The notes under the pieces are model-generated. The model saw only the letters and a list, made by a program, of their open reading frames with translations. It was not told the origin of the DNA and did not search any database. DNA of 64,000 nucleotides from a candidate division BRC1 bacterium HGW-BRC1-1. GTDB lineage: Bacteria; Sumerlaeota; Sumerlaeia; Sumerlaeales; Sumerlaeaceae. The DNA is taken from contig PHCB01000014.1 in NCBI GenBank assembly GCA_002842095.1, positions 1 through 64,000 of the forward strand. The letters run 5' to 3'. This document shows, piece by piece, positions 1 through 64,000 of the stretch; the first letter of the stretch is position 1, and the number at the start of each line of letters is the position of its first letter. The position numbers were made by a program, and so were the translations under genes.

Positions 1-839
1 ATGCCAACTTCGCCCGCATGAAGTCTGCGCGGGGTGGCGTGGTGTGGCGCAAGGACACCCTCGACACTGCGACCCAGCGTTGGGTTCCGTCCAGCATGGC
101 CGTTCTGTTTTCGTTCGAAACCACCCGCAGCGTGAACGTGGTCCTGCGCCACGTGGATGGCCGTCCGTTTCCCCTGTGGGAAAATTCTGCATGGAAGGAC
201 GTCGTGGCGGCAGCGCACGTATCGGGCGATGAAGTTTATACAGCATCCCAGCCGGAAGGTGCCTCGCGGCCGGAGGTCGAATTGACCCCCTTCAATCCTG
301 CCGTCCACGAGAACAATCCGCTTATTGCGTTTACACCCCGCATGTTGGGCGAAGAACGCATCACACTGCGGCAACTTCTTGAGGCACAGGATAAATTCCC
401 CACACGCCCCACCGTCTCCAGAATAGAAACCACCCAGGGTCCGCGTCTGGTGATAGAGTTTCTGCCAGGCGACGGCAGCAAGATGTATTACCTCATCAAC
501 CCCGAAAAAGGTTGGTTGGCCGAAGAGATCGGACGAACGGTCGACAAACGCCATCTCTTTCGCACGCGGATGCTCATTGGCAAAACCGGCGACGGAATTT
601 GGATTCCGGCCAAACGGGAGCGCTTCACCTACGACAACGAAAATCGCGCATGGTTGAGGGAATTCTGGTATTATGACCTGCTCGAATCCAATGTGGAGAT
701 GCGCCCCCTGGAACTGACGCTGGCGTTTTTCCGGCTTCCAATGTCTACAGTGATAAAGCCGATAAAACCTGCCACCGGCAAACCAGCGGCCCCGCCACCG
801 GTTCAGAGGACTCCGGCTGTAACCCCGTATGCCCGCTGA
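1..839 (+). CDS. Hypothetical protein, 5'-truncated by the window edge
   Basis: The reading frame is already open at base 3 (Ala-Asn-Phe-Ala-Arg before the first Met at 18), so the gene probably begins outside the window; about 273 residues plus a few more are visible. The visible part is soluble and beta-rich by eye, with a phrase about residues 150-170 (FLPGDGSKMYYLINPEKGW) followed by basic and aromatic strands, and a proline-rich C-terminus. This resembles the LolA-like substrate-binding folds common in secreted proteins of such genomes, but no motif is decisive. It is followed after 64 bp by a small membrane protein in the same direction. Function unknown. Confidence 0.6.
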   Translation, partial: ANFARMKSARGGVVWRKDTLDTATQRWVPSSMAVLFSFETTRSVNVVLRHVDGRPFPLWENSAWKDVVAAAHVSGDEVYTASQPEGASRPEVELTPFNPAVHENNPLIAFTPRMLGEERITLRQLLEAQDKFPTRPTVSRIETTQGPRLVIEFLPGDGSKMYYLINPEKGWLAEEIGRTVDKRHLFRTRMLIGKTGDGIWIPAKRERFTYDNENRAWLREFWYYDLLESNVEMRPLELTLAFFRLPMSTVIKPIKPATGKPAAPPPVQRTPAVTPYAR

Positions 840-903
840 ACCTACGAGCCCGTAATTCCTTTTTCTTTGCAATTCCACCGTCGAGAATCTGGGTTTGGAA
901 TCC

Positions 904-1455
904 ATGAAAAAGGTGGTTACGTTTAAGATCCTTTCCGCTCTCGAACTGGTCTCGCTGGCCTTGTGGGTCGGCAGCCTGTTTTTTATCTGCGCATTCCTCG
1001 TGCCCTATGCCCGCCGCACTTTTCCCGGTTCGTTGGTCGAGCAATGGGAAATGGTTTATGGTGCAGTGCGCCCGTTTCAGGGTTTGGAAATCATCTTCGC
1101 GTGCATCATTCTGATCTCTGACTTTTTTAAAAGCCGGATTCCTTTTCACGGAACGCGACATCATCGGGCGGCGTTGTTTGCTGCCACGCTTGCGGCGATG
1201 TTCACCTTCGCGAACGTCTTCAGCCTCCATCCGGCCATCGGGGATAAAATCAACCAGCTTATGAATTATGGGGCACAAAATGTGCCCGAGCTTGAAAGGC
1301 ATCTCACGTCCATGATTCAGCGCGCCGCCATCATGGAAGTTGTCCTTTTGGGGCTAAGCCTTTATCTTCTCCATGCCTGGCGAAGAGCCTGGGAACACTA
1401 CGTTTCGCTGGGGTTGGCGATGACATTATTGGATAAAATGGAAGACAAGCCCTGA
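904..1455 (+). CDS. Small four-helix membrane protein, DUF4149-like
   Basis: A protein of about 183 residues with four hydrophobic segments: roughly residues 5-32 (rich in Leu/Val with Trp-Val-Gly-Ser), 55-72, 88-108 and 140-158, ending in a charged tail. The pattern, with a Gly-Ser following the first Trp and a conserved-looking segment on the second helix, is that of the DUF4149/TMEM205-like family, whose role is unknown. A TTG three codons upstream at 895 is possible; the ATG at 904 is preferred because it directly precedes the Lys-Lys that normally flanks a first helix. It stands alone, converging on a regulator gene on the other strand. Confidence 0.65.
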   Translation: MKKVVTFKILSALELVSLALWVGSLFFICAFLVPYARRTFPGSLVEQWEMVYGAVRPFQGLEIIFACIILISDFFKSRIPFHGTRHHRAALFAATLAAMFTFANVFSLHPAIGDKINQLMNYGAQNVPELERHLTSMIQRAAIMEVVLLGLSLYLLHAWRRAWEHYVSLGLAMTLLDKMEDKP

Positions 1456-1481
1456 GGATTAAACGGCGTTTATGATGCGGG

Positions 1482-2387
1482 CTAATTTACCGGGCCGGCA
1501 TCCTTCAAGCTCTCGATCATTTTAACCAATTGCGAGAAACTGCCGGCGGCGGACCGGATGGCACTGTTGCCAAACAAACGCGTGTTGCTGAACCCACCTC
1601 CGGCAAAGATCGTGCGATCTTCCCACCCTGCCTCTGTAATTTCGCCCAGCCAGGTGCGGGCAACATCGGCCCGGGGAGTGATGCTTGCGGACAACACCAG
1701 CACCTGAGCATGGGACCGTTCACAAGTACGGAGAATGTCCGCTATAGGGAGCCCCGCCACCAGCAGCGTGGGCTGGAGTGAAGATTCCATCCGCATGAGA
1801 TTTGCCAGATGCAGCAGTGGCAGGTCGTGTTGTTCACCGGGAACACATGCCAGAATCACGACGGGGCTTTTAACCGGATTCTTGTTCTCCGTTATGGAAA
1901 GGCGCGGGCTCAACAACGCAGCACGCACAGCCAGCGAGGCCACATGCTCCTGCGCAACCACATGGCCGTCCTTGGCCCAGAGGGCTCCCCATTGGCGCAA
2001 CTCCGGAAAAAAAACATGTTCAACAGCCTCATTATATCCCAGCGCCTCCACGAGACGATGGGCACAACCCAAAGACCGGGCGGTGTCGAGACTCTTCACC
2101 GCATCGTTAAATTTCCTCCGCCATTCCTTCACCGCCGCAGATGGCTGGTGGGGTTTTCTGTCGCGTGCCCACGCGTTCACCTGGTCGGCAGCTTCACCGA
2201 TGGACGTTCCGGAGCTGGTTAACTGAAGAACACGGCGGATCTTTTCCATGTCTTCCTCGCCATAACCACGCTGCCCCCCGGCGGTGCGCTCTGGCGCAAC
2301 CAACCCATAACGCCGCTCCCAGGTGCGGAGGGTGTTTGGGTTCAGGTCGTACATGGCGCAAACCGTGCGTATGGGGACGAGTTTCAC
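1482..2387 (-). CDS. MerR-family regulator with cobalamin-binding domain (CarH/LitR-like)
   Basis: A 301-residue transcription regulator. Residues 5-70 form a MerR winged helix-turn-helix (NPNTLRTWERRYG). Residues 85-170 form the helical bundle that caps B12 in CarH, with W137, nine residues, then E147-H148, matching the Wx9EH motif. The C-terminal half is a B12-binding Rossmann domain with PGEQH (H187), equivalent to the lower axial histidine of Thermus CarH, and later LVLSAS and GGGF. Known CarH proteins repress DNA as adenosylcobalamin tetramers and release it on illumination. The residue right after W137 is Ala, where I recall Thermus CarH having His132, the light-state ligand. The GTG at 2387 is chosen because AGAGGA lies six bases upstream; an ATG at 2441 has no such site. 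The target is probably the divergent promoter region. Confidence 0.85.
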   Translation of the reverse strand: MKLVPIRTVCAMYDLNPNTLRTWERRYGLVAPERTAGGQRGYGEEDMEKIRRVLQLTSSGTSIGEAADQVNAWARDRKPHQPSAAVKEWRRKFNDAVKSLDTARSLGCAHRLVEALGYNEAVEHVFFPELRQWGALWAKDGHVVAQEHVASLAVRAALLSPRLSITENKNPVKSPVVILACVPGEQHDLPLLHLANLMRMESSLQPTLLVAGLPIADILRTCERSHAQVLVLSASITPRADVARTWLGEITEAGWEDRTIFAGGGFSNTRLFGNSAIRSAAGSFSQLVKMIESLKDAGPVN

Positions 2388-2600
2388 TATTTTCCTCTGA
2401 ACAAGTCTGAAAGGATTTCTAAAACATAACCATTCAATCAAGTCCCGTTAAAATTCTCTCATGAATCGGATAAAGACCCTCGGCACTCGCCGACTTCACG
2501 TTCTTCTGGCTTGCCATGGCGTCCTCGCTTCAGATTGTGTGGCTCCATGAACGAGACCCCCAGAACAGAGACCCTGAGCAGCGAGCGGACGGTAAACTCC

Positions 2601-4265
2601 ATGAAGCATTTGAAATACTTTTACAACGGGCGCTTCCTGACCATGGCGCCCCACTCCCCCTACGCGGGACATATGATGGTCGCGGGCGACCGTATTCTGT
2701 CGTGCAGCGATGAGATCTCTCCGCTGGGATTGGATTACCGGCTGCCCGGATTCGACGCCGACCGCCGCCGCTTTGCCGCCGACATCGAGTTCATTGATCT
2801 CAAGGGACGTGCGGTGTTGCCGGGTTTCACAGACGCCCATGCGCACATTATGATGTGGGCGGAAAACCTGCTTCAGGCCGACGTTGCTCCTGCCACGAGC
2901 GAAGATGATGCCATTCGCATCACGAAAGAATTCGGGCGGCACAAGCGACCCGGCGAATGGATCACCGGCTACGGTTGGGCGCACAATTTGTGGGAAGGAG
3001 CGCAACTGCCCAGCGCCGCGTCTCTCGATGCGGTCTTCCCGGACAATCCCGTTTTTCTTTCCAGCAAATGCGGCCATGTGGGCTGGGCCAACAGCGCGGC
3101 CCTGGCAGCCGTTGGCATCCACGCCGATTCCGCTAATCCTCCCGGTGGCGAAATTGTGATGGAGGGCCAAGGCACCTCGCGACGCCCCACGGGCATACTT
3201 CTCGAAAACGCCATGTGGCTCATTGAGCATTCTCTCGGAAAACCTTCCGAGCCCGACCGTCTGCGGGCCCTCCTTGAGGCGCAACGGCTCGCGCATAGCT
3301 TTGGCATAACCGGAATCCATGCGCCGGAGAACATGAGCGCCTGGGAGTTCATCCAGCGTTTTCATCAGGCAAACCGTTTAACTCTTCGCATAAATTACCT
3401 GTTGCCAGCGGCAAAGCTTGACCACTTCGACGAGGCAGGAATCCGACTGGGTTTCGGCGATCATCACCTGCGGATCGCGGGCGTGAAGCTTTTCACAGAC
3501 GGCTCCCTCGGCGGCCGAACCGCCTACATGAAAGAAGCCTACGAAGGCGAGCCGGATAATTTTGGCATGTGCATCCACGACCGCGACGCCATTACGCGAG
3601 TGACGCTGCAGGCGAACTCGGCGGGCCTGCCGATGGCCATCCATGCCATTGGGGACCGATCCATTGCAGACGTGTTATACGCATTCGACACTGCGCAAAA
3701 AGAATTGGGCGACGGCGATGATACGCCCAGCTCAGCGCCCGTGATGCGCAACCGCATCGAGCACTTCCAAACCTTCGATCCCGCCGATCTGGATATTATC
3801 CGTCGCGTGAAGCCGGTGGCATCCATGCAGCCGGTTCACCTGTGTGCAGACATGGGACCCGCAGATCGTCACATTGGCGACCGTTCGCGCCACACCTACG
3901 CATTGCGCACGCTGGCCGATGCCGGGTGTATCCTCGCCTTCGGAAGCGACTCCCCCGTGGAGCCCATCAACCCGATGTTTGGATTGTTCGCAGCCGTATC
4001 GCGCCAGAACCTTGAAGGCAATCCGGCCGGTGGTTGGATCCCCGAGGAACGCATTTCCATCCAGGAGGCACTGGCCGCCTACACACGCAACCCTGCCATC
4101 GTGAGTGGCGAAAGTGACGTGCTGGGAACCTTGGAAAGCGGCAAGTTCGCCGACTTCATTATCCTGCCCGAAGACCCCGAAAAGGCATCTCACCATAATC
4201 TGCGGGATATGAAGGTTCTGGCTACTTATGTGGACGGCACTGCGGTATTCGAGCGCGAGGGATAA
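2601..4265 (+). CDS. Amidohydrolase family protein (YtcJ-like, Amidohydro_3)
   Basis: A metal-dependent amidohydrolase of about 554 residues. It shows the N-terminal beta-sandwich strand NGRFLTM, the metal motif FTDAHAH near residue 80, KLFTDGSLGGRTAYM in the middle of the barrel, AIHAIGDRS, RIEHFQ and the late metal/catalytic motif FGSDSPVEPINP. These place it in the YtcJ/LAF3-like group of exo-acting amidohydrolases whose physiological substrates are mostly unknown. The ATG at 2601 starts exactly where family members begin; upstream alternatives are TTG 2511 and ATG 2547, with no clear ribosome site for any. It is divergent from the B12-dependent regulator and followed after 3 bp by a secreted protein, so the two are probably co-transcribed. 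Confidence 0.85.
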   Translation: MKHLKYFYNGRFLTMAPHSPYAGHMMVAGDRILSCSDEISPLGLDYRLPGFDADRRRFAADIEFIDLKGRAVLPGFTDAHAHIMMWAENLLQADVAPATSEDDAIRITKEFGRHKRPGEWITGYGWAHNLWEGAQLPSAASLDAVFPDNPVFLSSKCGHVGWANSAALAAVGIHADSANPPGGEIVMEGQGTSRRPTGILLENAMWLIEHSLGKPSEPDRLRALLEAQRLAHSFGITGIHAPENMSAWEFIQRFHQANRLTLRINYLLPAAKLDHFDEAGIRLGFGDHHLRIAGVKLFTDGSLGGRTAYMKEAYEGEPDNFGMCIHDRDAITRVTLQANSAGLPMAIHAIGDRSIADVLYAFDTAQKELGDGDDTPSSAPVMRNRIEHFQTFDPADLDIIRRVKPVASMQPVHLCADMGPADRHIGDRSRHTYALRTLADAGCILAFGSDSPVEPINPMFGLFAAVSRQNLEGNPAGGWIPEERISIQEALAAYTRNPAIVSGESDVLGTLESGKFADFIILPEDPEKASHHNLRDMKVLATYVDGTAVFEREG

Positions 4266-4268
4266 CAG

Positions 4269-6260
4269 GTGAAATTCGCAGCAAGCATTGGTTGCCTGAT
4301 TTTCCTCGCGATGGTTTGCTCGCCCTTCGCTGCCCACAGCGCACCCCCGCGAAAAGGTGCGCCTGCAACGATTGTCGTCGTGCCCGATGATACGCCTCTC
4401 GGCGACGCCGCCAATGATACGCGCACCTCGGCGGCGGTCATGGCTATCCTTCAGGCATGTGCCGATGCTTATACTTCCACACCGGTGTTTTACAGTGAGG
4501 GACGTTACATTATCAGTCAGAAGATGGGTGAAAACTCCGTAAGCGATTCGGCCAGGCTGACGATTCATTTTCGCAGACCTGATCTTCTGCGCGTGGAAAT
4601 TTCCGGGAAATATAGTGAGACTCTTTTTCTGGCCGACGGCACCACGGTTACGATGTCCTGGCCCAAAGAGAAAAGATTCAAACAGATCCCTCAACCCGAC
4701 AATCTGGCCGCATTTGTAGAAGAAGAGCGGGCCGGCATGATGCTCGATGACGACACCAAATCGGTGATACGATCAACAGCCCCGGCCCTTCTGGTATCCG
4801 AAGACACCCTCGCCTGGATTCACGGCAATGTGGATCAGTATATTTTTGAGGGGTCGGAAGTCGTTTCGGGGGCCGACACCTGGCGAATCAAATTTGTGCA
4901 GTCCGGAGGCAGCAGCATCGTCACCCTCTGGGTTGATCAGAAAACCGGATTTCTGCGCAAGAACAGCACCATGATGGCAGTTGATGAATCGGATGATTAC
5001 GTGGATACCTACGCCGATGGCTACAAAGCTGCCATAGTCATATCTATCTTCGACCGCATCTCCACCCGATTATCGACCGTCCCGAAATCCCGATTCCGTC
5101 AGGGTCGAATCCCCGGAAATTGGGAGGATCAATCGGATGAGGACGTCTCGGAGGATGAAGCGGAGTCTTCCGACGGAACCTCCGTTTTCACGAAGTTCTT
5201 TCGTGCAGCCGCTGAGGAAACCGCGACCACTCCCACCGTCACCTTTGAGAGCGAATCCGGCACAAACGGCGCACTGCGTCTTCTTTGGCAACGCGACATG
5301 CCCCAGCGGGCAAGCGCGGTCGCCATGGGAGAAACAGACCGATCAGAACTGCATATTATCACCCAGAACAAGCGAGTGAATGTGCTCGCTCCCGGTGGCA
5401 GGCAGGTGCGCCAATACCGGATTGCTCAACCGGCCACAAAGGCCACCCTTTCACAGAACGGGAAGTTGCTTTTTACCATCTCGAAAAACAAACAAACCAT
5501 CTACGCTTGGGACTCCAACGATGGTACTTTCGTGTGGGAGAAAACCCTCCGGGGAACTCTCGACACCTTACTGCCTCTTCGCACGAACAACGCTTTGATG
5601 GTTGGAGGATCCAAGGGAATCTTCCTCCTGTCGTCTGAGGGAGATCTTTCCTTTTCGAGCCGCAGGGTTACCGAGGTCACCCGGCTGATACTTGATCCGA
5701 CCGGCAATGCCGGGGATTTGGAAAAAATAATAGTTACCAGTGATGACGACGGGATAACGCTCTTCTCCGCAGGTGGACATTGGCTGGAAGAAATCACAGC
5801 CACGGCTTTCCCTGCTCCCATCTGCAGCACGAACGAAAAAAATGGGCGCTCTTTTTTCGCCCTGAACGAGGGTGAAGCGGGCGATGTGGCCCTTCAACGC
5901 ATCGACTCCAAAGTCCGACCCGAATGGACAGTGGGTGTTGCGGCTCCCGCGAAATATCTATCGCCCACCGCCGTCATGACCGCCAACTTGAGACTGGCTG
6001 AAAGCGGCTCAGTGTCGGTGGACCAGGGCGGGATCCACGAATTCGTAATCACCCAGATGAACGATGGTCGCATCAGCATCTTTACCCCGGAGGGTAAGCC
6101 TGTCTGGCGTGGGCGCATCAAGACCAACGATCCCCTGTTCATGGCGTCGCCCGGGGATGGGGTGCTGGCCTCCTACGCGACCGACCTCAATGACGATGGA
6201 TCGGACGAAATCGTCGTGGTTCTGCCACGGTCGGTTGTTGCCCTGACAGCCAACGATTAG
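4269..6260 (+). CDS. Secreted protein: LolA/DUF2092-like N-domain joined to a PQQ-like beta-propeller
   Basis: A 663-residue protein beginning with GTG three bases after the preceding stop. Residues 1-25 are a signal peptide ending near AAHSA. Residues 60-260 look like the outer-membrane-lipoprotein-sorting/DUF2092 fold (RLTIHFRRPDLLRVEISG, then LADGTTVTMSWP, LWVDQKTGFLRK). After an acidic low-complexity linker near residues 290-310, the rest consists of repeated strands typical of PQQ/WD-like propellers (YAWDSNDGTFVWEKTL) and ends with an FG-GAP-like DLNDDGSDEIVVVLP. A hydrophobic-ligand-binding half and a propeller half in one exported chain suggest a periplasmic or surface scaffold. No enzyme activity is evident. 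Its 3' end faces the cobalamin riboswitch. Confidence 0.7.
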   Translation: MKFAASIGCLIFLAMVCSPFAAHSAPPRKGAPATIVVVPDDTPLGDAANDTRTSAAVMAILQACADAYTSTPVFYSEGRYIISQKMGENSVSDSARLTIHFRRPDLLRVEISGKYSETLFLADGTTVTMSWPKEKRFKQIPQPDNLAAFVEEERAGMMLDDDTKSVIRSTAPALLVSEDTLAWIHGNVDQYIFEGSEVVSGADTWRIKFVQSGGSSIVTLWVDQKTGFLRKNSTMMAVDESDDYVDTYADGYKAAIVISIFDRISTRLSTVPKSRFRQGRIPGNWEDQSDEDVSEDEAESSDGTSVFTKFFRAAAEETATTPTVTFESESGTNGALRLLWQRDMPQRASAVAMGETDRSELHIITQNKRVNVLAPGGRQVRQYRIAQPATKATLSQNGKLLFTISKNKQTIYAWDSNDGTFVWEKTLRGTLDTLLPLRTNNALMVGGSKGIFLLSSEGDLSFSSRRVTEVTRLILDPTGNAGDLEKIIVTSDDDGITLFSAGGHWLEEITATAFPAPICSTNEKNGRSFFALNEGEAGDVALQRIDSKVRPEWTVGVAAPAKYLSPTAVMTANLRLAESGSVSVDQGGIHEFVITQMNDGRISIFTPEGKPVWRGRIKTNDPLFMASPGDGVLASYATDLNDDGSDEIVVVLPRSVVALTAND

Positions 6261-6371
6261 CGCCCGGTCACCCCAAATAATTGCCTTGCGAGAACCTCAA
6301 GGCAGGCGTTGATTCCCTTTCGAAACAACCATGGAGCTCATCCGCGTTCTCGCATTTTGGAGAACTCGGAT

Positions 6372-6585
6372 AGTGCCACCTCCCCCAGGGAGACTGGCAT
6401 GGGAAACCGGTGAAAATCCGGTGCGGGCCCGCCGCTGTAAGCGAGGACGAACCTCTCTGAATTCAGCCACTGAGTTGTGACCGTGCGCCATCGCCCACAA
6501 GGGTCGCGATGGAACCGCAGGTTCGGCTTGGGAAGGCAGAGAGTATTAGGACGATTCGCAAGTCAGAAGACCGGCTCCATGGCCA
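6372..6585 (+). promoter_or_regulatory. Cobalamin (B12) riboswitch aptamer
   Basis: The conserved core is present in order: GGGAAACCGGTGAAAATCC at 6401-6419, the GCCGCTGTAAGCG segment near 6430-6442, GCCACTG near 6466, and the B12 box AGTCAGAAGACCGGCT at 6561-6576. Spacing between the core and the B12 box fits class I aptamers with a kissing loop. Such RNAs bind adenosyl- or hydroxocobalamin and normally switch off downstream transport or synthesis genes when B12 is plentiful. Boundaries are approximate because the closing P1 stem is not clear by eye. The only gene downstream on this strand is a secreted propeller protein at 6795. Confidence 0.9.
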
Positions 6586-6794
6586 CATCACGACTTCCTT
6601 CGGTCGCAAGAGGAGGTGATGAAGCCGTCATCGCGCACCAGACATAGCCGCACCCGTAACAGGCCGCTCAGGTAACTCTGATCCGGCGGTGCGCTACTGC
6701 GCGTTTCCTCGAAGGGCACCAATATTCAGGAGCCAGGCGTTGCCTCGGAAGCAGGCAACGATTAAAAAATCTATTAACCCGAAAGACCCTCATC
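6586..6794 (+). promoter_or_regulatory. Riboswitch expression platform and leader
   Basis: About 210 bases separate the aptamer from the start codon. The stretch holds no reading frame I would call. It contains an 8-bp hairpin (CGTTGCCT / AGGCAACG) near 6738-6761 followed by ATTAAAAAA, directly upstream of the start. The hairpin lacks a U-run, so it may act on the ribosome site or be part of an anti-terminator rather than be an intrinsic terminator. This is inference; the switching pairing was not resolved. Confidence 0.4.
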
Positions 6795-7898
6795 ATGATT
6801 TGTAACAGAAAATTTATCAGTCGCCTACGCCCCATCGTTGCTTGCGCAACGATCTTGGCGTATGCAAGTATCTCACCTGCCGAAACCCTCCAGGCGCTTG
6901 CTCTCCCTGCCGGATATACCAGCTCAACCGTCGAGTTGGGACTACCCTACGCGGGAGCCATCGCCTTCGCACCGGCTCCCTCCACCAGGTTTTACGCCGC
7001 GGTGGGCGGTTTCGGTTCCATGGATATTCTTTCCGTAGACACGGACACCGGCACCACCCGCACGGTTGCCGATGGATTTGGTTCCATCGGCGGCATGGCC
7101 GTTTTGGCTAATGGCGATCTCTTCATCGCTGAAAACTTTACATCCGACACGCTGTATCGTGCCCGCGACCTCGACCTCGACGGAAAGTTTTACTCTGCTG
7201 GTGAGGTGACTGAACTGATCGCACCAGACTTCCACGATGGCAACTTTTCCGGAGCACAAATCATTATCGCGCCCGCCGGCAACCCGTCAGGAATTCCATC
7301 GGGTTCGTTGGTGCTGCAAACCGCCGACGGAGGAACCAGCGGCGAGTTGCTGGTGATTCAAAATCCCACGGGAACCGCCTCGTACTTCCCCACGGACGCA
7401 CCGTTTGCGGACGGGCTGGCTTACAATGGCGGCGTGGCCTTCGAACCGGGCGGCGCGCTCATCGTGGGGTCAGCCGGCTTTCTGTCGGGTGAAATTCTTG
7501 CCATGGTTAACACAAACAACAATGACCGCATCGATGCAGGTGAACGCAATGTCGTGGTGCCATCGATCTCTCTCGGTCTGGGTGTTAGCGATCTGAGTGT
7601 TTCTGCCGAGAGCGTGGTGTACTTTGGAGAGAATAGCGGCAACTTGAAATCATTTAATTTGCCGTATCCGCTATTGACAGGCAGCGCCGTACCTGCGCAA
7701 TTTGCTCAGACAAACTCTGCTTACCTGTCCACGGTACGTTTGGATTTTCCGGAGCGAACCTTCGCCGCGAATGCGGCATCTCCCACTGCCAAACTTTACC
7801 TGGGCGGATACCTCGGAGGGTTTGTTCCTGCATCAAATTTGATCGTCATCGAGCCGCTGAACACAGCCGCCGTGACGGATTGGCAAGCCTTCGAATAG
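6795..7898 (+). CDS. Secreted beta-propeller-like protein under a cobalamin riboswitch
   Basis: A 367-residue exported protein with a signal peptide of about 30 residues ending ASISPAE. The remainder has repeated Gly-rich strand blocks (FYAAVGGFGSMDILSVD, IGGMAVLANGDLFIAEN, GVAFEPGGALIVGSAGF) with about 45-residue spacing, as in NHL/SMP30-like propellers. It contains two short Asp/Asn calcium-like loops (DLDLDGKF, NTNNNDRIDAGE). No transmembrane anchor, lipobox or PEP-CTERM tail is seen. It is the sole gene between the riboswitch and a strong terminator. Bacteroides BtuG, a surface propeller, captures B12 under riboswitch control, so a corrinoid-binding role is plausible, but sequence relationship to BtuG was not established. 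Confidence 0.75.
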   Translation: MICNRKFISRLRPIVACATILAYASISPAETLQALALPAGYTSSTVELGLPYAGAIAFAPAPSTRFYAAVGGFGSMDILSVDTDTGTTRTVADGFGSIGGMAVLANGDLFIAENFTSDTLYRARDLDLDGKFYSAGEVTELIAPDFHDGNFSGAQIIIAPAGNPSGIPSGSLVLQTADGGTSGELLVIQNPTGTASYFPTDAPFADGLAYNGGVAFEPGGALIVGSAGFLSGEILAMVNTNNNDRIDAGERNVVVPSISLGLGVSDLSVSAESVVYFGENSGNLKSFNLPYPLLTGSAVPAQFAQTNSAYLSTVRLDFPERTFAANAASPTAKLYLGGYLGGFVPASNLIVIEPLNTAAVTDWQAFE

Positions 7899-7930
7899 CA
7901 CACCGCCCCGGGTGCCAACTCGGGTGTGCG

Positions 7931-7968
7931 AAGGGCGGACCCTTAACCGGGTTCGCCCTTTTTTATTT
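7931..7968 (+). terminator. Rho-independent terminator of the riboswitch gene
   Basis: AAGGGCG and CGCCCTT pair, with GACCC/GGGTT inside, around a short loop, followed by TTTTTTATTT. It lies 33 bp after the stop of the secreted propeller gene, so riboswitch-controlled transcription covers a single gene. Confidence 0.85.
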
Positions 7969-8958
7969 GTCGCGAGCCATTTGGTCGGCGCGACGCACCA
8001 TACCATACAGCAGTTCCATGGCTGGCACCGCGATGCCCGCCCGCCGCGCGCGCCGGACCGGTTCGCCCAATATCGCTTCCACCTCCACGGGGCGACCCAG
8101 TTCATAATCCACCTGCATACTGCTCTTGTAAGCACCCATCGTGCGAGTGCGTGCCATGGATTGCTCGGCAGCAGATTGGTTGAGCTCCACCCCGTCGGCT
8201 TTCGCCGCCGAGATAACTTCGTCCATAAGTTGCCGGGCCGCACGCGACAGAACCGGATCAGCCAGTATTACCGCGGAATCCGCACCGGGCGACGCCGCCA
8301 CGCCGAGACCATTGAACGGGACATTCCAGATGAGCTTGCCCCAGCGGGCCTCGTCGAGGCGCTCCAGAACCTCGCACGGCACACCCGCAGATTCAAACAT
8401 GGCAGCCACAGCGTGCGTGCGTTCCGTGGGAGAGCCGGCAAACTCGGCCAGCCTGATGAAGCCATATTCCGTGTGATGGATCACGCCCGGTGCAACGCGA
8501 GTGCTGCAGAGGAAGGCTGGTCCGCCCATAACCCTCGGAGCTGTGGGCAGGGATTGAGCCGTGGGATCGGTCTCCTCGATGGAGCGCCCGGCCAGAATGC
8601 GCGCCAGGGCGTCCTCGTTTCCCAATCCATTTTGCAAGGTGAGCACGACCGATTTGTCGTCGGTGGTGAAGGCCAGCAGACCGGGAAGCGCTCCATTATC
8701 CGTGGTCTTCAACGCGATGATGAGCAAGTCGCACACGCCCATCGATTGCGCGGAGTTGTGTACGGGAGGATGAATCACGAAATCCCCGTCGATGGATTGA
8801 ATCTGAAGCCCACGCTTGCGCACCACGTCATAATCGCTGCGCATGAGGAAGTGCACATTGAAGCCGGCCTGGCTCAGGCGCGCGCCGTAATATCCCCCCA
8901 GGGCGCCTGTGCCGATAATGCCAATTTTTCCGTTAAAAGGTTGATGCGTTTCTTCCAT
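7963..8958 (-). CDS. panE: 2-dehydropantoate 2-reductase (ketopantoate reductase) family
   Basis: A 331-residue cytoplasmic NADPH-dependent reductase. The N-terminus has the Rossmann motif GIIGTGALGGYYGARL, then SDYDVVRKRGL, LLIIALKTTD, VLTLQNGLGNED, and the C-terminal helical domain with KLIWNVPFNGLGV and ELGRPVEVEAILG, all characteristic of ApbA/PanE. The canonical reaction reduces 2-ketopantoate to pantoate in coenzyme A synthesis. Many paralogues act on other 2-ketoacids, so the substrate is not certain without other pan genes nearby. The ATG at 8958 follows GGAG at good spacing. The frame stays open upstream to 9393, but that part is antisense to the next gene. It is divergent from the acyltransferase with 30 bp between starts. 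Confidence 0.85.
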   Translation of the reverse strand: MEETHQPFNGKIGIIGTGALGGYYGARLSQAGFNVHFLMRSDYDVVRKRGLQIQSIDGDFVIHPPVHNSAQSMGVCDLLIIALKTTDNGALPGLLAFTTDDKSVVLTLQNGLGNEDALARILAGRSIEETDPTAQSLPTAPRVMGGPAFLCSTRVAPGVIHHTEYGFIRLAEFAGSPTERTHAVAAMFESAGVPCEVLERLDEARWGKLIWNVPFNGLGVAASPGADSAVILADPVLSRAARQLMDEVISAAKADGVELNQSAAEQSMARTRTMGAYKSSMQVDYELGRPVEVEAILGEPVRRARRAGIAVPAMELLYGMVRRADQMARDK

Positions 8959-8988
8959 TGCCACGGCTCCAAGTTTCTGACTTGTTGA

Positions 8989-9657
8989 ATGCCCATGAAT
9001 CCAGTTTCGCTCAACTACAAACTCCACCTTGGCGTGGAAATGGGACCGGGTGCGGTCATCGGGGACTACTGTATCGTGGGTGTTCCTCCGTCGCGACGAA
9101 GCGATGGGGAGCTTCTCACGGTCATCGGACCCGATGCGCTGTTGCGTTCCCACACTGTTATTTACGCAGGCAACCTCATCGGCGCGCGATTCGCCACCGG
9201 CCACGGCGCGCTGGTGCGCGAGGAGAACACGATCGGCGACGATGTTAGCATCGGTAGCCACTCCATCATCGAGCATCACGTTACCCTCGCCAATGGTGTG
9301 CGGGTTCACTCCGGCGCGTTCATACCGGAATTCTCTGTGCTGGAAGAGGGCGCGTGGATCGGCCCCCACGTGGTTTTCACCAATGTGCTGCATCCTCTTT
9401 GTCCTGAAGTCAGCAAGTGCATCAAGGGCGCGACCATCGGAGCCGGAGCGAAAATCGGTGCCAACAGCACTCTCCTACCCGGCATTGTGGTCGGCCCCAT
9501 GGCGCTCGTTGCCGCGGGTTCGGTGGTTGTGCACGACGTTCCCGCTCGGGCTGTGGTGGCCGGAAACCCGGCCCGGGTGATCAAAACCATCGACGAACTT
9601 GGTTGCCCCTGGGATTACGTTGCCCACCCCTATCCACCCGAGAACACTCTCCCATGA
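8989..9657 (+). CDS. Left-handed beta-helix (hexapeptide repeat) acyltransferase
   Basis: A 222-residue protein made of hexapeptide repeats such as VGPDAL-type, IGDDVSIGSHS, IGAGAKIGANS and VGPMALVAAGSVV. It has a His-containing loop in the middle (VVFTNVLHP) and the end typical of sugar O/N-acetyltransferases (VPARAVVAGNPARVIK). Such enzymes transfer acetyl or acyl groups to nucleotide-sugar amines or similar acceptors in surface polysaccharide synthesis. The second ATG at 8995 is an alternative start. No sugar-nucleotide genes flank it, so the acceptor cannot be inferred. Confidence 0.8.
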   Translation: MPMNPVSLNYKLHLGVEMGPGAVIGDYCIVGVPPSRRSDGELLTVIGPDALLRSHTVIYAGNLIGARFATGHGALVREENTIGDDVSIGSHSIIEHHVTLANGVRVHSGAFIPEFSVLEEGAWIGPHVVFTNVLHPLCPEVSKCIKGATIGAGAKIGANSTLLPGIVVGPMALVAAGSVVVHDVPARAVVAGNPARVIKTIDELGCPWDYVAHPYPPENTLP

Positions 9658-9754
9658 AACAGCCCTCCCTTCGGCTGTAGAGATGAAAAACCGAGAATCC
9701 CGCGGCCATAGCATTATCTTATTGCGCTTGGGCCCTTCGCGGCAAAAGATTGGT

Positions 9755-11145
<1,391 letters not shown>

Positions 11146-11169
11146 AAAAATAGCTGAATCCGAATGTTG

Positions 11170-11208
11170 CCGTCCCTCTCCCCCATTCAGGGAAGGGACG
11201 GTTTTTTT
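11170..11208 (+). terminator. Rho-independent terminator of purA
   Basis: CCGTCCCT pairs with AGGGACGG with further C/G pairs inside, followed by TTTTTTT at 11202-11208. It begins about 25 bp after the purA stop and reaches the 3' end of the convergent lnt gene. Confidence 0.9.
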
Positions 11209-13012
11209 ATTGCTCGGGCGTGCGCCCCTTGCGGCGCGAAGCGTAAACAAGATGCAGCAGGGTGAGGGTCAGGAAGACCAGACACGACGCTCCAAACCAG
11301 TCGCCATAACGCACATAGAACGACGGGCGGCCCGGCCATGCTTGAGGCAACGACCCGATCAAATGCCCCTCCTGCTGAAACGGCAGTGAAGCGACCACAT
11401 ACCCACTGGGGTCTATTATCGCGCTGATTCCCGTATTGGCGGCGCGCAGCACCGGCAGTCGTGTTTCCACAGCCCGGAACACCGATTGCACGAAGTGCTG
11501 TCGGGGTCCGCTGCGGGATAGTGACGAAATAAGTGGGAGACGAAACAGCCGCGAAAAAAATCCACCGCGGGCGATGGCGTAGTCGGGTGAGTACCAGGCA
11601 TCGTTCGTGATGACGGCGATAAAATCGCCACCCTCCTGAGCAATGCCCCGGGCAAGGGTGGCGAAGGTGCTTTCGAAGCAGATCATGGCTCCATATTTCG
11701 TCCCGGAAGTTTCAAACATGGTTTGATCAAGGCCGGGCTGAAAGCTGCCAACCATCATGATCTTCTCCTGAAGGCCGGGAATGGACCCGAGAATGGGCGC
11801 CGTCTCTCCAAAAGGAACGAGTCGGATTTTATCGTAAACAGATGAGGTCAACCCATCCCGCGCGGAAGCCAGCCACGCCGAGGTGAAGTTCGCCATGGGT
11901 CCACTCTCCATGGGTTGCGTGGTTCCATCCGGAGCAATGCCGGGGACAAGCTCCGGCAGACGCCAATCGCGCCCCGGCGTGTGGGGAGCGCTGTTGATAC
12001 GGCGACGGTAATCGGTGAGGGTCTCGCGGCGGTCTGCCCCGAAAAGAATATCGGCCTCAAGGTTGTGAGCCACTTCACCCATCACTTGATGAAGGCGGGT
12101 ATCGTAAACGAAATACGGGCTGATGAACGCAGCCTCGGGGAGTATGTAAAGCTGCGGCGTTGGCGTGGTTTCCCAGGCAGACTTCATGAGCTTGAAATGC
12201 CGCTCAGTCATGCCCAGTTCAATTTCTATGCGGCGCGCCTCGGAAGTTTCCGGGTCGTAAGCGTTCCATTTATCGACCTGAGAAATATTGGGTTGAATGA
12301 GAGCGAAGCGGAGAGTCGGCAGAGGGGGGAACTTTGGGATTGCAAAAGCCATAATGTAACAATAGATCAAAGCCACAACCCCGACCGCACAGATGACATT
12401 GACCAGACGCTCACCAGTTGTGGAGACCCTTTTCCTCCGAGTTATGCTGCCCGCGATGAAAGCGTTCACCGAAACAATCAGAAATGAAATCCCGTATACT
12501 CCCCAAATATCGGCTGATTGGATGAGGTTGCCACTGGCTGCCTGGGAGTGCCCGAGGAAGTTCCAAGGGAAGGCGATTTCGCCAAAGGAACGGGCGTACT
12601 CAACGCCTGCCCACAATGCTCCCACTGCCAGACTGGCCGGCACCACAGGCCATTTGCGCATAATGTGAGTGGCGGCAAAGGCAAAGAATATCACAAACCC
12701 CGCGAGAACCAACACCAGCAAAGGGATCGCCAAGGGAATAAACGGGTTAAAAAACACGAGGGTGTTAAGCCAGAAGAGCGAACCATAGTGCCAGGTTCCA
12801 GCAAACACAATTGTTGCCCATGCAATCATCTTATTGTTTAATCTTGGCAGCGCCACCAAGTAAGGAACCAGAGCGACCCACGCCAGCCACCAGGCTGAGA
12901 AGTCCGCGAAAATGAACGTACCGCACAAACCAGCAATGAAAGCGCCGATAAGCGCTACTCGGTTGTCCGCACATTCCTTGAAACTCGGAAAAAGAGATCG
13001 AATCCTGGCCAT
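11207..13012 (-). CDS. lnt: Apolipoprotein N-acyltransferase
   Basis: A 601-residue inner-membrane enzyme that adds the third acyl chain to lipoproteins. The N-terminal half has several hydrophobic helices (GLCGTFIFADFSAWWLAWVAL, then others to about residue 230). The C-terminal half is a nitrilase domain with the catalytic triad visible as Glu in ILPEAAF, Lys in YDKIRLVPFGE and Cys in GAMICFES, followed by ITNDAWY. It is somewhat longer than the E. coli protein owing to an insertion between Glu and Lys. ATG 13012 is chosen; a TTG at 13072 would overlap folD and has no better ribosome site. It is downstream of folD, hence probably co-transcribed. Its presence supports a diderm cell. Confidence 0.92.
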   Translation of the reverse strand: MARIRSLFPSFKECADNRVALIGAFIAGLCGTFIFADFSAWWLAWVALVPYLVALPRLNNKMIAWATIVFAGTWHYGSLFWLNTLVFFNPFIPLAIPLLVLVLAGFVIFFAFAATHIMRKWPVVPASLAVGALWAGVEYARSFGEIAFPWNFLGHSQAASGNLIQSADIWGVYGISFLIVSVNAFIAGSITRRKRVSTTGERLVNVICAVGVVALIYCYIMAFAIPKFPPLPTLRFALIQPNISQVDKWNAYDPETSEARRIEIELGMTERHFKLMKSAWETTPTPQLYILPEAAFISPYFVYDTRLHQVMGEVAHNLEADILFGADRRETLTDYRRRINSAPHTPGRDWRLPELVPGIAPDGTTQPMESGPMANFTSAWLASARDGLTSSVYDKIRLVPFGETAPILGSIPGLQEKIMMVGSFQPGLDQTMFETSGTKYGAMICFESTFATLARGIAQEGGDFIAVITNDAWYSPDYAIARGGFFSRLFRLPLISSLSRSGPRQHFVQSVFRAVETRLPVLRAANTGISAIIDPSGYVVASLPFQQEGHLIGSLPQAWPGRPSFYVRYGDWFGASCLVFLTLTLLHLVYASRRKGRTPEQ

Positions 13013-13038
13013 GACAGAACGGCGTGGCGATGCTTCTT

Positions 13039-13932
13039 TCACGGTGTTTTGCCGGTCAAAGCTTGGGCGCAATGAAGGGTGTTGGCCATCAACATGGCAA
13101 TGGTCATGGGTCCGACCCCACCAGGAACAGGAGTGATTGCACTGGCAATCTTTGTGGCAACATTGAATTCTACGTCGCCCACAAGGCGCGTTCCTCGCGG
13201 GGAGGCGGGGTCGTCTATTCGGTTGATCCCGACGTCAATGACTGTCGCTCCGGGCTTGATCCACTCCCCCTTCACGAACTCGGGTGAACCAATGGCGGCC
13301 ACCACAATGTCCGCTCGGCGGATAATGTCGGGCAGGTTGCTGCTGCGGGAATGACAGACGCAAACCGTGGCGTCACCTCCAGGGCCCTTGCGCATGAGAA
13401 GCTGGGCCACCGGTTTGCCAACAATGTTGCTGCGCCCGATGATAACCGCAAACTTTCCGGCCGTCTCAATTCCCTCTTCCAACAACAAGCGGTGGATTCC
13501 GAGGGGAGTACACGGCACCGGCGCAGACAGACCCAGCGAGAGTTTGCCAACGTTCACGGGATGAAATCCGTCGACGTCTTTTTCCGGTCGGATCCGTTGC
13601 AACAACGCCTGCTCGTCCAGATGCGCCGGCAGTGGCAGTTGCAGCAGGATGCCATGCACACGCCCATCAGCGTTCAGCGTATCAATCTCGGCCTCCACCT
13701 CACGCTGGGTAGCGGTGGCCGGAAGGCTGTGAATCTCAGAGAACCAGCCCAGTTCGAGACAGGCCTTGCGTTTGTTGCGGACGTAAACCTGCGAGGCCGG
13801 GTTTTCGCCAACCAGCACGACAATTAAACCGGGGATAACCGAGGTCCGCGCAGTAAACGCTGCGGCGTCCTCCCCCACCTTGCTTCGCACCCGTGCTGCA
13901 ATTGCTTTTCCATCGATAATTTTAGCGCTCAT
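13039..13932 (-). CDS. folD: Bifunctional methylene-THF dehydrogenase / methenyl-THF cyclohydrolase
   Basis: A 297-residue one-carbon enzyme interconverting 5,10-methylene-, methenyl- and 10-formyl-tetrahydrofolate. It shows the catalytic region YVRNKRKACLELGW with the conserved Tyr and Lys, the substrate loop GILLQLPLPAHLDEQ, PEKDVDGFHPVNVGKL, CTPLGIHRLL, the nucleotide motif IIGRSNIVGKPVAQLL and the C-terminal TPVPGGVGPMTIAML. ATG 13932 (MSAKIIDGKAIA) matches the family start; the frame continues upstream to 14016 with no family resemblance. The order hemC, prenyltransferase, folD, lnt on the same strand suggests one transcript. Confidence 0.96.
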   Translation of the reverse strand: MSAKIIDGKAIAARVRSKVGEDAAAFTARTSVIPGLIVVLVGENPASQVYVRNKRKACLELGWFSEIHSLPATATQREVEAEIDTLNADGRVHGILLQLPLPAHLDEQALLQRIRPEKDVDGFHPVNVGKLSLGLSAPVPCTPLGIHRLLLEEGIETAGKFAVIIGRSNIVGKPVAQLLMRKGPGGDATVCVCHSRSSNLPDIIRRADIVVAAIGSPEFVKGEWIKPGATVIDVGINRIDDPASPRGTRLVGDVEFNVATKIASAITPVPGGVGPMTIAMLMANTLHCAQALTGKTP

Positions 13933-13997
13933 GGGAGGGCAGTTTGAGGAGCCGGAGGGGATCAATGCAATTGCGAAATGCTCGCCGCCGCATGGGA

Positions 13998-14873
13998 TCA
14001 GATGCGACTGAACCACCAGAAGGCGGCCACCACCACCACATCGCTCAAAGCCCAGAGGCGGAGTGCGCGGTACATCCCTGCCTGATGGGGGTATGCCTTG
14101 AATTGTTCAAACCAATGGAAGGTGAACACAAGCCAGAGCAAGGTGGGCACGGCTAACAACATGGCGCCCGCCGCGCCCAGGTCCGCCTGAAAAGCAGCCC
14201 ATTGTTGCAGCCCCAACGTAACTATCAAAGCGGCAAGCGAGAGCAGCAACACGCGGCGCGGTCCGACAATAATTGCCAGGGTACGGTCTCCGCGCGCAGA
14301 ATCCTCGGGCACCTGATAAATCTGCGTCATGGGATAAAATGCCGCGAAGAGAAAGGCGAAGCTTGCCGCAAGCACCCACGTGATCACCTGAAGGTTGCCC
14401 GCTGAAGCAGCTCCCGCAGCGAAAGTTAGCGCCCCATAGCCGATCATATTTACAACCAGATCGGCTCCGGCGACGGCTTTCAGGCGGATGGGCGGCACGC
14501 TATAGAGCAGGGACAAAAACAAACAGATCGCGTAACAAACAAAGAAAGCCCAATTGACGGTATAAGCCAGCGCCAATCCTCCGAACATGAGAACCACGGC
14601 AACCCAGCCCAGTCCGGCTGGAATGGGTGGCGGCGAGTTGAGATACCCGATGTCGCCCTCGTCACGATCGAAGGCGCTGTTAATTGCCAGCGTTCCTCCA
14701 TTGAGAAAAACAGCCCAGAGGATTGCTCCGAGAACAAGTGACCCAATGGGCCACTGCCCCGCGACACGACCTTCCAGAAAAAGTGCGGCCCCGGCACCGG
14801 CGCAGAAATGAGCAATCACCACAACCCACGAACGGGGTCGGAGGTGAAGGATTGTGTCCCTCAACCAACTCAT
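13998..14873 (-). CDS. UbiA-superfamily prenyltransferase
   Basis: A 291-residue polytopic membrane protein with about eight helices. The first Asp-rich motif is NSAFDRDEGD near residue 65-75 and the second is QVPEDSARGDRTLA near residue 185-195, the Mg-diphosphate-binding motifs of the UbiA superfamily. The family transfers prenyl chains to aromatic or lipid acceptors (quinones, haem O, chlorophyll, archaeal-type lipids). It follows hemC by 10 bp, which could suggest a haem-related acceptor, but protohaem farnesyltransferase motifs are not obvious and no oxidase genes are nearby. A second UbiA homologue at 56.8 kb is the better menaquinone candidate. ATG 14873 follows AAGGAAA at ideal spacing. 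Confidence 0.82.
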   Translation of the reverse strand: MSWLRDTILHLRPRSWVVVIAHFCAGAGAALFLEGRVAGQWPIGSLVLGAILWAVFLNGGTLAINSAFDRDEGDIGYLNSPPPIPAGLGWVAVVLMFGGLALAYTVNWAFFVCYAICLFLSLLYSVPPIRLKAVAGADLVVNMIGYGALTFAAGAASAGNLQVITWVLAASFAFLFAAFYPMTQIYQVPEDSARGDRTLAIIVGPRRVLLLSLAALIVTLGLQQWAAFQADLGAAGAMLLAVPTLLWLVFTFHWFEQFKAYPHQAGMYRALRLWALSDVVVVAAFWWFSRI

Positions 14874-14883
14874 CAAATTTTCC

Positions 14884-15816
14884 TTACTGAGCTGGTGCGC
14901 GCAGAATTTCCTCGCCGCCCCGCTTGAGAATGTCTTCTGCCGCCTGCTCGGCAAGCTTCTCTGCTTCCTCGCGCTTGCCGCTCACTTCGACAGCCTCAAA
15001 TCGCTTTCCATCCGGAGAGCAAACCATGCCATTTATTACAACCCGGTCTCCCTTGAGTGTGCAAAGGCAACCAGCGGCTGAATGGCAATCCGCACCGAGC
15101 ACACGGATAAAAGCGCGCTCCGCAGCGGCGCAGATGGATTCGTCCGCGATATCGATGGCCGACCAAAGCTGGCTGAATTTAGAATCGACGGGAGCCTCCA
15201 CGCACAGCATTCCCTGCCCTGCTGCCGGCACCATTTTCTCGGGAGAGAAATTTTCAGAGATATCCATGCTGATGCCGAGACGCTCCATGCCGGCGGCAGC
15301 AACGATGATGCCGTCGAATCCACCCTCGCGCAATCTCCGCAGACGCGAGTCGACATTGCCGCGCATCGATCGAATGTTAAGGTCCGGGCGCAATCGCAAG
15401 AGTTGTCCCGCGCGTCGAACGCTGGAAGTGCCGATGTGAGCACCGGGAGGCAGATTTTCCAATGACTTGCCGGTCCTCGAAACGAGTGCGTCGCGTGGAT
15501 CGACCCGCTCAGCCACAGCCACAATGGCCATGTCTTCGGGAATGTCGCCGGGGACATCTTTCATACTGTGCACGGCGGCGTCGGCTTTGCCCTCACGAAT
15601 GGCATCTTCGAGATCGAAAACGAAGGCGCCCTTGTTGCCAAACTCGGTGACGGGTCTGTCGAGATGAACGTCCGGCGCGGTCGTAACGGTAACAAGTTCA
15701 ACCTCAAGGTCGGGGCGAACCCTGGTTATGGCATCAGCAACGCGCTGAGTCTGGGTCAGGGCGAGCTTGCTGCCTCGCGTGGCCAGACGAATAGTGGCTT
15801 TGGATTTTTCAGTCAT
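14884..15816 (-). CDS. hemC: Hydroxymethylbilane synthase (porphobilinogen deaminase)
   Basis: A 310-residue enzyme that polymerises four porphobilinogens to hydroxymethylbilane in tetrapyrrole synthesis. Recognisable parts are RLATRGSKLALTQTQRVAD at the start, VHSMKDVPGDIPEDM with the catalytic Asp region, GTSSVRRAGQLLRLRPDL, IRGNVDSRLRRLREG-like text, and LGADCHSAAGCLC carrying the cysteine that anchors the dipyrromethane cofactor. The canonical cofactor loop is usually CQVPIG; here it is CHSAAG, a common variant. ATG 15816 fits the family start. Immediately followed by the prenyltransferase gene. It serves haem, sirohaem or cobamide synthesis, but no other hem gene is in the window. Confidence 0.95.
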   Translation of the reverse strand: MTEKSKATIRLATRGSKLALTQTQRVADAITRVRPDLEVELVTVTTAPDVHLDRPVTEFGNKGAFVFDLEDAIREGKADAAVHSMKDVPGDIPEDMAIVAVAERVDPRDALVSRTGKSLENLPPGAHIGTSSVRRAGQLLRLRPDLNIRSMRGNVDSRLRRLREGGFDGIIVAAAGMERLGISMDISENFSPEKMVPAAGQGMLCVEAPVDSKFSQLWSAIDIADESICAAAERAFIRVLGADCHSAAGCLCTLKGDRVVINGMVCSPDGKRFEAVEVSGKREEAEKLAEQAAEDILKRGGEEILRAPAQ

Positions 15817-15849
15817 GCGGACCATTTGCGTCAATCTGTGACATATCGC

Positions 15850-15889
15850 AAACAAAAACCCCCCGCATCCTCAAAAGGAGCGGGGGGTT
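15850..15889 (-). terminator. Terminator after the DUF3352-like gene
   Basis: Read on the minus strand, AACCCCCCGC and GCGGGGGGTT form a 10-bp stem followed by TTTTTGTTT. It begins about 30 bp after the stop at 15918 and isolates that gene from hemC, whose start is just downstream. Confidence 0.85.
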
Positions 15890-15917
15890 ATCCTTAACGC
15901 TGGTTAAGATTTTCGAT

Positions 15918-17678
15918 TTAATTCAGGAGCAAGACACCCTTGCCGACCCATGCTCCCTCGGCATCACTGGACTGCACCGAGTAGACCGTCTTGAAAACAC
16001 GCAGTGCTTCGATGAACGGTTTGGTGTCGCCAAGGTTGGGCAGGCTAAGGATGGCTTCCCACACGGCCGTCAAATTTGCATACTGAACAACGTTGCTATC
16101 CATCCCAACGCGTGCAGAAAGCGCCTTATATTCGGCGGTGGCACCCAGACCCGTTTCGGGTTGGGCCTTCAGCGCGATCATTTTCTTCATGCTTTCCATG
16201 CTCGTGCCGATGAGCAGATGATTGCCCGTGAGGACGAAACCGGGGGCAAGGCTGGGGCTGACAGGAACCGGGAAATACTTGATCGTGTCGTTACCGACCT
16301 TTTCGCTTTTGAATCCGGCGGGAGCGGAATTGGAGGGATCATTCCCAGCGGCACCCATGAGCGCGCCAAGCTGCGCGTTAACCATTTTTTCGAGGCCGTC
16401 CAGAACCTTCTGCATCTTTGCCTTATCTTTAACGCTGAAGACAAAGGCGGCGTCCACATCGGGAATTTCCGAGCCGGCGGACATCCGGACATTATTGATC
16501 AGCACTGCCATTTCATTGCCGAAGGCGGGGAGCAGATCCTTGGTAATGGAGAAGCCCAGAAGCGGCTCTGCGGACTCAAGCTGCTTGTCGAGATCCGCCT
16601 GGGGATTATCACCCGAGATGGCCTTGGAGACTTCCTTGGCACCCGAGTAGAACATGGGCATATCGATGAGGTTCACGCCCATGGCGATCATTGCTTTTGC
16701 CGGGGCAAAACCCATGACTTCCATCTGCTTTACCGCAGGATAAGTTTTGGTGAGAGCAAGCCATGGCGATTTTGAATCGGTGCTGAAGGGCTGATAGGAA
16801 TAGCCCTCGATATCCTTGGGATTAATCTTCATGGAGGCGCCACCCATGGTATCGGGCGAGAGGCTCATAACCATATCCTGGAAAGCCTTCATGGGTGGGG
16901 GCACATCACCCTGAAGCTTGTAGGCCGCTTTGGGATTTACCAGATAATAGACTTCGCCCGGATGCGCCTCAAGGGCCTTGGCGATGCGTTCGTATTGGGC
17001 GTTGCCAACCAACAATTCCTCTTTGCTCTCAACCTTGGAACGGTCGATGAGGGCACGGATTTCGTCGCGACTATTTGTGACGAAAAGCAAATCGCCGGTC
17101 TGCACATAGTAAGGCGTTTCATATTTGCCCGGAATCTTCCGGTACGAGACGCCTTTATATTCCTCCACAGCGGCCTTCACTTCGGCGGGGGTCGTTCCCG
17201 AGGTGGCATCGTCCGTTTCACTGGAAGCCTTGATGGCGGCCTTTTCAGCGAGATCGAGAAGCTTCTGCAGCTTGTCTTTGTCGGAGACGGTTAACACGAA
17301 AGCCATCACGCCGTCATCCACGCTTTCGCCTACGCGCACATAGATATCGGCAGACTTGATGACCTGAGAGAGCGTGTCTCCATCAAGAGGAAAACCGAGT
17401 GCTGTTTCAATGGTCTTCAGTTGCTTTTCAAAATCCTCAATCTTCGCCTTCACATCAGGATTTGCGATGACCTTGTTATAGGTCGAGTAAATGGAGTTTG
17501 CCTTCCACGCAGTCCAGAACGCCGGGACATCGGGCATGGTGACAACATATGCTGATTTTGCGGGAATGAGTTTTGGGTTTGCCGATTTTGCGACCGATGG
17601 AGCGGCCGACAAACCTGTAATGGCCAAAGCTGCACCGAGAACGATGCCCCGGGTGAGCCTGCTGGTGTTGGAAATCAT
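15918..17678 (-). CDS. Secreted protein resembling DUF3352
   Basis: A 586-residue exported protein with a signal peptide of about 30 residues (LGAALAITGLSAAPSVAKS). The body alternates strands and helices and has phrases typical of DUF3352-like proteins: LIPAKSAYVVTMPDVPAFW, VYVRVG-type strands, MAFVLTVSDKDKLQKLLDL and later FVFSVKDKAKMQKVLDGLEKM, so the chain seems to contain an internal duplication. FVLTGNHLLIGTSMESMKKM near the end is also characteristic. No catalytic motif is visible; the family's role is unknown, presumably periplasmic. It is monocistronic with its own terminator. Confidence 0.7.
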   Translation of the reverse strand: MISNTSRLTRGIVLGAALAITGLSAAPSVAKSANPKLIPAKSAYVVTMPDVPAFWTAWKANSIYSTYNKVIANPDVKAKIEDFEKQLKTIETALGFPLDGDTLSQVIKSADIYVRVGESVDDGVMAFVLTVSDKDKLQKLLDLAEKAAIKASSETDDATSGTTPAEVKAAVEEYKGVSYRKIPGKYETPYYVQTGDLLFVTNSRDEIRALIDRSKVESKEELLVGNAQYERIAKALEAHPGEVYYLVNPKAAYKLQGDVPPPMKAFQDMVMSLSPDTMGGASMKINPKDIEGYSYQPFSTDSKSPWLALTKTYPAVKQMEVMGFAPAKAMIAMGVNLIDMPMFYSGAKEVSKAISGDNPQADLDKQLESAEPLLGFSITKDLLPAFGNEMAVLINNVRMSAGSEIPDVDAAFVFSVKDKAKMQKVLDGLEKMVNAQLGALMGAAGNDPSNSAPAGFKSEKVGNDTIKYFPVPVSPSLAPGFVLTGNHLLIGTSMESMKKMIALKAQPETGLGATAEYKALSARVGMDSNVVQYANLTAVWEAILSLPNLGDTKPFIEALRVFKTVYSVQSSDAEGAWVGKGVLLLN

Positions 17679-17779
17679 TTGGTTCTCCTTGGTTGTTGTG
17701 GACGGATAGTTTTGTGTCCCCGATACTTTCGGGAACCGGTCATTCTTTCAAGAGCAAAAAAGATGCATTGTAAGGCCGT

Positions 17780-19462
17780 CTAAAATTTGGCTACAAGCAG
17801 GGTAAGATCATCGAACTGTTCATGCTGCCCTCGAAACTGTAACGTCGCAGTGTGGATGGAATCCCGTACTTCGACAGCGCTTTTTCCCCGGTTGTTGCGT
17901 GCGACCTCCATCAAACGGTCGAGTCCGAAAACTTCATCGTCGGCGTTGTGGCTGTCGGTGATGCCATCTGTATAAATGACAAGCATGTCGCCTGGTGCAA
18001 ACGTCACAAAATCTGACTGATAGTCGACCATTTCCATAATGCCAAGGAAGCAGCCCCCGGCTTCGAGAGGGATGATATCACCATTGGCTCGGAAGATAAC
18101 CGGATAAACGTGGCCGGCGTTGGTAAACTCGAAGCTCATGTCTCCCGGGTTCAGGACACCGTAGAACATCGTCGCGAACATGTTGTTGCTGGCATCGCGG
18201 CATGTCCAGCGGTTGACAGCTCCGACCACCCCGGCCACACCATGGCGCCCTCCGAGGTGCGTTTCCATGCGCACTGAGGCCCTGATGGTGGCCGTGAGGA
18301 TTGCGGCAGCAACCCCCTTGCCACTCACATCCGCCACCACAATGGCAATGCGCCCGTCTTCAAGTCGGATGAAATCGTAAAAGTCACCGCCCACCTTTCG
18401 GGCCGGCAACGACATGGCGGCCATTTCGACGCCGGGAGTATGCGGGAATGACTTGGGCAGCAGATTCGTCTGGATCGTGCGGGCAATTTCCAATTCGCGA
18501 TCGAGCGCTTGCTGATGCAAACTCTGCTGATAAAGCCGGGCATTGCTGATGGCCAGCGCAGCCTGATTGGCGATACCCGAAATAAGCTCCAACTCGTCAT
18601 TGGTATAAGAGACCAGGTCGAGTTCCTGAGTGTCGACATAGATGACGCCCAGAACCTCCTCCTTCACAACCAGCGGCGCGCAGATGGCGGATCGTATGCG
18701 CGAGAGCGCAACCGATTCGTTCGCGGAAAAACGCAAATCCGAGACCGCATCACTGACCAGAATGGCGACCTGCTCAGACATGGCGCGCTCCACGATCCCC
18801 TGACTGATGGTGATCTCTTCGGTGTCGCCGCTGTTCGAGCGCACGACAACCGGTTCGAGAACATTTTCCACTTGATCCACCAGCAGGATGACGCCTCGGG
18901 TGGGTTTGACCACCCGCCACAGGATATCGAGAATATGCTCCAACAACTCTTCCGTGTTGAGAATAGACCGTATGCTGTCGGCCACCTGATAGAGAACTTT
19001 GAGACGTTCAAAGGGATCACGCAGGACCCCGGCCTCCACGGATTCGGGCATGACGCCGGCCCCGGTGCTCGATTCAATGCGTCGTTCTTCACGCGAAGCG
19101 GAAATCTCCTCCTTTACCATCCGCACCCTGCCGGACCCCGAAACATCCACGGCGTTGAAGGAGTCGCTGTCATGCTCGCGTTCAAAAACCAGCACGGTGT
19201 CGCCCACCTGGAGGCGGTCTCCGCTCTTCAGAAGAACGCGGCCGACAAGGGGATCTTCGTTCAAGAGCGTGCCATTCTTGCTCCCGAGGTCCTCCGCAAC
19301 GTAACTGTTCCGTTGCATGCGCAAGACAGTGTGGTGGCGACTGGCGCGTTTATCCGCCATTTGAATGGTGCACGACGCACTGCGGCCAAGGGTAACTGCC
19401 TCGTCGCGCAGTATGTAAACCATTCCGGCATCGGCACCAGATTCAACGATGAGACGCGGCAT
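17780..19462 (-). CDS. FHA-GAF-PP2C (SpoIIE-type) serine phosphatase
   Basis: A 560-residue cytoplasmic signalling protein. Residues 1-95 are a forkhead-associated domain (VTLGRSASCTIQMAD, SRHHTVLR, DLGSKNGT), which reads phosphothreonine. Residues 150-320 are a GAF domain (GVILLVDQ, SAICAPLVVKEEVLGVIYVDT). A coiled segment leads to a SpoIIE/RsbU phosphatase domain from about 345 (KVGGDFYDFIRL, VVADVSGKGVAAAILTA, TNAGHVYPVI, GDMLVIYTDGITDSHN), with the metal-binding Asp residues present. Such proteins usually dephosphorylate anti-anti-sigma partners. No anti-sigma or STAS gene is adjacent, so its partner is unknown. Confidence 0.92.
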   Translation of the reverse strand: MPRLIVESGADAGMVYILRDEAVTLGRSASCTIQMADKRASRHHTVLRMQRNSYVAEDLGSKNGTLLNEDPLVGRVLLKSGDRLQVGDTVLVFEREHDSDSFNAVDVSGSGRVRMVKEEISASREERRIESSTGAGVMPESVEAGVLRDPFERLKVLYQVADSIRSILNTEELLEHILDILWRVVKPTRGVILLVDQVENVLEPVVVRSNSGDTEEITISQGIVERAMSEQVAILVSDAVSDLRFSANESVALSRIRSAICAPLVVKEEVLGVIYVDTQELDLVSYTNDELELISGIANQAALAISNARLYQQSLHQQALDRELEIARTIQTNLLPKSFPHTPGVEMAAMSLPARKVGGDFYDFIRLEDGRIAIVVADVSGKGVAAAILTATIRASVRMETHLGGRHGVAGVVGAVNRWTCRDASNNMFATMFYGVLNPGDMSFEFTNAGHVYPVIFRANGDIIPLEAGGCFLGIMEMVDYQSDFVTFAPGDMLVIYTDGITDSHNADDEVFGLDRLMEVARNNRGKSAVEVRDSIHTATLQFRGQHEQFDDLTLLVAKF

Positions 19463-19641
19463 GCATTCTCCCTGGTCGCAAAGTCCCTGTGCAGCGGTCA
19501 GTCATTAGCCCCTTCTTTTCACCTACCATTTCGATTTGGAGGCATAATCCACCCAGTACCCCGTATAGCAAGAACGGTCTTCGACCAAAGCAGGCAGTAA
19601 AATAGCCCACTCCATCATCTTGCGGATTGTCTACAGAAACC

Positions 19642-20349
19642 ATGTACGATTTCTTCCTGAGTCTCCTCCAACAAATCTCCCAGCTTTTCCATCCAGAACA
19701 ACTTGCTATCGCCATCCAACAATGGGGTTGGGTCGCTTATGTGATTCTTTTCCTCATCGTGTTTGCGGAAACCGGTTTGTTGATTGGTTTCTTCCTTCCG
19801 GGTGATTCCCTTCTCTTCATCGCCGGATTCGTTTGTTCCATAGAAACCGATCAAGGCCATGTGTTAAATATTTTCTATCTCAACATACTCCTGATGGTTG
19901 CCGCCATAGTGGGCGATTCCGTGGGTTATATGCTTGGGAAAAAGATTGGTCCGGCGATATTCTGTAAGGAAGATTCGCTGTTTTTTCATAAAAAGCATCT
20001 GATCCGCACCCAGCTCTTTTATGAAAAATATGGTGGCCGGACCATTATTTACGCTCGCTTCGTCCCCATCGTCCGCACCTTCGCCCCCTTTGTGGCGGGC
20101 ATCGGAAACATGGAATATAAGCGTTTCATCAGCTTCAATGTTTTCGGCGGAATCGGCTGGGTACTGGCCATGACCCTACTCGGTTTCTTCCTCGGAAATG
20201 TCCCCATCGTTAAGAACAATTTGGAGCGGGCCGTTCTTGTGGTCATCTTCATTTCGATCCTTCCCATCATATTCGAGATGGTTAAGAGTCGCTTTCACAA
20301 GCCCGAGGGTCCCAAGGACAGCCCGGCCGAAAAGATCCCCACCGAATAA
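19642..20349 (+). CDS. DedA-family membrane protein
   Basis: A 235-residue membrane protein of the DedA/SNARE-associated family, involved in lipid (undecaprenyl phosphate or phospholipid) flipping and envelope homeostasis. Seen: ETGLLIGFFLPGDSLLFIAGF with the conserved Glu and Pro-Gly-Asp, GDSVGYMLGKKIG, FYEKYGGRTIIYARFVPIVRTFAPFVAGIG with the two key Arg residues, and a C-terminal helix pair. ATG 19642 was chosen over TTG 19627 because neither has a clear ribosome site and the ATG begins the amphipathic N-terminus typical of the family. It is convergent with tolB. Confidence 0.93.
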   Translation: MYDFFLSLLQQISQLFHPEQLAIAIQQWGWVAYVILFLIVFAETGLLIGFFLPGDSLLFIAGFVCSIETDQGHVLNIFYLNILLMVAAIVGDSVGYMLGKKIGPAIFCKEDSLFFHKKHLIRTQLFYEKYGGRTIIYARFVPIVRTFAPFVAGIGNMEYKRFISFNVFGGIGWVLAMTLLGFFLGNVPIVKNNLERAVLVVIFISILPIIFEMVKSRFHKPEGPKDSPAEKIPTE

Positions 20350-20361
20350 AGCCCGGGCCCG

Positions 20362-21693
20362 TCAGGGCATGATGGGACCCCATTCGGGGGTTAAGGCATT
20401 CGCTCCGCGGGTGAGCTGTTTGGCCTGCTTGGTATCTACGTTCATCATATAAATTTCCCGGGCACCTGCGCGGTTGCTTGCGAAGATCAGGTGCTTGGAA
20501 CTCGGCCCCCACGACGGGTCCATGTTATCGCGAGCCCCGCGGGTAAGCTGGATGGCCGGGGCAGACGCCGCCGAAATATCGATCATGTAGAGATTAAACT
20601 CGCCGGCCTCGCGAGCCACATACGCCAGCCGTCGGCCATCGGGGCTCCACGAGGGGGAATCGTAGTATCCTGCTCCGGTAATGCGCTGGGCAGAGCCGCC
20701 GCCCGCAGACATGATGAAGATGCCAGGCTGGCCATCGCGGTCCGATGTGAAGGCGACCCGGGTGCCATCAGGGCTCCATTCGGGAGCGGTATCGGTGCCG
20801 GGGCTGTTGGTGAAGCGCGTGAGGTCGCGGCCTTCGCGGCTCATCGAATAGATTTCCGTGTTTCCATCTTTTGCGAGGGTAACCGCAAGGCGGCCGATGG
20901 CCTCGTTCCAACTGGGCGACGTGTTGAGACCAGGACGGCGACTGACTTCAAAGCGACGACCGGCGAGGGTCATGCCATAAAGGTCGGGATTGTTGTCGCG
21001 GTAGGAGGTATAGAAAACCTCTGTTCCATTTTTGCCCCAGCACGGCATGGCGACCAGCGCGTTTTCGTTTGTCAGTTGGCGCGCCCCCCCACCGTCGGCA
21101 TCCATGACAATCACTTCCTTGGTGCCCCCACGTTTATCGGTAACGTAGCAAATCTGTGAGGCAAAAATCCCGGGAGTATTCCCGATGGCTTTCATCACGT
21201 CGTCCGCCACGCGATGGGCGTAGCGGCGCGCCTGAGGGTCGGTGAACCCGGAGTAGCTTTTACCGAGGATGCGGGCCTTGGAAGCGATGTCGTAAAGCTC
21301 CACCTGAAGCGTATCACCGGTAACGTTTCCACGAAGGGCGTAATTGACACCGGCGGCAATCCAGCCGTCCAGAGCCACGCTACCGGCCGCGTTATCAGCT
21401 GCGATGGCAGCGGCAGCGGCGGCAGTATTCGTTGGGCGGGTTGCGATGTCGGCCAGGGCCATGTCATTCTGGATCAACTCGGCCATGCCCCCGGCCTGGG
21501 GAGAACCCGTGAAGGCGGATATGCCAAGCTGAAGCAATACGAGATTACTGGGGCGAACGGCTCCCAAGCTTTGAGCCGCCGATTCCTTTGCGGGTTGAGA
21601 GGGTTTGGTGTCAGGTTTAGCGGCGGGTTGCGCCACCACGATGGACGAACTGATGAGACAAGCAACGGCGAGAGTTTTAACGAACAAGCGCAT
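20362..21693 (-). CDS. tolB: TolB-like periplasmic beta-propeller protein
   Basis: A 443-residue periplasmic protein with a signal peptide (MRLFVKTLAVACLISSSIVVA). An N-terminal alpha/beta domain (residues about 45-180) precedes six WD40-like blades, each with the TolB signature, for example SPDGTRVAFTSDRDGQPGIFIM, SPDGRRLAYVAREAG and GPSSKHLIFASNRAGAREIYMM. TolB belongs to the Tol-Pal outer-membrane constriction system. No tolQ, tolR, tolA or pal is adjacent, so it stands apart from its usual cluster. AGGAGA lies 8 bases before ATG 21693, settling the start. Confidence 0.9.
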   Translation of the reverse strand: MRLFVKTLAVACLISSSIVVAQPAAKPDTKPSQPAKESAAQSLGAVRPSNLVLLQLGISAFTGSPQAGGMAELIQNDMALADIATRPTNTAAAAAAIAADNAAGSVALDGWIAAGVNYALRGNVTGDTLQVELYDIASKARILGKSYSGFTDPQARRYAHRVADDVMKAIGNTPGIFASQICYVTDKRGGTKEVIVMDADGGGARQLTNENALVAMPCWGKNGTEVFYTSYRDNNPDLYGMTLAGRRFEVSRRPGLNTSPSWNEAIGRLAVTLAKDGNTEIYSMSREGRDLTRFTNSPGTDTAPEWSPDGTRVAFTSDRDGQPGIFIMSAGGGSAQRITGAGYYDSPSWSPDGRRLAYVAREAGEFNLYMIDISAASAPAIQLTRGARDNMDPSWGPSSKHLIFASNRAGAREIYMMNVDTKQAKQLTRGANALTPEWGPIMP

Positions 21694-21886
21694 TGATGGT
21701 TTCTCCTGCGAGAGCATAGTTCAACGGGATCGGGAAATAGCAAAGAACGATGGTGCACGCTCCTCAACCATTTTTCCGCACATTGGATCTTGATCGACTG
21801 TACCATTGAGAACGGATACGATGCTGCAAGATTGAAGGCTTCGTGAGAAATCAGGCACGCTTCGGGATTTTGAAGGGTTGATGAAC

Positions 21887-23974
21887 ATGAGATTTTTAAC
21901 CAACGGGAGCGCACGAAAAGCTTTTTGTCTGTCTGCGTTGGTCATCATATGGGCCGCCCTTTCGGGCGGCGGGTCAGCTGTGTCGGCCGCGCCGATCTCA
22001 AATGAACCGGAAGACGCCTTTGCCCGTGAAGCCATCACATCCCTGTTCACTGGCGACCGCAAAGGCCTTGCCGAGTTATATCAGCAACAACTGACAGCCG
22101 AGGCGCAGGCCCGGGACTCGCGACCCCTCAAGCCCAGCGACGTTATCCTTTATCTCTTCAACAGCTCAAACCGCGATCGTGACCAGTTCCTTCTGGGTAT
22201 GGAACTGGCCGCCACGGAAGCGCGCAGCGAAGATTTACGAACCAGAATTCTGCTCGCCCTGCTATCCGACGAATACTACGAATTGAACCAGATGAAGGGG
22301 CAGAATACCTTCAATAAGTTCACGCGAATTTTTAATCGGGCATCCTCCAGCCTGAGCAAACTGGCACTATTCCAGCCTCAGGACGCTGCGCAACTGCTCC
22401 TCGACGGGGCCTATAGCATGCGCAAGGCACGAACACCCACCGACCGCGAACGCCAGATTGTTTATCTCGCCGCGACGTTTTTAAAAAAATATCCCGATGC
22501 CCCGGAGAACCTGGAAGTTCGGGAATTCATGACCCAACTACAAGCCCGCCTGAACACCGACTGGGCATTGCGTGAGAAGCTCGCCGGCTCACTGGCCATG
22601 GAAAGAGGCGACTTCGACTGGGCCGAATTCCATCTGGAAAAATCATCCATCCTCAACGGACAGGACGAGGAAGCAATCCGACTGCTTGCCGATGCAAAAA
22701 CTCAACGCAAGGAACAGCGCGCCAACCGGGTGATATGCCTGACTGTGTCGGAGAGCGAAAAGTCTTTCACAGACGATGAAAACAAAGCCCTTCGCGAGCT
22801 TACCACAGCACTTCTGTTCAATGAACCCAACAAGCTGGAGAGCGCTGCCCGGAATCATCCGGAGATGGCGGAATGGGCCAGTTACGCGGCCACGGCCCTG
22901 GACGAGCGCGACGGCCACCACGAAGCAGCCGTGGCCCGGTTGACGATTCTTGCGGCACAGAAACCTGAAGACCCCGCCGCCAAAGCAGCTGCCGGCGTTC
23001 TGGAAAACCCGGACTATAATCTGGATCAACGTTTCGACCAGACGGTGGCCGAGATGAAAGAGAAGCAGAAAAAGTTTATCCTCTGGGGCACACGCGACAG
23101 CGACGAAAAGGCCTATGCCTACGGCAGTGCTGCGGTGCAGTCTGCCGGGCAGGCGGCCAGTGGTTTGCCGATGTTGTTCTTCACCGATGTCCTTGTAAGA
23201 GGCGTCGCCGAGCGGTTCCGCACACAGGTGCAGGTGGACGACGTTTTGGATGCCGGGGCGCGTTTCATCCGGCGGTATCCGGACTCTCCTCGCTCGAAAG
23301 AAATCGCGGGTCTGGTTTCGCAGCTCTCGTTCAAAGCTGGCGATTACGAACGTTCAGGCCGCTATCTGGATGAAAGTGGCAGGGAAGACCCCGCACGCCG
23401 AAAGAAATTACGCGAGAATGAAGCCCGCGGGATGGTCGAGAAAGCCATGGCGGCAGACAATCTTGCAGAGCGGAAGTTGCGACTTGAGGAAGTTGTGGCC
23501 GATTATTCAGACGCAAAAATAGTCGACAAAGCACGCAAGGAATTGGATAAGCTCCAGCCCACATTGGGCGAACGGTCCATTGTTCTGACACGCAAGTCGC
23601 TTATGCGTGACCCCGAACTGGTGGTCATGCTGGGGATTCATCCGGCGGTGGTGGATGGCACCCGGGGTAATGGCGAGATGACAGACCAGGGCATCGCGTT
23701 GGATGTCGAGAAAAAGAATTTTTCCTTCCGTACCCGTGGCAGCAGAGACTACATCACCGAAGCCCTGCCCGACAGGGACAGCACCCCGATCATTGCCCGC
23801 GCGGTGGCCTTGTGGAAAGCGGAGGAAGCGCGCCAGGGGGGCAACGCCGCGCTGCGGCGGCAAGTGGTACCTCTGGCCGTGGAGGGCGGAGCGGGCGGAG
23901 GCGGCATTGAGGTTGCCCCGAAGATCATTCCCTTCCGCGACAACGTCCACGGGTCACGTTACTTCAAAGAGTAG
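21887..23974 (+). CDS. Large secreted helical repeat protein (TPR-like), unknown function
   Basis: A 695-residue protein with an N-terminal signal sequence (FCLSALVIIWAALSGGGSAVSA) and a mostly helical body. Short stretches read like TPR or Sel1 helices: LAGSLAMERGDFDWAEFHLEKS, LDAGARFIRRYPDSPRSKEIAG and LSFKAGDYERSGRYLDES. The C-terminal 150 residues differ, with strands (GERSIVLTRKSLMRDPELVVML) and a Gly-rich patch VEGGAGGGGIEV. ATG 21887 is preferred because AAGGG lies nine bases upstream; ATG 21881 is an alternative. It is divergent from tolB. An assembly or scaffolding role at the envelope is possible but not shown. Confidence 0.65.
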   Translation: MRFLTNGSARKAFCLSALVIIWAALSGGGSAVSAAPISNEPEDAFAREAITSLFTGDRKGLAELYQQQLTAEAQARDSRPLKPSDVILYLFNSSNRDRDQFLLGMELAATEARSEDLRTRILLALLSDEYYELNQMKGQNTFNKFTRIFNRASSSLSKLALFQPQDAAQLLLDGAYSMRKARTPTDRERQIVYLAATFLKKYPDAPENLEVREFMTQLQARLNTDWALREKLAGSLAMERGDFDWAEFHLEKSSILNGQDEEAIRLLADAKTQRKEQRANRVICLTVSESEKSFTDDENKALRELTTALLFNEPNKLESAARNHPEMAEWASYAATALDERDGHHEAAVARLTILAAQKPEDPAAKAAAGVLENPDYNLDQRFDQTVAEMKEKQKKFILWGTRDSDEKAYAYGSAAVQSAGQAASGLPMLFFTDVLVRGVAERFRTQVQVDDVLDAGARFIRRYPDSPRSKEIAGLVSQLSFKAGDYERSGRYLDESGREDPARRKKLRENEARGMVEKAMAADNLAERKLRLEEVVADYSDAKIVDKARKELDKLQPTLGERSIVLTRKSLMRDPELVVMLGIHPAVVDGTRGNGEMTDQGIALDVEKKNFSFRTRGSRDYITEALPDRDSTPIIARAVALWKAEEARQGGNAALRRQVVPLAVEGGAGGGGIEVAPKIIPFRDNVHGSRYFKE

Positions 23975-23986
23975 CCCGCCATTAAC

Positions 23987-24331
23987 TCAGCCGGTAGATT
24001 CCTCTCCCCCGGATGCAGCCGGTGGAGTGTCCGTGTCAGTTGCCTCGACCGACTTGTGGCCCTGCACAATCTCACGCTCATATGCTTCCAGAACGATCTT
24101 CTCGATGGTGTCGCGCATTTCCTGATTGAGAGGGTGGGCGATGTCGTGAAAAATGCCGTCTTTGCCGCGTCGGCTGGGCATGGCCACAAAGCGGCCGGAA
24201 TTGCCTTCGATGACTTTCAGGTCTTTGACCACAAATGCATTGTTGAGAATGATGGACGCAAATGCACGCAGCTTGTCATCTTCAGATGCGAACGGTCGGA
24301 CGGTAACGTTGGTAATTTCCAAAGGGGCCAT
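23987..24331 (-). CDS. spoVG: SpoVG-family regulatory protein
   Basis: A 114-residue protein with the SpoVG core: ITNVTVRPF, KLRAFASIILNNAFVVKDLKVIEG, GRFVAMPSRRG, FHDIAHPLNQEMRDTIEKIVLEAYE, followed by an acidic, Pro/Ser-rich tail. SpoVG proteins bind nucleic acids and act as broad regulators in Firmicutes, spirochaetes and others, in many non-sporulating organisms. It lies 28 bp downstream of ispE, the same ispE-spoVG neighbourhood seen in Bacillus, and is presumably the last gene of that transcript. Confidence 0.95.
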   Translation of the reverse strand: MAPLEITNVTVRPFASEDDKLRAFASIILNNAFVVKDLKVIEGNSGRFVAMPSRRGKDGIFHDIAHPLNQEMRDTIEKIVLEAYEREIVQGHKSVEATDTDTPPAASGGEESTG

Positions 24332-24359
24332 GATGAGTTCTCTTTCGTCTGAAGTGCGG

Positions 24360-25232
24360 TTACAACCTGCCTAAGGGACGTCCGCTTAGTGTGACATGTA
24401 CCTTTAGACTAAGAGTATGTTGCAGCGTTCGCGCGATTTCACTTGAGCTTTCATTTTTTTGAAGAATTCCAACAACCGTGGAACCGCTGCCCGTGAGAAA
24501 TGCGCCCGCGCACCCCGCATCCAGCAAGGCTTTGCGGGCCTCGAGGAACCACGGTTGTCGCTCCACAACGAGTTCAAAATCATTGTGAACTTTTTGGGCT
24601 ACAGCAGACGGATCACCCGTGTGCAGGACCTTCAGAAAGTTTTCGAGGGTGATGGCGGGAGATGGTCTCGGCACCTTGCTGAGTTGACCGTACGCCCACG
24701 CAGTTGAAACGCCTTCAGTTGGAAATACAAGAACGAGAGGAATGGGTGGCGGAGATTCGACATGTTCCAGAATTTCGCCCCGACCTCCGCCGATGGCGCA
24801 TCCTCCGGTAATGAAAAAAGCGGTGTCGCTACCAAGCTCTCCGGCCAGAATGCGAAGCTCATCCACCGAAAGACCAAGCTCGAAAATTTGTGCCATCGCT
24901 TTCAAAGCCGTGGCGGCGTTCGAACTGCCGCCTCCGAGTCCGCCGCCCATGGGGATTCGCTTTTGAACGCGGAATCGCACCCCACCCACCCGCGCGGGGT
25001 ATCGGGTGCGCAACAATTGCCAGGCCTTGGTAATCAGGTTCGATTCGGGGGGGACATCGTCCGGCATCCCCTCGATGCGGCATTCCGGGATTCCAGCCAA
25101 CGCTTCAACTTCCAGCGTGTCGTGGAGATCAATCTCTTGAAACACTGTTTCAATATTATGAAATCCATCCGGACGGCGGTCCAGAACACGCAGCCACCAG
25201 TTGATCTTTGCAGGGGAGAGAAAAGTTTTCAT
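24360..25232 (-). CDS. ispE: 4-diphosphocytidyl-2-C-methyl-D-erythritol kinase
   Basis: A 290-residue GHMP kinase of the MEP isoprenoid pathway, phosphorylating CDP-methylerythritol. Seen are the N-terminal SPAKINWWLRVLDRRPDGFHNIETV, the ATP-binding Gly-rich loop PMGGGLGGGSSNAATAL near residue 95, ELGSDTAFFITGG with the catalytic Asp, and the late GAFLTGSGSTVVGIL. Its ATG overlaps the stop of the upstream gene (ATGA), so the two are translationally coupled, and spoVG follows. Confidence 0.96.
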   Translation of the reverse strand: MKTFLSPAKINWWLRVLDRRPDGFHNIETVFQEIDLHDTLEVEALAGIPECRIEGMPDDVPPESNLITKAWQLLRTRYPARVGGVRFRVQKRIPMGGGLGGGSSNAATALKAMAQIFELGLSVDELRILAGELGSDTAFFITGGCAIGGGRGEILEHVESPPPIPLVLVFPTEGVSTAWAYGQLSKVPRPSPAITLENFLKVLHTGDPSAVAQKVHNDFELVVERQPWFLEARKALLDAGCAGAFLTGSGSTVVGILQKNESSSEIARTLQHTLSLKVHVTLSGRPLGRL

Positions 25233-27247
25233 TTTACCGTGAGAGAGCCGGAGGTTTCCTGAGCGTCTTTGATTGCGCGTGAGGCTTGTTGCAGCTTCAG
25301 AAGCTTTTCAAGGGAAGCCTCGTAGCGACCCTCGAACAAATACGCCAGTTTGACCGCCATTTGCGCCTGTTCCACCGCCTCATTAATAGCCCCCGTTTCG
25401 GCGAGAAGCAGGGCGAGTTGGTGACGGTAATCAGCCTTGGAGGGATACAACTCCACGGCCTGCCGCACAAAGCGAATGGCCTCCTCGGGACGGCCTCCTC
25501 GCTCAAGAAAACCACCCATCATGGACCGCAGAGAGGCACTTGCGGGTTGCAGATCAATCGCGCGCCCGATGAGCGGCAAAGCAGCGTCAATCCCCTTCGC
25601 CGAAGATGTAATGTTGGCCTCCAGCGTGAATGACTGCGGATCGCGAGGCGCCCAGCGTCGGGCGCGATGAAGCAGGCCGATCGCTTTTTCAGGCTGCCCA
25701 TCATCGAACGCGGCCTCCGCCTGCCGGCGGGCATGCAATGAGGTGAGCATGGCGAACCCGGCCTGCATGCCCAGGGCGAAAATCAAGATGCTTCCCATGA
25801 GAACCAGACGCCCCTGGGACCCTAACCCGCTCCGAATGCCGGACCGGGAACTGGCGATAAGCGTTCCCGCCAGGATGCCGAAAAGAATCATCAACTCCCG
25901 TTGATTGAAGGACAACTGATACAAACCATCGGCCAGCAGCATGGCGGTCATCGCCACGACCGCGACCTCCGCCACTCCCCCACGACGGACCAAACGCGCG
26001 CCCGACACACACAGTCCCGCAAATCCCAACAACGCCAGCATCAAGCCGATGAGACCGTACTCCGCGCCGATCTGCAGGATATAGTTGTGGAGGTATTTCG
26101 ACTCGCGGGCCTCCACCGGTTTGTATCGCGCATAGAGTTGATCAACCGCACCCGGGCCCGCGCCCACAATAGGTGAGGTGGAGAAGATACGCCATCCGAT
26201 TTGCGCATAATAGACACGCTCGCGAATCGTGTCGCTGCGCGAGAAAATGGATTTCCATCCGGACGACGGCGATTCAACCAGTGGGGCGGTTGAAGAGGTT
26301 TGTCCGGTTTGAGGTTCCACGGCCACAGTCTGTCCCGTCAGAGAAAGACCGAGCAGCAACACGATGGCTGATAGGGCAACCTTTTTCAGAGCTGCTGGCT
26401 GGCCACCACGGCGCTTCCACCACAAGCCCAGCGCGAAAACAAACAACCCCACAACGAGATCCAGTATGGCTCCGCGTGAGCCACTGAACCCGATTCCAAC
26501 CAGCGAGCAAGCACCCGCTGCAACCGATAAAACCATAACAGGCCAACAGCGTGCCGCAAGACCGCGCAAAGTGACCAGAGCGACCGAGGCCAAAAATCCA
26601 AGCGCGAGAAATGCTCCCAGCGCATTGGGATCGCCCCAGACAGACGCCACGCGCTTGAGTTTGAAATGATGCAGAAGACCGGCTTGCAGCGCGTCGGGAG
26701 GCGCCCCCGCCAAATCGCGCAATAGTTCGGCATGCATGCGATCGTAAATAAACCATCGCTGGGCCATCGCATGGAGACCACACACCAAACCGCCCAGCGC
26801 AAAGGCAACCAGCAGACATTTCAGCAGCTTTTCAGGAAGCCGTTCCGCAGGATCAGCCCCCTTAGCGGCACCCATAAGCGCATGAGTCGCAATGCCGGCG
26901 ATAGCCGCGGCGAACAACGTGGTGATCCCATCGGACCCCGCGAAAGGCAGTCCGGCAAAAGCCCATCTCCCCCACGCGAACAGAGCGATGCCAAACAGCA
27001 AACCTCCCCCCAAACCGATCCTGACCGATTTTCCCTCCATGCGATTACGCAACAGAACGGCCGTCAGCATGAACAATCCCCACAGCAACCACAGCCAGCG
27101 CCCTGAACCCGGATACGCGACCAATGGACGCCAGATGACGGCCGCCACCAGTAGAAGCATCAGGCCCCAGCATTGCCTCACAATGCGCGAAGCCTGGGTG
27201 GGCGAATACCCTGCGGGGAACCCTTTTGTGGAGTTGGTCTCAGCCAT
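25229..27247 (-). CDS. O-antigen ligase-like membrane protein with C-terminal TPR repeats
   Basis: A 672-residue protein with about a dozen hydrophobic segments in the first 470 residues. It contains GFSGSRGAILDLVVGL and, in the large periplasmic loop, GAGPGAVDQLYARYKP then YLHNYILQIGAEYGLIGLML, the hallmark of the Wzy/WaaL (O-antigen ligase) superfamily. The C-terminal 180 residues are TPR repeats (AAFDDGQPEKAIGLLHRARRWAPRDP, GGRPEEAIRFVRQAVELYPSKADY). Such proteins ligate or polymerise glycans on the periplasmic side; the TPR tail may dock partners. ATG 27247 is chosen as it precedes the first helix after a short soluble lead; the frame continues to 27325. Coupled by ATGA overlap to ispE, an unusual partnership. 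Confidence 0.82.
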   Translation of the reverse strand: MAETNSTKGFPAGYSPTQASRIVRQCWGLMLLLVAAVIWRPLVAYPGSGRWLWLLWGLFMLTAVLLRNRMEGKSVRIGLGGGLLFGIALFAWGRWAFAGLPFAGSDGITTLFAAAIAGIATHALMGAAKGADPAERLPEKLLKCLLVAFALGGLVCGLHAMAQRWFIYDRMHAELLRDLAGAPPDALQAGLLHHFKLKRVASVWGDPNALGAFLALGFLASVALVTLRGLAARCWPVMVLSVAAGACSLVGIGFSGSRGAILDLVVGLFVFALGLWWKRRGGQPAALKKVALSAIVLLLGLSLTGQTVAVEPQTGQTSSTAPLVESPSSGWKSIFSRSDTIRERVYYAQIGWRIFSTSPIVGAGPGAVDQLYARYKPVEARESKYLHNYILQIGAEYGLIGLMLALLGFAGLCVSGARLVRRGGVAEVAVVAMTAMLLADGLYQLSFNQRELMILFGILAGTLIASSRSGIRSGLGSQGRLVLMGSILIFALGMQAGFAMLTSLHARRQAEAAFDDGQPEKAIGLLHRARRWAPRDPQSFTLEANITSSAKGIDAALPLIGRAIDLQPASASLRSMMGGFLERGGRPEEAIRFVRQAVELYPSKADYRHQLALLLAETGAINEAVEQAQMAVKLAYLFEGRYEASLEKLLKLQQASRAIKDAQETSGSLTVK

Positions 27248-27417
27248 GACGAATCCACATAACGCGATCCGCTGTTTCTCGCGCAAGCATCCTTTGCAGA
27301 GCGCGCGCGCCAACGCACACATCACCCACCGCCGGATGAATGTCGACCGGGGATCGGCAGTAGATGGAACCAGAAACAGAACAGAATCAGTCTGGATTAT
27401 CCAGGAAAGGTTTCATC

Positions 27418-27864
27418 ATGGCGGAGATGTTTCGCATGGCCTCGCAATACCCGAAGGACCTTACAGATCCCATGCGTGGCGAGTTGGTTGCGTTGGGCAT
27501 TAAAGATGTCAGCACCCCCGAAGGCGTTGATGCCATTCTCGGAAAAAAATCCGGTACTGTGCTTGTGGTGGTTAACTCCGTTTGCGGATGCTCGGCAGGC
27601 AGTGCGCGGCCGGGCGTGGGCATGGCAATGAAGAACAGTGCGACGCCTGACGAGGCCATTACAGTTTTTGCCGGTGTGGACCGCGAGGCTGTTCAAGCCG
27701 CCCGCAGTTATTTCGAGGGCTATCAACCGTCGTCGCCTCAGATCGCCCTGCTCAAAGACGGCGCGGTTGTCTGCATGCTGGAGCGCATGAACATCGAGGG
27801 GCGCACGGCCGAGCAGGTTGCTCAGGATTTGGTGCGCGCTTTCGACAAGCATTGCGCAAAATAA
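27418..27864 (+). CDS. BrxA/BrxB-family bacilliredoxin
   Basis: A 148-residue thioredoxin-fold protein of the YphP/YqiW family. The active site Cys-Gly-Cys occurs in VNSVCGCSAGSARPG near residue 52, preceded by SGTVLVVVNS and followed by FAGVDREAV and SPQIALLKDG. In Bacillus these proteins remove bacillithiol from S-bacillithiolated proteins during oxidative stress. AGGAAAGG lies just upstream of ATG 27418, deciding against the in-frame ATG at 27364. Its presence hints that this organism makes bacillithiol or uses the protein with another thiol; no bsh gene is in the window. Confidence 0.93.
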   Translation: MAEMFRMASQYPKDLTDPMRGELVALGIKDVSTPEGVDAILGKKSGTVLVVVNSVCGCSAGSARPGVGMAMKNSATPDEAITVFAGVDREAVQAARSYFEGYQPSSPQIALLKDGAVVCMLERMNIEGRTAEQVAQDLVRAFDKHCAK

Positions 27865-27966
27865 TCCAAAGCCAATGCTTGCCCGTAAGAGAATGTAGTT
27901 TCGTTCCGGGTGCTTCTGCGGAAGCCACCCAGTCCATACCTATCATTCTCTGAAGCGAAGGCCGGC

Positions 27967-28434
27967 ATGATTTTACGAAACTTCTCATTCATCATCCCGA
28001 ACGTGCTTGCGGGCTGCGCTCACCCGCAGAATTCTGCCGACCTCTCGGAAGCCCTGCAGGACTTACAGGATCATGAGATAGCGTCCATCGTCTCTCTGGA
28101 TGAATACGGATTGCCGGGTGGAGAGTTGCGTCGTCTCGGGCTGCGCCACCTGCACATTCCCATTCAGGATTTTACGCCGCCGACCTTCGCACAGGCCGAC
28201 GAGTTTGTGGCGTTTGTTGATGCCGAGCGATCCGCAGGGCGGGCAGTGGTCGCCCACTGTATGGCGGGCATCGGTCGCACCGGCACCATGATCGCCTGCT
28301 ATCTGGTGGCGCAGGGTCAGGCCGCGAGCGACGCCATCGCCACCGTTCGCGAACAACGCCCCGGCAGCGTGGAAACCCGCGAACAGGAATCTTTTATCGC
28401 CGCTTACGCGGACCACTTAAAAGCACGCCATTAA
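27967..28434 (+). CDS. Dual-specificity/tyrosine phosphatase family protein
   Basis: A 155-residue small cytoplasmic phosphatase. The CX5R P-loop is VAHCMAGIGRTGTMIACYL near residue 95-113, the general-acid region is PIQDFTPPTF, and the N-terminal NFSFIIPNVLAGCAHP is the usual strand of DSP-like enzymes. The C-terminal helix has REQESFIAAY. Substrates may be phosphoproteins, phosphoinositides or phosphorylated small molecules; the gene context does not discriminate. GAAGG precedes ATG 27967; the in-frame start at 27910 would add an unconserved leader. Confidence 0.88.
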   Translation: MILRNFSFIIPNVLAGCAHPQNSADLSEALQDLQDHEIASIVSLDEYGLPGGELRRLGLRHLHIPIQDFTPPTFAQADEFVAFVDAERSAGRAVVAHCMAGIGRTGTMIACYLVAQGQAASDAIATVREQRPGSVETREQESFIAAYADHLKARH

Positions 28435-28722
28435 AGCATTTTCGATTCAAATGATTACAGACCCCGGGTGCCTGATGCTACCGCCTTCCACTTGCCCATT
28501 TGCTGGCTGCGTGCAACCGGCGTGCAACCGGCGTGCAACCGGTGTGCAACCGGTGTGCAAGCGGTTCAACGGGCGCGCTATCGGCAAGCCATTATCTGTC
28601 CAACGGTCTGCCTCAGGCCCTCACCCGGCCTCCAGTTTGCCCTGCACGCACAGCTTCCCCGAAGTCAATGCTCCAACTATTTCGAGATTGCAGGATCTGG
28701 CAACTCTTACGTCAAAATCGCT
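28435..28722. other. Intergenic stretch with a short tandem repeat
   Basis: Nearly 290 bp between two convergent genes with no credible coding frame. The only structure seen is the 11-bp tandem repeat at 28511-28565. No intrinsic terminator is evident for either flanking gene. Confidence 0.5.
28511..28565. repeat. Five tandem copies of an 11-bp unit
   Basis: The unit GTGCAACCGGC/T is repeated at 28511, 28522, 28533, 28544 and 28555, the last copy having GTGCAAGCGGT. It encodes nothing obvious and has no spacers, so it is a minisatellite-type repeat and not a CRISPR. Confidence 0.9.
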
Positions 28723-29832
28723 CTAATCGTCCTGGCTTCCGTATTTGCTCATGAAGTCTCGCCGATCGGGCGCATGCTGGATGGCCGCTTCGTAGGTCAC
28801 GATCTCGTTCTTCACCAACTCCCCAAGACTGGCGTTTAACGTAACCATTCCCTCCTCCGATCCTGTTTGGATGGCGGAGAAAATTTGTGGCACCTTTCCC
28901 TCGCGCAGAAGGTTGCGAATGGCGCGATTGACAACCAGCACCTCCCGCGCCGCGACCCGCCCCCGCTGATCTTTGCGCGGGATGAGCTTCTGGGAGATGA
29001 TGCCCTGCAACGAGATGGCCAGTTGCACACGGATTTGGGACTGCTGATGGGGAGGGAATGTGTCGATGATACGGTTGAGGGTCTGCGACGCATCGTTTGT
29101 GTGCAGCGTGGAGAACGTGAGATGGCCCGTCTCGGCCAGCGTAATTGCCGCCTGCATGGTCTCGAGATCGCGCATCTCGCCGATCATCACAACGTCCGGA
29201 TCCTGACGAAAGGCGTGCCGCAGGGCCGCGTGGTAGCTGCTCGTGTCGAGGCTCATTTCACGCTGACTGACCATGCAGCGCTTCTCGGTGAAAACGTATT
29301 CGATGGGATCTTCGATGGTGAGAAGATGCGCGCGGCGCTGACCATTGATGTGGTCCAGCATAGCCGCCAGCGTGGTGCTCTTCCCGCTGCCCGTGGGTCC
29401 GGTTATGAGAATCAACCCAGCGTACATGTTGACGAAATTGTAAGCGGATTGAGGTAGGTTGATCTCTTCCATGGTGGGGATTCGCTCGGGAAGTAACCGC
29501 ACCGATGTGCAAAGCATCCCCTGTTGCACGAACAGGTTAAACCGCATGCGGCTCACGCCCGGAAGCGTGGCGGCGAAATCAAGTTCGTGGGTGCGCTCGA
29601 AGCGTTCCACCTGCTGCGCGTTCAGCATCCCGAGAAGAAAAGTACGCAGGACAATTTCCGTGATGGGAGGATCGGAGAGCGTGTAAAGTTCGCCATCGAT
29701 GCGAACCCGCGTGGAGTGCCCGGCCCGGAAATGCAGATCGCTGGCGCCCTCGGCCACAGCACTTCGCACGAGGTCGTGGAACCGTTTTCTGCCAGTCATG
29801 TCGGCGGATTTGGGTGATTCGACATCTTCCAT
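28723..29832 (-). CDS. pilT: Type IV pilus twitching motility ATPase PilT
   Basis: A 369-residue hexameric ATPase that retracts type IV pili. Motifs in order: N-terminal GASDLHFRAGHSTRVRIDGEL, HELDFAATLPGVSRMRFNLF, Walker A ITGPTGSGKSTTLAAML near residue 145, the Asp box TIEDPIEYVF, Walker B DPDVVMIGEMRDLETM, the His box TGHLTFSTLHTNDA and the C-terminal REVLVVNRAIRNLLREGKVPQI. The AIRNLIRE motif needed for retraction is present as AIRNLLRE. No pilB or pilC lies nearby; a prepilin-like gene occurs at 47.6 kb. Confidence 0.95.
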   Translation of the reverse strand: MEDVESPKSADMTGRKRFHDLVRSAVAEGASDLHFRAGHSTRVRIDGELYTLSDPPITEIVLRTFLLGMLNAQQVERFERTHELDFAATLPGVSRMRFNLFVQQGMLCTSVRLLPERIPTMEEINLPQSAYNFVNMYAGLILITGPTGSGKSTTLAAMLDHINGQRRAHLLTIEDPIEYVFTEKRCMVSQREMSLDTSSYHAALRHAFRQDPDVVMIGEMRDLETMQAAITLAETGHLTFSTLHTNDASQTLNRIIDTFPPHQQSQIRVQLAISLQGIISQKLIPRKDQRGRVAAREVLVVNRAIRNLLREGKVPQIFSAIQTGSEEGMVTLNASLGELVKNEIVTYEAAIQHAPDRRDFMSKYGSQDD

Positions 29833-29968
29833 TTATGGCGCACTCCAGACTCAGGTTTGGTCGTGCTGTCTACAAAACCGTGAAAGATGCCCCACGCTCA
29901 ACTCTTTTTCCCACCACATGATTTGATGTTGCGGGCAAGGCGCTTTCGGTGTCTGCTCTGCGACCAAT

Positions 29969-31096
29969 ATGCGAATCGCACTCATCATATCCTCTCTCGC
30001 CGCCGGCGGAGCAGAACGGGTGCTGTCGCTGATGGCGAACTGGTGGGCTGAGGCGGGTAACGACGTGACGGTCATCACCCTGGCAGGCCTCGATCGCGAT
30101 TTTTACAAGACCGACGAGAGCGTAACCCGCGTTGCATTAAATCTCATGCGCGACCGCCGCAATGCGCTCGATGCGATTTCTGCCAACTTCAAGCGGGTCT
30201 GGCAATTGCGCAAAGCCATCCAGGAGGCCAAACCTCATCTGGTGATAAGCTTCGTCGACATCACCAACATCCTCGTCGTTCTGGCCACGCGCCGCCTCGA
30301 CATTCCGGTGATTATTTCCGAACGGACCTCCCCCAAACATTTTGCCGCCGGTCGCATCGCAACCACCTTGCGCCCGCATGTTTATCCAAGCGCCTCCATG
30401 CTCGTCATGCAAAGCGAAGCTCTGCGCCCATGGGGCGAGAAGATCATGCGCTGGGATACACGCGTGACCGTGATCGCAAATCCGGTGCAGTGCGGCACAA
30501 CTCCCCCGGCCTCCGGTGGACTCCTGCCGTTGTGGTGGCGCGCGACCCGCAAACATGTTCTGGCCATAGGCAGGCTTGATGCAGGCAAGGGGTTTGACAT
30601 GTTGCTGGAGGCATTCCACCGCGCGCTGGGCGACAACCCGGAGTGGGATCTGGTCATCATCGGCGAAGGCCCCGCGCGCCCGGACCTGAAAGCCTTGCGA
30701 GAGAAGCTGGGTCTGGACGACCGCGTTTCTCTCCCCGGTCGGGTCGACCAGCCCTGGACCATCGGCGCCAATGCCGACATCTTCGTGCTGTCCTCACGCT
30801 ACGAGGGCTTCCCCAACGTCCTCCTCGAAGCCATGGTTCATGGCCTTGCTTGTGTCAGCTTCGATTGTCCGGTCGGTCCCGGTCAGATTGTGCGCGATAA
30901 TTTCGACGCGCTGCTGGCCCCACCCGGGGACGTCGATGCCCTCGCCGCCGCCATGAAGCGTGTGGCCGAATCCGACGACCTCCGCCACCGCCTCGGCAAC
31001 AACGCGCGCAACAGCGTTCAGCGGTTTGATCCCGTCCACATCATGCGGGAGTGGGACGACATGATCGAAAACCTCACCGGCCTGCGACCCGTCTGA
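29969..31096 (+). CDS. GT4-family glycosyltransferase
   Basis: A 375-residue GT-B fold glycosyltransferase. The N-terminal Gly loop is SSLAAGGAERVLSLMANWW, the central linker holds VIANPVQCG, and the C-terminal donor domain has HVLAIGRLDAGKGFDMLLEAF, LVIIGEGPARPDL, VSLPGRVDQPW and the EX7E-type motif SRYEGFPNVLLEAM. It probably transfers a hexose or hexosamine in surface glycan synthesis. The last 60 bases of the gene and 34 bp beyond are duplicated 2.36 kb downstream, on the far side of the next gene. Confidence 0.9.
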   Translation: MRIALIISSLAAGGAERVLSLMANWWAEAGNDVTVITLAGLDRDFYKTDESVTRVALNLMRDRRNALDAISANFKRVWQLRKAIQEAKPHLVISFVDITNILVVLATRRLDIPVIISERTSPKHFAAGRIATTLRPHVYPSASMLVMQSEALRPWGEKIMRWDTRVTVIANPVQCGTTPPASGGLLPLWWRATRKHVLAIGRLDAGKGFDMLLEAFHRALGDNPEWDLVIIGEGPARPDLKALREKLGLDDRVSLPGRVDQPWTIGANADIFVLSSRYEGFPNVLLEAMVHGLACVSFDCPVGPGQIVRDNFDALLAPPGDVDALAAAMKRVAESDDLRHRLGNNARNSVQRFDPVHIMREWDDMIENLTGLRPV

Positions 31097-31130
31097 CCTG
31101 CCCGGCGGTTTCATTTGGGTGTTGCCCTGC
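31037..31130. repeat. 94-bp direct repeat, left copy
   Basis: This copy spans the last 20 codons of the GT4 gene with its stop, plus 34 bp downstream. It matches 33393-33486 with one mismatch (the G at the ninth base of TCATTTGGG versus T). It marks the left edge of a 2,356-bp segment carrying a single membrane glycosyltransferase gene. Confidence 0.95.
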
Positions 31131-31241
31131 ACCTACTGCCTTGGTAGCAATCTCCACTCTTGTGCTCATCACGAGACCCCACTATAATAGTTACGGGGCT
31201 CACGGATGAGACAATCACCAAGTGCAAGGCAACCATCTTAG

Positions 31242-33392
31242 ATGCTGAAAAATCGCGCGCAATCGTCCGACAATACTCACAGACAAAAGTCTGTTTCCCC
31301 CTTGGCTGCCTTCTGTTACCCTAATGATTCCAAGCTTGGCTCCCCAATAACCAATCGAGAAATCACACTCGTAATACTCGCAATACTCATTATGCTACTC
31401 GGAGGATTCGCCTCCTTCAAGGCAACTAAACAAGCTATCTTTTCCACTACGATGACAGAATCAAAGGTAAGTATCTATGACCTTGATCGTGGGGAAGCCG
31501 CGCTGCAACGCGACGCAACGGTCACGGGGGAACTCACCTATAACGAATTCGGATTAACACTGGCCCGCAGGCAAGCCTTTGAAATCACTTGGAACGGAAC
31601 CAGTCCTGCCGGGGCAGCTCCCTTTTTGCGGCTTTGGCTCATGAACCCAAAACTTGCAGAATTAAAGGTGAGTTACGTCGTGAATGGAACCACCGAGACG
31701 TTTGCGATCACCGGTCCAATGCAGTCCGGCCTGGTCGTTCCGACAAATATACCACATGATGGTTCGCCGTGGCAGGTGTCTCTTTCAGCAAAAGGAATCG
31801 ATTCGTTGCAAGCGCCGATATTTCTCCTCGACCGCATTGAGATTGGCTCCGCTCGCTATACAAGGACCGCTCTGCAAGCCGATGCCTGGTGGATGTTACC
31901 CGCCGCGCTTTTTCCTTTCGCTTTATTCCTTGGATTGCACGGCTGGGCACCTAACCGCGCCCGCCGCCAAGCCGGTTTTATAACATTAGGTGCTGCCATA
32001 ATATCCGCAGTCTTCGTATCCTTAAGCACGAGAATAGTGGGTTTTTACGCAGGAACATTCTTTGCCGTGGCGCTTCCAGTGGTAATTGGGGAGCAGTTTC
32101 TTCGACAAACCCGTGGGTCCAATCGTGTCCGCGCCACAGATGTTCTCGCCGGCGCAATGGCGGTTTCAGTAATTGCATGGCTTCGCTGGTCGTGGGTTTG
32201 CGCTCTCCAGTATCAGCCTATACCGGCTGATGCAATTCACTATTTGGATATCGCTCGGCGTATGCCATGGCCCTACGCGACTCAGCCTCGCGAGCCGCTA
32301 TTCATGTGGCTGGTTTGGCTTCACTCGACAGCGACCGCATGGGGTCCGCTTTCGATGAGAACATTGACTTTTCTTCTGTCACTTGCAGAAGGAGCGACCC
32401 TGTTCGCCTTATCGCGCAGGTTCATGCCGTTATTTCCGGCCACAGTCGTCGTTCTTTTGTATGCCTTTAATCCTTTTCTTGCCAACAGCGCGGCCCTTGG
32501 CCTACGCGAAGAACTTTTTCCACTGGCAATCATGGTGTTCCTGCTGGGCCTGAACCTGATGGCTACCTCGCCCCGGGGCAGGTTCGCTTTAGGACTGGCT
32601 GTGGTGGGGGCGATTGCATCAGTACTCACAAGATTTAACGCCTTGGCGGTGGTGGTGCCGCTCTTTGCCTTCCAGAGTTGGAGAATTCATCTTGGTTGGA
32701 AAAAGACAATTTGGTCTGCCGTCGTTTTTCTGTCCCTTGTTCTCCCCTTATTTATCACAAGTGCAGTCCGCTCAGGTGACCCGATGATTTCGTCCAGCAT
32801 CGTGGCCCATTACTACCGCAATGCCGAATTTGTTGGGAAGCCCGGATATCCAACGCAAGCGCAGCTGAACAAGGACGCGTTTGCCGGACCACCAATCTCC
32901 ATGGGAGAATATTTGTTCGGCCTACACAAGACCTCAGAAGTATTTTCGGCAACAGGGTTGGGTGCATGGCGGATGATCGTTGGTAAGCCCGTTGCAGAAG
33001 AATTACTGCGGACAGATTCAAGGGTAAGAGCGGACTCTTTCGGCAATCTGACACTCCCTGAGTCACGCCCTTGGAGGGATCGAGCCGTTTTCATTCTGTA
33101 TATACTCGGAGGTATACTGTGCTGGCGGAGACCAGGCCTTTGGATGGTTCCGGCCACAATTATCGGTCTTGTTCTTCCTCTGGGTTTCCTGGCAGGCAAA
33201 GGACTTCTGGTAACTCGTCTGATGGTCAATCCCGTACCGCTAATGCTGATCTTGGCCGGGGCTGCAATTGCAATAGTGTGGGCTGAGTTTTCGCGTTTTC
33301 GCGTAAGACTCACAGAGCCCTCGCTGGTTGATCCGCGAGACACTGTGTCGAAAAAATCGATCCGACAATACCGCAGAAAACACAAAAAGTAA
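31242..33392 (+). CDS. Polytopic membrane glycosyltransferase-like protein (GT39/ArnT-like)
   Basis: A 716-residue membrane protein. After a polar N-terminus it has a helix near residues 45-62, a soluble beta-rich periplasmic insert (about 75-205), then about ten helices. PADAIHYLDIARRMPWPY followed by QPREPLFMWLVWL resembles the first luminal loop of GT-C dolichyl/polyprenyl-phosphate-sugar transferases, with Asp and the Arg-Glu-Pro motif. Codon use is clearly more A+T-rich than neighbours (many ATA, TTA, CAA). It sits between 94-bp direct repeats, and its stop codon directly abuts the right copy. It is likely a late acquisition modifying the surface glycan made with the GT4 gene. The acceptor is unknown. 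Confidence 0.75.
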   Translation: MLKNRAQSSDNTHRQKSVSPLAAFCYPNDSKLGSPITNREITLVILAILIMLLGGFASFKATKQAIFSTTMTESKVSIYDLDRGEAALQRDATVTGELTYNEFGLTLARRQAFEITWNGTSPAGAAPFLRLWLMNPKLAELKVSYVVNGTTETFAITGPMQSGLVVPTNIPHDGSPWQVSLSAKGIDSLQAPIFLLDRIEIGSARYTRTALQADAWWMLPAALFPFALFLGLHGWAPNRARRQAGFITLGAAIISAVFVSLSTRIVGFYAGTFFAVALPVVIGEQFLRQTRGSNRVRATDVLAGAMAVSVIAWLRWSWVCALQYQPIPADAIHYLDIARRMPWPYATQPREPLFMWLVWLHSTATAWGPLSMRTLTFLLSLAEGATLFALSRRFMPLFPATVVVLLYAFNPFLANSAALGLREELFPLAIMVFLLGLNLMATSPRGRFALGLAVVGAIASVLTRFNALAVVVPLFAFQSWRIHLGWKKTIWSAVVFLSLVLPLFITSAVRSGDPMISSSIVAHYYRNAEFVGKPGYPTQAQLNKDAFAGPPISMGEYLFGLHKTSEVFSATGLGAWRMIVGKPVAEELLRTDSRVRADSFGNLTLPESRPWRDRAVFILYILGGILCWRRPGLWMVPATIIGLVLPLGFLAGKGLLVTRLMVNPVPLMLILAGAAIAIVWAEFSRFRVRLTEPSLVDPRDTVSKKSIRQYRRKHKK

Positions 33393-33486
33393 CACATCAT
33401 GCGGGAGTGGGACGACATGATCGAAAACCTCACCGGCCTGCGACCCGTCTGACCTGCCCGGCGGTTTCATTTGGTTGTTGCCCTGC
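33393..33486. repeat. 94-bp direct repeat, right copy (3' remnant of the GT4 gene)
   Basis: It starts one base after the TAA of the membrane glycosyltransferase gene and repeats the 3' end of the GT4 gene including its stop. No open frame runs into it, so it is a remnant rather than a gene. Confidence 0.95.
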
Positions 33487-33551
33487 CCCCCGCCGCCTTG
33501 TTACAAATTTGCCGCCACTGATGATGATCGTCCTGTGGCGTCTATCTGGTC

Positions 33552-34703
33552 ATGCCGTCGTCGTATTCCATACTTTGCTCTCTGGCGGGAGCCGTGCTTG
33601 CGCTGTCGGGGTTCGCCCACGCAGAGGCGGTGAAAACTGCACGTCCGACAACCCTGAAAATTGTTATTCCCGAGCGAGAAACCCGGCCATCCAGCACGCG
33701 CGCGGAGGCACCGAAACTTCCCGCCGCCCGCTCCACCCGCACCGGCGACTCCACCAAAAAGAACACCGAGAAACCGGTCGAGAATTTCTACGCTGAGGTT
33801 CCGTCGGCATCGAAGCCGGTAACCAAGGCCATTCCCCAGGCGGACCCTCCGAAGGCTTTGAGCGCCGCCCAACCCGCCCGAACCCTTACCGTAAACACGC
33901 CGGCAGCGGAAGCCGTCACGCGTCCCACTTTGCGGCTCCGCGCTTCCAACGCCGCGCGAGAACTTGTGGGCGGACCAACGGTTACCAGCTTCAACTCCGA
34001 TTACAAAACCCGCAGCGTTTCCGCCGACACTCCCCTGCTCCTGCGGGGGTGCGGCCTGAACGGGCGCAACATCCCCGTCGGCGAGGAGGACGCCTATCGC
34101 GGCTGCCTCACCACCGAGTATCTGCCGACCGACCTGTACCAGCTCCCCCGCGAAATGTGTTACGGCAACATGGTGCTTTATCTGCGCAAGGAGGCGGCCC
34201 TCTCGCTCATCAAGATGACCAACGCTGCGGCCCGCGAAGGGCTGACGCTCCAGACCTTCTCCGCCTTCCGCGATGTGAGCCACCAGCGTCGCCTCTACAA
34301 CGAGATGATCTCGCGCGGCGGACGCGGCACCGTGGCCAAGCCGGGCTACAGCGAGCACATGTTCGGCACCACGGCCGACCTGACCAACGACAGCAAATAC
34401 ATGATGAAACGCTCCTTCGAGAACACCCCCGAGGGGCGCTGGCTGTCGCGCAACGCGGCGCGCTACGGATGGAAAGCCACCGTGATGTCGGGCGCCGGCT
34501 CGCGCTCCCACGTGGATGAACCCTGGCATCTGCGCTACTACGGCCCCGGACGCATCCCCGCCGGACGCGGCTCCTCCAGCAGCGTGACGGTCGCGTCGAA
34601 ATCCTCTCCGGTGGAATCGGCCGCCAGCCTGGCCGTTGCGCCTGTGAAAGCCACCGGTCGCTTGCTGGGGAACATCAAAGGCGCGCTGACCGGCAAACCC
34701 TGA
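33552..34703 (+). CDS. VanY-like D-alanyl-D-alanine carboxypeptidase (M15B)
   Basis: A 383-residue exported zinc peptidase. Residues 1-24 are a signal peptide (LAGAVLALSGFAHA), followed by a Pro/Lys/Thr-rich linker to about residue 140. The M15 domain shows FSAFRDVSHQRRLYNEMI, the zinc motif GYSEHMFGTTADL (His and Asp ligands) and HVDEPWHLRYYG with the catalytic Glu and third zinc His. It trims the terminal D-Ala of peptidoglycan stems. A short tail of about 45 residues follows the domain. It is followed by a PBP4-like carboxypeptidase in the same direction, a wall-remodelling pair. Confidence 0.88.
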   Translation: MPSSYSILCSLAGAVLALSGFAHAEAVKTARPTTLKIVIPERETRPSSTRAEAPKLPAARSTRTGDSTKKNTEKPVENFYAEVPSASKPVTKAIPQADPPKALSAAQPARTLTVNTPAAEAVTRPTLRLRASNAARELVGGPTVTSFNSDYKTRSVSADTPLLLRGCGLNGRNIPVGEEDAYRGCLTTEYLPTDLYQLPREMCYGNMVLYLRKEAALSLIKMTNAAAREGLTLQTFSAFRDVSHQRRLYNEMISRGGRGTVAKPGYSEHMFGTTADLTNDSKYMMKRSFENTPEGRWLSRNAARYGWKATVMSGAGSRSHVDEPWHLRYYGPGRIPAGRGSSSSVTVASKSSPVESAASLAVAPVKATGRLLGNIKGALTGKP

Positions 34704-34779
34704 TTTTTTGCCAGCGCACCCCAAACCGGCTTCACCTTAACGGTTGAACTTCCCCCTCCGGTGCACCACGGATGTCGTT

Positions 34780-36492
34780 ATGAAAACATCATCCGTTTCC
34801 CTTCGCAAAGCCGCCGCGGCGGCCATGCCTTTCCTGTTTGCTCTGGCCGCAATAACCTCCCCCACCCCCGGCCAGGCATTCCTCACCACGACCACCGCCA
34901 GCGTTCGGCTCGGCGTTGAGTCGCTTGTAAACGCCAACAAAGACAAAGCCGGCAAGGTGGGCATTTACGTTGTGGATGCGCAAACCAGCCGTGTGCTGGT
35001 GGACATCAACGGCCAGAAGGCAATGGTGCCCGCATCCAACAACAAGTTGCGCACCACTGCCGCAGCTCTGGCGCTGCTGGGCGAAGACTTCCGCTACTCG
35101 ACCGATATCCTTACAACCACCTCCGCCGATGACCGCGGCGTTCTGCCCGGAGATCTCATCGTGCGCGGCGGCGGCGACCCGACCATCTCCGGTCGCTTCG
35201 AGACAGAGAAGACGGACGTCACCGCGCCCCTGCGCGAGATGGCAAAAGCCCTGAAGGCCAAAGGCATCACCGAGGTGGCGGGAAATATGCTTCTCGATGA
35301 CACCTACTTCGACCGCGACTACTTCCACTCGGGCTGGTACAAGAGCGAGCGCGGCGAATGGTACGAGGCGGAGATCTGGGGCCTGTCGTTTAACGATGGC
35401 TGCGTCGACCTGACCTGGTCAGGCAAAGGCCTGGCCCCCGGCGATCTGGCCTCGGTGACCATGACCCCCCAAACCAATTACGCAAAGGTGGACAACCAGG
35501 TCCGCGTGTCCGCCAAGGGTCGCCCGTCCGACCGCACCTACACCCGCGCCGATCAGTCGAACGACATCATTGCTTCGGGCACCATCACCGTCGATTCGTC
35601 GAAAGTCGACAGCGCCACGGTGTGGAATGGTCCGCTCTTCTTCGCGTCCGTGTTCCGCGATGTGCTCACCAGCGAGGGGATCACGGTCCGGGGCGAGGCG
35701 CGTCTTCTCGACCCGAAAGAAGTCGCAACAGTCGAAGCCGGCGCGCAGGTGATCGTCAGCCACAAGTCTCCCCCGCTCACCGACGTGGTGAACACCGTCA
35801 ACCGCGTGAGCCAGAACTACTACGCCGACTCACTGGTCAAAACCCTCGGCAGGGAAAAGAAGGGCACGGGCAGCTATGCCGCGGGGGTGGAAGTCATTAA
35901 CGACTATTACAAGAACGCGGGCATCTACATGGCGGGCAACATCATCGTCGACGGCTCGGGCCTGGCCGCAGAGAACATGGTGTCGGCGCGGCAGTTGGTC
36001 GAGACCATCCGTCTGGCCGACACCGGCGCCCACAAGGCCGCGTGGCGCGACAGCCTGCCCATCGGGTCCACGCGGGGCAGCCTGAAATCGCGCTTCCAGC
36101 AAACCACCCAAAGCCGCACCCTGGCGCCAAACATCATGGGCAAAACGGGACTCATCGGCGGCGTGCGCACACTGTCGGGCATAACGAAAAACCAGGCCGG
36201 GCGCGAGGTCTACTATTCCATCATGCTCAACAATTTCGAGTTCAGCGGCGCCCGCGCCATCGAGTTCATCGACGAGTTGGCAGTTGCCATAGCCGCCAGC
36301 GAAGACAAGGTCGCCCCCATGGAAACGAAGGCCAAGCCCGCCATCGTGAAAAAGGGCGCGAAGAAGAAAGCCAAAAAGAGCAAGGCCGCAGCCGCAAACA
36401 TAACCAACGCCCCCAAAGCACAAAAGGCGCTAAAGAAAGCCGCCCAAGGCCGCCGCCGCCCCGCCACCCCGGCCACCGCCGCAGTGAGGTAA
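34780..36492 (+). CDS. dacB: D-Ala-D-Ala carboxypeptidase/endopeptidase, PBP4 (DacB) family
   Basis: A 570-residue penicillin-binding protein of family S13. Signal peptide to about residue 35 (FLFALAAITSPTPGQA). The SxxK motif is PASNNKLRTTAAAL near residue 87-90, with the large inserted domain (GDLIVRGGGDPTIS, WGLSFNDGCVDL) characteristic of PBP4. The SxN motif appears as SQN in RVSQNYYADSLVK, and KTG as MGKTGLIGGVRTLSG. The C-terminal 60 residues are Lys/Ala/Pro-rich, a possible wall- or DNA-binding tail. ATG 34780 begins a normal signal peptide. A paralogue occurs at 55.3 kb. Confidence 0.93.
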   Translation: MKTSSVSLRKAAAAAMPFLFALAAITSPTPGQAFLTTTTASVRLGVESLVNANKDKAGKVGIYVVDAQTSRVLVDINGQKAMVPASNNKLRTTAAALALLGEDFRYSTDILTTTSADDRGVLPGDLIVRGGGDPTISGRFETEKTDVTAPLREMAKALKAKGITEVAGNMLLDDTYFDRDYFHSGWYKSERGEWYEAEIWGLSFNDGCVDLTWSGKGLAPGDLASVTMTPQTNYAKVDNQVRVSAKGRPSDRTYTRADQSNDIIASGTITVDSSKVDSATVWNGPLFFASVFRDVLTSEGITVRGEARLLDPKEVATVEAGAQVIVSHKSPPLTDVVNTVNRVSQNYYADSLVKTLGREKKGTGSYAAGVEVINDYYKNAGIYMAGNIIVDGSGLAAENMVSARQLVETIRLADTGAHKAAWRDSLPIGSTRGSLKSRFQQTTQSRTLAPNIMGKTGLIGGVRTLSGITKNQAGREVYYSIMLNNFEFSGARAIEFIDELAVAIAASEDKVAPMETKAKPAIVKKGAKKKAKKSKAAAANITNAPKAQKALKKAAQGRRRPATPATAAVR

Positions 36493-36505
36493 AACTTACG
36501 GCAGC

Positions 36506-36781
36506 AACGGAGAACGGGTTTTCCAACCCGTTGGATCACACTCAAACGCAAACACAGGCAGGAATGCCCGTGCTCCCTTTGCGCTCACGAAGCATGGGTT
36601 TTTACAGGGGAGGGGCATTCCTGCCTCCTGTCATCAGTAACGGAGAACGGGTTTTCCAACCCGTTGGATCACACTCAAACGCAAACACGGGCAGGAATGC
36701 CCGTGCCCCCGTTGCACTCACCAAGCATGGTTTTTTACAGGGGAGGGGGCATTCCTGCCCCCTGTCATCAGAAACGGAGCC
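36506..36781. repeat. Tandem palindromic repeat, two copies of about 133 bp plus a partial third
   Basis: Copies begin AACGGAGAACGGG at 36506 and 36639; a nine-base fragment of a third begins at 36773. Each contains AACGGGTT-TTCC-AACCCGTT, a perfect 8-bp hairpin, and a wider inverted pair made by GGCAGGAATGCC and GGCATTCCTGCC some 65 bp apart. The units differ at a few positions. It lies between convergent genes and fills the whole interval; no coding frame is credible. It looks like a REP/MITE-type intergenic palindrome. Confidence 0.88.
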
Positions 36782-36794
36782 ATCCCCACAGACC

Positions 36795-38762
36795 TCAATT
36801 CCCCCCCGACACAAACCCCAGCCGTTTCTTCCAATACTCCCAATAGGATGGCGACAGCGTTCCTCCCAGGTCGATCCATATTTCCGGCTCTCGATCCTCC
36901 GCCCAATCCCATCGCGAGACCCAGCCGTAATCGCCGAAGAGCACGCTCCTGGAATCCGGTGTAAACGTTAACGAATTCACACCCCCGCGCATGTTGATGT
37001 GACCATCCAGTTGGCCTTTAACGGCTCCGTCAGACGTGGAGAGAATCCAGATTGTTTGGATCCCCCGCACAGCCATCACTTTGCCATCCGGGGCAAAGTG
37101 GGGGTAGACCCTTCCCTCGCTGGGTTCGAAGTGCCAGCGTTCTATCAGAGTGTCCGCCTCCAGCATTTTCACAGAGCCTTTCTCAAATAGTGGTGTCGCG
37201 AAAACCACCACCCCGGTCCCGTCCGGAGTAAAAAGCGCCCCGTCAATCTTCTCATCCATTGTCCTTCGGGTTATGATCCCCAACGAATCCGCGTCCACGA
37301 GAATAAGTTCCAAGGTGGAGGATGAACGCTTTTCGTCAGGCGCTTGCGGCTGTTTCCGCAGCACCGCGCACAGAACCTTCTTCTCATCCCGAGACAAATC
37401 GACTGCCGATGCGAGACCAATACCCAGGGATAGCTGCCTGCCCGCAGACACCTCCGCACTCCCAGATTCAACCGGCGTGCGGATCGTCAAGGTCACGCTT
37501 TCACCCGCGTCGCACAAATCAGCAGTTGCCCCGGATGAGGCCAGCGCACCACAGCACTCTGCCAGATTTGCACCATCATAAGTTCCGTACCTCGAACTGG
37601 CTCCGGTATCATCCACCAGATCAGTAAAAACCGGGTGGTGCCCGGTTGAGAACACCTCAGTCGAAGTTGTCGCCGGGACCAGGATGGGGTACTTCGATCG
37701 AACCCATGCGGGTTCCCCCAAACGACCCTCGGGCCACGATGCAAAAACGACCTGAGCCGGCCTTCCAATCTTGGAATCACCCGTAACGCCCATCGCCAGA
37801 TTTTTGCCATCGGTAGTGAAGGCAACATTACTCACGGGCCAACTGACCAGATAAGCGCGAGTCGCGGAATCCCACACCGCGAGGCAGAACAGTCCGACCA
37901 GCAAGACTGTGCCCGACAAAAGAACCTTCCAGTATTGGCACGGGAAAAATCTCTTCGGTGCCCGATATTTCAAATGAATGGCGAACCAGATGCAGGCTGC
38001 AACTATCAAGCCCCCGGCGGTGCTAAGAGCCGCCGTGCCGAAAGAATTGGCCAGCAACCCGTTCACCATCAAAGCCGCCGAAAAGGGCACAACCAAAACG
38101 GACGCGAGCACTGCGGCAAGACCCGCAGCCCGCGAGCCCGGCGCCCCCAGCATGGCGACAACCCCACGATATGCGATCCACGCTTCCGTTCCCCACAGCA
38201 TTACCCAAAAACCACAGGTAGCGGAGCATGCAAGGAGGCTGGTCCAGAACCCAAAGGATTCATTGTACCATCGACGATACAGCCGGGAGGCGAGGCCCAT
38301 CAGGGCATTGAAATGTCCGAGTATCTGTGAAGCGGCCCCCCCGAACAAGACTCCCCTGCCAAACCATAGATAAAACCAAAGGGCCACGCCCAGAGCGCCC
38401 AGAACAACGCCCGCCCATAAAGCCGGACCTCCCATGGCTGCAGCTTTTCCGCGACGCCCCCGGATGCACAACATCGCAATCCATGCGAGCAGCAGGGGGA
38501 AACTTGGGAAAGGGCTGAAGTCAATCCACGACCAGGCGAGCGATGCAGTGTAAGGCTTGCTGGTGATAAACTGGCGGAGCCAGATCCTTATCGGGAAATG
38601 CAATTCATACCGCCGCTCCACAATCAGCAGTCCCAATATATTGATCACGTACGCTATCACAAAAGCGCCCACGACCAAAATGGCCACGTCCACCATCGAC
38701 GCACGCCTTCGCTGTTCGGTCGAAACCGGATGATCCGGTGGATGCTCGCTGGGGGTCAGCAT
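36795..38762 (-). CDS. Membrane protein with C-terminal WD40-like beta-propeller
   Basis: A 655-residue protein of two halves. Residues about 25-320 hold seven or eight hydrophobic helices separated by short loops. Residues 330-655 read as propeller strands with an outside-facing character (VAFTTDGKNLAMGVTG, ALFTPDGTGVVVFATP, HFAPDGKVMAVRGIQTIWILST, LTFTPDSRSVLFGDYGWVSRWDW). No catalytic or nucleotide motif is visible. AGGA precedes ATG 38762; the frame is open to 38801. It is the last gene of a leftward series of membrane proteins and is not a family I recognise. Confidence 0.65.
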   Translation of the reverse strand: MLTPSEHPPDHPVSTEQRRRASMVDVAILVVGAFVIAYVINILGLLIVERRYELHFPIRIWLRQFITSKPYTASLAWSWIDFSPFPSFPLLLAWIAMLCIRGRRGKAAAMGGPALWAGVVLGALGVALWFYLWFGRGVLFGGAASQILGHFNALMGLASRLYRRWYNESFGFWTSLLACSATCGFWVMLWGTEAWIAYRGVVAMLGAPGSRAAGLAAVLASVLVVPFSAALMVNGLLANSFGTAALSTAGGLIVAACIWFAIHLKYRAPKRFFPCQYWKVLLSGTVLLVGLFCLAVWDSATRAYLVSWPVSNVAFTTDGKNLAMGVTGDSKIGRPAQVVFASWPEGRLGEPAWVRSKYPILVPATTSTEVFSTGHHPVFTDLVDDTGASSRYGTYDGANLAECCGALASSGATADLCDAGESVTLTIRTPVESGSAEVSAGRQLSLGIGLASAVDLSRDEKKVLCAVLRKQPQAPDEKRSSSTLELILVDADSLGIITRRTMDEKIDGALFTPDGTGVVVFATPLFEKGSVKMLEADTLIERWHFEPSEGRVYPHFAPDGKVMAVRGIQTIWILSTSDGAVKGQLDGHINMRGGVNSLTFTPDSRSVLFGDYGWVSRWDWAEDREPEIWIDLGGTLSPSYWEYWKKRLGFVSGGN

Positions 38763-38807
38763 TTGCTTAATCCTGATAACCCATTCGGTTATAAAAACCA
38801 ATCGAAA

Positions 38808-39353
38808 TCATCGTTCGCCCCTCCGCCCATTACGAACGGCACGGATTACCCCCCAGGCAATCGCGGAAAATAAAAGCCATGGGCAAACCCCTGAAAACCA
38901 GATGGCCATCAGGCGATCCGGCTCATTAAACTGCATTTCAAGATAACCATCAAACTGTTGCGCGCGCAGCCTCAGCAGCCAAATTGGGAGTACGAGCAAG
39001 GCGGTAATGATCACGCCCCATATCGGCGTGACCCAGATTCGCAACCCCTCCCTGAGCGTGATGGGTGGCTGCAACCGTCTCGGTATCAGCCATCCTCCCG
39101 CTATTCCGAATCCTATAAACAGGAGAAAAATGACGCTTCCACTGAAGTCTCGGTACACCAGATTCCGCACCGCATAAGGTAAAAATGCCAAGGGTATCAG
39201 GACCATCACCGGCAATAATCCAATACACAAATCCTTTACCCAGCGCGGCTGAGGTCCACTGCTTTTCTGGGCGCGTGGCTCCGCTACGGGTTCTGGAACA
39301 TGGTGAGAAGCAGATGGTTTGGAGCTTTCGGCGGTGGATTCATTACGATGCAT
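38808..39353 (-). CDS. Hypothetical membrane protein
   Basis: A 181-residue protein with a polar, Pro/Ser/Glu-rich N-terminus of about 45 residues and four hydrophobic segments (LCIGLLPVMVLIPLAFL, VIFLLFIGFGIAGGWLI, VTPIWGVIITALLVLPIWLL and WLLFSAIAWGVIRAV). GGAGG lies ten bases before ATG 39353. Two bases separate it from the previous gene's stop. The frame runs on upstream to 39608, but that part overlaps the preceding gene. Function unknown. Confidence 0.6.
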   Translation of the reverse strand: MHRNESTAESSKPSASHHVPEPVAEPRAQKSSGPQPRWVKDLCIGLLPVMVLIPLAFLPYAVRNLVYRDFSGSVIFLLFIGFGIAGGWLIPRRLQPPITLREGLRIWVTPIWGVIITALLVLPIWLLRLRAQQFDGYLEMQFNEPDRLMAIWFSGVCPWLLFSAIAWGVIRAVRNGRRGER

Positions 39354-39355
39354 GA

Positions 39356-39850
39356 TCAGCGCCTCCACAGATCCAAGGGTAAGAAAATTAAATAATAGAG
39401 AAGCAGTGGCACCACAACGGCCACCATGGTAATGGCGTGAACAACAACCGCCACCATTCGAATGCCGACCTGACGAATATCCCTTACAAGCAGGCCACCA
39501 AGGAGCGCCAACACTGCACACAGAGAAACCAGGTAGTGTTGCGCAACCTCCCAGTAGGACAGGCTTCTTCGTTCGCTTCCCAGCCACATAACTTCCGGAC
39601 GTTTGCATTCGTCTGAAACAAGGACAAATAGTTTGGAGGTCGGGACCAGAACCTTCAACCCACCGACCAGTCTGATCTCTAACGGCTCAAACGTCCGCCC
39701 TTGTTCAATGGCAAGCGATGCGGCGCTTTCGACTTGGTGGATCTGGCGGCATTGCAAAGACACCATGGCAACGTGAACGCCGAGCACGCCGAGGATGATC
39801 GTAAAATACACCCAAAAGCTTGCCCGAGAACGGAGGAGTTGGCCGATCAT
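39356..39850 (-). CDS. Hypothetical membrane protein
   Basis: A 164-residue protein with an N-terminal helix (WVYFTIILGVLGVHVAMVSL), a soluble loop of about 75 residues with a strand-like EPLEIRLVGGLKVLVPTSKLFVLVSD, and two further helices (YLVSLCAVLALLGGLLV, MVAVVVHAITMVAVVVPLLLYYLIF). Its start overlaps the stop of the upstream gene by four bases (ATGA), indicating coupled translation. No family recognised. Confidence 0.6.
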   Translation of the reverse strand: MIGQLLRSRASFWVYFTIILGVLGVHVAMVSLQCRQIHQVESAASLAIEQGRTFEPLEIRLVGGLKVLVPTSKLFVLVSDECKRPEVMWLGSERRSLSYWEVAQHYLVSLCAVLALLGGLLVRDIRQVGIRMVAVVVHAITMVAVVVPLLLYYLIFLPLDLWRR

Positions 39851-40335
39851 GGTAAATTCTTCGCTGATGAATCTACCGGTTTCCGGGGGAGTCCGAGTTT
39901 GTACGCCATGCCTGCGCAGCTAACGATGAGCCAGACGGACCCAAACGTCCACAACGCATGAGCGATCCCGCGGAAAGGATACGGACGGATAAGGTTAGCC
40001 GGGGCTTCCCTGTCGAACAACGCCCACAGTTGAACATCATAACGCCACCAAAGCACCGCGCTGGCAACGGCAGCCGACAATAGCATCAGCATCCACGCCC
40101 TTCGATAGATTCCCAACACCCTCTGCAACGCTGCCCGCTCGCGATAAAGGCGTGGAACCACCGCAAGGACGCCGAGGCAACACAAGGCATAAATGCTACC
40201 GATGATGTCCAGGTACGACCAGTCCGAACTGGACGCCTCCACCAACAACGCCAAAAACGAAAATAACAAAAACACAATGATGGCAAGGCAACAAAACGCG
40301 ATGAGTTCCGTTCGGGGGTAACAGTCGGTTTTCAT
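39847..40335 (-). CDS. Hypothetical four-helix membrane protein
   Basis: A 162-residue protein with hydrophobic segments near residues 10-32, 40-58, 75-95 and 125-145 and a basic C-terminus. GGAGGA precedes ATG 40335; upstream in-frame ATG codons at 40437 and nearby overlap the previous gene and are less likely. It is coupled to the following gene. No motif recognised. Confidence 0.58.
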   Translation of the reverse strand: MKTDCYPRTELIAFCCLAIIVFLLFSFLALLVEASSSDWSYLDIIGSIYALCCLGVLAVVPRLYRERAALQRVLGIYRRAWMLMLLSAAVASAVLWWRYDVQLWALFDREAPANLIRPYPFRGIAHALWTFGSVWLIVSCAGMAYKLGLPRKPVDSSAKNLP

Positions 40336-40420
40336 GGCTCGAGAAGTCCTCCGGAACAATGCAGCGCAAGACATTATCCGATAATCCATCATGTGTCTAA
40401 GGTGCCGCCAATCGACGCGT

Positions 40421-40894
40421 TTACTGGCCGGCTTCATGTGCCTTTGGCGCGGATGAAGACGTAGGATGCTCGGTCAGGCGATCCTTCAGTTCCCGTAAAA
40501 TACCAAAACCAGTGGCGATGCAAGCGGAGAAATACACATAGTACACTACCTCTGCACCCACCTTATCGGTCGCTACTCTATATATCCAAATAACATAAAA
40601 AACAGCGGCCACAGCATTAAGAAGGTAGTCCAACATTCGCATTACAATCACGAAGCCTGAAAGACTCTCAAGCAAACTGTCGTCAGCAACGATCTCCGAA
40701 TATAGAGGTCTCATCAGGCCACGCCATACCAATAGTCGGTACAGAGTGATAAAAAAACACAAGATGATCCCGGTGCCCAAGGTTACAATATGTGGTCGTA
40801 TAAGAACCCCAACGACAATAAGAATAGAGAGAACAGTCGAGTTTCGCGATAAGGTTGCCACTAACACCTTTGAGACATATTTTGTTTTATTCAT
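40421..40894 (-). CDS. Hypothetical small membrane protein
   Basis: A 157-residue protein with hydrophobic segments near residues 18-35, 38-55, 75-100 and 115-130 and a polar C-terminal tail. Base composition is notably A+T-richer than the surrounding genes (TTTTATTTATG-type context at its start), suggesting foreign origin. ATG 40894 gives a Lys-rich N-terminus; the frame continues to 40936 through a repeat sequence. It probably heads the leftward membrane-protein operon. Not recognised. Confidence 0.5.
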   Translation of the reverse strand: MNKTKYVSKVLVATLSRNSTVLSILIVVGVLIRPHIVTLGTGIILCFFITLYRLLVWRGLMRPLYSEIVADDSLLESLSGFVIVMRMLDYLLNAVAAVFYVIWIYRVATDKVGAEVVYYVYFSACIATGFGILRELKDRLTEHPTSSSAPKAHEAGQ

Positions 40895-41500
40895 TTCTAC
40901 TCCGTCAGCACGCGATCGTATGTGCAGTGGGTCCAAATAAACATCTACTCGCCTCAGTCAAATCGTTGATTTGATTCAGTAATCCCTTTGTTTCATAGCC
41001 TCGCGTACATCCGCCAACCACGAGAACGGACTCCAGCACGCAGCAATACAGGAGGTTTTGCACAGTACGCCCACACAGACTCGTGGAGCCAACAGCCTCA
41101 GTCAGCAACCAAACAATTTGCTTATAAGTCCAGTTAAGCATCTTGCCTCCGGGGGGCGTGTGGTCTGGCGCTTTCTGAACGTCGATACCTACCGCCGGGC
41201 GGCGGAGTAGGTTCATCCGTTGCGGGCCGCTGCGTGGCTGTTGGCGGCGGCGCGCGTTGCTGAAGGCGCAAGCATGGCTTGCGCAGTCCAAGGGCGGGGC
41301 ATGGGTTTGGAGTGCGGCAGCCATGCTGCCGCCTTGTCTGGCGGGGCCGTAGGTCCACGAAGCCAACTCATCGGGAGATATCTCCGTCAACACGCGGTCG
41401 CGCTTGTGGTGAGTCCAAGTTAACATCTGCCCGCCTTGGGGAAATGTTGATTTGGGATACATGCTCACTGGCTCCTGTGTGATAGTCAAGTCTTTTTATC
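40895..41500. repeat. Non-coding stretch with degenerate repeats and two perfect palindromes
   Basis: Three related segments of about 52 bp lie near 40909-40961, 41097-41150 and 41383-41437; the first and third are about three-quarters identical and all contain a form of TCCAA/GTTAACATCT. Two perfect hairpins lie between: GCGCAAGC-ATG-GCTTGCGC at 41266-41284 and GCGGCAGC-CAT-GCTGCCGC at 41314-41332. A 194-codon minus-strand frame crosses the stretch, but it is built out of these repeats and resembles no protein. It is probably a decayed mobile or repetitive element. Confidence 0.6.
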
Positions 41501-41997
41501 TTTGGTGTAGTCGCCACTCACGCCAGTGGATCCCAAGGAACGCATGCGCGCAGGGCCGAAAAGCAACCTGCTGTTGTTTGGTCTGGCGGTGGTGAATGTC
41601 TGCTCCACATTCAAAGGCTGAGGCTTGACTGGTGAACGGCGTGAAGGAGGTAAACCGCCCACTGTCAAGTCCTGTTTTCATTTTGTTTTTGACATTTCGT
41701 TTCGGGGTGGGTGACAAGGGGTGCGTAGTCTGTGAAAGGTTTCACAATAACGTTTTTTCTCAGGACAGTTTTTCGGGGAAGCATGGTCGTCGGATTTGCA
41801 ACGACATCAAGCCCTCCGCCACCGCCAGACGGGATTCCCGAGCCGGTTATATCGCCGGACTGACAAGCCCCGAGACGGTTCCGGGTTTTAACCCGCGAGC
41901 CTCTTTTTGCGGGTTACAAGGTGCCGTTCGTTGTTACTGTCGAGCCATGTCTCTCCTCCAATAAACGCGCAGCCGCGCAGGTGGAGACAGAGAAGCC
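41501..41997 (+). promoter_or_regulatory. Upstream region and leader of the hydrogenase operon
   Basis: About 500 bp without a credible gene. A TTGACA hexamer at 41689-41694 may be a -35 element, but no convincing -10 is seen at standard spacing. The Rex-type operator at 41730-41747 follows. A hairpin of AACCCGC/GCGGGTT occurs near 41890-41919. The transcript leader from the operator to hydC would be about 250 nt. Confidence 0.4.
41730..41747. promoter_or_regulatory. Predicted Rex operator
   Basis: CTGTGAAAGGTTTCACAA matches the Rex consensus TTGTGAANNNNTTCACAA at 13 of 14 specified positions and is an inverted repeat. Rex senses the NADH/NAD+ ratio and represses fermentative and hydrogenase genes until NADH accumulates. 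The site is about 250 bp upstream of hydC. No rex gene is in the window. Confidence 0.75.
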
Positions 41998-42495
41998 ATG
42001 GAAACCGTAGTTCACAAGAAACCCACTCCGGAAACGGAGGCGGAAAAACGCGAGCGCATCGTGGCCATGATGCAGGAATATCAGGGCCAGACCGGGTGCC
42101 TGATTCAGGTGCTGCACCGCGCTCAGGAGATCTACGGCTATCTGCCCGTGGATATCCAGCAACTGATCGCCGAGACCCTCGATGTGCCGCTGTCGGAAGT
42201 GAGCGGGGTGTCGAGCTTTTACAGTCTGTTCACGACCAAACCCCGGGGCGAGTACACCATCCGCGTTTGCCTGGGAACGGCGTGCTATGTGCGCGGCGGG
42301 CAGGACATCGTGAAAAAGCTGCGCCAGACCCTGGGCCTTGAGCTGGGTGAAACGACGGCGGACGGCAAGTTCACGCTGGAGGTGATGCGCTGCATCGGGG
42401 CGTGTGGGTTGGCGCCGGCCATTACTGTGAACGAGACCGTGATGCGTCAGGTCAACCCTGACAAAATAGGCCGCATTCTGGCCATGTGCGATTAG
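41998..42495 (+). CDS. hydC: [FeFe]-hydrogenase subunit HydC / NuoE-like [2Fe-2S] protein
   Basis: A 165-residue thioredoxin-like ferredoxin. The N-terminal helical bundle (GCLIQVLHRAQEIYGYLP, VSGVSSFYSLF) and the [2Fe-2S] ligands CLGTACYVRGG and MRCIGACGLAP, a C-x4-C...C-x3-C arrangement, identify it as a NuoE/HydC/HndA homologue. In the trimeric hydrogenase it links electron flow near the NADH-oxidising flavin. It is the first gene of the operon, 13 bp before hydB, which has its own AGGAGG site. Confidence 0.95.
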   Translation: METVVHKKPTPETEAEKRERIVAMMQEYQGQTGCLIQVLHRAQEIYGYLPVDIQQLIAETLDVPLSEVSGVSSFYSLFTTKPRGEYTIRVCLGTACYVRGGQDIVKKLRQTLGLELGETTADGKFTLEVMRCIGACGLAPAITVNETVMRQVNPDKIGRILAMCD

Positions 42496-42508
42496 GAGGC
42501 TGATAACC

Positions 42509-45500
42509 ATGTCGCTGACGATAGATAAAATCCAATCCGCTGAAGACCTCGCCGTTCTGGCCAAAGCCTGGGAGGCGGGGCGCAAAAAGATGAAGTACGA
42601 GGTGTTCGTGTGCGGGGGCGCGGGATGTGTTTCTTCGGGGTGTCAGGCGGTGCAGAGCGCGCTGATGGATGCGCTGGGATCGTTCGGTCTGAGTGATCAG
42701 GTGGCGGTGCGATCCACGGGTTGCATCGGCTCGTGCCATCTCGGCCCGGCGCTGATTGTGCAGCCCGACGGCGTGCTTTATGTGAAGCTGGCGCCGGAGG
42801 ACATCGCGCGAATTGTGGACGAGCATCTGAAGCAGGGGCGCGTGGTGGAGAACCTCTGTTATCTCGATCGCGACCAGAACAAATTTGTGCCGCAGCAGGG
42901 CGAGATCGATTTCTTCAAACGCCAGATGCGGCTGGTAACAGCCCACTGCGGCACGATGGCTTTCGATTCGCTGGAAGCGTACGTGGCGGTGGACGGGTAT
43001 CAGGCCGCGGCCAAAGCTCTGACCGCGATGAAACCCACCGACGTGGTGGACGAGATGAAGCGCAGCGGATTGCGCGGGCGCGGCGGCGGCGGGTTCCCCG
43101 TGGGCCGGAAATGGGAGGCGGGCGCAAGCCAGGTGGCCGACCAGAAGTACCTCGTGTGCAACGCCGACGAGGGCGACCCCGGCGCGTTCATGGATCGCTC
43201 GCTTCTGGAGGGCGACCCCCACGCCATCATCGAGGGAATGCTGATCGGCGGCTATGCCATCGGCGCGACGAAAGGCTTTGTGTATGTGCGCGCGGAGTAT
43301 CCCCTGGCGGTGGAGCGGCTGACGACGGCTCTTGCGCAGGCGCGGAGCGTGGGCCTGCTGGGCGGGAACATCTTCAACTCGGGATTCGAATTCGACATCG
43401 AGATCCGCATCGGCGCGGGAGCGTTTGTGTGCGGCGAGGAAACCGCGCTGATGGCCAGCGTGGAAGGCCACCGCGGCGAGCCGCGACAGAAACCACCGTT
43501 CCCCTTCGAGAGCGGCATTTTCGGTAAGCCGACGATCATCAACAACGTGGAGACCCTCGCAAACATCCCGCTGATTCTGCTGCGCGGTGGCGCCTGGTTT
43601 GCCACCATCGGCACGGAAAAGAGCACGGGCACGAAGGTGTTCGCGCTGGCGGGAGACATCCACAACACCGGCATCGTGGAAGTGCCCATGGGCACCACGC
43701 TGGGCGAGATTGTGTTCGACATCGCGGGTGGCATTCCGCGTGGCAAGCACTTCAAAGCCGCGCAAACCGGCGGCCCCTCGGGCGGCTGTCTGACCACGGA
43801 ACACCTGAACACGCCCATCGATTACGACAGCCTCACGCACCTGGGAACGATCATGGGCAGCGGCGGCCTCATCGTGATGGACGAGGACAAGTGCATGGTG
43901 GACGTGGCGCGCTTCTTCATGGATTTCGTGCGCGACGAGTCGTGCGGCAAGTGCGTCCCCTGCCGCATCGGCACCAAGCGCATGTTGGAAGTCCTCGAGC
44001 GCTTAAGCACGGGTAAGGGCAAATCCGGCGACATCGCCCTGCTGGAGGAACTGGCATCGACGGTGAAAGAGACCAGCATCTGCGGCCTCGGCCAAACCGC
44101 CGGCAACCCGGTACTGAGCACCCTGCGCAACTTCCGCGAGGAATATGAGGAGCACATCAACCACCACAAATGCCGCGCCGGGGTGTGCAGCGATCTGTTC
44201 ATCTCACCCTGCCAGAATGCTTGTCCGGCGGGAGTGAACGTGCCCGGCTACATTGCATTGATAGCATCCGGCCGGCCGCGCGATGCGTACTACCTTGTTC
44301 GCAAGGACAACCCGTTCCCGGCCATCTGCGGGCGGGTGTGCACGCACCCCTGCGAGAGCAAATGCCGTCGCGCCCAAATGGATGACCCCGTGGCCATCTG
44401 CGATCTGAAGCGCTACGCCGCCGATTATGTTTTCGCCAACGACGAACCGCACATGGACCTCGTCTTCCCGAAGAAGGAAGCATCGGTGGGAATCGTGGGC
44501 GCAGGCCCGAGCGGCTTGACGGCGGGCTACTACCTCGCGCGGTTGGGCTACGGCGTTACCGTGTACGAAAGCCTGCCCGTTGCGGGTGGTCTGCTGGCGT
44601 CGGGCATCCCCGAGTACCGGCTGCCCAAGGAGGTGCTGGCCAAGGAGATCCGGATGATCGAGCAGGTGGGCGTGAAGATCGAGCTCAACTGCGAAGTGGG
44701 CCGCGACGTGAAGTTCGAGGACCTGCGCCGCGATCACAAGGCGGTGTATGTGGCCACCGGAACCCAGTTCCCCAACCTGGTGAATCTGCCGGGCGAGGAC
44801 AAGGCGGGCGTGTATCACGGGCTGACGTTCCTGAAAGACGTGAACCTTGGTCGCGACGTTGAGGTGGGCCACAAGGTGGTGGTGATCGGCGGCGGCAGCA
44901 CGGCCTTCGACGCCGCCCGCACGGCCAAGCGCCTCGGCGCCGAGAGCGTGACGGTGCTGTATCGCCGCATGATGGAAGACATGCCCGCCGACCCGCGCGA
45001 GATTTCCGAAGCGCAGGAAGAGGGCATCGTGATCCGTCCGCTGGTGGCTCCGCTGGAGTTCGTCGGCAACGGAAGCGTGACCGGTGTGAAGTGCATGAGG
45101 ATGAAGCTGGGTGGGTTCGATGCCTCCGGGCGTCGCAAACCCGCGCCTTCACCCGACAGCGAGTTCGTCGTGGAAGCCGACATGGTGATTCCCGCCGTGA
45201 GCCAGCACAGCGATCTGCCGTTCATCGACCCCGCTGACGTGAAAACGACTCGCTGGGGTACGTTGGAAACGGACCCCGAAAGCATGATGACATCGCTGCC
45301 GGGCGTGTTTGCCGGGGGCGACGTGGTGCGTGGACCCGACGTGGCGATCCAGGCCATTGCCGATGGCAAGGTGGTGGCACGCATCATCGACCGTTACCTC
45401 GGAGGCACGGGCAAACTGAACACGGGCGAAGAAATCGAGATTCCACGCCCGTCGATGGATAAGGACGTGGGCGAACATGAACGCTTCACCATGCGTTTCC

Positions 45501-45607
45501 TCGACCCGGCTTCCCGCACCCACAACTTCGATGAAGTAGCCATCGGGTTCCACAAACTCAACGCCATCGCAGAAGCCATGCGCTGCCTGCGTTGCGACGC
45601 ACGCTGA
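42509..45607 (+). CDS. hydB: HydB/NuoF-type NAD-FMN subunit fused to a GltD/NfnB-like flavoprotein
   Basis: A 1032-residue fusion. Residues 28-115 are a thioredoxin-like [2Fe-2S] domain (CGGAGCVSSGC, TGCIGSCHLGP). Residues 125-460 are the NuoF core with the NADH/FMN loop GLRGRGGGGFPVGRKW, NADEGDPGAFMDR and the SLBB region. CGKCVPCRIGTKRML near 477 binds a [4Fe-4S] cluster. At KCRAGVC (about 555), where HydB normally continues into a 2[4Fe-4S] ferredoxin domain, the chain switches to a GltD-like module: CQNACPAGVNVPGYIALI and CGRVCTHPCESKCRR for two clusters, an FAD motif GIVGAGPSGLTAGYYLA near 660, and an NAD(P) motif VVVIGGGSTAFDAARTAKR near 790 followed by YRRMMEDMP, suggesting NADPH. The arrangement recalls the StnB subunit of Sporomusa-type Nfn and glutamate-synthase-linked hydrogenases. 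Confidence 0.93.
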   Translation: MSLTIDKIQSAEDLAVLAKAWEAGRKKMKYEVFVCGGAGCVSSGCQAVQSALMDALGSFGLSDQVAVRSTGCIGSCHLGPALIVQPDGVLYVKLAPEDIARIVDEHLKQGRVVENLCYLDRDQNKFVPQQGEIDFFKRQMRLVTAHCGTMAFDSLEAYVAVDGYQAAAKALTAMKPTDVVDEMKRSGLRGRGGGGFPVGRKWEAGASQVADQKYLVCNADEGDPGAFMDRSLLEGDPHAIIEGMLIGGYAIGATKGFVYVRAEYPLAVERLTTALAQARSVGLLGGNIFNSGFEFDIEIRIGAGAFVCGEETALMASVEGHRGEPRQKPPFPFESGIFGKPTIINNVETLANIPLILLRGGAWFATIGTEKSTGTKVFALAGDIHNTGIVEVPMGTTLGEIVFDIAGGIPRGKHFKAAQTGGPSGGCLTTEHLNTPIDYDSLTHLGTIMGSGGLIVMDEDKCMVDVARFFMDFVRDESCGKCVPCRIGTKRMLEVLERLSTGKGKSGDIALLEELASTVKETSICGLGQTAGNPVLSTLRNFREEYEEHINHHKCRAGVCSDLFISPCQNACPAGVNVPGYIALIASGRPRDAYYLVRKDNPFPAICGRVCTHPCESKCRRAQMDDPVAICDLKRYAADYVFANDEPHMDLVFPKKEASVGIVGAGPSGLTAGYYLARLGYGVTVYESLPVAGGLLASGIPEYRLPKEVLAKEIRMIEQVGVKIELNCEVGRDVKFEDLRRDHKAVYVATGTQFPNLVNLPGEDKAGVYHGLTFLKDVNLGRDVEVGHKVVVIGGGSTAFDAARTAKRLGAESVTVLYRRMMEDMPADPREISEAQEEGIVIRPLVAPLEFVGNGSVTGVKCMRMKLGGFDASGRRKPAPSPDSEFVVEADMVIPAVSQHSDLPFIDPADVKTTRWGTLETDPESMMTSLPGVFAGGDVVRGPDVAIQAIADGKVVARIIDRYLGGTGKLNTGEEIEIPRPSMDKDVGEHERFTMRFLDPASRTHNFDEVAIGFHKLNAIAEAMRCLRCDAR

Positions 45608-45635
45608 CATCCCGCAAGGAGAGGACGCTCAAATC

Positions 45636-47423
45636 ATGATACAAATGACGATCAATGGAAAACAGGTTCAGGCTCCGGAAGGTCTCTCGGTGCTGGAAGC
45701 AGCGAAGCATAACAACGTTCTGATCCCCCACCTGTGTTACCTGGAAGGGGTGCATCAGGCGGGGTCGTGCCGCATCTGCGTGGTGGAAGTTGAGGGCGCG
45801 CGCACGCTGCAGGCGTCGTGCATGGTGAAGGCCGCCGACGGAATGGTGGTGAAGACAAACACCCAGCGGGTGCGACAGGCGCGCAAGGTGCTGTATGAAC
45901 TGATGCTGTCGGACCACCCGCGCGATTGCCTGAGCTGCAACCGCAACCAGAATTGCGAGTTCCAACACCTGGGCGAGTTGCTTCAAATCAGCGACTTCCG
46001 GTTTGAAGGCGAGCGATCGCGCACGAGCATTGACGCAAGCAGTCCGTCCGTCATTCGCGACACGAACAAGTGCATCATGTGTCGCCGGTGCGTGACCGCG
46101 TGTAACGAGGTGCAGGGCGCCGGGATTCTGAATGTTCAGGGCCGCGGTTTCCACAGCACCATCGGCCCGCCCGATGGGCTGCCGCTGGGAACGGTGAATT
46201 GCTCCAACTGCGGGCAGTGCGTGATGGTGTGTCCGGTGGGAGCGCTGGGCGAGCACGACGACACCGATGTGGTGTGGGATGCGCTGCTCAACCCGAAGAA
46301 GCGTGTGGTGGTGCAAACAGCTCCGGCCGTGCGCGTGGCTCTGGGCGAGGAATTCGGCCTGCCGGCCGGAACCATCGTCACGGGCAAAATGGCGGCGGCG
46401 CTGCGCGAAATGGGATTCGACGACATCTTCGACACGAACTTCACCGCCGACCTCACCATTCTGGAGGAAGGCAACGAATTCCTCCAGCGGGTGACGGCGG
46501 CCATCAAGGGCGAGCCGGCCGTGTTGCCCATGATGACGTCCTGTTCGCCGGGCTGGATCAAGTACGTGGAGCATGAGTTCCCCGACCAGCTCGATCATCT
46601 CTCGTCGTGCAAGAGCCCCCACATGATGCTGGGCGCGCTGGCGAAGACGTATTACGCGAACCGAATCGGGTGTGACCCCAAGGACATGACGGTGGTGTCG
46701 GTGATGCCGTGCACGGCCAAGAAGTTCGAGATCACCCGACCCGAAATGTTCTTCGAAGGACTGCCCACCGTGGACGCTGTGCTGACCACGCGGGAACTTG
46801 CGCGAATGGTGAAAGATGCGGGCATCGACTTCACAAAACTCGAGGATGAGGAATTCGACAATCCTCTCGGGTTCTCGACGGGTGCCGCCGATATTTTCGG
46901 TGCCTCCGGCGGTGTGATGGAAGCGGCGCTGCGGACGGTGTACGAGGTGGTCACCGGACGTGAAATTCCTTTCGAGAATCTCGCGGTGGAACCCGTGCGC
47001 GGTTTGTCCCAGGTGAAGGAAGCATCGGTAACCATCGAGGGCTGCCTGCCCGAATTTGACTACCTCGAAGGCGTGACAGTCCGCGTGGCGGTGACCAGCG
47101 GACTGGCCGGCGCCAAGAAGCTGATGAAGCAGATCGCGGCGGGAACCTCGCCGTACCATTTCATCGAAGTGATGGGATGTCCGGGAGGTTGCATCAGCGG
47201 CGGTGGCCAGCCTCGCCCCACCAACAAGGCGGTGCGGGAAGCGCGCATGAAGGCGATCTATGCCGAGGATGCGGGCAAACCAAAACGCAAAAGCCACGAA
47301 AACCCGTTCGTAAACCAGCTCTATGCGGAATTCCTCGAGAAACCTCTGGGGCACCGCAGCCACGAATTGCTTCACACCCACTATGTGGAACGGGGCCGTT
47401 ATAACGAACGCGTTAAAAAGTGA
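45636..47423 (+). CDS. hydA: [FeFe]-hydrogenase catalytic subunit HydA (trimeric type)
   Basis: A 595-residue enzyme of the NuoG-like M3 architecture. Residues 1-80 bind [2Fe-2S] (CYLEGVHQAGSCRIC), DHPRDCLSCNRNQNC holds the His-Cys3 cluster, and CIMCRRCVTACNEVQ with CSNCGQCVMVCPVGA bind two [4Fe-4S] clusters (145-200). The H-cluster motifs are TSCSPGW near 302, MPCTAKKFE near 357 and EVMGCPGGCISGGGQP near 511, so the active site appears intact; the usual second Cys of TSCCP is Ser here. A small-subunit-like domain ends the chain. With HydB and HydC it probably couples H2 to NAD(P)H and ferredoxin. The maturases HydE, HydF and HydG are not in the window. AGGAGAGG precedes the ATG. Confidence 0.95.
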   Translation: MIQMTINGKQVQAPEGLSVLEAAKHNNVLIPHLCYLEGVHQAGSCRICVVEVEGARTLQASCMVKAADGMVVKTNTQRVRQARKVLYELMLSDHPRDCLSCNRNQNCEFQHLGELLQISDFRFEGERSRTSIDASSPSVIRDTNKCIMCRRCVTACNEVQGAGILNVQGRGFHSTIGPPDGLPLGTVNCSNCGQCVMVCPVGALGEHDDTDVVWDALLNPKKRVVVQTAPAVRVALGEEFGLPAGTIVTGKMAAALREMGFDDIFDTNFTADLTILEEGNEFLQRVTAAIKGEPAVLPMMTSCSPGWIKYVEHEFPDQLDHLSSCKSPHMMLGALAKTYYANRIGCDPKDMTVVSVMPCTAKKFEITRPEMFFEGLPTVDAVLTTRELARMVKDAGIDFTKLEDEEFDNPLGFSTGAADIFGASGGVMEAALRTVYEVVTGREIPFENLAVEPVRGLSQVKEASVTIEGCLPEFDYLEGVTVRVAVTSGLAGAKKLMKQIAAGTSPYHFIEVMGCPGGCISGGGQPRPTNKAVREARMKAIYAEDAGKPKRKSHENPFVNQLYAEFLEKPLGHRSHELLHTHYVERGRYNERVKK

Positions 47424-47439
47424 ATCATCAGGCTATGAG

Positions 47440-47483
47440 CCACCCCTCTGCGGCAGCAGGAAATCCTGGCCGCAGAAGGGTGG
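47440..47483. other. Long stem-loop after hydA
   Basis: CCACCCCTCTGCGGC and GCCGCAGAAGGGTGG form a 15-bp stem with one mismatch and a 14-base loop. It starts 17 bp after the hydA stop. There is no immediate U-run (TTTTTC occurs about 35 bp later), so it may be a transcript-stabilising structure or factor-dependent terminator rather than an intrinsic one. Confidence 0.55.
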
Positions 47484-47567
47484 CGAGGGGAGGTGGAGCG
47501 GAGCGAGGCTATTCGTGAAGTTTTTCTTGATTAGGCCGGAGTGGATTTCTTTTACTCAAAATCGATC

Positions 47568-48194
47568 ATGAAACCCAATCTTTCCCACCGCGCTTTTGGT
47601 GTTCGTTTCCGCGAGGCATTCACGCTGATTGAGCTGCTCATCGTGGTGGCCATCATTGCGATCCTTGCGGCCATCGCCGTGCCCAATTTTCTGGAGGCTC
47701 AGGTGCGCGCAAAGGTGAGCCGGTGTCGGGCCGACATGCGCTCGCTGGCCACGGGCATCGAGTCGTACATGGTGGACTATAACAGCTATCCCCTGAACGG
47801 CGTGCTGGTGGCGGGAGGCGGCATTCAGGTTCCACAGAACAATGGAACCGGCGCGCCGGCGCACAAATTTCTCACCGGGTCGCTGACCTCGCCCATCGCC
47901 TACATGACTTCCCTGCCCGAAGACCCCTTCGTGCAATCCCCCGCGCTGGCCGCGTGGGCGCCTTGGTGGAAGCGTTACTTCTACACAAATTTCGACTGGT
48001 TCACAGCGGTCACCGCGCCGTCATCACCTCCGGTTATCGCCGTTAAAAAGGGAATCTATGGCACATGGATTCTCGGCGGCGCCGGGCCCGATGGCGACCG
48101 GCTGGACCTGAACCGCGATCTCCTTTACGACTCAACCAACGGAACCATCAGCGACGGTGACGTGATTACCAGCCAGCGGGGCGGCGTGCGTTGA
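47568..48194 (+). CDS. Prepilin-like protein with type II secretion/type IV pilin N-terminus
   Basis: A 208-residue protein with the class III signal REAFTLIELLIVVAIIAIL: cleavage after Ala, Glu at mature position 5, then a hydrophobic helix continuing AAIAVPNFLEAQVRAKVSR. The motif AVPNFLEAQ, the ADMRSLATGIESYMVDYNSYP helix and a C-terminal GPDGDRLDLN-type loop are characteristic of the large 'H-X9-DG/general secretion G-like' pseudopilin families of Planctomycetes-like bacteria. Cleavage and assembly would need a prepilin peptidase and an assembly ATPase encoded elsewhere. ATG 47568 gives the usual short basic leader. Its stop overlaps the TTG start of the next gene. Confidence 0.88.
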   Translation: MKPNLSHRAFGVRFREAFTLIELLIVVAIIAILAAIAVPNFLEAQVRAKVSRCRADMRSLATGIESYMVDYNSYPLNGVLVAGGGIQVPQNNGTGAPAHKFLTGSLTSPIAYMTSLPEDPFVQSPALAAWAPWWKRYFYTNFDWFTAVTAPSSPPVIAVKKGIYGTWILGGAGPDGDRLDLNRDLLYDSTNGTISDGDVITSQRGGVR

Positions 48195-48763
48195 CCGAGC
48201 CTGCGCCCCTCTCCCCTTCGCAAGAAATTGTACGGAGGTTTCATCCCTTGCTTATATCCACGCTTGTCATGGCGGCCATTGCCTTTGCGCTGTTTGGCGC
48301 AACCTGGTGGCGGGGCGGCCACGAGGTAGCCCTGAAAGGCAGCACGGCGGGGCTTAGCCGCATCTGGCATGTGCTGCCCATTCTGGTGTTTGCGTTCATC
48401 GCCACCGGATTAGTCGAAAGTCTCATTCCGCGCGAGGTTTACGCCCGCTGGATCGGGGCGCAATCGGGCATGCGGGGCATTCTGGTGGGTTCCCTTGCTG
48501 GTGCCATCGCGCCCGGCGGCCCGCTGGTTCAGGCCGGAATCGCCGCGGGCTTTCTGAAAGGTGGCGCAGCCCTCGCCCCCGTAATCGCTTTTCTGGTGGC
48601 GGGAGAAATCTGGGGGTTCACGCTCATCCCCATCGAGGTGGGCCTGCTCGGCTGGAAAGTGTACCTGATCCGTCTGGCGTGCACCTTCTTCGTGCCACCC
48701 ATGGCCGGCTTGTTAACATACTGGTTGGTGGATCGTGGTCCCCTCGCTGCGTGGTGGGGTTGA
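48191..48763 (+). CDS. Permease-like membrane protein (ArsP/DUF318-like)
   Basis: A 190-residue membrane protein with about five helices. SRIWHVLPILVFAFIATGLVESLIP and GILVGSLAGAIAPGGPLVQAGIAAGFLKGGAALAPVIAFL resemble half of the YraQ/ArsP permease family, including the Pro-Gly-Gly-Pro turn. Family members are usually about 300 residues, so this is a short form that may dimerise. The start is a TTG whose last two bases form the preceding stop (TTGA), implying coupled translation; no ATG fits. Substrate unknown. Confidence 0.65.
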   Translation: MTEPAPLSPSQEIVRRFHPLLISTLVMAAIAFALFGATWWRGGHEVALKGSTAGLSRIWHVLPILVFAFIATGLVESLIPREVYARWIGAQSGMRGILVGSLAGAIAPGGPLVQAGIAAGFLKGGAALAPVIAFLVAGEIWGFTLIPIEVGLLGWKVYLIRLACTFFVPPMAGLLTYWLVDRGPLAAWWG

Positions 48764-48894
48764 ATCTATTTGCAGGTCATTGATTTGTAAATGATTCAGG
48801 GTTGAATGTTTCTCTCGATTTCCGCAATCGGTCGTAAGAGATTGAGAAAAAGAATCTGGCGTAGATAGCGCCCATGAGGGATGTTGGTACTACC

Positions 48895-49932
48895 ATGCGG
48901 ATCAGTGAGTTTGCCAGTGCAGTGCAGGCGCAGGTTGAGGGATTGACGGAAGACTTTGAGATTCGGTCTTTGACGACTCTGTCAGAAGCGCAGGAAGGCG
49001 ATGTTTCTTTTGTCGCAAAGAGCAGGTATGCGAATGAGGCCCAATCAAGCCACGCTTCGGCAATCATTGTTCCCGAAGGCACGACGATTAAAGGTCGCAC
49101 AACGCTGGCCATGAAGGAACCGTGGGCCGGTGTGCTGTTTCTGCTGAACCATCTATTTCCTGCGGGACGCGAAACCTGGTTCGAGGGCGTGCACGCGGAT
49201 TGTTTCGTGGATCCCACGGCGGAACTTGCACCGGACGTGACGGTCGGGCCTTGTGCGGTTATCGGGCCGCGCACGAAAATCGGCGCAGGCACCATCATTG
49301 GGCCGGGCTGCGTGATAGGGCAGGATTGCGAGATCGGAGAGAACTGTCTCTTCAATGCAAACATGGTGCTGGGTCACGAGGTTAAGATCGGAAACCGGGT
49401 CCTCATTCAACCTGGCGCGATCATCGGTGCCGATGGTTTCAAGTTCGAAGTGATCGACGGCACCTGGACCAAGATCCCACAGATTGGCCGGGTGGTTGTG
49501 GAGGACGATGTGGAGATCGGCGCGAATACTTGCATCGACCGCGCCAGTTTCACGGAGACGCACATTGGTGCGGGGACAAAAATCGACAATCTGGTACAGA
49601 TTGCCCACAACGTGCAGGTTGGCCGTTCGTGCGTTATCGTTTCGCAGTCGGGCATTGCAGGAAGCACGACCATCGGCGACGGCAGCATCCTGGCCGCTGC
49701 GGTCGGTGTGGCGGATAATCTGAAGATCGGCAAGCGGTGTGTGTTGCTCGCACGGGCCGGTTTGAAGGACAATGTGCCCGATGGTGAGACGTTCCTCGGA
49801 ACCCCGGCGGGTCCGTTCCGCAAGGCAGCGCGCATCATGGCCATGCAACAGCGGCTGCCGGAATTGAACGAAACCGTAGCCCGGTTGGAAGCCCGTGTGA
49901 AAGAGCTCGAAGAACGGCTGATGGGAAAATAA
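48895..49932 (+). CDS. lpxD: UDP-3-O-acylglucosamine N-acyltransferase
   Basis: A 345-residue left-handed beta-helix enzyme of lipid A synthesis adding the N-linked hydroxyacyl chain. The N-terminal uridine-binding domain (RISEFASAVQAQVEG, SFVAKSRYANEAQSSHASAIIV) is followed by hexapeptide coils (IGAGTIIGPGCVIGQDCEIGENC) and the catalytic His in LVQIAHNVQVGRSCVIVSQSGIAGST. The C-terminal helix has LPELNETVARLEARVKELEERL. ATG 48895 matches the usual MRISE-like start; ATG 48874 would add seven residues. Evidence for an LPS outer membrane. Confidence 0.96.
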   Translation: MRISEFASAVQAQVEGLTEDFEIRSLTTLSEAQEGDVSFVAKSRYANEAQSSHASAIIVPEGTTIKGRTTLAMKEPWAGVLFLLNHLFPAGRETWFEGVHADCFVDPTAELAPDVTVGPCAVIGPRTKIGAGTIIGPGCVIGQDCEIGENCLFNANMVLGHEVKIGNRVLIQPGAIIGADGFKFEVIDGTWTKIPQIGRVVVEDDVEIGANTCIDRASFTETHIGAGTKIDNLVQIAHNVQVGRSCVIVSQSGIAGSTTIGDGSILAAAVGVADNLKIGKRCVLLARAGLKDNVPDGETFLGTPAGPFRKAARIMAMQQRLPELNETVARLEARVKELEERLMGK

Positions 49933-50092
49933 CCACGCCGGTCGATTTGGTGGATTTCGGGGAACCTTTTGGAATCGTCCCCGTCTAATTAATTAGAAAG
50001 TTTGGGCACTCCTGAAAAAGTCCGTATTGAGGAAAGGCATTACAAGGCCATCCTCGCATACTTCGACTTTGTTCTCGGAGAACAGCCCGCAG
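49933..50092. other. Intergenic leader-like stretch before a terminator
   Basis: About 160 bp between lpxD and a strong terminator with no credible coding frame. It could simply be the lpxD 3' UTR, or hold a small RNA ending at the terminator. No tRNA or known RNA family was recognised. Confidence 0.3.
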
Positions 50093-50130
50093 GGAGAAGA
50101 CGGTGTTAACGTGCCGTCTTCTCCTTTTTT
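50093..50130 (+). terminator. Strong intrinsic terminator after lpxD
   Basis: GGAGAAGACGG and CCGTCTTCTCC form a perfect 11-bp stem with a 10-base loop, followed by TTTTTT at 50125-50130. It lies 160 bp after the lpxD stop and touches the 3' end of the convergent rnhB gene. Confidence 0.93.
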
Positions 50131-50986
50131 ATTTCGCCAACCGCAAATTGCGTAGATGGCTTTTCAAGAGTTTCTGCAGGTGCTCCACCTCGCAAAAGGG
50201 CAGAAAATCAGTTTGCTCGCTCAGCGAATTCTCCACGGCTCTGCGAGCCTCATCGTCCGTGATCCGAGCAATCTGACTTTCGAATGCCACGCACGAGGCT
50301 GACTTCACGCGCACTTCATCGGTCCAGCCCCGGGCCACACATTCGTCATCGAATGGAAGCGGCCCAAAGAACCCGAATTCGCAAAAGGTGCGACGGTGCA
50401 GCGTGCTCAGTCCGTGAAGGGCCAGAGCGCGTCGGTGAAAGACCGTCCCGTAACCCTTGTGGCTCGCATGGCCGTATTGGGGATATTCCTCATGGTACCG
50501 CTGCATGAGCCTGTCGCGGGTGACTTTCGCCACGATGCTTGCGGCCGCGATGCAAAAGCAGCGGGCATCGCCCTTGATGAGCGCTTCCTGGGGCAGGTCA
50601 ACGTCTTGCAGGCGGAGAGCATCGAGCAACAAATAATCGGGCCCTTCGAGCAGGGAATCCAACGCCCGGCGCGCGGCGAGACGCGTGGCGTTGAGGATAT
50701 TGATACGATCAATCTCGTGGGCCGTGGTTAACCCGACTCCCACCGCGAGAGCCTTTGACATGATTTCGTCATAGTAAACGTCGCGGAGGTGCGGGGTGAG
50801 CTGCTTGGAATCATTCACGCCACGGATACGGGTCCCGGGTTTGAAGATCGCCACGGCGGCACAGACCGGACCTGCCAGAGGTCCGCGTCCGGCCTCATCA
50901 ATTCCCGCCACGCGAACGAAACCCTCCAGATGCAGTTTCTTTTCGATGCTGTAAAAACCGGGGCGGGCTCGTTTGAGTTTAATCAT
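50129..50986 (-). CDS. rnhB: Ribonuclease HII with C-terminal extension
   Basis: A 285-residue endonuclease removing ribonucleotides and RNA from RNA-DNA hybrids. The active-site motif GIDEAGRGPLAGPV holds Asp-Glu; later come VNDSKQLTP, LLLDALRL with the third Asp, and KGDARCFCIAAASIVAKVTRDRLM with the fourth. HKGYGT and HRRTFCEFG end the normal domain near residue 215. A further 70 residues (ITDDEARRAVENSLSEQ onward) exceed the usual length and look helical. Its ATG overlaps the stop of the response regulator gene upstream (ATGA). Confidence 0.95.
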   Translation of the reverse strand: MIKLKRARPGFYSIEKKLHLEGFVRVAGIDEAGRGPLAGPVCAAVAIFKPGTRIRGVNDSKQLTPHLRDVYYDEIMSKALAVGVGLTTAHEIDRINILNATRLAARRALDSLLEGPDYLLLDALRLQDVDLPQEALIKGDARCFCIAAASIVAKVTRDRLMQRYHEEYPQYGHASHKGYGTVFHRRALALHGLSTLHRRTFCEFGFFGPLPFDDECVARGWTDEVRVKSASCVAFESQIARITDDEARRAVENSLSEQTDFLPFCEVEHLQKLLKSHLRNLRLAK

Positions 50987-51618
50987 GAAAGCAGATTGTT
51001 CTCGATCACGTAACGGATCAACGCCGCGTTGCTGTCCATTTGCAGCTTTTCCAGAAGGCGCGAACGATAAGTGCTCACGGTTTTCACACTGAGGGAAAGT
51101 TCGCTGGCGATTTGAGAAACCCCGAGGCCGCTGCCAATTTTCAGGAGCACGTCGTATTCCCTATCGGAGAGAAGGCTGTGAACCTCCGAACCCTTGTTTG
51201 CGTTCCCTGCCTCGGCGGCGAGTCGTTGCGCCATGACAGGGCTGACATATCGCCCCTCCGAGAGAACTTTCTGCACCGCACCCACCAGTTCCTCCGGCGC
51301 ACTCTCCTTGGTCAGATAACCAACCGCACCCGCTTTTAAAGCCCGCATGGCATATTGGTCTTCGGGATGAATGCTCAGCATGAGGACCGGAAGATCGGGC
51401 CATTCGAGATGAACGTCTTTCAGCACTTCAATGCCGTTGCGCCCCGGCATGGTGATGTCCATGAGAAGCACATCGACTTTCAGGCTTCGCAATTGGGCGA
51501 GGATTTCCTGCGCATTCGCAGCTTCACCCACTACGGTGAACTCCGGCTCAGACCCAAGAATATCGCGTAACCCGCGACGAATAATGGGGTGATCATCAGC
51601 AATGAGAATGTTTATCAC
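50983..51618 (-). CDS. NarL/FixJ-family response regulator
   Basis: A 211-residue two-component regulator. The receiver domain (1-120) has ADDHPIIRRGL, the phospho-acceptor Asp in VDVLLMDITMPGRNGIEVL, the Ser/Thr switch in LMLSIHPEDQ and Lys in GYLTKESAPEEL. The C-terminal LuxR-type helix-turn-helix (150-205) reads LSDREYDVLLKIGSGLGVSQIASELSLS-like, with VKTVSTYRSRLLEKL. Both ends overlap neighbours by four bases: the sensor kinase gene upstream and rnhB downstream. It is presumably phosphorylated by that kinase. Targets unknown. Confidence 0.95.
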   Translation of the reverse strand: MINILIADDHPIIRRGLRDILGSEPEFTVVGEAANAQEILAQLRSLKVDVLLMDITMPGRNGIEVLKDVHLEWPDLPVLMLSIHPEDQYAMRALKAGAVGYLTKESAPEELVGAVQKVLSEGRYVSPVMAQRLAAEAGNANKGSEVHSLLSDREYDVLLKIGSGLGVSQIASELSLSVKTVSTYRSRLLEKLQMDSNAALIRYVIENNLLS

Positions 51619-53297
51619 GTCATATTCCTCATGGTTTGGGGTGCTGTAGAGGGCAGGAAGGCCGTGAGCGTGGTACCCTCCCCTGGTGCCGATTCAATTT
51701 CGATGCGTCCCCCCGCAAGCAAAGCTCTCTCGCGCATTCCCACCAAACCAAGAGTTTTCGGGCGGACTGACTTGCCATCGGTTTTCATGCTGATCGTATC
51801 CATTCCGCACCCATCATCCACCACTCGCAAACGCAGTTCATTTTGAATCGAATCGAACGTTACTTCCACACGTCTGGCATTTGCATGGCGGGCAACGTTG
51901 GTCAAGGCCTCTTGGAGAATTCGAAAGGTTGTGATGCAGGTTAGTGAGTCGTCTGGCTCTTCGTGGACCGACGTTGTAAAACTTCCGACGACGCCCGTGT
52001 TGGCGGTAAAATCTTCTACCAGCCATTGCAACGAGGCGGTGATACCAAGGTCGTCGATGATGCCGGGACGCAGATCCGTCGCGATGCGCCGCACGGTTTT
52101 TACAGCCTGATCTGCCAGATCGCTGATCTCGATGCATCGTGGCTCAAGGGTTGGATCGAGCGTGCGGACTCTCTTCCCAAATGCGCTCACAACCATTTTG
52201 ATGCCGGTCAGTTGCTGCCCCAGTTCGTCATGAATCTCGCGGGAAATGCTTGCGCGCTCTTCCTCGCGTGCTTCCTGAAGGCTGCCCGACAGGGCACGAA
52301 GTTCTTCGCGGGAGGCTCTGAGGCGATCCACCACATGGCGGCGCTCGAGGGTTGCGGCTGCGAGATAATACGCTGAAAGCGCCAACGCGGTGAGGTATGT
52401 CTGCAAGACAACGAAGGTGGCTGGAATCTCAGAGATAATTCCGGAGTTTCCCAATTTGGTGTGAGTGATTAAGCTCGGGCCAAACGGGCCCCTCCCGGTG
52501 GATGTTCCCCAAATGGCGATGACGGAAATGATGAAGGTGGCTGTCGCGGCACCACGCTGCGTAAACCGCAATGCAGCCCAAATAAGAAACGGGAACGGCA
52601 GGAAGCTGAGGCTGTATTGAAGGGCCGGGAAGGGTGACCGATTGGTGAAGGCTGTAACACAAATTGCAAAAACCAGGGAACAAAGCAAACCGACTTCACC
52701 AATCCGCAGCAACGATGCACGTTTCGGGGGAAGCGCCCACACAAGAAAGAATGGCGTCACCACCAGATTGCTGATGGCCGTGCCGAACCATCGTAGAAAC
52801 CACAGCATGGATGCGATGGGCCCCAGTTGCTCCGCGGGCAGTTTTATCAAATCTCCGAAGATGACAAATCCCAACACGGCAAATGTGGCATTGATGGATG
52901 CGGCAATTACGACCCCATAAATGATTAACGCCCCCACATCGTGCACACGCGACATTTCACGGCTGAAATTGCCGAAGCGCCGCATCAGATAGGCACCCAC
53001 AACAGCCGCCGAAGTATTGGCCACGGCAAAGGATGCCATCAAACCGATTCGATCCAGATCGCTGCGCATGGTTTGCCGGGCAAGCTCGCTATGTGACAAA
53101 TAAAGAGAACTCAAAAATATGGCCGGCCAGTAACGAATCCCCAAAATGAGCATGCCCGCCAAAGCGACGCCCGCCTGAGGATAAAGAATGCGCGAAGTTT
53201 GACTGAGAAAGTCGACCCTGCTCCCCAACCGATTAAACAGGATATAAAGCATCGATAAGAGAGCGAGTTTCAGAATGACGATGGCTATCCGGCGCAT
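51615..53297 (-). CDS. MASE1-type sensor histidine kinase (HisKA_3 family)
   Basis: A 560-residue membrane kinase. The first 300 residues have eight or so helices resembling the MASE1 sensory domain (YPQAGVALAGMLILGIRYWPAIFLSS, WFLRWFGTAISNLVVTPFFLVW). A coiled region leads to the dimerisation box EERASISREIHDELGQQLTG with the phosphorylated His, then TDLRPGIIDDLGITASLQWL, and an HATPase with EALTNVARHANA, VVDDGCGMD and LGLVGMRERALLAGG. ATG 53297 was chosen (GAGAGG upstream) over ATG 53351 and the far upstream start at 53408. It is translationally coupled to the response regulator. MASE1 ligands are mostly unknown. Confidence 0.92.
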   Translation of the reverse strand: MRRIAIVILKLALLSMLYILFNRLGSRVDFLSQTSRILYPQAGVALAGMLILGIRYWPAIFLSSLYLSHSELARQTMRSDLDRIGLMASFAVANTSAAVVGAYLMRRFGNFSREMSRVHDVGALIIYGVVIAASINATFAVLGFVIFGDLIKLPAEQLGPIASMLWFLRWFGTAISNLVVTPFFLVWALPPKRASLLRIGEVGLLCSLVFAICVTAFTNRSPFPALQYSLSFLPFPFLIWAALRFTQRGAATATFIISVIAIWGTSTGRGPFGPSLITHTKLGNSGIISEIPATFVVLQTYLTALALSAYYLAAATLERRHVVDRLRASREELRALSGSLQEAREEERASISREIHDELGQQLTGIKMVVSAFGKRVRTLDPTLEPRCIEISDLADQAVKTVRRIATDLRPGIIDDLGITASLQWLVEDFTANTGVVGSFTTSVHEEPDDSLTCITTFRILQEALTNVARHANARRVEVTFDSIQNELRLRVVDDGCGMDTISMKTDGKSVRPKTLGLVGMRERALLAGGRIEIESAPGEGTTLTAFLPSTAPQTMRNMT

Positions 53298-53491
53298 GGG
53301 AAAAAGCCTCTCAGGCGCCGCACCATCTTTCAATGGGAAGGTGATGAGCATTTTTTGCGCATGGAGAAGCGTTGATCGGCGCATAGGCGGGCCGCAGACC
53401 AGTAACAATTTTCATTGATGAGCCATGGATTTTCGGTCGTAACGTTGATAACGCACCCAAAGACCATGACAGAAAAATCAGGAGCGACACC

Positions 53492-54628
53492 TTGAAGAGA
53501 AATTACATTTTTGCACCCGGCCCCGTAGCAGTTCCGCCACAAGTTCTGGCCGCCTCTGCTAAACCAATGATTCACCATCGGGCACCGGATTTCGATCCGA
53601 TTTTCAAAAAGTGCAGCGAGGGACTGAAAGAGATATTCCAAACGGCAAACCCCGTCGTTTCGCTGGCCTCCAGCGGCACGGGCGCCATGGAGGCGGCCAT
53701 CGTGAGTTCCGCCAGCCCGGGCGACCTGATCCTGAGCGTTGAAAGCGGCAAGTTCAGCCAGCGCTGGGGTCTTTTGGCCGAAGCCTTCGGCATGAAAGTC
53801 GAGCGCATCAGCGTGGAATGGGGCCACGACGTGGAGCCCCAGCAGGTGGCAGATTTTCTGAAGGCCCACCCCGAGACGAAACAGGTCATTTTGGAACTCT
53901 GCGAAACATCCACGGGCACCCTGACCGATGTGAAGGCCGTGGGCGAAGTGGTGCGCGGAACCGACGCCCTGTTGCTGGTCGACGCCGTGAGCGGTCTCTG
54001 CGCCGATGAACTGCGAAGCGACGCCTGGGGCGTTGATATGGTGGGCACCGGCTCGCAAAAGGGCATCATGCTTCCGCCCGGATTGGGATTTGTTTCCATC
54101 AGCCCGAAAGCGCAGGACGCCATCAAGGCAAGCAAATCAGCCAAGTTCTATTTCAACCTGGCGAAATATCTGAAACAACTCGAAGCCAACACGACGCCCT
54201 TCACACCGGCGGTTTCACTCCTGTTCGGGTTGGAAGCCTCTCTGGATCTCCTCTTGGGAGAAGGCATGGAGAATGTGTGGGCGCGTCATGCGCGACTGGC
54301 AGAGGGCGCACGTCAGGCCATGAAGGCTCTCGGCTGCGAAATCTTCTCCGCGAATCCCGCCAACACCTGCACCGCCGTGAAGGTGCCGGAGGGTGTGGAA
54401 GGTGGCAAGATCGTGAAGACGCTGCGCGAGAAGTTCGGCATGACCATCGCCGGCGGACAGGATCACCTCAAGGGGAAGATCTTCCGTTTCGCCACGCTGG
54501 GTTGGTATAACCAGTTCGATGTGATTACCATCGTGGATGCCATCGAGCAGACGCTGGCGCTATTGGGCCACAAAGCCGAGCGCGGCGCAGGCGTGAAGGC
54601 GGCCATGGAGTATTTCGACAAGAACTAA
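53492..54628 (+). CDS. Class V aminotransferase (serine-glyoxylate/alanine-glyoxylate type)
   Basis: A 378-residue PLP enzyme. The N-terminus NYIFAPGPVAVPPQVLAA, the cofactor region ASSGTGAMEAAI, ELCETSTGTLTDV, LLVDAVSGLCADEL with the PLP-binding Asp, the Schiff-base Lys in GSQKGIMLPPGLGF and the late RFATLGWYNQFDV all fit the Ser-pyruvate/Ala-glyoxylate aminotransferase group; several members serve as phosphoserine or serine-glyoxylate aminotransferases. The start is TTG at 53492 with AGGAG seven bases upstream. It is monocistronic, with a clear terminator downstream. Confidence 0.92.
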   Translation: MKRNYIFAPGPVAVPPQVLAASAKPMIHHRAPDFDPIFKKCSEGLKEIFQTANPVVSLASSGTGAMEAAIVSSASPGDLILSVESGKFSQRWGLLAEAFGMKVERISVEWGHDVEPQQVADFLKAHPETKQVILELCETSTGTLTDVKAVGEVVRGTDALLLVDAVSGLCADELRSDAWGVDMVGTGSQKGIMLPPGLGFVSISPKAQDAIKASKSAKFYFNLAKYLKQLEANTTPFTPAVSLLFGLEASLDLLLGEGMENVWARHARLAEGARQAMKALGCEIFSANPANTCTAVKVPEGVEGGKIVKTLREKFGMTIAGGQDHLKGKIFRFATLGWYNQFDVITIVDAIEQTLALLGHKAERGAGVKAAMEYFDKN

Positions 54629-54683
54629 AGGACGATGAATGTCCGCGCTGAAAGGCCGGCTTACAACACCCTCAAAAAAACAG

Positions 54684-54726
54684 ACCGGCGATTCGGGCAA
54701 AACGCTCGAATCGCCGGTTCTTTTTT
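54684..54726 (+). terminator. Intrinsic terminator of the aminotransferase gene
   Basis: ACCGGCGATTCG and CGAATCGCCGGT pair over 12 bp with a short loop, followed by TCTTTTTT. It is 56 bp after the stop; A-tracts upstream of it may let it serve the convergent gene as well. Confidence 0.92.
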
Positions 54727-54747
54727 GAAAAAGACCACTGGTAGCGG

Positions 54748-55149
54748 TCAGACGCGGTCAAACTTCTCGAAGCACTGGTACCCAAACTGCCTTGCGGCCT
54801 TGCCCTGATCCACGTAGCCAAAGGCATCGCGCCAGCCTTCCTGCTCGGCACGCCAGGCGCAGTCCCAATTGAAATCGATGACCACTTCTCCCCCGTTAAT
54901 TTTCAGGTCCCCACGAAAACCGCTGCAACTACTAGCGCCGCGCAATTCGATCTCGCTGATTTGAAGCTCGGGCTCGGCTTCCAGCAGTTTGGCGATGACC
55001 CGCATCACCTTGACATGGGGAGCACTTTTGTTAGTTTTGATCAAGGGAGAGGTTGTGCCTTTTTCCAATCCGCGCACGGCTTCTTTGAATTCCACGGTAG
55101 CCGAACTCTGATCAATCAGGATCTCAAGGTCTTGTGTCTGGGTCGTCAT
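54748..55149 (-). CDS. Hypothetical protein
   Basis: A 133-residue soluble protein without signal sequence. The N-terminal half is mixed helix/strand (LEILIDQSSATVEFKEAVRGLEKG, HVKVMRVIAKLLEAEPEL), the middle has ISEIELRGASSCSGFRGDL, and the C-terminus is aromatic and charged (VVIDFNWDCAWRAEQEGW, GYQCFEKF). I do not recognise a family. It is a stand-alone gene facing the aminotransferase and divergent from a PBP4-like gene, 114 bp apart. Confidence 0.6.
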   Translation of the reverse strand: MTTQTQDLEILIDQSSATVEFKEAVRGLEKGTTSPLIKTNKSAPHVKVMRVIAKLLEAEPELQISEIELRGASSCSGFRGDLKINGGEVVIDFNWDCAWRAEQEGWRDAFGYVDQGKAARQFGYQCFEKFDRV

Positions 55150-55263
55150 CGGGTAGTTTTCCTCTCATGCTTTGCGGTGTGATTGGTTCTCGCCACAAGT
55201 TAGGGTGACTAACCCAAGGCGATTGGTTTATTTTGACTCTCGAGATCTGAGATTGGTGCCCAA

Positions 55264-56814
55264 ATGACATTAAGAATTTTTCTTTCCCTGCTCCTTGCCG
55301 CCTCGTTAGGCGCGGCAACCCCTCACGCGACCGCTGCCCCTTCGAAAACCAAAAGCAAAACCTCGACCAAATCAACCACCCAGAAGAAATCCACCTCTTC
55401 CCAAAGCACTCCCAAAGTCGAGCCCCCCACCAGCACAACCATCGCCACCCTGCCCGGCATCATGGAATCCATCATCAAGCGCGTTTCTGCGTCGTCCAAC
55501 TGGGGCGTTATGGTAACCGCCCTCGACAGTGGCAAGGTGCTCTACTCCCGCAACGCCGACAACCGCTACATTCCCGCCTCCAACCGGAAGCTGTTCACGA
55601 GTGCCTTTGCGCTGGATCAACTCGGCGCCGACTTTCAATATCGCACCTACCTCTACCGCACCGGTCCCGTGGATGCAGCGGGCCTGTTGAAAGGCGACCT
55701 CGTCATTCGCCCCCAGGGCGATCCAACGTTTTCCGACCGCCTCATTCGCAGCGCACCCACGGATTGGATTTACCGCGACTGGGTCACCAAGTGCAAATCG
55801 GACAACATCAAGGAGATCGAAGGGTCTCTCATCGTCGACTGTTCGGAATGGGACTTGAACAATCTCCAGCCCAAGGGCTGGCCTGCGCGAATGAAGGACG
55901 ATTACTACGCCCCCAAAACCAGCCCCCTCACTGTGAACGAGAACCTCCTCGAGTTTAAGGTTAAGCCAGGCAAAGATGGAGCCGCCGGTATCATCGATTT
56001 TGTTCCCGATGCAGAAGGTTACCCGGTAACCAACAACACCAAGACGGGCGGCCAGGGCGGAGTCAACGTGAGCAGAAACTCCACAGGCCAACTGGTCGTA
56101 AGTGGCTCGCCCAAGGGCACGACCACCTATGCCATCCCTGCGGATAACCCAACGCTTTATGCTGCCGCGATTTTTCGCAGCCAACTGAAACGCGAAGGCA
56201 TCACCGTGCGGGGTTCAATCCGGGTCGTTTCTGGAAAGAACAGTGTGCCGCCGCCGACCAGCGAAAATGTCGTGGCCGTGTATATCTCCCCTCCCATGAG
56301 CGAAATCATCCATCTGATGAACAAGCAGAGTAACAACCACTTCGCGGAGCAAATTTATGTGTCGGTTCCTGCCATCAAACTCGGCATGGGCAGCTATCCC
56401 GCAGCCAAGAAACTGGAGGCGGATTTCCTCGCCCGAGCAGGAATTAAAAATCCCCAGTTTGAGGACGGATCGGGATTGTCTGAAATGAACCGCGTGTCGC
56501 CCGATGAAATGGTGAAGCTGCTTGCGATGATGAAGAACCATCCCGCGTCTCAGGTGTATTTCGATTCTCTGCCTGTGGGCGGTCGCGATGGCACGTTGCG
56601 CAACCGGATGCAGGATAAGGACGTTGTTGCCAGGGTTCACGCTAAAACGGGTTATATTAACCGTGTCAGTTGCCTGTCGGGTTACGTCCTGCCGAATGAA
56701 CAGCAATCTCCACTGGCATTCTCGTTCCTCGTCAACGAGATGCGAACAGACGTCTCCACGGTAAAGGCCACGCAGGACAAACTGTGTGAGGCGTTATCCG
56801 TTCTGAAGCCGTGA
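55264..56814 (+). CDS. dacB: D-Ala-D-Ala carboxypeptidase, PBP4 (DacB) family, second copy
   Basis: A 516-residue exported S13 peptidase. Signal peptide FLSLLLAASLGAATPHATA is followed by a Ser/Thr/Lys-rich linker to about residue 60. SxxK is PASNRKLFTSAFALDQLG, the inserted domain includes GDLVIRPQGDPTFSDR, SxN is SNN in QSNNHFAEQIYVS, and KTG is HAKTGYINRVSCLSG. It diverges strongly from the copy at 34.8 kb and has no basic tail. The stop overlaps the GTG start of the prenyltransferase gene (GTGA), which couples wall and quinone genes in one transcript. Confidence 0.93.
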   Translation: MTLRIFLSLLLAASLGAATPHATAAPSKTKSKTSTKSTTQKKSTSSQSTPKVEPPTSTTIATLPGIMESIIKRVSASSNWGVMVTALDSGKVLYSRNADNRYIPASNRKLFTSAFALDQLGADFQYRTYLYRTGPVDAAGLLKGDLVIRPQGDPTFSDRLIRSAPTDWIYRDWVTKCKSDNIKEIEGSLIVDCSEWDLNNLQPKGWPARMKDDYYAPKTSPLTVNENLLEFKVKPGKDGAAGIIDFVPDAEGYPVTNNTKTGGQGGVNVSRNSTGQLVVSGSPKGTTTYAIPADNPTLYAAAIFRSQLKREGITVRGSIRVVSGKNSVPPPTSENVVAVYISPPMSEIIHLMNKQSNNHFAEQIYVSVPAIKLGMGSYPAAKKLEADFLARAGIKNPQFEDGSGLSEMNRVSPDEMVKLLAMMKNHPASQVYFDSLPVGGRDGTLRNRMQDKDVVARVHAKTGYINRVSCLSGYVLPNEQQSPLAFSFLVNEMRTDVSTVKATQDKLCEALSVLKP

Positions 56815-57683
56815 GCAACGGCCTCCTTCGCAAAACCGCAGTGATGCTGGAGATGATCAAGTTCCAGCACACAATTTTTGCGCTACCCTTCGCCCTCACG
56901 GGTGCAATACTGGCCGCGCAGGGAATGCCCTCTCTGCAAACTCTGGCCTTGATCGTGGCTGCGAGTGTTTGCGCCCGCACGGCCGCCATGAGCTTCAACC
57001 GATGGGCCGATGCAGCCCTCGACGCCCGCAACCCACGCACGTCCAATCGCGCGATACCAGCGGGTGAACTGCGGCGCCCATTTGTGCTGGCTGTGGCGCT
57101 GGGCAGCGCCGTTTTGTTCGTTGGTTGTGCGGCCATGCTGAATCGTCTCGCCTTCTGGCTCTCACCCGTCGCGCTCGTTGTCCTGCTCGGGTATTCCTAT
57201 ACGAAACATTTCACTTCCCTCGCCCATTTTGTGCTGGGCATGGCGCTGGGCATCGCCCCCGTGGGAGCATGGATTGCTGTGCGTGGAGATATAACCGCAA
57301 CACCAGTCCTGTTGGGTTTGGGAGTGATGGTCTGGACCGCCGGTTTCGATTTAATTTATGCCTGCCAGGACTATGAGTTCGACGTGCGGGAAGGATTGTA
57401 TTCGATCCCAGCGCGCATCGGCATCGCACGCGCCTTGCTTCTCTCGCGTGTGTTGCATATCCTTGCAGTGGCAACCTTCATCGGCGCCGGCCTGGCCTTT
57501 GGTGCCGGCACCTTGTATTTCATTGGTGTTGGCGCCGTGGCCATCTTGCTCGTGACCGAACATCTTATTGTGAACCCCCGTGATTTGTCACGCATCAACG
57601 TGGCTTTTTTTACCGTGAACAGTTGGGTGGGAATGGTCATTTTCGCGGCCACTGCCGCCGACCTTTGGATGAAATCCCGATGA
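56811..57683 (+). CDS. UbiA-family polyprenyltransferase, probably menaquinone (MqnP-type)
   Basis: A 290-residue membrane prenyltransferase with about nine helices. The first Asp motif is FNRWADAALDARNPRTSNRAIPAG near residue 62-85 and the second is YACQDYEFDVREGLYSIPARIG near 185-205; both are close to the 4-hydroxybenzoate octaprenyltransferase/MqnP consensus. MqnP is the prenyltransferase of the futalosine menaquinone route; UbiA would be the ubiquinone enzyme, less likely in an anaerobe. No other men or mqn gene is in the window, so pathway assignment is inference. The GTG start overlaps the previous stop. Confidence 0.86.
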   Translation: MSNGLLRKTAVMLEMIKFQHTIFALPFALTGAILAAQGMPSLQTLALIVAASVCARTAAMSFNRWADAALDARNPRTSNRAIPAGELRRPFVLAVALGSAVLFVGCAAMLNRLAFWLSPVALVVLLGYSYTKHFTSLAHFVLGMALGIAPVGAWIAVRGDITATPVLLGLGVMVWTAGFDLIYACQDYEFDVREGLYSIPARIGIARALLLSRVLHILAVATFIGAGLAFGAGTLYFIGVGAVAILLVTEHLIVNPRDLSRINVAFFTVNSWVGMVIFAATAADLWMKSR

Positions 57684-57705
57684 GAGAAACAGGCCCTGCA
57701 AGCTC

Positions 57706-58824
57706 ATGCTGATTAAAGAATTACAGGTCATCAATTTCCGAAACCTGAAATACATGAAGGCAGCGTTCGACACAGGCATCCATGTGATTCATGGGGGAAA
57801 TGCTCAGGGTAAAACCAACCTCCTCGAAGCGATTCACCTGTTGGTTACAGGGCGCAGTTTCCGCACCACCATGGACCGCGAGATGGTGCCCTGGACGCGC
57901 GAAAATTACGAAGCGACCCTCATCCGCGCGCAGGTTGAAAAGGGCGGTTTCGAGGAGCGCTTCCTGCTCTCGTTCAACTCCAGCGAAAAACACGTTTATG
58001 TGAACGGCAATCCCATCCCACGGCTGGGCGATCTCCTCGGTCGCATCAATGCGGTCCTGTTCACTCCATCCGATTTGCAATTGGTGCGCGGTGCACCCGG
58101 CCTTCGACGCCGCTTTCTGGACGTGGAACTCAGCCAGATCAGTCGGCCTTATCTTCACCATCTTCAGCGCTATGATCTGGCGCTGCGCCAGCGTAACGCC
58201 CTCTTAAAACAGCATCAACGACGCCCTGCGCTGGGAGACGAACTCGTTGCCTGGGATGAGCAAATAGCGGTGCACGGAAGCGAGTTGATTGCCACCCGCG
58301 CCGAGATGATCGAGCACCTCTCGACCATTGCCTCAGGCATGTACGGCGAGATAGCGACCGGTACTGAAAAGCTGACGTTGGAATATAAACCGAACCCATC
58401 TCGCGCCTCCGGCGACGCAACCGCAATCGCCTCTCAAATGCGAGCCGCCCTTGCAGCTTCTCGCAACGACGACATCCGACGCGGCGCAACGAGCACCGGG
58501 CCCCATCGTGATGACTTCGATTTCCTCATCGATGGCCGGGCCGCCCGCGATTATGGATCGCAGGGCCAGCAGCGCAGCTGTGTTCTGGCGATGAAAATGG
58601 CCGAGCTGACCTTGATGGAAAGCAGCACCGGCGAACCACCCATCCTGCTATTGGACGACCTCATGAGCGAACTGGATGAATCGCGCAAACGCGCTTTTCT
58701 CCAATCGCTGGACTCCCGCATACAGACCTTCATCACAGCCACGGAACGCGACCTGGTTACATCGCTGGTTTCACCGCGATCCGTGTGGCGCATGGAAGAC
58801 GGCCATCTGACCGAAGAATCGTAA
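57706..58824 (+). CDS. recF: DNA replication and repair protein RecF
   Basis: A 372-residue SMC-like ATPase loading RecA at gaps. Seen are the N-terminal LQVINFRNLKYMKAAF, Walker A HGGNAQGKTNLLEAIHLLVTGRSFR, the mid-chain LFTPSDLQLVRGAPGLRRRFLD, the signature region DYGSQGQQRSCVLAMKMAE and Walker B PPILLLDDLMSELDESRKRAFL. It is normal in length. No dnaA, dnaN or gyrB is adjacent, so it is separate from the classical origin cluster. Confidence 0.96.
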   Translation: MLIKELQVINFRNLKYMKAAFDTGIHVIHGGNAQGKTNLLEAIHLLVTGRSFRTTMDREMVPWTRENYEATLIRAQVEKGGFEERFLLSFNSSEKHVYVNGNPIPRLGDLLGRINAVLFTPSDLQLVRGAPGLRRRFLDVELSQISRPYLHHLQRYDLALRQRNALLKQHQRRPALGDELVAWDEQIAVHGSELIATRAEMIEHLSTIASGMYGEIATGTEKLTLEYKPNPSRASGDATAIASQMRAALAASRNDDIRRGATSTGPHRDDFDFLIDGRAARDYGSQGQQRSCVLAMKMAELTLMESSTGEPPILLLDDLMSELDESRKRAFLQSLDSRIQTFITATERDLVTSLVSPRSVWRMEDGHLTEES

Positions 58825-58837
58825 TCGCTTCAACGCG

Positions 58838-59596
58838 TCATTTATGGGCGAGAATAACCACATCGTCCGACTTCGTGCGATCATACGGCGCCAGGGCGAG
58901 GCTGCCATAAACCTCCGCCTGCGCACCCAGGGCTTTGAAGCAGGAGACAGCATCCTCCGCATGATAAGGTTTCAACGGAGTCACACGATGGCGCATCGTC
59001 CACTCCCCCTCCACCTTTTCGAGCATCAGCACATTAAAATCGATGTGGTCGGGGTGGTAGTCATACATGCGCACCGCAAGCGACTCAACCGGCCCACTGG
59101 TGGCTTGCAACGGGAGGAAGCGTTGTTTTTCAGCGATCAGTTTTTCGAAATTCTTGAACTGAATCACCACCACTCCGTCGGGGTTTCGTCGCTCCCAGAG
59201 CGCGTGTAACGAGGCATGAAACACGTTGATGTCCATCACGTAGGGCAGCGAATTTCCCACGCAAAGAACCGCATCGAAACGGCGGTCAATGACCTCTCCA
59301 AGTTCCGTCCACGGTGCAGTGAAGAGGCGACCCGCCGGATCGTGACCAGCCTCGCGCAAGACCTCTGCCGCATGGGAAACCATCTCGGCCGAGGCATCGC
59401 TACCCACGGCATCCAGACCATCATACAGAAACATCGCCAGATGACGCCCCGTTCCGCATGCGGCATCCAACACCGAGTTAACGTTGAAGCGTTTCCAGAG
59501 GGCTTGAAACCATGGCTGCTCAACCTTCAGCCGCCGTTCCCATCGGATGATTCGATCGTAATCCGAAGCGAGGTTGTCGTAAAACATTTCAGTCAT
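58838..59596 (-). CDS. SAM-dependent class I methyltransferase
   Basis: A 252-residue cytoplasmic methyltransferase. Motif I is VLDAACGTGRHLAMFL near residue 45, followed by the acidic loop VGSDASAEMVSHA, motif IV FDAVLCVGNSLPYV, and a C-terminal beta-rich substrate region (VRMYDYHPDHIDFNVLMLEK). It resembles the Methyltransf_25 group that includes glycine/sarcosine and small-molecule methyltransferases, but the substrate is not evident. It is 33 bp downstream of gnd and probably the last gene of the sugar-acid operon. ATG 59587 is an alternative start. Confidence 0.85.
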   Translation of the reverse strand: MTEMFYDNLASDYDRIIRWERRLKVEQPWFQALWKRFNVNSVLDAACGTGRHLAMFLYDGLDAVGSDASAEMVSHAAEVLREAGHDPAGRLFTAPWTELGEVIDRRFDAVLCVGNSLPYVMDINVFHASLHALWERRNPDGVVVIQFKNFEKLIAEKQRFLPLQATSGPVESLAVRMYDYHPDHIDFNVLMLEKVEGEWTMRHRVTPLKPYHAEDAVSCFKALGAQAEVYGSLALAPYDRTKSDDVVILAHK

Positions 59597-59629
59597 GCGG
59601 CGTGCTCCTCTATCTGACCGGAAATCTTT

Positions 59630-61087
59630 TCAGGCGTTATACTGGCTTGACGCGGTATCGCCGCCTTCTCCGGTCCAGTTGGTGTGAAAGAACTCACCAA
59701 GAGGACAGTCCGTTCGTTGGTAGGTGTGCGCACCGAAGTAGTCGCGCTGGGCCTGCAACAGGTTCGCCGGCAGTCGTTCCGTGCGGTAACCATCGTAATA
59801 AGCCAGAGCAGAGGAGATCGACGGCATCGGGATGCCGTGAGTAATAGCCACCTTGAGCACGCGACGCCACGCCCCCTGCCCTTCCATGATGGCGCTCCGG
59901 AAGAATGGATCGAGCAGGAGATTCTGAAGCGTGGGATTGTGATCGAACGCTTCTTTGATCTTTCCCAGAAAACGCGACCGAATGATGCATCCTCCACGCC
60001 AGATGAGCGCAATGCCACCATAGTTCAGATTCCAGCCGTGGGCTTCCGAGGCCGCCTTCATGAGTTGATAACCCTGCGCATAGCTGATGAGTTTCGCGCA
60101 GTACAACGCCCTGCTCAGGTCATCGAGGAAAACGTCGCGATCTTCCGTGAATGGCTCCTCTCCAGGCCCTTCAAGGACCCTCGAAGCCGCAACACGTTCT
60201 GACTTCAACGCCGACAGGAACCGCGAGAACACAGCCTCCGCGATCAGGGTGAGCGGCACGTTCAGCTCCAGCGCATTGTTTACCGTCCACTTGCCCGTGC
60301 CCTTCTGACCCGCGGCGTCGAGGATGGTGTCCACCGTCGCCTTGCCGTCGGCTTCGCGGTAGGCGAGAATGTTCCCCGTGATTTCGATGAGATAACTATC
60401 CAGATCGCCCTTGTCCCACTTGCGGAAGGTGGCCGCCATGTCGTCGTTGCTCATGCCAAGCATGTCGCGCATCAACTGATAGGCTTCGGTGATCAACTGA
60501 ATGTCGCCGTACTCGATGCCGTTGTGGACCATCTTCACGAAGTGACCGGCGCCACCACCGCCCACCCAATCGCAGCAAGGCTCCCCATCGTCGGTTTTCG
60601 CCGCAATGGACTGAAAAATCGGTTTGACCTCAGGCCACGCCTCCACCGATCCACCGGGCATAATGCTCGGTCCGTTGAGCGCCCCCTCTTCACCACCAGA
60701 AATGCCGGTGCCAATAAACTGGATTCCACGCGCTTCGAGTTCCTTTACGCGCCGGTCAGTATCTTCCCAATTACTGTTGCCGCCATCAATGATGATGTCG
60801 CCCTTCTCCAAATAAGGAAGCAACTGCTCGATTGTGGAATCGACCGGCTTGCCCGCCTTGATCATCAGCATCGCCTTGCGGGGTCGCTTGAGCGACGCGC
60901 AGAATTCTTCGACCGAATGTGCTCCGTACAGGCTCTTGCCCGCGCCGCGCCCTTCGACGAACTCATCCACACGGCTGACGGTGCGGTTGAAACAGGCCAC
61001 CCGAAAACCATGGTTGGCCATGTTCAAAACAAGGTTCTCGCCCATCACGGCCAAACCAATCACTCCAATGTCGCACAACTCTGTCAT
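59630..61087 (-). CDS. gnd: 6-phosphogluconate dehydrogenase, decarboxylating
   Basis: A 485-residue enzyme oxidising 6-phosphogluconate to ribulose-5-phosphate and CO2. Seen are the dinucleotide motif IGVIGLAVMGENLVLNMANHG, FNRTVSRVDEF with the NADP-recognising Arg, IDGGNSNWEDTDRR, the signature GTGISGGEEGALNGPSIMPGG, GAGHFVKMVHNGIEYGDIQLI with the catalytic Lys and His, and the C-terminal IWRGGCIIRSRFLGKI and RTDCPLGEFFHTNW. It lies 19 bp after gntK, so gluconate made by the operon can be channelled to the pentose phosphate pathway. Confidence 0.97.
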   Translation of the reverse strand: MTELCDIGVIGLAVMGENLVLNMANHGFRVACFNRTVSRVDEFVEGRGAGKSLYGAHSVEEFCASLKRPRKAMLMIKAGKPVDSTIEQLLPYLEKGDIIIDGGNSNWEDTDRRVKELEARGIQFIGTGISGGEEGALNGPSIMPGGSVEAWPEVKPIFQSIAAKTDDGEPCCDWVGGGGAGHFVKMVHNGIEYGDIQLITEAYQLMRDMLGMSNDDMAATFRKWDKGDLDSYLIEITGNILAYREADGKATVDTILDAAGQKGTGKWTVNNALELNVPLTLIAEAVFSRFLSALKSERVAASRVLEGPGEEPFTEDRDVFLDDLSRALYCAKLISYAQGYQLMKAASEAHGWNLNYGGIALIWRGGCIIRSRFLGKIKEAFDHNPTLQNLLLDPFFRSAIMEGQGAWRRVLKVAITHGIPMPSISSALAYYDGYRTERLPANLLQAQRDYFGAHTYQRTDCPLGEFFHTNWTGEGGDTASSQYNA

Positions 61088-61106
61088 TTTCAGGTCACCT
61101 TTGTTG

Positions 61107-61631
61107 TCAGGATTTTTTGCAGGGCTTGATGCCTCTTACGCTCAACTGCCTCATCGCTTCATCGGCCATTTCACTCGGCACTAAAAGGTTGGACACAACC
61201 ACCGCGTCGTCTGGTTCCTCAAGGTCGCAAAACTGTCCGGCGAGAATCTGGTCGTAATCGCGGATGAGGTCGTGGCCCACCTGGGCACGCTGCTTCAATC
61301 GGCCGGCTATGGTTGCGGCATCGCCGCGAATGTAAACGAAGACCATATCCGGGGAACCGGTGCGCAGGAGATCGCGATATTTTTTCTTGAGCGCAGAACA
61401 CGCCAGCACGGCCCCACCCGCCTGCTCCCAGCCGGGCATATCGGCCGCCAAGCTGAGCAACCAGGGGCGCCGATCATCATCGTCCAGAGGAATATTGGAC
61501 TGCAATTTTGCGCGGTTTGCGGCGGGATGATAATCGTCGGCGTCGTGAAATGCCACTCCAAGGCGCAAGGCCACTTCCTCCCCCAGCGTCGTCTTTCCGC
61601 AACCCGTCACGCCCATCACCACGATGATCAT
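61107..61631 (-). CDS. gntK: Gluconokinase
   Basis: A 174-residue P-loop kinase phosphorylating D-gluconate at C6. Walker A is VMGVTGCGKTTLGEEVALRLG, followed by FHDADDYHPAANRAKL, PLDDDDRRPWLLSLA and the lid-adjacent CSALKKKYRDLLR, all characteristic of GntK/IdnK. ATG 61631 was selected; it overlaps the stop of the upstream epimerase-like gene (ATGA). The frame extends to 61667 without family resemblance. The coupling argues that the product of the upstream protein is gluconate or a close relative. Confidence 0.95.
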   Translation of the reverse strand: MIIVVMGVTGCGKTTLGEEVALRLGVAFHDADDYHPAANRAKLQSNIPLDDDDRRPWLLSLAADMPGWEQAGGAVLACSALKKKYRDLLRTGSPDMVFVYIRGDAATIAGRLKQRAQVGHDLIRDYDQILAGQFCDLEEPDDAVVVSNLLVPSEMADEAMRQLSVRGIKPCKKS

Positions 61632-62849
61632 GCCCCGCCCTCCGCGAACTGAGATTTCAACGCCCACAATCCCAACGCCGGATTCGATATAAAGAAAATC
61701 TCTTCACCGTCGGGCATGGTTTGCAATCCGTCGCGAAGCTGTTCGACAGGGTAACGCCTCATCGCATCATCGAGGTTGCCATGTTCAAATCCCACCGCCT
61801 CAACCTCGGCTCGTGAAAGTCCGCCCGCGCAGTACGTAATGCGGAAACGCCCTTCCGATGAACCATGAATCAGATGGGCCGCAGCACTCAGATTCTCGCG
61901 TAACTCTTCGTTTTCATCAACCTGTTTGAGGGTGGTGGGCGTACCGCGATAACCATAGCATCGGATGAGTCGATCGATCTCGGCATCCTCGCCAAAATGG
62001 CGGACGCCCGGCGCAATAATAATCAATTCACCTTCATCCGCCATGGCCAGCCGCGTGCGATAGATCGCCTTGTTGCCAAGCCAGGTGGACTGATACTCGC
62101 CCGCATCGAGATAAACGACCGCCTTGACGATGGGCTTGTCGAGAAGGTCGAGATTCACCACCTGCGCCAACCGCGCCGCCGCTTCGAAGCACCGCCGGTC
62201 GCGCCCTGAGAACAGGCCGCGGGTGACCAGTCGCCCCTCGTCATCCTTGGCGCGAACGGTGTGAATGTAAGCGATGGGCCAATCGCGTGCGAAGTTATCC
62301 GTCATGTAATCGAAAACCGCGCGCACCGGCGTGTCCACCCGTCCCATCATGCGTTCCATGCCATGCACGGCCCCGAGGAAATGGGTTTTATTGATGGTGT
62401 CGGACCCACCCACCCCCGTAAAAATATTCTTGTTGTAGTTCGCCATGCCGATGACCTCGTGCGGTACGACCTGTCCCACTGACAGAATCAGATCCCATGG
62501 CTCATCGGTTAACGCCCGGTTCACTTCGCTGCGCACCGGCCAGTCTAGGCGGCCCTCGCTCCATTCACGAATCGCGCTGGCGGGAACATCACCCCAATGC
62601 CGCAAGAGGCGTCATCGGCACGTGGGTACCCAGGGCCGGGAGGATAGTTATTTCGGTCTTCGCCTCGCGCAAGATGTCATGCAACATCACCGTAATCCGG
62701 CCCGCATGGCTGTGGTACCGCGTGAAGTCAGGAGGGATGATGAGCACCCGCCGCAGCGCCCCGGCAGAACGCAGCATCTCGCGCAAGTGCTGCTCGATAG
62801 TCGCGTCATCAAGCACAACTCCGGGGCCACCCAGTTCAAGATCGATCAT
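61628..62849 (-). pseudogene. LarA-superfamily (DUF2088) racemase/epimerase interrupted by a frameshift; candidate gluconate/mannonate 2-epimerase
   Basis: Two adjoining frames together make one protein of about 410 residues, the normal LarA size. The first (62849 to 62589) gives 86 residues ending LPALGTHVPMTPLAALG and a TGA; the second (from 62605, TTG) resumes with RHWGDVPASAIREW, which continues the family alignment. GTH in the first part corresponds to catalytic His108 of LarA; in the second, VVPHEV (His174-like), NYNKNIF (Lys184-like) and INKTHFLG (His200-like) are present, so both parts are needed. LarA enzymes use a nickel-pincer cofactor to racemise or epimerise 2-hydroxyacids, and a gluconate 2-epimerase (GntE) is known in the superfamily. 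Its neighbours are D-mannonate oxidoreductase-like and gluconokinase genes. The break could be a true mutation, a programmed shift or a sequence error. Confidence 0.78.
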
Positions 62850-62870
62850 TACAATTTCCTCCGCCTAATC

Positions 62871-63707
62871 TCAAACGCCGCTATAAGCGGAGAAACCGCC
62901 ATCAATGGGAATGATTGCCCCGGTCACAAAAGCCGACGCATCCGAGGCAAGCCAGACCGCCGTGCCCGCCAGATCCTCCGGCACGCCAAAGCGTCCCATG
63001 GGGGTGTGCGCAATCACGGTCTCACCGCGCGGGGTCAGCCCACCATCCTCGGTATTGAGCAGAAAACGATTTTGTTCGGTGCAGAAAAAACCGGGAGCCA
63101 TGGCGTTCACCCGCACGGGGATTTTCAGATCCATCAGGAAATGTACCGAAAGCCACTTGGTGAAATTATCCACCGCAGCCTTCGCCGTGCCATAACCCGC
63201 CACCCGCGAAAGGGGCCGCGTGGACGACATCGACGAAATATTGATGATGCTCGAAGGCTTGCCGTGGGCCGCCATGTGCTTGCCGAAAACCTGACTCGGT
63301 AACACGGTGCCCGCGATCAGGTTCAACTCAACAACACGTTTCAACGCATCCATCGGCATGTCGAAAATGGTTTCACCCGGCGCCACGGTGGCCTGCTTTA
63401 CGTTGCCCCCGGCGGTGTTCACGAGGATTTGGATATCCCCCCATTCCGCCGTGACCCGATCCAACGCGACCGCGAGCGCCTCTGAGGATAAACAATCGCC
63501 TCCCACGCCCATGCACTGGAGTTTTTCGTCTACAAACTCTTTCGCCCTCTCACAGGCCGCCTCTTCGCGAAGGTCCAGCAAGGCGACCTTTGCACCTGCT
63601 CGGGCCAATCCCCTGCCGATGGCTCCGGCCAACACGCCACCGCCTCCGGTGATGACGGCGGTCTTTCCTTCAAGGTTGAATAAATTATCTGTGCTCATGG
63701 CGAACAT
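62871..63707 (-). CDS. SDR oxidoreductase, fructuronate reductase / D-mannonate oxidoreductase type
   Basis: A 278-residue short-chain dehydrogenase. The dinucleotide motif is AVITGGGGVLAGAIGRGLARAG; NTAGGN, the catalytic Ser in INISSMSS and Tyr/Lys in VAGYGTAKAAVDNF follow. The C-terminal part GFFCTEQNRFLLN, GGLTPRGETVIAHTPMGRFG and IPIDGGFSAYSGV closely matches the SDR-type D-mannonate oxidoreductases such as Bacillus YjmF. That enzyme reduces D-fructuronate to D-mannonate in hexuronate breakdown. AGGAAAGG lies four bases before ATG 63707, favouring it over ATG 63698. It is the first gene of the leftward operon with the epimerase-like gene 21 bp downstream. Confidence 0.88.
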   Translation of the reverse strand: MFAMSTDNLFNLEGKTAVITGGGGVLAGAIGRGLARAGAKVALLDLREEAACERAKEFVDEKLQCMGVGGDCLSSEALAVALDRVTAEWGDIQILVNTAGGNVKQATVAPGETIFDMPMDALKRVVELNLIAGTVLPSQVFGKHMAAHGKPSSIINISSMSSTRPLSRVAGYGTAKAAVDNFTKWLSVHFLMDLKIPVRVNAMAPGFFCTEQNRFLLNTEDGGLTPRGETVIAHTPMGRFGVPEDLAGTAVWLASDASAFVTGAIIPIDGGFSAYSGV

Positions 63708-63877
63708 GGTACCTTTCCTGATCCCCACCCAATCCCAATATAAGTTCCAGCAACAATCCTGAACTGATCTTCCGTCAAGCAGGAACGATATCCCAGCCCG
63801 TCGTGATATCTGCTTGCATCGCCCCGCCGCCCCTTTGACAAAGGAGGGCAATTACCTTTCAGGAGCTTATCTACCTC

Positions 63878-64000
63878 ATGAACCCTTTCCGCCGTTTCGC
63901 CACTTCTCTGGGTCTCGCCATAACTTTCGTCGCCCTCGCTGGCTTGGGAAATGCCAAGTCCTCAGATAGTTCCGAATTCAAATTTGGTTTTCTTTCCGAC
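63878..64000 (+). CDS. Start of a secreted protein, possibly a metallophosphoesterase
   Basis: Only 41 residues are in the window. They form a signal peptide (FATSLGLAITFVALAGLGNA) and the beginning of a mature domain, SSEFKFGFLSD. Phe-x-Phe-x-Ser-Asp is how calcineurin-like phosphoesterases begin (normally followed by Thr/Pro-His), but the next residues are outside the window. AGGAG lies 13 bases before the ATG. Divergent from the sugar-acid operon. Confidence 0.6.
   Translation, partial: MNPFRRFATSLGLAITFVALAGLGNAKSSDSSEFKFGFLSD

Follow-up and report, generated by a model that had tools for sequence, protein, structure and literature searches.

The window, meaning the whole 64,000-nucleotide stretch analyzed here, carries a four-gene operon that lies entirely on the minus strand (Table 1). 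The genes code, in order, for a D-mannonate oxidoreductase of the YjmF/UxuB type (an SDR), a LarA homologue, a gluconokinase (GntK), and a 6-phosphogluconate dehydrogenase (Gnd). A gap of 21 bp separates the SDR from LarA, LarA and gluconokinase overlap by 4 bp (ATGA), and 19 bp lie between gluconokinase and Gnd. An earlier sequence-only reading of this DNA had claimed the four genes, their order, and their tight packing, and all three are borne out; the profile matches also agree with the families it had assigned.

Table 1. Features of the operon and the gene that follows it, in window coordinates
Feature	Position	Strand	Basis
SDR-type D-mannonate oxidoreductase/fructuronate reductase (UxuB, YjmF-like), 278 aa from ATG 63707	62871..63707	-	NF006132, Pfam adh_short_C2
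LarA homologue, whole broken gene	61628-62849	-	NF052594, two pieces
N-terminal piece of broken group-18 LarA, 86 aa	62589..62849	-	NF052594, 69.3 bits; residue map
C-terminal piece of broken group-18 LarA, at most 325 aa, shifted frame	61628..62605	-	NF052594, 499.8 bits, profile 98-410
Gluconokinase, GntK/IdnK type, 174 aa	61107..61631	-	TIGR01313
6-phosphogluconate dehydrogenase, decarboxylating, Gnd, 485 aa	59630..61087	-	TIGR00873
Class I methyltransferase	58838-59596	-	

In profile searches, the SDR scores 333.8 bits against NF006132 (PRK08277, D-mannonate oxidoreductase; cut-off 281), and its start is the ATG at 63707 or the one at 63698. The gluconokinase reaches 135.6 bits against TIGR01313 (cut-off 113.75) and is the only GntK above the cut-off in the genome, while Gnd scores 754.4 bits against TIGR00873 (cut-off 426.7). 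The methyltransferase gene begins approximately 33 bp after Gnd on the same strand and could share its transcript.

The LarA homologue belongs to group 18 of its superfamily (NF052594, “NPN_18_hexonate”) and is split over two pieces in different frames, neither of which attains the curated NF052594 cut-off of 500 bits; the 11 intact relatives score 566 to 630 bits. With the intact gene of a member of the same family (locus L035 of genome G003) as the reference, the damage consists of a frameshift and a net deletion of approximately 68 bp directly 3' of the PALGTHxPMT motif, with the junction near position 62600. Approximately 24 residues are gone, including the MFPGIP...HDWR segment, which has residues invariant in the 11 intact relatives, so the break exceeds a simple frameshift. 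The catalytic and NPN-binding residues are all present, though over two fragments. By the residue map, the equivalents of D72, R75, and H108 lie in the N-terminal piece and those of H174, K184, H200, and K298, along with the E-V loop, in the C-terminal one.

Since the gene is broken as assembled, the function of the window’s own copy is doubtful, and either the route was recently lost in this genome or the assembly is in error. The chance that the operon of this strain is truly decaying, leaving LarA as a pseudogene and the other genes for gluconate use only, falls somewhat short of even, and such decay would not conflict with the explanation preferred below. A deletion and frameshift that take out conserved residues favor it, as does the profile search of the genome, in which no second group-18 gene was found. 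On the other side, this is a single assembly, and the remaining LarA sequence has no other stop and keeps every catalytic residue, as would be expected if the loss is very recent or the assembly wrong.

Groups 19 and 20 have been assayed as D-gluconate 2-epimerases, named GntE1 and GntE2 (Desguin 2020, PMC7583248); the sequence-only reading had named a gluconate 2-epimerase in the LarA superfamily, and mannonate/gluconate epimerization has been shown for both groups. Groups 18 to 20 have loop signatures in common, and for group 18 a hexonate substrate is hypothesized only (PMC7583248). NCBIfam names the same family “putative hexonate epimerase” (NF052594/LarAH group 18), where the activity is predicted only, whereas the context and fusions described here point to mannonate/gluconate. 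A further GntE is described in PMC11770544, the available passages of which contain no group-18 assay, and the literature searched yielded none. Among solved structures, 4NAR (T. maritima GntE2) is the nearest by sequence. The NPN-binding and catalytic residues, the E-V loop, and the W are invariant in all 80 group-18 relatives.

The best explanation, with a probability of about three in four, is that the operon codes for the lower half of a pathway of hexuronate catabolism that avoids the UxuA/KDG/KDPG branch by means of a group-18 LarA epimerase. UxaC, encoded elsewhere in the genome, would convert glucuronate to fructuronate, which the SDR would convert to D-mannonate. The group-18 enzyme, using the nickel-pincer nucleotide (NPN) for which LarB, LarC, and LarE are encoded elsewhere, would then invert C2 and turn D-mannonate into D-gluconate. 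GntK would phosphorylate the gluconate, and Gnd would decarboxylate 6-phosphogluconate to ribulose-5-phosphate. This explanation is supported by the uxaC/uxaE context, two gene fusions, the lack of a UxuA or KDPG aldolase match in the genome, the NPN-cofactor genes, and the residues kept in relatives. The pathway claimed earlier stands for the operon family, on the strength of context, fusions, and cofactor genes; the window’s copy of LarA cannot make the full protein.

The genome, that of an uncultured member of the Sumerlaeota, comprises 3.77 Mb in 34 contigs. UxaC is present (C2:274958-276349, 589 bits), as are the genes for NPN synthesis, with LarC and LarB at C3:148155-149976 and LarE at C8:144766-145548, all above the cut-off. 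Neither UxuA (PF03786) nor KDPG aldolase (PF01081) gave a match in this genome, a non-detection limited by an assembly that is 94.8% complete. There was also no match to UxaE (tagaturonate epimerase), which is present in some relatives, so only entry from glucuronate, and not from galacturonate, is supported here.

The link to UxaC extends to the relatives. In a set of 39 genomes, made up of this one and 38 family- or class-mates, 12 of the 13 with group 18 have UxaC versus 4 of the 26 without it (p = 5e-6); among those at least 90% complete, the figures are 7/7 versus 2/14 (p = 3e-4). Within this set, UxuA is never matched at full strength in a group-18 genome; the UxuA-like matches in G008, G026, and G033 are weak (96 to 131 bits) and did not qualify as UxuA. 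Most of the other group-18 Sumerlaeota (11 of 12) do have a KDPG aldolase, which counts against the proposed route; its absence therefore characterizes this genome and not the group.

Neighbors within 10 kb of the group-18 gene were counted at 80 loci taken from GTDB genomes. Gnd is near the group-18 gene in 48 of them, a UxuB-type SDR in 44, and a PfkB-type sugar kinase in 43, followed by UxaC (22), UxaE (22), and a LacI regulator (21). The recurrence of Gnd and the SDR means that the operon association is not due to chance, although the sampled loci are mostly from Bacteroidota, and the counts are therefore not independent events. By the titles of the records, loci with adjacent pathway genes come from approximately nine phyla: Sumerlaeota, Bacteroidota, Ignavibacteriota, Chlorobiota, Planctomycetota, Armatimonadota, and Acidobacteriota, along with a deltaproteobacterium and a spirochaete. 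The sequence-only reading had expected uxaC to accompany these genes and uxuA and kdgK to be absent, and it regarded uxuA and kdgK beside homologous operons as evidence against itself. The first expectation agrees with both the genome and the locus counts. The second holds in part: uxuA is undetected in this genome, but it adjoins the group-18 gene at 4 of the 80 loci, a minority, and a strong UxuA is encoded somewhere in 11 of 23 sampled group-18 genomes from outside the Sumerlaeota.

A PdxB-like 4-phosphoerythronate dehydrogenase (e.g., L132:12509-13690) is another frequent neighbor of group-18 LarA and Gnd, found near the group-18 gene at 28 of the 80 loci. Because 6-phosphogluconate dehydrogenase is inhibited by 4-phosphoerythronate (PMC6449344), a protective role for the PdxB-like enzyme is possible.

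In two Sumerlaeota genomes, LarA and gluconokinase are a single protein. The G003 locus used above as the reference encodes LarA18-GntK as one ORF of 606 aa, with the SDR before the fusion and Gnd after it, which is the window’s order with two genes fused. Locus L039 of G036 encodes GntK-LarA18, in the opposite order, as one ORF of 617 aa. Each half of both fusions scores above its own family cut-off. The opposite domain orders imply two separate fusion events, and the two fusions are also apart on the gene tree. This pair of fusions, with the breadth of the conserved cluster, is the strongest new evidence.

We infer both the substrate of group 18 and the order of epimerization relative to phosphorylation, and a kinase-first order has a precedent. 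Cell extracts of Lactobacillus suebicus have mannonate kinase and 6-phosphomannonate 2-epimerase activities (PMC6978723), and as mannonate is phosphorylated first in that organism, epimerization may come second here as well. Applied to this operon, the kinase would phosphorylate mannonate, and the group-18 enzyme would epimerize 6-phosphomannonate to 6-phosphogluconate; the fusions fit both orders, and the kinase beside group-18 LarA varies (GntK, PfkB, or PFK with HAD). What makes this rather unlikely is that the window’s kinase is of the GntK type, that E. coli GntK is reported, in work cited in a passage of PMC6978723, to be unable to use mannonate, and that the substrate of GntE1 and GntE2 is free mannonate (PMC7583248). 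Another alternative, a gluconate/idonate salvage operon, can be considered highly improbable. The SDR would then be a 5-keto-gluconate reductase, GntK and Gnd would use gluconate, and LarA would act on an unrelated hexonate. The SDR does match gluconate 5-dehydrogenase models, but at 175 bits, below the cut-off, compared to 334 bits and above the cut-off for the D-mannonate oxidoreductase model, and the co-occurrence with UxaC/UxaE and the LarA–GntK fusion argue that the product of LarA feeds GntK.

The kinase position shows further variety. A KdgK-like PfkB kinase is the usual neighbor of the group-18 gene in Bacteroidota. In several Sumerlaeota, a protein of the HAD fold, with a DxD motif and a weak match to PF13419, is encoded at the kinase position beside group-18 LarA, and it is paired with PFK in some Bacteroidota (occurrences at L036:17118-18110, L037:4731-5870, L100:6787-7713, and the neighborhood of L178). 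Six of the Sumerlaeota group-18 genomes have GntK, and six have the HAD family, never both. The idea that the HAD protein replaces the kinase is weakened by G034, in which the HAD gene adjoins an aldolase and a PfkB kinase. A linked PFK was considered as the missing kinase in Sumerlaeota group-18 genomes and is unsupported, with close homologues only in G069, G070, and G076.

The source of the nickel cofactor is a puzzle raised by some of the other genomes, and one that counts against the proposed route. In 23 further group-18 genomes reached through the loci, mostly Bacteroidota and Ignavibacteriota, LarB, LarC, and LarE are all strong in six. Five others have a divergent set, with LarB at about the cut-off, a weak LarC, and a LarE that is strong in G062, G064, and G075 and scores 127 to 132 bits in G079 and G082. 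In the remaining 12, profile searches detected none of the three proteins, and the only matches were weak, such as PurE and ATP-pyrophosphatase relatives would be expected to give. Two of the 12 are isolates, Maribellus sp. YY47 and Draconibacterium aestuarii. The group-18 LarA genes of all 12 are intact (genomes within G063-G081; loci L068, L071, L077, L082, L083, L087, L095, L100, L104, L106, L120, and L124), with the active-site residues unchanged. The presence or absence of LarB/C/E switches at least two times on the gene tree. A failure of the profile searches is possible, and it would need to hit three families at once. Seven genomes (G063, G065, G071, G073, G076, G080, and G081) have the cluster without LarB/C/E and without a strong UxuA, so the enzyme would be needed there despite no visible cofactor source. 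One could tentatively consider group-18 LarA proteins to be hexonate 2-epimerases that are physically coupled to sugar-acid kinases and that, in many Bacteroidota and Ignavibacteriota, may work without endogenous NPN synthesis, on scavenged, exchanged, or differently made cofactor, though this is on balance improbable.

The sequence-only reading knew of no described pathway with this series of steps, which proved mistaken. The same series, from fructuronate through mannonate, gluconate, and 6-phosphogluconate to ribulose-5-phosphate, was proposed for Thermotoga (Rodionova 2012, as cited in passages of PMC6978723 and PMC7583248), where gntE lies between the genes for fructuronate reductase and gluconate kinase (Rodionova 2012, as cited in a passage of PMC6978723), and the epimerase activity was shown for GntE1/GntE2 (PMC7583248). 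The GntE route of Thermotoga maritima shares with this operon the placement of gntE, the route to the pentose phosphate pathway, and a LarA fold with NPN. It differs in that GntE2 belongs to group 20, not 18 (163 bits against the group-18 profile), and in that T. maritima, a control genome here, also has a UxuA match. The isomerase/phosphoketolase route of L. suebicus (Valk 2020, PMC6978723) has the same entry (fructuronate, mannonate) and exit (6-phosphogluconate, Gnd) but phosphorylates before it epimerizes, and the genes for its two new activities were not identified in that work. The canonical UxaC-UxuB-UxuA-KdgK-KdgA route has UxaC and UxuB in common with this one, but UxuA and KDPG aldolase are undetected in this genome. 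The route is thus already known; what is new is another phylum, the Sumerlaeota, and a LarA group that has no reported assay in the literature searched.

The analysis places this unassayed LarA group in a specific, testable pathway. If the proposed route is true, a nickel-pincer shortcut by which uronic acids from plants and algae reach the pentose phosphate pathway would be widespread among the Bacteroidota and in several phyla of uncultured bacteria. Annotation on its own might credit such genomes with the UxuA/KDPG route.

Other LarA homologues were also seen. A second one in this genome (L046:9428-10789, on C2) is malate/2-hydroxyacid racemase-like and below the cut-offs. Its neighbors encode FabF, an acyl-CoA ligase, and a protein that resembles threonine synthase and has a carrier-protein-like end. 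At L047, L049, and L052, LarA homologues only distantly like group 18 are also found alongside an SDR, Gnd, or GntK, so more than one LarA group may have been recruited into this gene set.
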